Part shown: one piece after another, positions 1-33,406 of the stretch | Numbering within the stretch: the stretch's first letter is position 1 | Layout: each line of letters opens with the position of its first letter | Assembly: GCA_947311825.1 (NCBI GenBank) | Contig: CAMZLY010000168.1 | Location: 1 to 33,406 of the forward strand | Direction: 5' to 3' | Origin: an uncultured bacterium | GTDB taxonomy: Bacteria; Verrucomicrobiota; Kiritimatiellia; UBA8416; CAMZLY01 | Length of the DNA: 33,406 nucleotides | The notes under the pieces: model-generated | Database searches by the model: none | Told to the model about the DNA's origin: nothing | Seen by the model: the letters and a program-made list of their open reading frames with translations, nothing else | Made by a program: the position numbers and the translations under genes

Positions 1-13
1 CCCCCATTCTCTG

Positions 14-88
14 GGTGTCATCTATTATGAGTCAACCAATACTTACTTCGTTCTTTCAGCTCTTCCGTTCGGTGTCATCTATTATGAG
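14..88. repeat. Two copies of an 18-bp direct repeat GGTGTCATCTATTATGAG (14-31 and 71-88), 57-bp period
   Basis: Exact match read directly. The second copy overlaps an imperfect hairpin, TGTCAT..TGAGG / CCTCA..ATGACA (73-110). Confidence 0.8.
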
Positions 89-148
89 GCAATTCGCCCT
101 CAAAATGACAATTTCTGTTGTTTTTATAAAAATCGATGTAATTTGATA

Positions 149-172
149 AAATTGTTGATTAATCAACAATTT
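149..172. promoter_or_regulatory. Perfect 24-bp palindrome AAATTGTTGATTAATCAACAATTT upstream of the 204-1988 CDS
   Basis: 12-bp arms with no spacer, ending about 31 bp before the ATG at 204. An operator role is inference. Confidence 0.5.
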
Positions 173-203
173 CATAGTACTATACCTTATTCGAGGATAA
201 TCT

Positions 204-1988
204 ATGAAAAACATTTATAACCTAATTCTTATAATCGTAACGCTATTAGTAGTAAATAGTAAATTGTTTGGAAATGAAATAAACAGACCTATTGATCCAA
301 TTGTTATCTCGGGCATAAATCTACCATCATTTATAAATACGGATCCAACGAATATTGTCGCATTTAATTTTAACGGCAGCTGGCATCAAATCCCATTACA
401 AGTTGACGAACGGATAATAACACCATTTAAACAAGTCTATGACAACATATTCACCCAGATGCCTGGTAATGTTACTTTTCTTGCTTACGCAGACGAAAAC
501 ACATTTACCGGTGCTGATACCAATTCTTTATTTGATATGGATGATGAAATTGCATTTATGGCTTTTGATGCCGCCGACCAAGCAGAATTAAACAGTACAC
601 TACCGGCACATGTAGTTTCAGGAAGTGGTATAAAATTATCAATTAACAACCCCTTAAATAACAGAACCAACTATGTATATCTTTTCAAGTCAGACGGTAC
701 TATACCCCAAGATGCAGGCACAAATTATATAACCTATACCTTTTCTTTGGCAAGTGGTAACTATAAAACAACCTACAACAAGAATAATGGTCCTAATCAA
801 GAATCATCCATTATTAACTCTAGCTGTTATCATACTGAATTCAGTGATCGTTGGATACGCGAAGTGGAGAAAATTTATACAGGTGCTGCTGACGGTATTG
901 ACATACTAGACAGACACCGTACCAGCTTACCAGGGAACGGCGTTGCCCGTAATGAAGAAACGTTTACCGCCGCCGAAGGAGCGTTTATTGCAAATATAAA
1001 CGGTCCAATAAGAGCCATTCGGTCTTACCTCGGTGCAAACAGCGGCCCCGCAACGCAAAGATTACACATCTTTTACAAACAACGTCAATACATATATACT
1101 TATCTTCGCGTTCACAGTGGAATTACCGGACCGAGAGCAACATATAACTACGCACCGACAGCAACCAATATGACATACTACAACCAAAACGAAACTAACG
1201 GTGTATCAATTGACGGCTTTCCCGATGTAATAAGCAGTAACGCACCTTCATGGGAAATGGTAACAGGGGGACATGGCACCCTTATTTTCGAAAACATTAC
1301 GGACTCAGATATTCCAGGATTTAACCAAGTAGAATATTATAATGATAACAAAAACGAGAATCCACCAACAGGAAGTTCATACTACTTTGGAATGCATGGC
1401 CCTTGGGTGAATATGAATAACCTTCCGGTAACCGACCCTCTAATTGACCCTAACCATAAATATTTAAATTCAACCTTAATAATAACATACGAAGGAATTA
1501 ATAAAACTATTGTTGATGCGTACAATATACACAATCAAATAACCGCCCCACTTCAAATAAACAAGAGTGAGTTTTCAGGTGATTCTGATGGCGATATGAT
1601 ACCTGACAATTGGGAATTAACGTTTTTTTCAGACTTAACACATTCTGCAACAGATGATGACGATAAGATTATGCAAGACGGTGCAAATAATTTAACAGAA
1701 TACATAGCAGGAACAGATCCCATTGACCCTTCCAGTTTTCCTAAAATAAATATCAGTAATACAAACAATAATATTTTAATACAATTTGATACAACAAAAG
1801 CTAACGGGGCAGGATATGAAGGGTATAGCAGATTTTATTCACTAAAAATATCCACATCTCTCGTAAATGACACATGGGAATATGTATCTGGATATTCAAA
1901 TATTATTGGAACAAACCAATCAATAATCTATACAAATAATACGGGATTAGATGTAAATTGCTACCGTACTGAAATAAACCTTCACTAG
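204..1988 (+). CDS. Secreted protein with C-terminal Asp-rich, thrombospondin-3/calcium-repeat-like segment
   Basis: 594-aa ORF with N-terminal signal-peptide-like hydrophobic stretch. Motif DSDGDMIPDNWE...NLTEYIAGTDPIDPSS. Confidence 0.8.
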   Translation: MKNIYNLILIIVTLLVVNSKLFGNEINRPIDPIVISGINLPSFINTDPTNIVAFNFNGSWHQIPLQVDERIITPFKQVYDNIFTQMPGNVTFLAYADENTFTGADTNSLFDMDDEIAFMAFDAADQAELNSTLPAHVVSGSGIKLSINNPLNNRTNYVYLFKSDGTIPQDAGTNYITYTFSLASGNYKTTYNKNNGPNQESSIINSSCYHTEFSDRWIREVEKIYTGAADGIDILDRHRTSLPGNGVARNEETFTAAEGAFIANINGPIRAIRSYLGANSGPATQRLHIFYKQRQYIYTYLRVHSGITGPRATYNYAPTATNMTYYNQNETNGVSIDGFPDVISSNAPSWEMVTGGHGTLIFENITDSDIPGFNQVEYYNDNKNENPPTGSSYYFGMHGPWVNMNNLPVTDPLIDPNHKYLNSTLIITYEGINKTIVDAYNIHNQITAPLQINKSEFSGDSDGDMIPDNWELTFFSDLTHSATDDDDKIMQDGANNLTEYIAGTDPIDPSSFPKINISNTNNNILIQFDTTKANGAGYEGYSRFYSLKISTSLVNDTWEYVSGYSNIIGTNQSIIYTNNTGLDVNCYRTEINLH

Positions 1989-2017
1989 CAAAACAGTGTG
2001 TAAATCTTAATTCCGTA

Positions 2018-2183
2018 GAGGTGCTTGCAAAACTACTTGTGCGTGGCAATTTTTTGTATTTTAGGAGAGCAGATTCTGCCTTTTGAGCAATTGCACATAC
2101 CCGTAGGGTCTGTAGAATTGCGAAAATGCGGAATATGCCGCATAAAATCAAAAAGTGTCCGCAGATAGTTTTGCAAGTGCCTC
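2018..2183. mobile_element. MITE-like foldback element, full copy A (166 bp)
   Basis: TIRs GAGGTGCTTGCAAAACTA / TAGTTTTGCAAGTGCCTC. Flanked by exact 4-bp direct repeats CGTA (2014-2017 and 2184-2187). Near-identical to 22137-22302. Confidence 0.85.
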
Positions 2184-2271
2184 CGTATACTGTTATTTTT
2201 CTTCATTTTTTCGCACTATAAGCTTGCCACTACCACAACTCATTGTTATAGTATTTTTTTTGTGAATTTAG

Positions 2272-4719
<2,448 letters not shown>

Positions 4720-4724
4720 TAATT

Positions 4725-7355
4725 ATGGAAAACAATACACCTGAAGATATAAAGCCGGAAGATGTGACATCTGAAAATGTGACATCTGAAGAAGTAATGC
4801 CTGATAATATCAGCAACATTCCAATTGAACTGGAAATGAGTAACTCCTACATTGACTACTCAATGAGCGTCATTGTGGGTAGAGCCTTACCGGATGTTCG
4901 TGACGGACTAAAACCAGTTCATCGCCGCGTACTCTTTGCCATGAAAGAACTTAACAACACCCACGCAGCAGCATACAAAAAGTCTGCCCGTGTAGTTGGT
5001 GATGTTATTGGTAAATACCATCCACATGGTGATACCGCCGTTTATGATACTATCGTAAGAATGGCACAGGATTTCTCTATGCGATACCCGCTAGTTGATG
5101 GTCAAGGTAACTTCGGTTCCCGTGATGGCGACTCCGCCGCCGCTATGCGTTATACAGAAATACGCATGCAACGTATGGCAGAAGATTTATTAGCCGATAT
5201 AGACAAAAAAACCGTCGATTTTGGCCCCAACTACGATGAATCACTCGAACAACCACTTGTGTTACCATCAAAAATACCAAATCTACTACTAAACGGGTCA
5301 ACCGGTATTGCTGTTGGTATGGCAACAAACATCCCACCACATAACTTATGCGAACTGGTAGATGGAACAACACACCTAATAGATAATCCACGGGCAACAG
5401 TTGCTGACCTTATGCAGTTTATCAAAGGGCCTGACTTCCCTACCGAAGGCATTATATGCGGATTACAGCCAATTGATGATATGTACAAGACAGGACGCGG
5501 GCAAATGCGTGTTCGTGGTCGTGCAGAAATCATTCCAAACGAAAAGAGCGGCAAAGACACCATTATTATCACCGAACTTCCTTATCAAGTTAATAAGGCT
5601 AAATTCGTTGAAAATATTGCCCATCTTGTACACGAGAAAACCATCGAAGGTATTTCAGCACTACGTGATGAATCAAACACAAAAGAACCGGTTCGTGTTG
5701 TAATTGAACTCAAAAAAGGCATCATGGCAGATGTAATAATCAGCAGCCTATACAAGTTTACACAACTACAAACAACTTTTGGTGCAAATATGCTTGCCAT
5801 TGTAGATGGTCAACCAAAGGTTATGAACCTTAAAGAAATCCTTGGGCATTTTATAGCACACAGGTTCGAAGTTGTCACTAGACGTATCCAGTTCGACTTA
5901 GCAAAAGCTGAAGCACGTCAACACATCCTCGAAGGTCTGCTAAAAGCACTTGATAACCTTGATGATATTGTAAAACTTATCCGTGCCGCCAAAACTAGAG
6001 ATGAAGCTAGAATTGCTATTATTGACAAATACGCATTCAGCCAAATCCAAGCAAAAGCAATTCTAGAAATGCGACTATACCAACTTACCGGTCTAGAACG
6101 AGAAAAAGTAGAAGATGAATATAATGAGCTATGTAAATATATCGATTATCTAACAGATCTATTAGCACATGACGAAAAAATATATGCATTAATCAAAGAA
6201 GAATTAGCAGAAATTAAAGAACGTTACGGCGATGTACGCAGAACTGAAATCACAGTTTCTCAAGATGACGTAAATATCATGGATCTAATTGCTGATGAAC
6301 CATGCATCATTACAATTAGTCATGAAGGATATATCAAGCGCGTCCCAGTTGATACCTACCGCGAACAACGCCGCGGCGGTAAAGGCGTCTCCGGTATGAC
6401 AACCAAAGAAGACGATTTCGTTGAACATCTCTTTATGGCAAAAACCCATGATAAAATGTTGTTCTTCACTAAGGATGGACGCGTTTACTGGAAAATGGCA
6501 TTTCAAATTCCGGAAGCAGGCAGAACAGCCCGTGGCAAAGCAATTGTCAACCTACTCAACCTCAGAGAAGATGAAAAAATTGCGGCAACCATTCCAATTA
6601 GAGAATTTGATGAAAGCCAGTTTATGATCCTTGCCACTCGTAAAGGCGTGATCAAAAAAACCAACCTTTCAAAATACAGTAATGTGCGTAAAGACGGCAT
6701 TATCGCCATCAATATTGATGAAGACGATGAGTTGCTGGCAGTAAAACTCACTAACGGCAACAATCAACTGTTAATCGCAACTGAAAATGGTATGAGCAAC
6801 CGCTTTGAGGAAACTCAACTACGCGATCAAGGTCGTGTTACACGCGGTGTCCGTGGCATCAAACTCCGTGAAGGCGATCAGGTAAACAGCCTTAGCATCA
6901 TTGACGAAGATTCAACATACCTAGTCTGTACCGAAAACGGATATGGTAAACGCTCGTCATTTGACGAATGGCGCATAACCAAACGTGGTGGTATCGGTAT
7001 TATAGCCATCAAAACAACTGAGCGTAACGGTAAAGTTGTTGGCGCGCATGTTGCACACGAAAACGATTCACTAATGCTCATTACAGCCAACGGCATAATG
7101 ATCAAGATGGCAGTAAACTCCATCTCAGTTATCGGCAGGGCAACACAAGGCGTACGCCTAGTTAAGCTTAATGAAGGTGACAAACTAGTCTCAGCCAGCA
7201 TAGTAAAAGCAGAAGACAATGTTGTACCAGAAACTGATGACACAACAGACGGAGAAACTACTGAATTACCAGCAGACAACGCAACAGAAGAAACAACCAA
7301 AGAGGTTGAAACACCCGTTGCGGAAGATGCACCGGAGCCAAAACCAGAAGAATAG
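4725..7355 (+). CDS. gyrA: DNA gyrase subunit A
   Basis: 876 aa. [35 protein letters not shown], catalytic-Tyr region [11 protein letters not shown], and the GyrA-box QRRGGKG. Acidic C-terminal tail. Confidence 0.97.
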
Positions 7356-7464
7356 AGATGCTTACAAAACTACTGTGCGTGGCATTTTTTCCGTTTTAGG
7401 CGAGCAGATTATGCCTTTTAAGCAATTGAGCATGCCCGTAGGGTATGTAAAATTGCGAAAAAGC
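7355..7464. mobile_element. MITE-like element copy B, right side truncated or diverged
   Basis: GAGATGCTTACAAAACTACTGTGCG...GCAATTGAGCATGCCCGTAGGGTATGTAAAATTGCGAAAAAGC matches copies A/D, then homology ends. The first G is the last base of the gyrA TAG stop. Confidence 0.8.
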
Positions 7465-7498
7465 ACCTTAACGATGGTGTGATGGTTCTCTATGACAA

Positions 7499-9415
7499 TT
7501 ACTTTGTGATTCCCCTACGTAATGCGGGCAGAATTTCTTTCTCTAGTTCACGATTGAGGCTAAATAGAATAAAACCACCTGTAGCATTCTCTCTGGTCGT
7601 CTTAATCTGTTTTATTACTTCAAACTTATCTAGGTGACTCTCTGTAGCTGTCACCCCTATCCCAGGATAAATTCTTTTTCTGGAATATGGTAATGCAATT
7701 TGATCTTTAACTAATCTGGAAAATTGATCCAGATTTTCTGAATAATCCATCGGACACACAAAATCAACAATGTCATGTTTTAGCCAGAACCCCCAGTCCT
7801 GACCGACACTAAGTCCACACAGTGGATACATACCATACACAGCTACTGACAACTTCACTGCCGGTTTTTCCTGTTGTATCATAGTATGTACAGATTTAAC
7901 AAAACTTGTTATCTGCCAACTACGCCAACGAATATAAGCAAGTTTTAGTTTTCCATTACGTACAGCTGCCGGCCAATTTGATATCTTTCGTTTTGAATAT
8001 TTCTCAAAACTCTTATGGCATTCAGTACAATAACAATAGTGCGAATCAGGATATCTAATATAATCAAGATGAATGCCATCAATGTTATAGTTATGCACAA
8101 TCTCTCTGATTACCGATAGTTCCATCTGAATATTTTTTTTGTTTGATGGACATAACCAGTTTTTTGTCTGCCCGATATCAGAAACCTGCAAACGACCTTG
8201 TTTATTCATCTCTGCCACAAACTCAGGTGACGCCTTAACTAGGTTCCAACACACTTTCCAGGCATGCAGTTTTAATCCGGCACGATGTGCTGCATCAATA
8301 GATGCCTTTAGTTGATCACCACGCAACTGTACCATATTTGATTGTGGCGTTGTCTTGCTTGGATAATGTGCTAATCCTGCCCAAACAATGTTAGAAAAAA
8401 TATCTGTTAGCCCCGCTTTTTTTAAGATGTCACATGTTTTAATCCAGTTGCCAGGATAAAGTCCCATCCCCGTATGATCCCATACCCCACGAAATTCACC
8501 CTTAGCAGATTTCTGCAATACTGCGTAAACACGCATAGCTAGTGTAAAAACTATATCTGCCTGAGTAACCGCTGCCGCATATTTTTCGTTTTTCATTAAT
8601 AATTTAAATTGTTCATAATCCTTTGCCCATACATCGGATATTTTCTTTACCGCACGTTGACCATCGCTTTTTCGTACATCAGCAACCACCGCTGCTAATT
8701 TGTAGTCAAGCTCGCTCATACGTTGAATAGCCGCTGGCTTCCATAAAGATAAATCACATGCGGCAATTAATCCCAATAGCATTTTCTGCTTTGCCGATGT
8801 ATCTCCATCATCAACAAGAACATGCGTCATCCAATATCCATACCTTGATTCTAGCCAGGCAGGATCATTTCCACGGTGACTATTAGCATCAGCCCAATAT
8901 GCAATCACACGTGCGCTACTACTTGCTGGTGTTGCAATTCTTATATTGCGAGAATTCTGATATACCACACGTGGAATATATAATGGAATTTTTTTGTTAA
9001 AATTAATTTCATTCCATCTGTCGCCTAATGGTGCAGATTTGTATTTTCCAAGTTTAAATCCCATCATAGAGGCGAGCTCTGCGCTAGAAGAATAAAAAAC
9101 CATCAATTTACCGCCACTATTAATAAACTTTCTCAGTTCACGCAGTTCCGATGACGGCGGATTAGGATTATAACCCAAAATAATTACTTTTGCCTTACCA
9201 ATAGAAGCAATAAGCGTATCATCATAAACAACAGTATTTGCCACCCCTGTTTCCGCAAGCCAGCGAGAAAGTCGTTTCGTCAATGATTTTGCATAATTAC
9301 GCTCTGTCGGATTTTTTGCTGAACTTGTAGCCTGCACTAGCACAACTTTCTCAACAGCAAAAACGGATGAAGCCAGTACAAATAACATTATCATAAAAAA
9401 AATAATTTTCTGCAT
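7499..9415 (-). CDS. Secreted GHL10-like (glycosyl hydrolase-like 10 / family-10-like) protein
   Basis: 638 aa with signal peptide. FRGVWDHTGMGLYPGNWIKTCDILKKAGLTDIFSNIVW, DGIHLDYIRYP, KLSVAVYGMYP. N-terminal region resembles a GATase-like/ThuA-like fold. Confidence 0.8.
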   Translation of the reverse strand: MQKIIFFMIMLFVLASSVFAVEKVVLVQATSSAKNPTERNYAKSLTKRLSRWLAETGVANTVVYDDTLIASIGKAKVIILGYNPNPPSSELRELRKFINSGGKLMVFYSSSAELASMMGFKLGKYKSAPLGDRWNEINFNKKIPLYIPRVVYQNSRNIRIATPASSSARVIAYWADANSHRGNDPAWLESRYGYWMTHVLVDDGDTSAKQKMLLGLIAACDLSLWKPAAIQRMSELDYKLAAVVADVRKSDGQRAVKKISDVWAKDYEQFKLLMKNEKYAAAVTQADIVFTLAMRVYAVLQKSAKGEFRGVWDHTGMGLYPGNWIKTCDILKKAGLTDIFSNIVWAGLAHYPSKTTPQSNMVQLRGDQLKASIDAAHRAGLKLHAWKVCWNLVKASPEFVAEMNKQGRLQVSDIGQTKNWLCPSNKKNIQMELSVIREIVHNYNIDGIHLDYIRYPDSHYCYCTECHKSFEKYSKRKISNWPAAVRNGKLKLAYIRWRSWQITSFVKSVHTMIQQEKPAVKLSVAVYGMYPLCGLSVGQDWGFWLKHDIVDFVCPMDYSENLDQFSRLVKDQIALPYSRKRIYPGIGVTATESHLDKFEVIKQIKTTRENATGGFILFSLNRELEKEILPALRRGITK

Positions 9416-9430
9416 AATTATTTTCCGCCT

Positions 9431-11134
9431 TTATCCCTTAGGCGAATGAGGTGTCGGTTTTTTATGACTAGCACTACGATGTTTATGACTACTGTTATTA
9501 CGCTGTCCACCACCATTACGAGGCGGTCGTCTACCACTACTACGTGTTTTCCCATTACCGTGAGTTACCGCATCCTGTCGTGGTTTAGGTTTTTGCGTCG
9601 GCTTAGGAGCCGGTTTTAGTAATTCCTCATCAACTTGTTTATAGGAAAGAGCTTTACCAATATACTCCTCAATATCAGGTAAAGTAAACGCTTCCTCCTC
9701 ACAAGCAAAAGTATAAGCAGTGCCACTTGTGCCAGCTCTCCCAGTACGCCCTATGCGATGCACATAATCTTCCGGTTCATAAGGGATATCATAATTAACA
9801 ACAATTTCAATATCATCCACATGAATTCCGCGTCCTGCAACATCAGTAGCAATCACCAAATTAATTTTGCCAGCCCTAAAATTATCTAGTGTACGTAACC
9901 GTACCTTTTGGTTTACCGAACCGGAGAGCAATGAACAATCTATACCGCGAGACTGTAATGCATCAGCCAAACGTTGCGAGCTATCGCGCCTATTACAAAA
10001 GATAAGAGCTCTACCGGGCTTATCAATTTTCAGAATATTGTACAAAACATTAAACTTGTCACTTGCCGAAAGTAGCAATACGTGCTGTTCAACAGTATCA
10101 ACCGCCACCTGATCTGGTTCAATCTCAACACTTACCGGATTTTTTGTCCATTGTGATGCTAAACGATTAACAGTGTCATTTAATGTAGCACTATAAAACA
10201 TAGTTTGGCGTCTATCTTTATTCGGCAATGAACCAACAATGCGTCTAACATCGGGAATAAACCCCATATCCAGCATACGGTCAGCCTCATCAACAACCAA
10301 AATCTCAACTTTACTTAAATCAATATCACGACGTTGTTTGAAATCAAGTAAACGACCCGGTGTCGCCGCAACAATATCAATCACCTTAGATTTAACTTCA
10401 TCCTGTTGCTTTTTATAATCCATGCCACCGTATATAGCCATGCTATGGCAATCACAATATTTACCAAGGTCATCCGCATCACGTGCAATTTGTATAACAA
10501 GCTCACGAGTCGGGGCAATTATCAAAACCCTCGGGGTTCCCTTTTTTCTATTTTGATTATCTGATTCTGCTGTTATTCGTGACAAAGCTGCAACCAAAAA
10601 AGCTGCGGTTTTGCCGGTACCCGTCTGTGCTTTACCAAGAATATCCTTTCCTGCCAAAGCGTGAAATAGAGTCTGAGCCTGAATTGGTGTACTATATTCG
10701 AACTTAAGATCAGCAATAGCATGCATAATCTCGTCGGACAATTTAAAATCTTGAAAACGAACCATCCCCTCCTTTTCAAGAACTTTAAAAGAATTTAGAT
10801 CCCATTTGGGCAATGGTTTCTTTTTTTGCTCTTTTTTTGGTCTACGCTGTTGTGGTCCATTATCTTGTTTGTTTTTTGGCTGTTGCCGCTGCTGACCATT
10901 TTTAGCTTTACCACCGCCTTGCGATACTTTTTTATTCTGATTTTTATTGTCAGATGAAGCTTTTTTGCATTTTTTTGCAATACTTGATTTGGAAGGCTCC
11001 CAAACTGTAGCCGTACCCACTTCTGTTACGGGACATGTCGCCCGCGAACTATTGACTGCTTTTGATGGATTCGAAACTTTCGTCTTTCGACCACCAAAAC
11101 TATTTCTTATTTTATTTATTAAACCTTTAACCAT
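9431..11134 (-). CDS. DEAD-box ATP-dependent RNA helicase
   Basis: 567 aa. Q motif PIQAQT, AQTGTGKTAAF, PTRELVIQI, VDEADRMLDMGF, SAT, HRIGRTGRAG. Basic low-complexity N- and C-terminal tails. Confidence 0.95.
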   Translation of the reverse strand: MVKGLINKIRNSFGGRKTKVSNPSKAVNSSRATCPVTEVGTATVWEPSKSSIAKKCKKASSDNKNQNKKVSQGGGKAKNGQQRQQPKNKQDNGPQQRRPKKEQKKKPLPKWDLNSFKVLEKEGMVRFQDFKLSDEIMHAIADLKFEYSTPIQAQTLFHALAGKDILGKAQTGTGKTAAFLVAALSRITAESDNQNRKKGTPRVLIIAPTRELVIQIARDADDLGKYCDCHSMAIYGGMDYKKQQDEVKSKVIDIVAATPGRLLDFKQRRDIDLSKVEILVVDEADRMLDMGFIPDVRRIVGSLPNKDRRQTMFYSATLNDTVNRLASQWTKNPVSVEIEPDQVAVDTVEQHVLLLSASDKFNVLYNILKIDKPGRALIFCNRRDSSQRLADALQSRGIDCSLLSGSVNQKVRLRTLDNFRAGKINLVIATDVAGRGIHVDDIEIVVNYDIPYEPEDYVHRIGRTGRAGTSGTAYTFACEEEAFTLPDIEEYIGKALSYKQVDEELLKPAPKPTQKPKPRQDAVTHGNGKTRSSGRRPPRNGGGQRNNSSHKHRSASHKKPTPHSPKG

Positions 11135-11381
11135 TCTATTTCCTTAATATAGACCTAAATTGAGTATTTTATACTGTTTTTAAACCTTAACATTTTTTCT
11201 TTTGATTTCTATAAATCTGGTGGAAACCATACAGCAGGAGAAAAGTAGCATACTCATGACATAGTAGATTTTGTCCAAAACAACCCAAACAATGTCAATT
11301 TTATGCTGTAATGTCAATTCAAATGGTTAAACAACACATTAATCATTGATAATAAACCATTAATAATGAATAATCCCACCC

Positions 11382-13214
11382 ATGTATAAAAATAAAACAA
11401 TCTTAAAGTATACTTTAAATAGCCTTCTACCTGCTGTTTTTGCGATTATATTCATATTATTATCAGGGTGTTCAAGCCTGCCTAAACTTGACATAGCACT
11501 TACACGGTCCTATAAAATGCTTGCACCTAACAGGACAAACAGCAAACAACCCATCGCATCAACATACACAGATGTTGCCAGTATTGTATTTCACGAAAAC
11601 AAGAGCAGCAACATCATGCATTACGCCACCATTCTTGATACTGGTGACGATGCACTATTAGCCCGTACTCACCTTATACGTGCTGCAAAAAAAAGCATTG
11701 ATATACAAACTTTTATATGGAAACGAGATCAGACTTCTGATTTCCTGTTTGCAGAACTCTTAAAAGCCGCCGAACGCGGTGTACATGTGCGGCTTCTAAT
11801 TGATGCACTCAATTATATAGCCAAGCCGAAACAGCTTGCACGCATGGCCACTGCTCATGAAAATTTTGATATATGTCTTTATCGCCCAACTGCCGATGTT
11901 GTCTGCAATACAAAAATCAACACTATAAGTTCTGCGGTCTTCAGATTGCGCCGATTCAATCGACGTATGCACAACAAAACATTTATTGTTGATGGAAAGA
12001 TCGGTATTACTGGCGGGCGCAACTACGAAGGAAAATACTTTGACCGTGATAGTAAATTTATATTTAAAGACCGTGATATGCTGCTCATCAGTCCAGTTAT
12101 AACAAATATGACGGTTTCATTTGAAAAATTCTGGAACAATAATAAATCGGTTAATTTACTACAATTTACTGATGTACAAAAACGTTTAGGATCAATAAAA
12201 GAATCGCCATGGAGCTATAACTATACAAATGATTATTATGATCTCACCAGCATCTCAGATCTTGCAAATACAAATTATCTCGGATCAGTTCGCCCGCAGC
12301 TTAATCTTATAAAAATAGAATCGGTCATTTTTGCAAGTGATACTCCTTCAAAATTTGATATAAGAAAACCAAAGCAAGAAATGGTTAATATTTTAAATGA
12401 AGTCTTGCCTGAAGCAAAAGAATATATATTTCTACAAACCCCATATTTGATCTACGACAAAAAAGCAAAGAGAATAATAAAAAAACTACGTAAAAAAAAT
12501 CCTGATCTGAAGGTAATATTCTCCAGCAATAGCCTTGCTGCCGCTGATCACGTAAATGTTTTTGCCCTTTCATATAAATATAGAAAAAAACTATACAAAA
12601 AAATTGGACTTGATATTTATGAATTCAAGCCATTTCCAAAAGATATTGAATACTTTGTGCCTCGTTATGTAAAACTAATAAATATACCAATAGAAAAAGT
12701 TGAAAAATATATAAAGGATGATAATATTGCACCTATAAAAAAGAAAGCACCACGCCTCAGTATCCATGCAAAATCGTTTGTAATAGATCATAATATTGCA
12801 CTGATTGGTTCTCATAATTTTGATCCACGCTCAGCCAAATACAATACCGAATGCGGTTTTTTAGTGAAAGATGAATTTTTCTGCAAACTTGTTGCCGACA
12901 GTATGCTCAGAATGGTCGCCCCAGAAAATAGCTGGGTTGTCGGAAAACGTATACAAAAAGAAAATTTAAGGTCAAAGTTCAGCGGTCTTATTGGTTCAAT
13001 CTCATCAGCTTTACCAATCTTTGATGTATGGCCATTCCAATACACTACCGTATATGAACTAAGGGAAAATGCAACTCCGGTAATGTCACGTGATCCTGAT
13101 TTTTACAAAAACTATAAAGACGTAGGTCAATTCCCTGAAGTGGATAGTACCGCTACTGACATTCAAGCAAGCCTTTTTAAAGTATTTGGCGGTTGGTCGA
13201 ACCATCTGATGTAA
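11382..13214 (+). CDS. Phospholipase D / cardiolipin-synthase-like lipoprotein
   Basis: 610 aa. Lipobox-like LLSGCSS. Two HKD motifs: MHNKTFIVDGKIGITGGRNYEGKYFD and IHAKSFVIDHNIALIGSHNFDPRS. Confidence 0.9.
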   Translation: MYKNKTILKYTLNSLLPAVFAIIFILLSGCSSLPKLDIALTRSYKMLAPNRTNSKQPIASTYTDVASIVFHENKSSNIMHYATILDTGDDALLARTHLIRAAKKSIDIQTFIWKRDQTSDFLFAELLKAAERGVHVRLLIDALNYIAKPKQLARMATAHENFDICLYRPTADVVCNTKINTISSAVFRLRRFNRRMHNKTFIVDGKIGITGGRNYEGKYFDRDSKFIFKDRDMLLISPVITNMTVSFEKFWNNNKSVNLLQFTDVQKRLGSIKESPWSYNYTNDYYDLTSISDLANTNYLGSVRPQLNLIKIESVIFASDTPSKFDIRKPKQEMVNILNEVLPEAKEYIFLQTPYLIYDKKAKRIIKKLRKKNPDLKVIFSSNSLAAADHVNVFALSYKYRKKLYKKIGLDIYEFKPFPKDIEYFVPRYVKLINIPIEKVEKYIKDDNIAPIKKKAPRLSIHAKSFVIDHNIALIGSHNFDPRSAKYNTECGFLVKDEFFCKLVADSMLRMVAPENSWVVGKRIQKENLRSKFSGLIGSISSALPIFDVWPFQYTTVYELRENATPVMSRDPDFYKNYKDVGQFPEVDSTATDIQASLFKVFGGWSNHLM

Positions 13215-13262
13215 AACATGCCAATACAACAGCTAAATTTATTATTGTATTTATTGACTTAA

Positions 13263-14255
13263 ATGTTAAAAAAAAGCATAGTTGACGTTATGAGTAAATC
13301 ACGCACCATTATGAGCTTCGACTGGGCAATTAAAACCGTTTTGCGAGACAAGGCGAATTTTGATGTGCTTGAAGGATTCCTTTCGGCCTTACTAAAGGAA
13401 CGCATAACAGTGCTTGAACTTCTCGAAAGTGAAAGTAATCAGCTAGAACCAGATCAAAAATACAACCGTGTTGATCTGATGGTTAAAGACGAGAAAAATC
13501 GCCAGATTATTATTGAACTGCAATACACCTCTGAAACCGCTTTTCTTGAACGTTTACTATATAGCACTTCAAAAGTCATTGTGGAAAACCTGAAACTTGG
13601 TGATTGCTATCAAAATATAAAGAAAGTTATTTCAATAAGCATTGTTTACTTTAGCGTAGGTGAAGGTAACGATTATGTCTATCACGGCACAACAGAATTC
13701 AAGGGCATTCATACAAAAGACCTTTTACAGGTAAAGGAAGCCGCAGCCCCATACCTCGTAGGTCAACCGCCATCCTCAGCTCTTGATAAAAATGTTTTTC
13801 CTGAATATTATCTTATTCCACTAAGATGTTTTGATGATGATGTCCAAGATGACCTAGACGAGTGGATATATGCATTCAAACATACCGAAGTATTAGATGA
13901 ATTCCATTCATTTAATATTGATGCCCTAAAAACAAAATTGACACCATTTACAATGGACAAAAAGTCATTTAAACTCTACGAAGCACACATGCGTGCTATG
14001 GCATCTGCCGAAGATATGCGCACCACTGCTGAAAATGCCGAAAAAAATGCTCGGGAACGAGGTCTTGCAAAAGGGCTTGAACAAGGACTTGAGCAAGGAC
14101 TTGCAAAAGGACTTGCAAAAGGACTTGAGCAAGGGCTTGAGCAGGGGTTGCTAAAGGGGAGACAAGCAGGACAGCTCGAAGAACGAGAAAAACTTCGTAA
14201 AAATTTAATAGCAGCAGGTCTTTCTCACAATGAGATTGAAAAAATACTGGAATAG
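13263..14255 (+). CDS. Rpn family / PD-(D/E)XK nuclease family transposase-like protein
   Basis: 330 aa. SFDWAIKTVLRDKANFDVLEGFLSALL and YNRVDLMVKDEKNRQIIIELQY (D..ExQ core). C-terminal GLxx repeats. The start may be an internal ATG around 13290 (MSKSRTIMSFD). Confidence 0.85.
   Translation: MLKKSIVDVMSKSRTIMSFDWAIKTVLRDKANFDVLEGFLSALLKERITVLELLESESNQLEPDQKYNRVDLMVKDEKNRQIIIELQYTSETAFLERLLYSTSKVIVENLKLGDCYQNIKKVISISIVYFSVGEGNDYVYHGTTEFKGIHTKDLLQVKEAAAPYLVGQPPSSALDKNVFPEYYLIPLRCFDDDVQDDLDEWIYAFKHTEVLDEFHSFNIDALKTKLTPFTMDKKSFKLYEAHMRAMASAEDMRTTAENAEKNARERGLAKGLEQGLEQGLAKGLAKGLEQGLEQGLLKGRQAGQLEEREKLRKNLIAAGLSHNEIEKILE
14061..14156 (+). repeat. Eight in-frame 12-bp tandem units encoding (GLAK/GLEQ)n
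   Basis: Translates to GLAK GLEQ GLEQ GLAK GLAK GLEQ GLEQ GLLK. Confidence 0.9.
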
Positions 14256-14261
14256 TGCCGA

Positions 14262-15512
14262 TTGCAAAACTTCAAAAAAACTATAGTAATTGGTGGTGGT
14301 GCAACTGGTTTAATCGCCGCAGGTTATGCGGCTAAATCAGGTGCGGACGTAACTCTACTCGAAAAAATGAAACGACCAGGTCGTAAACTATGTATTACCG
14401 GTAAAGGGCGTTGCAACATTACAAATAGTGCACCAATTTCAAAATTCTTTTCCCACTACGGCAGAACAAAAGACTTTCTAAGACCTGCCTTCAACAACTA
14501 CTCAAATACAGATATTATCAATCTACTGGAAACAAACGGTCTTAAAACAGTAAAAGAGCGTGGTGGTCGAATCTTCCCAGCCAACGGCAAAGCACCTGAT
14601 GTGGTGGCAACATTACTCAACTGGACAAAAAAATGTGGAGTAAAAATTGTAAACCAAACTAGAGTAGAAAAATTGATTATTACCGACAACCAGATAGAAG
14701 GAGTCATAGCAAATAATAAAAGAATAGATTGTGATATCGTAATCCTTGCAACTGGTGGTGCATCATATCCTGTTACAGGATCAACTGGCGACGGATATCA
14801 ACTGGCAAAATCAGCCGGACACACAATTATTACACCTCGCCCAGCCCTTGTACCTCTAGAAACTACATCTGATATTGCTGGAAAAATGAACGACCTTAAT
14901 CTCCGTAATATCAATGCCACACTTATTGTTGATGATAAAGAAACCACTTCTGCATTCGGAGAACTAACATTCACCAAACACGGCATATCTGGTCCGGTAA
15001 TACTTACACTTAGCGGAACTGCCGTTGATGCACTACAAGCAAAGAAACATGTTTACATTACAATCGACCTTAAACCTGCACTAAACGAAGCTAAACTTTA
15101 TGCCCGCCTACAACGTGATTTCACCTCCAGAGCAAAAGAACCGCTATTCAGCATTCTGCGTGGACTTTTACCAAAACCTCTTGTTCAAATTTGCATTAAC
15201 CAAAACAAGATTCCAAGTTATACTCTTGGTCAGAACATCTCAACTAAACAGCGAAGGAAAATACTAACTTGGCTAAAGAACTTTAAAATAACTATAACCG
15301 GACACCGCCCATTTGCAGAAGCTATTATCACTGCTGGTGGCGTCAACACAAATGAAATAAACCCAGAAACAATGGAGTCAAAAATAACCGAAGGATTATA
15401 TATTGTCGGTGAACTACTTGACGTACAAGCCGATACCGGTGGTTATAATTTACAAGCAGCATTCTCTACCGGATATCTCGCAGGCTCATCGGTTAGTCGT
15501 AAATTTTTCTAG
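14262..15512 (+). CDS. NAD(P)/FAD-dependent oxidoreductase, HI0933/BaiN-like flavoprotein
   Basis: 416 aa. Dinucleotide-binding GGGATGLIAAGYAAKSGADVTLLEK, GRKLCITGKGRCNITN, ITAGGVNTNEINPETMESK, GLYIVGELLDVQADTGGYNLQAAFSTG. TTG start at 14262. Confidence 0.92.
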   Translation: MQNFKKTIVIGGGATGLIAAGYAAKSGADVTLLEKMKRPGRKLCITGKGRCNITNSAPISKFFSHYGRTKDFLRPAFNNYSNTDIINLLETNGLKTVKERGGRIFPANGKAPDVVATLLNWTKKCGVKIVNQTRVEKLIITDNQIEGVIANNKRIDCDIVILATGGASYPVTGSTGDGYQLAKSAGHTIITPRPALVPLETTSDIAGKMNDLNLRNINATLIVDDKETTSAFGELTFTKHGISGPVILTLSGTAVDALQAKKHVYITIDLKPALNEAKLYARLQRDFTSRAKEPLFSILRGLLPKPLVQICINQNKIPSYTLGQNISTKQRRKILTWLKNFKITITGHRPFAEAIITAGGVNTNEINPETMESKITEGLYIVGELLDVQADTGGYNLQAAFSTGYLAGSSVSRKFF

Positions 15513-15536
15513 AAACGGTAATTATTTTACCACACA

Positions 15537-15554
15537 TAGTTTTGCAAGTGCCTC
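15537..15554. repeat. Solo terminal inverted repeat of the MITE-like element (copy C)
   Basis: TAGTTTTGCAAGTGCCTC, identical to the right ends of copies A and D. Overlaps the stop codon of the minus-strand CDS ending at 15553. Confidence 0.8.
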
Positions 15555-17745
15555 AACCACAAAACAAATATACCGGCATTCCTGTCAGTTTGATTTTATT
15601 GCCATCAGGTTCTACAACATCCCCGTTTAACATCTGTATCTCTATACATTTAAATGGCAACTCTATTTCAACTGTCGCATCCAGGTTTACCCAGGCTAGA
15701 CACACCACACCTATTTCAGGAACATTATATTTAAAAACATATACGTTATCTAACTCATCGATCTTGATTCTACTATCAAAAACAGAGTCACCTAATATCT
15801 CTAGGTAAATTTTTAATGCATCGTATGCTGGACGCTTACGTAATTTTGATAAGTCGGCATCATCTACAATACCAAAGCCATGCGCAACCATTCTCCACCA
15901 GTAAACTCTTTCGACCATACCGGATGATACAGCTATTGCTATATATCGAATCATAAAACTTGTATAATCCTCTTCACTGACGCTGGGGTCATTATAACGA
16001 ACACCGGGGGAAACATACGGTGCGCCTACCGGCGAATAAACTCCTGAACCTAATAACGGCCAGTTTACTTCAGAAACAATAAGCTTATCATCACATTTTA
16101 AAGAGGTTCTCGCTATTGCTCTAGCCATAACAAATTTATCAAGAGCATCAAATTTACCTTGTCTATTTTCCGGTGCACCGCGCCTATCAACATACAAATG
16201 ATGCGATAAAGCAGCAAAATGAATATTTTTCGGGACTTCCCGTAATGCAGCCATCACAAATGGATACTCAAAATCAATTGCCGAAGGACCCGTAAGTCTC
16301 AAGCCAGACCACTTAGATGCAACATCTGCAACAATATCCATTAACTGTTTTAATTCGGAAAAGCTCCATATCCCCCACTTCACCCTATTAATAGCATGAC
16401 CAACTTCTACATATTCTACAAGTTCCGCTACACAACCTAAAACTTTCTCAACAAATATCCGCCATGCTGCAGAATCAGTAACTGCTATCCTATCCTGAAC
16501 TAATGCAATAGAAACGGTAAATCCTATATCAGATAATTCACGGACAACGCCTATCTTAAACTCACATTGATCTACAGATTCATGACGATAAAACCGCATT
16601 GATACCGGCATTATTCTCAGTTCTTTCAACAACTCCAACTGTTGTCGCCATATTTCTTTACGCGGCTCAATGCTTATACCAAGCCGATCAAGCATATTTA
16701 CTGTTTTTTTGTAACATTCTAACTTTAATTTTTTATATTCTTTTTTTACAGGTAAAAAATCTGCAGCCACAGCACATACAGGCTTAGTTATCCATGAAGA
16801 CGAGTAAAACTTATGCCGATCCTTTGATTTCATGATTACTATAGGTTGTGCAGAACGCTCATCCCATATCCACAAATCACGCGGTGCAGGATATATCTCT
16901 GGCTTTTTCTCTGTATTTCTGTTTTTAAAAGTTTTTATTGGATGACGAAGTTTCCTCGTTGCCGCATGTTTCGCATAACGCCTTCGATAAATAAGTTCCC
17001 ATTTAACAAAATCCTCTGCCGGGACTTTTCCCCCATAATACATCTCTACAAAAACCCGTAATAAATCTGATGGCAGCCATATTCTGGAAATATCACGGGC
17101 ACGTTGTTTGTTAGATAATGTTTTTTCTATATTAGCTCGGTTAAGATCAATAAACTGAACATTACCCCACTTACCGTCACCAATATATGAAAGCATAACA
17201 TTTTGATTACCAAGATCATTATGCTGACAGCCACACCGATGCATATTAGCAACAGCCTCGGCGACGACCTGTAAAAGATTCATAAACTTCCAGCATTCAG
17301 GTTCTTCTTTAAAAAGACGAGAAAGTTCAGTCGTAAAGTCTGATATACCAGCTTGATAAACTGACACAAAATAGCTTTCTAATAATTTCTTGCCCTCCCA
17401 TCGTTCAAGGAACGCAACAGGTTCCGGTGTGCCAACACCATTCTTCTGTAAATGCCTGGCAACCATCCAAGTACGGAGAGCCTTGCTCCCACGTGTTGAA
17501 TCTAACATATTTTTTACTGCCGATTCTCTTCCAAACGACTTCACAACCAAATCAAACAACTGTCCCTGTTCAAAGATTCTAATTCTAATGTTACTATTTC
17601 GACCCACAGCCAACACTTCTGCAGCAGAATCAGCAATAAGGCTTCTTATTTTCGGCAAGTGAATAGACAGCAAGTCCCTATATTGCGAAGCAATAACCCC
17701 ACGATACATTCCTATATCAATTAAATTATCCAGTTCTAATATCAT
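15553..17745 (-). CDS. Kdo/WaaP-like lipopolysaccharide-kinase domain fused to a clan-A glycoside-hydrolase-like TIM-barrel domain
   Basis: 730 aa. Kinase signatures: LVVKSFG (Lys), CGCQHNDLGNQNVML (HxDLxxxN), VQFIDLNRANI (metal-binding Asp). C-terminal half: VEYVEVGHAINRVKWGIWS, IHFAALSHHLYVDRRGAPENRQGKF, LIVSEVNWPLLGSGVYSP, then a beta-rich tail ending TGMPVYL. Confidence 0.75.
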   Translation of the reverse strand: MILELDNLIDIGMYRGVIASQYRDLLSIHLPKIRSLIADSAAEVLAVGRNSNIRIRIFEQGQLFDLVVKSFGRESAVKNMLDSTRGSKALRTWMVARHLQKNGVGTPEPVAFLERWEGKKLLESYFVSVYQAGISDFTTELSRLFKEEPECWKFMNLLQVVAEAVANMHRCGCQHNDLGNQNVMLSYIGDGKWGNVQFIDLNRANIEKTLSNKQRARDISRIWLPSDLLRVFVEMYYGGKVPAEDFVKWELIYRRRYAKHAATRKLRHPIKTFKNRNTEKKPEIYPAPRDLWIWDERSAQPIVIMKSKDRHKFYSSSWITKPVCAVAADFLPVKKEYKKLKLECYKKTVNMLDRLGISIEPRKEIWRQQLELLKELRIMPVSMRFYRHESVDQCEFKIGVVRELSDIGFTVSIALVQDRIAVTDSAAWRIFVEKVLGCVAELVEYVEVGHAINRVKWGIWSFSELKQLMDIVADVASKWSGLRLTGPSAIDFEYPFVMAALREVPKNIHFAALSHHLYVDRRGAPENRQGKFDALDKFVMARAIARTSLKCDDKLIVSEVNWPLLGSGVYSPVGAPYVSPGVRYNDPSVSEEDYTSFMIRYIAIAVSSGMVERVYWWRMVAHGFGIVDDADLSKLRKRPAYDALKIYLEILGDSVFDSRIKIDELDNVYVFKYNVPEIGVVCLAWVNLDATVEIELPFKCIEIQMLNGDVVEPDGNKIKLTGMPVYLFCG

Positions 17746-17779
17746 ATTAAGCTTTATTTACCCATTAGTAAGGTAGCTT

Positions 17780-19453
17780 TTATTTCTCAGGTAGCTTGTA
17801 ATATAAACTTATCTGCATGTAATTATTTTCCGGATGTGTATCACGATGTTCCTGCATAACAGCTTCTGCTGATACATCAATATTCCCAGAAACTTCTAAA
17901 CTACTCGATGGAACACGAAAACTATCACTAACAGTACGTGCCACAGGAATATTCTGAAAATAAACAGAATATCTGGCACCATCTATATTCACCTCTAATT
18001 TTACCGTTTCAATTTCTTCAGTCCCACGATTTTGCAAAGAAACAATTAACCTAACATCACCCCCATCAATAGTTTCAAGATATGGCGAATTAACCACAAT
18101 ATCATATATTCCCTTCTTATCACGATCCTTCACCCTACCCATATCAATAACTCCAGCCCCTAACTCAGCATCCGGCCCCGGCTTACCACCATCATCACTG
18201 TAATATATTAAAATGCCTAAAGCCTCTGCGGCACTAATCCCGGGTGACTCAGACATTATTGCCGCTATAGCTCCACTAATAAATGGTGCAGCAGCTGAAG
18301 TCCCGCTAAATAAATCCATAGTATTATCAACCCCAGCGGCATTTATGCCCAAACCAGGACCAGAAATGTCAGCCGTATCACCTCGATTAGAGAAAGGTAA
18401 ATGTCGACCGGCTGCATCAACTGCTGGCACCGCAACAACATTATCGTATCCAGCAGGAAAAGATATTCCATAAGATGCATCATTCCCCGTTGCCGCAACA
18501 ATTATAACACCATGCTCAGCCGCATAGTTTACGGCATCACGCAACAAGTAACTGTCCGACCTTGTGCCCATAGACAAGTTTATAATATTAACACCGGCAT
18601 CAACAGCCGTTACAATGCCTTCAGCAACAGTAAATATATTCCCTTTACCATTCTCGTCAAGAACACGAATACCCAAAATCTCAGATGCAGGTGCAATACC
18701 ACGCATAAACTCATTGTTTCCGACAATCAATGATGCCACTGATGTTCCATGCGCACCGGCAGTCGAGGAATCATGTCCATCCCCACCAATCATATCCAAT
18801 AAACTAATATCAGCCTTAGCCAATGCCGAATGATTATTTATTCCAGAATCCAATACAGCAATCTTTACCCCACTACCCCAATCAATATTATCACTTACCC
18901 CCATCCAGGCGAGTGCACCATTGCCGAACATATTATATGCACCTTTAGGAGCTTCCGGATCAAGTATTGGCAATGGAGGATTGTTTATTTCCCTGTTATG
19001 GTCAAATCCAACCGATTGGGGGCCCTCCTCCTGTAATTTTTTTAAGGTGGCGGCATCAGCTCTTATACTAACACTATTCCCCAACGTCATACGGCCTAAC
19101 ACCTTTGCCCCCATAGACTTTGCCAAACGAATAAACTCATCAAGATCATTCTCACTGTAAAAGCTAAGAATATATTCATTGGGTATAACTCCAGATATAT
19201 CACTACCTGATACGTTCGTAGGCGATGTCGTTTTTGTACTAAAATCGGGAGGTGCTGAGCATTTGTCGGACGCCCGCATAACTTCTGTTTCGAAAGATGG
19301 CGATATATATTTATGATGAGCAACGTTATTCACGCTAATATCAGCAGATACAGTTGTGGATTCTGGCAGATCATCATCCTGCAACATACGCAGCCAATAC
19401 CATCCCACCAACGCAAGTACCAACAACAATAATATTATTATATTTTTTCTCAT
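17780..19453 (-). CDS. S8 (subtilisin-family) serine protease with N-terminal membrane anchor/signal
   Basis: 557 aa. Triad motifs: KIAVLDSGINNHSAL (Asp), HGTSVASLIVG (His), FSGTSAAAPFISGAIA (Ser). CARDB-like C-terminal segment. Confidence 0.93.
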   Translation of the reverse strand: MRKNIIILLLLVLALVGWYWLRMLQDDDLPESTTVSADISVNNVAHHKYISPSFETEVMRASDKCSAPPDFSTKTTSPTNVSGSDISGVIPNEYILSFYSENDLDEFIRLAKSMGAKVLGRMTLGNSVSIRADAATLKKLQEEGPQSVGFDHNREINNPPLPILDPEAPKGAYNMFGNGALAWMGVSDNIDWGSGVKIAVLDSGINNHSALAKADISLLDMIGGDGHDSSTAGAHGTSVASLIVGNNEFMRGIAPASEILGIRVLDENGKGNIFTVAEGIVTAVDAGVNIINLSMGTRSDSYLLRDAVNYAAEHGVIIVAATGNDASYGISFPAGYDNVVAVPAVDAAGRHLPFSNRGDTADISGPGLGINAAGVDNTMDLFSGTSAAAPFISGAIAAIMSESPGISAAEALGILIYYSDDGGKPGPDAELGAGVIDMGRVKDRDKKGIYDIVVNSPYLETIDGGDVRLIVSLQNRGTEEIETVKLEVNIDGARYSVYFQNIPVARTVSDSFRVPSSSLEVSGNIDVSAEAVMQEHRDTHPENNYMQISLYYKLPEK

Positions 19454-19603
19454 TTTATCCCTTAGAATATATTTAAGATAAATATACTTTATTACTCATA
19501 CATTATCAATGATTATAATAAACAGACCTACAAAATCAAAGAAGATCTCAATATTTGTTCACTATCGGCAATTATCATTTATAACAGCCTTATTAATAGA
19601 AAC

Positions 19604-19670
19604 GCCCTGACGGGCACACTAAAACAGATTTTTTCGATAATTCACTATTCGTAGTTCCGCCGTAAGGCGG
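19604..19670. other. Two small GC-rich hairpins (GCCC-TGAC-GGGC at 19604-19615; CCGCC-GTAA-GGCGG at 19657-19670) in a divergent intergenic region
   Basis: Perfect short inverted repeats read by eye, upstream of the CDS at 19786. Function unknown. Confidence 0.45.
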
Positions 19671-19785
19671 GATCCTCTCAAAACAAGAATTGCTAGTGTT
19701 CTATCTCCAAACCTTGCATGACTTGCCGCATTATGCAATAATAGATCACTTCAAATATAAACAAATAATTATGGAACTATAGATA

Positions 19786-21480
19786 ATGTCAAAAATAGAT
19801 ATTCAAATAGAAAATAAACCTATTGAGAAATATGAAGCAGGAATAACCGTAGGCTCATTACTCACCCCTGAAGATAAATCAAAAAAACTGCCGTATATTG
19901 CAGCAATAGTAAACAACGACCTTGCATCACTCTCCTATCCAATAACAGTAAACAGTTCAATTCGCTTTATTACAATGCTTGATCCCAACGGTTGGCGTGT
20001 ATATAGAAATTCAGTCTCTTTTTTATTAGCAAAAGCAGTTAAAGACCTTTTTCAATACGCAACTGTGTCTATTGATTATTCACTTGGCCTAGGACTTTTC
20101 TGCTCCTTTAAAGAAACAGATGATGCTCCTGACGGAATAAGTGATGCACAATTGGCAAAACTATATTTGCACATGAAAAAACTTGTAGAGAACGACCTTG
20201 CTATAAATCGAATTAAAATTGCCTATACTGATGCAATTAACCTTCTGGAAAAATCAGGCAAATCAGATACTGCAAGCCTATTGGCACACAGAAATCCACC
20301 AAATACTGTTATGCACGAATGTGATGGCTTTTGCGACCTTGCCCACGGTCCACTAGTTACATCAACAAAAGTACTTACATGCTTTGAACTTATAAACTAT
20401 ACCGCAGGATCAAGCAACTCAGGGCAAATAGGATTTATCCTAAACCTCCCTGAACGATGCGATGCATGTGAATTAAAACCTTTTGATGACCAACCACACC
20501 TTGCAAAGATTTTTCGCGAACATACAGAATGGGGACGAATTCTAGGAGTAACCACAACTGGTAAACTAAACGAAATCATTGCCGATAATAATGTAAAGTC
20601 ATTTATCCATACTGCAGAAGCACTACATGAAAAGAAAATATCAAATATTGCTGATAGAATAAGCAGCTTAAGCAATACAGTTAAATTTGTACTTATTGCC
20701 GGACCATCCTCTGCCGGAAAAACAACCTTCGCCAAACGTTTATCAGTTCAACTACGAGTTAACGGCTTACACCCCATAACATTATCCACTGACGATTATT
20801 TTGTTGGTGATGTTCGTAACCCTAAGGATGAAAACGGTAAACCAGACTATGAACACGTTGAAGCTGTGGACATAAAGTTATTCAATGAACACCTGAACCG
20901 ACTAGCAAAAGGTGAAAAAGTTGAAATACCACGCTTTAACTTTGAAACAAAAAAACAGGAGTTTCGTGGAAACTTTCTGCAAGTTAGAAAAAACACCGTA
21001 GTTATTATTGAAGGAATTCACGCCCTTAACCCAATACTAACCGCAGATGTTGCTGCTGAAAATAAATTCAAAATATACGTCAGTGCATTAACACAAATGA
21101 GCATAGACTCAAACAACCGCATATCAACCACTGATAATCGCCTTCTCCGACGCATGGTGCGTGACAACAACTTCCGCGGCCATTCCGCACTAGCAACATT
21201 ACGTATGTGGCCATCCGTACGACGCGGAGAAAAAAAATGGATATTCCCGTTCCAGAAAGAAGCTGATGAAACTTTTAACTCCGCACTAGATTACGAAATG
21301 GCGGTTTTAAAACCCATTGCCGAACCGTTACTGGCACAAGTAAAACCAAGCGAACTGGAATATGCTGAATCTCGACGATTAACCGAGTTTCTGCTTAATT
21401 TTCGTGGAATTAGCGATAACAACGTACCAAACACATCAATATTACGTGAATATGTAGGCAAAAGTGATTTTGACTATTGA
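19786..21480 (+). CDS. Nucleoside kinase (TGS-like/ThrRS-like N-terminus plus uridine kinase domain)
   Basis: 564 aa. P-loop FVLIAGPSSAGKTTFAKRLSVQL; TLSTDDYFV; YEHVEAVDIKLFNEHL; VVIIEGIHALNP. Confidence 0.9.
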   Translation: MSKIDIQIENKPIEKYEAGITVGSLLTPEDKSKKLPYIAAIVNNDLASLSYPITVNSSIRFITMLDPNGWRVYRNSVSFLLAKAVKDLFQYATVSIDYSLGLGLFCSFKETDDAPDGISDAQLAKLYLHMKKLVENDLAINRIKIAYTDAINLLEKSGKSDTASLLAHRNPPNTVMHECDGFCDLAHGPLVTSTKVLTCFELINYTAGSSNSGQIGFILNLPERCDACELKPFDDQPHLAKIFREHTEWGRILGVTTTGKLNEIIADNNVKSFIHTAEALHEKKISNIADRISSLSNTVKFVLIAGPSSAGKTTFAKRLSVQLRVNGLHPITLSTDDYFVGDVRNPKDENGKPDYEHVEAVDIKLFNEHLNRLAKGEKVEIPRFNFETKKQEFRGNFLQVRKNTVVIIEGIHALNPILTADVAAENKFKIYVSALTQMSIDSNNRISTTDNRLLRRMVRDNNFRGHSALATLRMWPSVRRGEKKWIFPFQKEADETFNSALDYEMAVLKPIAEPLLAQVKPSELEYAESRRLTEFLLNFRGISDNNVPNTSILREYVGKSDFDY

Positions 21481-21528
21481 AACACAGTACGATAGTTTAA
21501 CTACATTATAAATAGGATATCAATATTA

Positions 21529-22134
21529 ATGACAACACTATCAATTGAACAAAGTACTATTATCGAACTACCCGACATCACTAACAAACTAAACTTGGAA
21601 GGGTTGTTCGCTAAAGAATCACCAATCGAAATTGATATAGGTTGCGGCAAGGGACGTTTTCTACTATCACGTGCAGCATCATATCCGGACACTAACTTCA
21701 TCGGTATAGACCGTATGAATGGAAGACTTGGTAAGCTTGATCGCAAGATTATACGTGCCAACTTAGAAAATGTTCGACTCATAAAACTGGAAGCTGCTTA
21801 TGTGATATCAGAACTTATGCCACCAAATGCTATTTCTACATATTATATTTTCTTTCCCGACCCTTGGCCAAAGCGTAAACATCACCGACGCCGACTTATG
21901 AGTACAGACTTCCTGGACGCACTGCATCGCACGCTAATTTCCGGTGGTACAGTAAACTTCTCAACAGATCACCTTGACTACTTCGATGCAGGATACAAAC
22001 TACTATGTAATGATAAACGATTTGAAGAAATAGAAACCTTTCAACGCACAGAAAGTGAAAAAACAGACTTTGAACTTATTTTTACAAACCAAAATTTACC
22101 TATCGGTAATTGCTCCTTTAAAAAATCAAAATAA
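21529..22134 (+). CDS. trmB: tRNA (guanine-N7-)-methyltransferase
   Basis: 201 aa. IEIDIGCGKGRFLL, NFIGIDRM, YYIFFPDPWPKRKHHRRRLM, NFSTDHLDYF. Confidence 0.95.
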   Translation: MTTLSIEQSTIIELPDITNKLNLEGLFAKESPIEIDIGCGKGRFLLSRAASYPDTNFIGIDRMNGRLGKLDRKIIRANLENVRLIKLEAAYVISELMPPNAISTYYIFFPDPWPKRKHHRRRLMSTDFLDALHRTLISGGTVNFSTDHLDYFDAGYKLLCNDKRFEEIETFQRTESEKTDFELIFTNQNLPIGNCSFKKSK

Positions 22135-22136
22135 GA

Positions 22137-22302
22137 GAGGTGCTTGCAAAACTACTGTGCGAGGCAATGTTTCGTATTTTAGGCGAGCAAATTCTGCCTT
22201 TTAAACAATTGGAGCATACCTGTAGGGTCTGTAAAATTGCGAAAAAGCGGAATATGCCGCATAAAATCAAAAAGTGCCCGCAGATAGTTTTGCAAGTGCC
22301 TC
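22137..22302. mobile_element. MITE-like foldback element, full copy D (166 bp)
   Basis: Same TIRs as copy A. Flanked by exact 4-bp direct repeats AAGA (22133-22136 and 22303-22306). Begins 2 bp after the trmB stop codon. Confidence 0.87.
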
Positions 22303-22360
22303 AAGAAACATACATAATAACTTGCACACACCACTATTATCAGATAATCTTTCTTTTTAA

Positions 22361-22378
22361 TAGTTTTGCAAGTACCTC
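22361..22378. repeat. Solo terminal inverted repeat of the MITE-like element (TAGTTTTGCAAGTACCTC)
   Basis: 17 of 18 positions match the right TIR of copy D. Lies 58 bp downstream of that copy. Confidence 0.75.
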
Positions 22379-22410
22379 AATATTAACACCATAATTAAAG
22401 GAAGTTTATA

Positions 22411-23973
22411 ATGATAAAACAAGTATTAACCACAGCTGCTAGCCTTACATTAATAGCATTACTAACTGGCAATATCAGAGCACAAACAGTCTCAGCAAAT
22501 TCTGAAAAATCTGAAAAAACATTTAATACCATTATGACTCATCTTGATAAAGGTGGTGATTTACTGGTTGTTGCCAATGTGGAGGGATGGCTGGAAAACT
22601 TGTTTGAATTTGTTCCACAACTAACCAAACTACAAGCCATTACCGATCCATCTACGGCACAGGCCATCTCCGCAATAGAAAAACTACCAAAATTCCTACA
22701 GAAAAACGGGTTTTATTCAGTAACAGGTATTGGTATGAGCGTTGTACCGCAAAAAGGTGGTCTAAATGATTATAAATCATTTATTGCCCGTAAACAAAGT
22801 GCTATTGATCTACCTTTGTGGCGTGCACTGGTGGGAACAGCACCAAAAGAACTAACTAGTTTAAACTTTATCCCCGCAGATTCAGTGCTAACTCGTATAT
22901 GCATTAATGAACCTGCTCAATTATGGACGATGATTAAATCCGGAATAACAGAAATTGGAGGAGATGAAGCAGAAACAAATTTCGCCATGGGTATAGAAAT
23001 GCTTACCGCTCAAATGGGCATAAGCATTGATGAACTGATTGCAAGCCTAGACGGGGAAGGATTCTTTTCTGTTCAATTATCAACTACCAAAACAATAACC
23101 CTCCCACTCACCCCAGGACAAGATCCTCTATCAATACCAGAGCCGTCACTTCTGATTGGACTATCAGTTAAAAATGATACTTTAAGAACGCTTATAAGTA
23201 CTCAACTAAAAAAAAGTGGCATGCCTATTGGCGAAATAACAGTTGATAACAATACTATTCAATCAATAAACATTCCGGCACCACTACATATACCGCTAAA
23301 ACTCTCATTTACAACTGACTCTGGAATGTTGTTGCTGGCATCCAATGATGAAATACTAAAAACAGCCTTAACAACAAAGAAAACAAAAAGCGGACTGGTT
23401 AATACTAAAGAATTTAAAACTGCTTTTGATGGGTTACCACTTAAAAACAATGGACTGCTTTATATAGCACCACGCTTTAGCAAAGTAATCACGGATATTC
23501 AAATGCAAGCAATGGCCAACAGCTCTGATATTACTTCAGATGAAACTATTGCACTTATCAAAAATATCACCGGTATGAGTGAACCACAATCAGCAGCTCT
23601 AATAATACAAAATCTAAAGAGCGGAATTTCCATAAAAGGAATAAGCTCCAGTGGTGGACGTGAAATTGCAGCAAGTGTAATTGCCGCACCTGTAGGAATG
23701 GTGGCGGCCATCGCCATTCCGTCATTTATAAAGGCAAGATCAACATCACAAAAGAATGCTTGTATAAATAACTTACGTCAACTTGATTCAGCAAAAGAAC
23801 AATGGGCATTAGCAGAAAAAAAAGTAACCGGTGTTACGCCTGATGTGAAAGGCGTACTTGAATACATAAAAGGTGAAAAAATGCCGATCTGTCCTGATGG
23901 AGGAACATATACCCTAAATGCCATCGGTGAAAACCCCACATGTAGCAAAGGACATGAAGGCCACCATTTATAG
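22411..23973 (+). CDS. Secreted protein with a C-terminal type II pseudopilin-like (prepilin C-terminal) domain
   Basis: 520 aa with signal peptide. The C-terminus VGMVAAIAIPSFIKARSTSQKNACINNLRQLDSAKEQWALAEKK...MPICPDGGTYTLNAIGENPTCSKGHEGH resembles pseudopilins seen in PVC bacteria. Confidence 0.78.
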   Translation: MIKQVLTTAASLTLIALLTGNIRAQTVSANSEKSEKTFNTIMTHLDKGGDLLVVANVEGWLENLFEFVPQLTKLQAITDPSTAQAISAIEKLPKFLQKNGFYSVTGIGMSVVPQKGGLNDYKSFIARKQSAIDLPLWRALVGTAPKELTSLNFIPADSVLTRICINEPAQLWTMIKSGITEIGGDEAETNFAMGIEMLTAQMGISIDELIASLDGEGFFSVQLSTTKTITLPLTPGQDPLSIPEPSLLIGLSVKNDTLRTLISTQLKKSGMPIGEITVDNNTIQSINIPAPLHIPLKLSFTTDSGMLLLASNDEILKTALTTKKTKSGLVNTKEFKTAFDGLPLKNNGLLYIAPRFSKVITDIQMQAMANSSDITSDETIALIKNITGMSEPQSAALIIQNLKSGISIKGISSSGGREIAASVIAAPVGMVAAIAIPSFIKARSTSQKNACINNLRQLDSAKEQWALAEKKVTGVTPDVKGVLEYIKGEKMPICPDGGTYTLNAIGENPTCSKGHEGHHL

Positions 23974-24003
23974 AAATTTAATAATATAAGTAAGGTAAAA
24001 GCA

Positions 24004-24720
24004 GTGAAACCAATAAAACAAATTGCAACCGCAACTACGCCCGACGGTAGTGTTCTAGTTCTTAATCAACACGATAAAGACTTCACTATCAATGTTGATA
24101 GAAAAGAACTCATGTCAAGTCGTAGACATGAGTCAGAAGTTCAACTGGCAATACTGGGTTGCCGTAACATGAAACGAAACAACCAGCCAAGAGTACTGGT
24201 TGGTGGACTGGGTATGGGCTACACACTACGTGCCGCACTAGATATGCTAAAGCCGGGTGCAAAAATAACTGTATCAGAACTTATGCCGGAAGTTGTTGAG
24301 TGGAATAAAAAATATATGGGGCAATTAACAGACAACGCATTAAACGATAAGCGGGTAACTGTTAGAATTGGTGACGTAGTTGAGCTTCTTAAGGAATCAT
24401 CAAGCACCTTTGATTCAATCCTACTCGATATTGATAACGGACCTGCGGCAATAACCAATATTGCAAATGCCAGACTTTATAATCGTAACGGTATTAATAC
24501 CATTATCAATGCACTAAGCGAAAAAGGCTGTGTTGCATTCTGGTCATCTGCAAGAGATAAAACCTTTGAAAGGCGGCTTAGAAAGTTTGGTTTAATATCT
24601 AGATTCTTCAAAGTTCCGGTATATAAAGGTGCAAAAGCTACTCCCGTATGTATTCTAGTGGCATCCCGAGAATTCAGCTCATTACCCCCACTCCCACCAC
24701 CACGGGTAAGAGACAAGTAG
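24004..24720 (+). CDS. Spermidine synthase-like class I methyltransferase-fold protein
   Basis: 238 aa, GTG start. VLVGGLGMGYTLRAALDML, ITVSELMPEVVEWN, FDSILLDIDNGPAAI. Confidence 0.8.
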   Translation: MKPIKQIATATTPDGSVLVLNQHDKDFTINVDRKELMSSRRHESEVQLAILGCRNMKRNNQPRVLVGGLGMGYTLRAALDMLKPGAKITVSELMPEVVEWNKKYMGQLTDNALNDKRVTVRIGDVVELLKESSSTFDSILLDIDNGPAAITNIANARLYNRNGINTIINALSEKGCVAFWSSARDKTFERRLRKFGLISRFFKVPVYKGAKATPVCILVASREFSSLPPLPPPRVRDK

Positions 24721-24721
24721 T

Positions 24722-24788
24722 TACCTATCTCCGAGAGGTAACCACAGATGGCAAAATACTAAATCACTCTACCTCTCGGAGATAGGTA
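24722..24788. repeat. Perfect 19-bp inverted repeat TACCTATCTCCGAGAGGTA / TACCTCTCGGAGATAGGTA with 29-nt spacer
   Basis: Arms 24722-24740 and 24770-24788 are exact reverse complements. Located between two + strand CDSs. Confidence 0.85.
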
Positions 24789-24812
24789 GATACTTTAAAA
24801 AATAAGAAATCG

Positions 24813-25340
24813 ATGAAAACAAACTTAATTATATTCCTAACACTAATCTGCGTTACGACCTATGCAGGAAAGATAATACGACTTGGTGAAACTAATCCAA
24901 AAGTTAGAAAAATAGGAGAATCTGCTCGCAATAGCCACATATTGAAAGGATCTGCCGCCCCAAAACAGAAAAAGACTGAAATTCACAAAAAGGATTTAAT
25001 AAAAGAAATCATTGATGCTCCACTCAGGAAATGGACATCGAAAAAAGGCAATAGCATAAAAGCTCAACCAATAGGATTAAGCTCTACACTGGTAGTTTTC
25101 GAAAAGAAAAATGGTAAAAAAATCAAAATATCAAGAAGCAAACTCGTAAAAAGTGACCAAGATTACCTTAACCATTATGATGAAACAAGAGAGTTCCCAC
25201 CCACATATACAAAGAAAAATATAACCATAACTTTTTTAGCAGCTAGTGCAATCTTATTCTTCGCTATCTGGTTTGTAAGAAAGCCTAAAAAAAAGTACAA
25301 AGCACCAAAACGAAACATTACTATTGGAACCGGATTATAA
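24813..25340 (+). CDS. Secreted/membrane-anchored small protein with SHD1 (SLA1 homology domain 1)-like segment
   Basis: 175 aa. N-terminal signal, LRKWTSKKGNSIKAQPIGLSSTLVVFEKKNGKKIKISRSKLVKSDQDYLNHY, and C-terminal TM segment ITFLAASAILFFAIWFV. Confidence 0.65.
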   Translation: MKTNLIIFLTLICVTTYAGKIIRLGETNPKVRKIGESARNSHILKGSAAPKQKKTEIHKKDLIKEIIDAPLRKWTSKKGNSIKAQPIGLSSTLVVFEKKNGKKIKISRSKLVKSDQDYLNHYDETREFPPTYTKKNITITFLAASAILFFAIWFVRKPKKKYKAPKRNITIGTGL

Positions 25341-25416
25341 AGGAAAACAACAGTAACCGGTAACTATTTAAAACCTCTTTCTTGCAACATATAATAATAT
25401 TTACTACATTTACAAC

Positions 25417-26421
25417 ATGACAAAAAAAACATCATATACATTTAAGCTGAACGATATTGAACAGGCAACCTTAATAAGTATTCTTTCCGGAGATATGTAC
25501 CAGCCAGTAACTGTGCCACACACTATTATGGCTGTACGTGCAGAAAACTGCGGCGTAAACTTATACAAAAGTGGAAAATGCCTTATTCAAGGTAAAGGTG
25601 CCGAAGATTTTATCACCTTCACAATGGAACCACTTGTCCTTAAACGAATTGCGATTGGATATGATGAAGTTCTCAACCCCGACGCCGGAAAGCCACACAT
25701 GGGTGTTGACGAAAGTGGCAAAGGTGACTTCTTTGGTCCGATCGTAATTGCTGCCGCATATATCGATAACGAGCTTTTAAAAATCATGGTAAAAATGGGG
25801 GTCAAAGATAGTAAAGCCATTTCCAGTGATGATAAAGCACTCGGAATGGGACGGGAATTACGGCGTTTACTTGGTACTCGTTATAGCGTCGTAAAAATTG
25901 GTCCTTCAGCATACAATAGGCTTTATTCCAAAATGCGGAATGTTAATACACTGTTAGCGTGGGCACATGCAAGAGCTATTGAGAACCTACTTGAAAAAGT
26001 TCCAAGCTGTCCAAAAGCTATTTCCGATCAATTTGGCAAAAAAGAACTAATTGAAAAATCACTAATGAAAAACGGCAAAAACATTGAATTAATTCAGATG
26101 CCGCGTGCTGAATCTGATACTGCCGTAGCCGCCGCCTCAATTATTGCACGTGAACAGTTCTTACTTTCATTAAAAAGTATGTCAGAAAAATATAAAGTGA
26201 AAATACCAAAAGGTGCATCAGCTCATGTACGAGAAATTGCTGTCGAATTAGTAAAACAAAATGGCCCCAAAGTCTTACTAGAAGCCAACAAATGCCATTT
26301 CAAAACAACAGATCAAGTACTGGAAACCGCTGGTAGCAACAGAGAGGCTTTAGGACCTGAAGGCAAAGCAGTATCGCGACCGCTAACCGGAAGAAGTTTT
26401 CATAGGAAAAAAACTAAATAG
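25417..26421 (+). CDS. rnhC: Ribonuclease HIII
   Basis: 334 aa. MGVDESGKGDFFGPIVIAAAYI, VKDSKAIS, AESDTAVAAASIIAREQFL. N-terminal TBP-like extension. Confidence 0.93.
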   Translation: MTKKTSYTFKLNDIEQATLISILSGDMYQPVTVPHTIMAVRAENCGVNLYKSGKCLIQGKGAEDFITFTMEPLVLKRIAIGYDEVLNPDAGKPHMGVDESGKGDFFGPIVIAAAYIDNELLKIMVKMGVKDSKAISSDDKALGMGRELRRLLGTRYSVVKIGPSAYNRLYSKMRNVNTLLAWAHARAIENLLEKVPSCPKAISDQFGKKELIEKSLMKNGKNIELIQMPRAESDTAVAAASIIAREQFLLSLKSMSEKYKVKIPKGASAHVREIAVELVKQNGPKVLLEANKCHFKTTDQVLETAGSNREALGPEGKAVSRPLTGRSFHRKKTK

Positions 26422-27034
26422 TCCCAAATAAACGATCACCGGCATCCCCTAACCCGGGAACAATGTATTTATCGTCATTAAGACATTCATCAATAGCCGC
26501 ACAATAAATATTAACATCACTATGAGCCGCCTCAACCACCTCAATACCGTCAGGTGCAGCAACAATTGATAAAACCACAATTTGCTCAAAACCGGCACGC
26601 TTAATCATATCAATTGCCGCACTAGTTGATCCTCCGGTAGCGAGCATGGGATCAACTAATAAGACCAACGCATCATCACTAGACTCAGGTAGTTTTGAAT
26701 AATATTCAACCGGCATCTTCGTATCATGATCACGATACAAGCCAATAAAGCCGGTTCTTGCTGTCGGCATAATTTCACATACGCTATTTAGCATCCCTAC
26801 CCCAGCCCTCAGCACCGGCACCACAACTATATCATGACTCACCTCATATCCCACAGTAGGTGCCACTGGAGTATTAATCTCCACCTCACGTAATCCAACG
26901 TGTTTTAAAGCCTCATACGTAAGTAGCATTGTTATTTCGCTAACAATCTCTCTGAACTCTTTATGCTTAGTTCGTTCATTACGTAAAATTGTTAATTTAT
27001 GCTGAATTATTGGATGCGTGACTTCTTTATGCAT
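26414..27034 (-). CDS. upp: Uracil phosphoribosyltransferase
   Basis: 206 aa. HPIIQHKLTILRNERTKHKEFREIVSEI, VPVLRAGVGM, LVDPMLATGGS, IVPGLGDAGDRLFGT. Confidence 0.96.
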   Translation of the reverse strand: MHKEVTHPIIQHKLTILRNERTKHKEFREIVSEITMLLTYEALKHVGLREVEINTPVAPTVGYEVSHDIVVVPVLRAGVGMLNSVCEIMPTARTGFIGLYRDHDTKMPVEYYSKLPESSDDALVLLVDPMLATGGSTSAAIDMIKRAGFEQIVVLSIVAAPDGIEVVEAAHSDVNIYCAAIDECLNDDKYIVPGLGDAGDRLFGTI

Positions 27035-28227
27035 TATTTTTTCCTTTTAATTTTCGACCCTCGACTAATACTATCATCACCTAGGCTATCACGAATAGCA
27101 TCAACAGTACGACTAAGTTTCTCTTTTTTGTCATTCATATCATTCTCTGCTCCGAACAAAGATAATTGCCTCGGTGCAGAAGATGTGAGCTTGCCAACCC
27201 CAAAACCAATCAGACGGACAGGTTTAATTATTTTTTCATTATCAAATATTGTATTCGCCATTTCCCGTAAACTAAAATCATCACATATAGGATTATTAAA
27301 TATTCGTTGCCGTGTAATTGTCTGAAACCCTTGCCAGCGTAATTTAAGCTTTGCTTGCCCTGCAAAATATCCTGATTTTCTCAAGCGTTGACCAACATCA
27401 TCAACAAGTTCAGACAATACAGACTTTAATTCTTCTGGCGACTGACAGTCAAACTCAAAAGTATACTCCTTAGATATACTTTTTTCCCCTCTTCCCATAT
27501 CTAAATCACGCTCATCTTCTCCAATTGCAAGATGCAACAAATGCTTTGCAGAATGTTTTCCAATAATTGCACCCAATTCTGATTCCGTAATATTCTGTAA
27601 CTGCCCAATAGTAGTAATTCCATACTCAGCCAGTTTGGCACCGGTAACTTTCCCCACTCCCCATATCCTACCAACGGACAAAGGGGCTAAAAATGTCATA
27701 ACCTCAGAGCATTTAGAAGGAACAATAGTCAGACCATCAGGTTTTTCTAAATCACTCGCCAGTTTTGCTAAAAACTTATTATGTGCCACACCTACAGATG
27801 CATTTAAACCTGTAACCGATTTTATCCGTTTTTTAATCTTAAGAGCTATCTCTGCACCATAACCAAAAAGTCTAAAAGAACCTGTTACATCTAAAAATGC
27901 TTCATCAATTGAAAGCGGCTCCACTAACGGAGTGAATTCTATAAAAATTGCTTGAATAGTCCTTGATACCTCAATGTACCGACTCATATTAACTGGCATA
28001 AATACTGCATGTGGACATTGTTTATATGCTTCGCTCGACGGCATTGCTGAATGAATACCATATTTCCTTGCTTCATACGATGCTGCCGAAACAACACCAC
28101 GTTTATCAGGAGATGCACCTACAACTACCGGCTTACCTTGTAATTCAGGATGGTCATGCTGTTCTACCGACGCAAAAAATGCATCCATATCAACATGTAA
28201 AATAGTCTTATTACCGCTTGGATTCAA
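27034..28227 (-). CDS. dinB: DNA polymerase IV (Y family); the start is probably a TTG near 28227, not the ORF-track 28422
   Basis: KTILHVDMDAFFASVEQHDHPELQGKPVVVG, YEARKYGIHSAMPSSEAYKQCP, SIDEAFLDVT, ASVGVAHNKFLAKLASDLEKPDGL. SD-like GAGG precedes the TTG of LNPSGNK. The upstream ORF extension has no family-like sequence. Confidence 0.9.
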   Translation of the reverse strand: MNPSGNKTILHVDMDAFFASVEQHDHPELQGKPVVVGASPDKRGVVSAASYEARKYGIHSAMPSSEAYKQCPHAVFMPVNMSRYIEVSRTIQAIFIEFTPLVEPLSIDEAFLDVTGSFRLFGYGAEIALKIKKRIKSVTGLNASVGVAHNKFLAKLASDLEKPDGLTIVPSKCSEVMTFLAPLSVGRIWGVGKVTGAKLAEYGITTIGQLQNITESELGAIIGKHSAKHLLHLAIGEDERDLDMGRGEKSISKEYTFEFDCQSPEELKSVLSELVDDVGQRLRKSGYFAGQAKLKLRWQGFQTITRQRIFNNPICDDFSLREMANTIFDNEKIIKPVRLIGFGVGKLTSSAPRQLSLFGAENDMNDKKEKLSRTVDAIRDSLGDDSISRGSKIKRKK

Positions 28228-28258
28228 TTTTATCCTCAATATTATTAACCTTATAAGG

Positions 28259-28271
28259 TGCAAGTACCTCC
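28259..28271. repeat. Possible degenerate MITE terminal end (minus strand GGAGGTACTTGCA)
   Basis: TGCAAGTACCTC shares its last 12 bases with the solo end at 22361-22378, then diverges. Short, so possibly chance. Confidence 0.35.
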
Positions 28272-28438
28272 TACATAAATTAAAATAATACCATGAATAC
28301 ATACAAGAGCAAGCAAAACAGTAAACATCCATCAGAGAACCAGAGAAAATAAGTACCACTTCGAGCAAACTTTGGTCAGATACGAGGGAACTCCAAAATT
28401 TAAAGAAAATAAAAGCTGACACATTACTTGAACAATCC

Positions 28439-29194
28439 GTGTCGAACTGCTATTTTCAAATCATGCAAGAAAAACTAAAACCATTTAAAAAGACCGCGAA
28501 ACGACATCAACCAAAAGGGCTTCCTATACTTTATGAAGATCACGATATAATTGTCGTAAACAAGAGATGCGGTCTATTAACAATAAGTAACGATAACGTC
28601 AAGGAAAACACTGCATATTATATACTTAACGACTACGTTCGTAAAGGAAACTATAAATCAAGAAATAGAGTATTTATCGTACATCGGCTGGACAGGGATA
28701 CCTCTGGAGTTATCGTTTTTGCTAAAAACGAACAAAGCAAACGTTACCTGCAGGATCAATGGAAAAACTTTAGCAAAACGTACTATGCTGTAGTTCATGG
28801 AATATTATCAAAAAAAGAAAATATCATAACGTCATACCTCACAGAAAATAGTGCTCACAAGATGTACTCCATAAACGACCCTCAAAAAGGTAAGTTTGCA
28901 AAGACTGGCTACAAAGTAATAACAGAAACAAAAAAATATAGCCTCCTTGAAATATCGCTTTTTACCGGTAGAAAGAATCAAATACGTGCCCACCTTTCAG
29001 AACATGGCAACCCTATTGTTGGAGATAGAAGGTACGGAGAAAAAGAAGAAGGGAGTAGGAAACTAGCTCTTCACGCAGGGAATCTCACAATCTCACACCC
29101 CTATACAAAAAAAGATATGACATTTAACGCTGAAATTCCCACATACTTCAAAACGATGATGAAAGGACCTCATATTAAAAATAAAAAAGAATGA
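28439..29194 (+). CDS. RluA-family RNA pseudouridine synthase
   Basis: 251 aa. ILYEDHDIIVVNKRCGLLT, VHRLDRDTSGVIVFAKN, TGRKNQIRAHLSEHGNPIVGDRRYG. The true start may be the ATG at 28463. Confidence 0.92.
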   Translation: MSNCYFQIMQEKLKPFKKTAKRHQPKGLPILYEDHDIIVVNKRCGLLTISNDNVKENTAYYILNDYVRKGNYKSRNRVFIVHRLDRDTSGVIVFAKNEQSKRYLQDQWKNFSKTYYAVVHGILSKKENIITSYLTENSAHKMYSINDPQKGKFAKTGYKVITETKKYSLLEISLFTGRKNQIRAHLSEHGNPIVGDRRYGEKEEGSRKLALHAGNLTISHPYTKKDMTFNAEIPTYFKTMMKGPHIKNKKE

Positions 29195-29322
29195 TTGCAA
29201 TTTACACTGTCACATATCATAGTTATTCGCTGTTAGTCTGATTTGGCTAATACCGATTTGCATAGGTGTCATAATGTAGTATTCGGAGACAAACAATAAA
29301 TGACACACAAGGATATATCATT

Positions 29323-29619
29323 ATGGATATCTACGTCGGTAACCTACCATACTCAGCAAATGACCAAGCACTTGAAGAACTGTTTTCTCAACACGGAAAA
29401 GTAACTTCCGCTCGCGTTATAGCCGATAAATTCTCAGGGCAATCAAAAGGATTCGGATTCGTTGAAATGCCTGATAAAGCTGAAGCTGAAGCTGCAATAG
29501 CCGCAACAAACGAACAAGATTTCGATGGGCGCAATTTACGCGTCAATGAATCGAAACCAAAACCACCACGTAATGAAGGCGGTGGCGGACGTGATCGCGA
29601 GCGTAACAATCGCTGGTAG
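29323..29619 (+). CDS. RRM-type RNA-binding protein
   Basis: 98 aa. RNP2 IYVGNLPY and RNP1 KGFGFVEM. Gly/Arg-rich tail. Confidence 0.95.
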   Translation: MDIYVGNLPYSANDQALEELFSQHGKVTSARVIADKFSGQSKGFGFVEMPDKAEAEAAIAATNEQDFDGRNLRVNESKPKPPRNEGGGGRDRERNNRW

Positions 29620-29644
29620 ACGCATACATTCAAGAAACAAGACC

Positions 29645-29673
29645 AAAAAAGGCATGTTTCACATGCCTTTTTT
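29645..29673 (+). terminator. Rho-independent terminator after the RRM gene
   Basis: AAAAAAGGCATGT-TTC-ACATGCCTTTTTT: 13-bp perfect stem, 3-nt loop and T-tract, ~25 bp after the stop codon. Confidence 0.92.
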
Positions 29674-29685
29674 CTTTAATTAGGC

Positions 29686-29750
29686 GAGGTGCTTGCAAAA
29701 CTACTGTACGAGGCAATTCTTTGCATTTTAGGCGAGTAGATTCTACCTTC
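29686..29750. mobile_element. MITE-like element copy E, left part only
   Basis: GAGGTGCTTGCAAAACTACTGTACGAGGCAATTCTTTGCATTTTAGGCGAGTAGATTCTACCTT matches the left arm of copies A/D. Homology then stops. Confidence 0.8.
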
Positions 29751-29881
29751 AGGGCTCATGTGATTTAGCTAATAATATCCATTACATTACTCAGAATCAC
29801 TCAAAAATTATATAATTTTTCTATTTATATAGTACAGTTTATTATGTATATTGCTAAGAAATTATGAGATCAAGGTAAATT

Positions 29882-30784
29882 ATGAGAAAAGAAACCGAAC
29901 CAATTAATTATGCTGTTGCCAATAGAGACCTGAAATATTACATTTTCGACTGGGATAACAATATACTCCACATGCCGACAAAAATCCATCTTGAGAAAAG
30001 GCAAGAAGACGGTACTTGGGTTCCGCACTCAGTATCAACGGCAACATTCAGTATTATACGATCTGATACAGAAAACTACCGACCGCCAGGTGGAGATTGG
30101 GACAATGCCTTTTCTGATTTCAGAGATATAGAAATAGCCGATCAAAATGTTTTTCTACGCGATACTAAAATTGCCGTTGATCTTGTTGTCAGCGAAAATG
30201 CCGAAGGTGCACCAAGCTTCTATCGATTTAAGCAAGCTCTTATTGAAGGTAGAATATTTGCAATTGTCACTGCTCGTGGACATAGCCCGGAAATTATCCG
30301 CAAAGGGGTAGAATATTTTATCGAACAAGTTCTAAATAAAGCTGAAAAAGAACAAATGATTAGAAACCTCAGGGGGTATTTAGAATGTTATGCACCGGAA
30401 GAGCAAAAAGAAACAGATGACGAGGTTCTGGACTTCTACCTTTCACAGAATAAATATCATGGCATTATGTCTCCACAGTTCAGAAAAATTATGGGACTGG
30501 AACCGGGCAGTTCGCCAAATACTGAAACAGGAAAGCAATTTGCCATTCATGACTTTCTGCAACATGTAATTGGAATCGCAAAATTACGTGACCTTAACAA
30601 ACCCATCAGTATCGGCTTTTCTGATGATGATGTCCAAAATGTTGAAGCGGTTGAAAGCTATATACGTAATAAATTAATTGCGGAATTTCCAAATGTGAAA
30701 TTTGTAGTCTATTACACCGATGATCCAAACACTATTGATGGTAGAAAAGTAGTTATAAATGGGCAGATGACGCTTGAATTTTAA
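29882..30784 (+). CDS. HAD-like hydrolase-fold protein
   Basis: 300 aa. Motif I-like YYIFDWDNNILHMPTK, motif II-like FAIVTARGHSPEII, motif IV-like IGFSDDDVQNVEAVE. Confidence 0.65.
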   Translation: MRKETEPINYAVANRDLKYYIFDWDNNILHMPTKIHLEKRQEDGTWVPHSVSTATFSIIRSDTENYRPPGGDWDNAFSDFRDIEIADQNVFLRDTKIAVDLVVSENAEGAPSFYRFKQALIEGRIFAIVTARGHSPEIIRKGVEYFIEQVLNKAEKEQMIRNLRGYLECYAPEEQKETDDEVLDFYLSQNKYHGIMSPQFRKIMGLEPGSSPNTETGKQFAIHDFLQHVIGIAKLRDLNKPISIGFSDDDVQNVEAVESYIRNKLIAEFPNVKFVVYYTDDPNTIDGRKVVINGQMTLEF

Positions 30785-30861
30785 GCACTTGGATTCTATA
30801 CTACTGAAGATGTATCGACATAAGAATCGTTTGGAAGTAACTCCTCAAAGAAGTATTTTAT

Positions 30862-30925
30862 GATCGGGAAGATTTACCGACCTACATATGGAACTAACAA
30901 AAGGGAGATCGGGAAGATTTACCGA
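30862..30925. repeat. Two copies of a 19-bp direct repeat GATCGGGAAGATTTACCGA (30862-30880, 30907-30925), 45-bp period
   Basis: Exact identity. Each copy contains TCGG...CCGA inverted ends. A diverged third unit, TTATCGAGAAGTTTCAT, follows at about 30931. Confidence 0.85.
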
Positions 30926-30930
30926 GTGAG

Positions 30931-31635
30931 TTATCGAGAAGTTTCATTTGGAACAATTCGGATATTTTTTCTCCGAAAACGTGTATTAACACGGCGGCGT
31001 GAATTCCGATCACCTTTTGGGTGCCCCGACAATCTTATATTTCGTCCATAAAAATAGCCAGCTAATCCACCAGCCAAATGTGCAGCATGTGCAATATTAC
31101 CATCAGCCCCCATCAAAGCAAACACCGATACAACAGCCATACCTATTGCCATTACCCGTGCAGTCATAGTTATAGGAATAACAAAGAAAAGTAGAAGTGT
31201 AATCTTTCTGGCAGGAAACATTGCGGCAAAGGCTCCTATAATACCAAATATAGCACCCGATGCCCCCAAACAATAAGCCGGGCTGTTACCGCTAATAATA
31301 ATCCATCCTACCCCGCCCAATATACCGCATCCGAGATACAGAGAGAGAAAGCACCTTGCACCGAGCATTGATTCCATCTCTCTGCCGAACATAAATAAAA
31401 CTAACATATTTATAAAGAGATGAAAGATACTACCGTGCAGAAAAATATATGTTATCCCACGCCATAACTGCCAGTGTTGAATGGCATTACTATTTAAAGC
31501 AAACATTGTAGTAACATCAAACGGCAAAAAGGAACCTGATACTATCTGTAAAAGATATATACCTATGGTTGCAAGCAATAGTACTCGTGTTACCGGCGGC
31601 AGGTCAAAATCAAGTTCGGTATTATTATTCAGCAC
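30931..31635 (-). CDS. Rhomboid family intramembrane serine protease
   Basis: 234 aa. GASGAIFGIIGAFAAMFP (catalytic Ser), IFHLFINMLVLFMFG, AHAAHLAGGLAGYFYGR (catalytic His), multiple TM segments. Confidence 0.93.
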   Translation of the reverse strand: MLNNNTELDFDLPPVTRVLLLATIGIYLLQIVSGSFLPFDVTTMFALNSNAIQHWQLWRGITYIFLHGSIFHLFINMLVLFMFGREMESMLGARCFLSLYLGCGILGGVGWIIISGNSPAYCLGASGAIFGIIGAFAAMFPARKITLLLFFVIPITMTARVMAIGMAVVSVFALMGADGNIAHAAHLAGGLAGYFYGRNIRLSGHPKGDRNSRRRVNTRFRRKNIRIVPNETSR

Positions 31636-31651
31636 AAAACGCCCTTAATTG

Positions 31652-33205
31652 CTATTTAGAATTACCTTTTCCGGCAGGTAACTTTTTGATTTCTTTTGAT
31701 ATTAATGCATACTCTCTACTGTCAGGCTTAGCGATTGATAATGCTTGTGTAAAATAATCGGCGGCTTCTTCATAAGCTAATGTTGCTTCATTATTTTTGT
31801 CAATTGACTTGTAAAGGTCACCAATTCTAAGAGCATTCTGACCCAGCATCATTTCTTTGGAATAAATAAGACCAGTCGATGGATCAACTTCACCATCTTT
31901 ACCATATTTTATAACATCCATAAATGCACGGAAACCTGCAATAGCATCTTCAATACGACCTTCTTTAAGGGCTAAATGAGCCTTAACTTTATTCAAAGCC
32001 ATTTTATGCCAGTCTTCATCACGACCTTCAATACCAGCTTCAATATATTTTATTGAATTAGCGTAATCTTCCAGTAAAAAACTTCCATCCAGCTGTAAGG
32101 CACGAACAGAGTCCTTATCTTTTTCGCCTACAACAAGAATCAATGCATCACCAGTTGCCATCATTTTTGCTATCAGAGCCTTATCTTCCGTACCTGCTAC
32201 TTTATAAAACTGCATTACATATATGTGAGAAATATCAACAGGAGGAATCCCCATATTCATAAGCTTATTAATTCTATCAACAACAAGGTTGAATTTACCT
32301 CTCTTACTAGGTGACACAACCCAGTCTTTTGCTGCCAACTTCTTTGTCTGCGGCTTATCTTTAACATTCTCTAACACAAATAATGTTAATGCATCAGGAT
32401 CACCAGCTGTAGGGCGTGGTTTCTTTCTCATAGCCTTAAAGCTTGTTCCAGCATCTCTATCGGTCATCGAACTTAAATTTTTTCTAAAAAGAACCTCAGC
32501 CTCTTTTCTTTTATTCTTTGCCAACAAACTATTTATTTGTGCTGCAACAACAAACGAATCTAAGACACTATTACCTTCTGCGGCACTGCTAATACTATCC
32601 AATAATGCCTCTTCCCTATCATACATACCACTATTTATGAACAAATTAGAGAATCTAGTCATAATGTAAACAACATTCTGATCACTAACTTCACTTACAA
32701 TTGTAGGAATAAAAGCTATAAGCTCATCTAATTTGTTGCCCCTAAACAAAGATTCCATACGCCAAGAATAAACGGTTCCCAAAAACTCTTTGGGAACTTT
32801 TTTATCAACCAAGACTGCTGTCCATTCCAATAGATTATTTGTATCTGCATTACCTGCATAATATCGACAAACCTGCCCCAACCCATTCCTAAGATAACTA
32901 GGATTATTCTCGACAGCATTCAATATCAACTTCTTTGCATCTTCAACATTACCCATGCGCAAGGTTAAAACCATTAAGTTCTTAAATAAATCAGCATGTT
33001 TATCTTGAAAATTATCACTTTCTAATGCTTGTGTAATTTTATCAATAGCTTCATTTGTCTTATTATTTTCAAGATCAGAATATACTGTTTTATAAAACTC
33101 CTCCTCTGTCATATTTGTCAAAGATTTTTTTTCAACTTCCTTATTCTTTTTCCCGCATCCAACAACAAGAATACCAACCAAAACAACTAAAACTAAATTA
33201 CGCAT
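31652..33205 (-). CDS. Lipoprotein with TPR-like helical repeats
   Basis: 517 aa. Lipobox LVVGCGKK. Helical repeat-like text, e.g. ALRIGDLYKSIDKNNEATLAYEEAADYFTQALSIA. 16 bp upstream of the rhomboid start. Confidence 0.75.
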   Translation of the reverse strand: MRNLVLVVLVGILVVGCGKKNKEVEKKSLTNMTEEEFYKTVYSDLENNKTNEAIDKITQALESDNFQDKHADLFKNLMVLTLRMGNVEDAKKLILNAVENNPSYLRNGLGQVCRYYAGNADTNNLLEWTAVLVDKKVPKEFLGTVYSWRMESLFRGNKLDELIAFIPTIVSEVSDQNVVYIMTRFSNLFINSGMYDREEALLDSISSAAEGNSVLDSFVVAAQINSLLAKNKRKEAEVLFRKNLSSMTDRDAGTSFKAMRKKPRPTAGDPDALTLFVLENVKDKPQTKKLAAKDWVVSPSKRGKFNLVVDRINKLMNMGIPPVDISHIYVMQFYKVAGTEDKALIAKMMATGDALILVVGEKDKDSVRALQLDGSFLLEDYANSIKYIEAGIEGRDEDWHKMALNKVKAHLALKEGRIEDAIAGFRAFMDVIKYGKDGEVDPSTGLIYSKEMMLGQNALRIGDLYKSIDKNNEATLAYEEAADYFTQALSIAKPDSREYALISKEIKKLPAGKGNSK

Positions 33206-33317
33206 TACTACTCTCCTTTTGAATTAATCTTAAAAACATACCAAACCATACATTATTTTCGTAAAACATCAATAATATAATAAAAAAATTAATAGAGAAA
33301 GAAAATTATTTCTTATA

Positions 33318-33406
33318 GAGGTGCTTGCAAAACTACTGTGCGAGGCAATTTTTTGTATTTTAGGCGAGCAGATTCTGCCTTTTGTGCAATTGGAGCATAC
33401 CCGTAG
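33318..33406. mobile_element. MITE-like element copy F, cut by the window end
   Basis: GAGGTGCTTGCAAAACTACTGTGCGAGGCAATTTTTTGTATTTTAGGCGAGCAGATTCTGCCTTTTGTGCAATTGGAGCATACCCGTAG matches the left arm and centre of copies A/D. Confidence 0.88.

Follow-up and report, generated by a model that had tools for sequence, protein, structure and literature searches.

The window analysed here, a 33,406-nucleotide contig from an uncultured Kiritimatiellia bacterium, contains two full copies of a 166-bp repeat, one close to gyrB and one located downstream of a putative trmB-like ORF (21529–22134), 2 bp from its stop codon, together with several partial copies. The features are as follows, with the evidence in parentheses.

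2014..2017, unstranded: left target-site duplication CGTA of copy 1 (sequence)
2018..2183, plus strand: full-length MITE copy 1, 103 bp upstream of gyrB (sequence, alignment, DNA hairpin z = −9.3)
2018..2035, plus strand: left terminal inverted repeat of copy 1, followed by the IS-like subterminal motif GCGTGG at element positions 24–29
2166..2183, minus strand: right terminal inverted repeat of copy 1 (sequence, alignment)
2184..2187, unstranded: right target-site duplication CGTA of copy 1 (sequence)
7355..7471, plus strand: internally deleted copy with left arm and loop present, right arm gone and a GCACCTT terminus (sequence)
15537..15554, minus strand: solo right end (sequence, alignment, ORF coordinates)
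22133..22136, unstranded: left target-site duplication AAGA of copy 2 (sequence)
22137..22302, plus strand: full-length MITE copy 2, 166 bp (sequence, alignment, ORF coordinates)
22303..22306, unstranded: right target-site duplication AAGA of copy 2 (sequence)
22361..22378, minus strand: solo right-type end, 58 bp beyond copy 2
29686..29749, plus strand: truncated copy, left 64 bp, 87.5% identical (sequence)
33318..33406, plus strand: left 89 bp of a copy, cut at the contig end (sequence)

The two full copies, 166 bp each, are 92% identical and share the 18-bp inverted ends GAGGTGCTTGCAAAACTA / TAGTTTTGCAAGTGCCTC, confirming the near-identity and common ends described in the first-pass annotation of this DNA. 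The flanks that it had read as CGTA/CGTA and AAGA/AAGA are indeed exact 4-bp duplications differing between the two sites, and no ORF of at least 100 aa spans either copy, in agreement with its view that the element contains no convincing ORF. Thus, a non-coding element of 166 bp, well below the size limit of about 600 bp for MITEs, is bounded by 18-bp terminal inverted repeats. The partial copies previously reported at 7355, 15537, 22361, 29686 and 33318 are all real, but they form a heterogeneous group in which several are internal deletions, and the copy at 33318 represents no natural truncation because the contig stops at 33406 inside the element. The site at 28259, listed earlier as doubtful, is still doubtful, with about 13 terminal bases only; the surrounding 28256–28271 segment, AAGGTGCAAGTACCTC, resembles a 16-bp scar left by collapse of the element and carries no matching duplication. 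The first G of the copy at 7355 is the last base of the gyrA stop codon TAG (the gyrA ORF ends at 7355), and the terminal TC of the solo end at 15537 together with the next A forms the TGA codon that terminates ORF 15553–17745 on the minus strand, so that the stop codons at 7353–7355 and 15553–15555 are partly made up of element termini. The high local density claimed for the window corresponded to a moderate excess, 7 sites versus about 2 expected (Poisson p about 0.004) from a genome average based on the matches listed.

The source genome is a 2.5-Mb, 88%-complete MAG of 214 contigs, in which the 18-mer end with ≤2 mismatches occurred at least 204 times compared to 0 occurrences of the reversed control, a frequency that exceeds chance. 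Two end searches combined revealed about 148 dispersed element sites among the matches listed, a scope that applies to all genome counts obtained here by pattern searches. By simple ORF calling, 47 of 50 analysed elements were located outside ORFs, and they lay nearer to the 3′ than to the 5′ ends of genes (median 48 versus 104 bp, with start calls being approximate). Seven copies constitute a subfamily carrying a 33-bp insert, TTTATCTGCCTGATTGCGAAGCTTTCGGTATGA, beside the right end. Several dozen contigs start or stop about 70–130 bp inside an element, indicating that the repeat fragments the assembly, and the copy at 33318 in the window is among these breaks; copies in this Kiritimatiellia genome both break assembly and sit near stop codons.

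The tally of duplications covered 36 long copies whose flanks were both available and 14 short forms among the matches listed. An exact 4-bp duplication was present in 16/36 long copies (binomial p about 3e-14) and in 10/14 short forms (p about 5e-8), where flank shuffling predicted about 1.3 in either set; the duplication length was thus constant at 4 bp and exact in 26 of the 50 elements. The first-pass annotation had proposed that a lack of 4-bp duplications at most full copies would argue against transposition. Exact duplications were absent from 20 of the 36 long copies, which goes part of the way in that direction, but the 16 exact cases far exceeded the shuffled expectation. The absence was concentrated in near-consensus long copies, defined as those within 7 differences of the consensus, with 14/18 of these lacking the duplication compared to 6/18 of the more diverged ones (Fisher p = 0.018). 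Misassembly or recombination between copies is the likely cause, because near-identical copies are the most prone to assembler misjoins and to recombination in the cell. The same unmatched flanks at many near-consensus copies, along with the many contigs ending about 70–130 bp inside the element, could be taken as a sign that the whole family consists of segmental duplications or is an artefact of a fragmented MAG. We consider this probability negligible, since the flanks differ at every copy while the elements keep the same borders down to the base, exact duplications accompany diverged copies, and breaks inside the repeat are expected of any real high-copy repeat.

A genome of the same genus, showing 83% DNA identity over gyrB-gyrA, contained the element neither upstream of gyrB nor downstream of gyrA. 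The search for empty orthologous sites suggested by the earlier annotation was thus successful in part: the element is absent at both loci, but a precise empty site was not obtained, as the gene upstream of gyrB differs and this break in synteny made the exact site before gyrB not alignable. At the enolase locus, the orthologous-site comparison gave no match in this genome. The same-genus genome possesses sister MITEs with IS1182-type ends and 4-bp duplications TTCA, TGAG, CTTA and ACTA. It also harbors other MITE families of 132, 156 and 195–238 bp with ends GAGSYNCTTGCAAAACTA, several of them with 4-bp duplications. On 6 contigs of named genomes, from Verrucomicrobia, Polarisedimenticolaceae, Chromatiales and other proteobacterial MAGs, this end sequence occurred in pairs bounding short hairpin elements, and exact 4-bp duplications flanked 3/6 of them.

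Each element is a single imperfect palindrome folding end to end, and copy 1 as single-stranded DNA reached −44.8 kcal/mol (z = −9.3), consistent with the stable stem-loop characteristic of MITEs. Such a hairpin, mostly intergenic and often near stop codons, would also be expected of a REP/BIME-like or functional non-coding RNA family kept by selection and spread by a route other than a cut-and-insert transposase. We regard this origin as very improbable given the different 4-bp duplications at many sites, the defined ends common to autonomous ISs, the frequent internal deletions, and the lack of the element at both orthologous loci compared within the genus. In addition, an Rfam search of the whole window returned no match to a curated family, and promoter and terminator scans revealed nothing significant, with no terminator-like site at copy 1.

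The 27- and 32-bp forms are the predicted products of deletion between 4-nt repeats flanking the hairpin (GTGC, GCAC), and the 33-bp forms appeared by inspection to be consistent with a 3-nt TGC repeat. Deletion does not most often involve the longest of the direct repeats, TTTTGCA (7 nt), and for this reason the slippage account of the scars stays a proposal. An identical 32-mer was found at four sites with the duplications TTTA, TTTT, TTTT and AATA, and one such 32-bp form in the same-genus genome was flanked by AGTA/AGTA. Judging from the sequences, we favour an origin of the short forms by repeated in-place deletion, because they derive from both arms. It is unlikely that the 32–33 bp forms, which consist of one full end and about 7–9 bp of the other, are themselves mobile; if truly mobile, they would be among the smallest transposable units known. 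The graded set leading from an intact hairpin to a short scar at marked insertion sites should be useful for analysing how bacteria dispose of long palindromes.

A search for a larger IS with the same ends had been suggested, and the partner type was identified outside the host genome as ISUnCu17-type elements of the IS1182 family, which have ends GAGNNNCTTGCAAAAC and a length of about 1.4–1.7 kb, several copies being flanked by 4-bp duplications. When named genomes were scanned, an IS of 1439 bp with the same ends came to light in Janthinobacterium sp. CG3. Its left end matches copy 1 at 27/29 bases, including 10/11 beyond the 18-bp repeat (permutation p = 0.0008), as expected of an element derived from an IS1182 (ISUnCu17-type) IS, and blastn aligned it with the element over 35 bp; other ISUnCu17-type members gave blastn-level matches of 15–21 bp. 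The transposase of the Janthinobacterium IS is frame-broken, contains DUF772 and DDE_Tnp_1 domains, and has IS1182 as the best NCBIfam match, below the cut-off. On plasmids, its nearest relatives carry the annotations IS1182-like ISUnCu17 or IS1182-family. ISUnCu17 copies of Aeromonas and pMLUA3, bounded by GAGCCTCTTGCAAAAG / GAGCTTCTTGCAAAAC, lie between ATGA and TCCT duplications, and a Comamonas IS1182 element has ends GAGGCTCTTGC with duplication TGGT, the GAG...CTTGCA ends being common to these ISUnCu17 and Comamonas elements. One copy of an Acinetobacter element is flanked by the duplication TTAG; inspection of the flanks showed no 4-bp duplication at the other Acinetobacter copies and at the Janthinobacterium IS. 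Taken together, ATGA, TCCT, TGGT and TTAG demonstrate that ISUnCu17-type ISs generate duplications of the same 4-bp length as the MITE. In the Aeromonas caviae plasmid, the ISUnCu17 copy adjoins qacEdelta1/sul1 and other resistance genes.

The ISUnCu17-type transposase family is present in 28/346 genomes of the class, several of them with ends GAGGCTCTTGCAAAAC or GAGCCTCTTGCAAAAC. The earlier statement that the window holds no transposase for the element extends to the host's own incomplete MAG, since searches of the 88%-complete genome for an ISUnCu17-type transposase and for matches to the IS1182 NCBIfam model or PF01609 all came back empty. An IS of about 1.5 kb present in many copies would be prone to assemble into a separate contig too short for binning, which makes the absence of the partner from the MAG weak evidence. 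Blastn of the 166 bp against plasmids yielded weak 29-base matches only. Three other candidates were rejected: the end sequence occurred in viral contigs as four single matches with no transposase nearby, which were taken as chance; classic IS1182 in the same order has ends that are related but more distant; and an apparent 1433-bp end pair on an Atopobiaceae contig enclosed ordinary genes and no transposase.

We conclude with good confidence that the 166-bp repeat is a non-autonomous MITE, most likely moved by the ISUnCu17-type branch of IS1182. Its description as a transposed non-autonomous element was upheld by duplications far above chance, by its absence at gyrB/gyrA in the same-genus genome, and by the existence of autonomous ISs of the IS1182 family that share its ends and likewise show 4-bp duplications. 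A MITE mobilized by another transposase family with similar ends, such as an IS5-type enzyme, with the IS1182 likeness reflecting distant ancestry or convergence, is a possibility to which we assign a low probability. In its favour, IS5 models too give scores for the ISUnCu17-type transposases, which fall below the cut-off of the IS1182 model, and the host genome offered no partner. However, the match runs past the 18-bp ends into the GCGTGG motif of IS1182-type elements, the 4-bp duplication length is the same as theirs, and PF01609, which detects many IS5-type transposases too, found nothing in the host genome. As for the ISUnCu17-type branch, an IS1182-type transposase appears to have moved the element in this species, a reading derived from sequence comparison and kept at the level of inference because the 88%-complete assembly has no such transposase.

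In the proposed mechanism, the non-coding 166-bp element, folding end to end into one imperfect hairpin, would have its ends recognised in trans by the DDE transposase of the ISUnCu17-type branch, and insertion at 4-bp staggered cuts would create the 4-bp target duplications. Many inserted copies would later have their hairpin deleted, with the short direct repeats GCAC, GTGC and TGC as the apparent endpoints, leaving scars of 27–33 bp in which the target duplication is mostly retained. MITEs with GAGNNNCTTGCAAAAC ends in Verrucomicrobia and proteobacterial contigs would thereby be tied to one identifiable transposase branch.

Among known systems, the ISUnCu17-type ISs of Aeromonas plasmids, pMLUA3, Comamonas, Acinetobacter and Kiritimatiellia resemble the MITE in their ends, close to GAGNNNCTTGCAAAAC, and in their 4-bp duplications, and GCGTGG at positions 24–29 is common to ISUnCu17, the Janthinobacterium element and copy 1. 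In contrast to the MITE, which is non-coding and shows no interior similarity to them, they are autonomous, 1.4–1.7 kb long, and encode a transposase of about 370–390 aa. Methanosarcina acetivorans carries MITEs of 160 and 169 bp, in 14 and 7 copies, derived from ISMac2 of the IS1182 family, with end/direct-repeat columns of 26/4 and 25/0 (PMC3852290), so that 4-bp direct repeats are recorded for one of them. Set side by side by description, they belong to the same IS family and are similar in size to the MITE reported here but differ in the archaeal host, a named partner IS, and about tenfold fewer copies. MITEPye1 of Paracoccus yeei, with 18-bp ends similar to those of IS1182-family ISPye18, direct repeats, a long stem-loop and an intergenic location (PMC11578231), shares all these traits with the present element; it differs in having 1–3 copies per chromosome, a partner or related IS in the genomes, and a host from another phylum. 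Chunjie (Geobacter) and QMITE2 (Coxiella) are hairpin MITEs whose numerous copies include full, truncated and size-variant ones (PMC10969869), distinct from the present MITE in size and host, and the duplications of QMITE2 measure 7–9 bp. Our literature searches found no paper combining Kiritimatiellia with miniature inverted-repeat elements and no relevant paper for the string TTGCAAAACTA. The element is thus a real, abundant and well-supported MITE and not a new kind of element: as both IS1182-derived MITEs and high-copy size-variant MITEs have already been published, it belongs to a known kind, of which it is an unusually abundant example.
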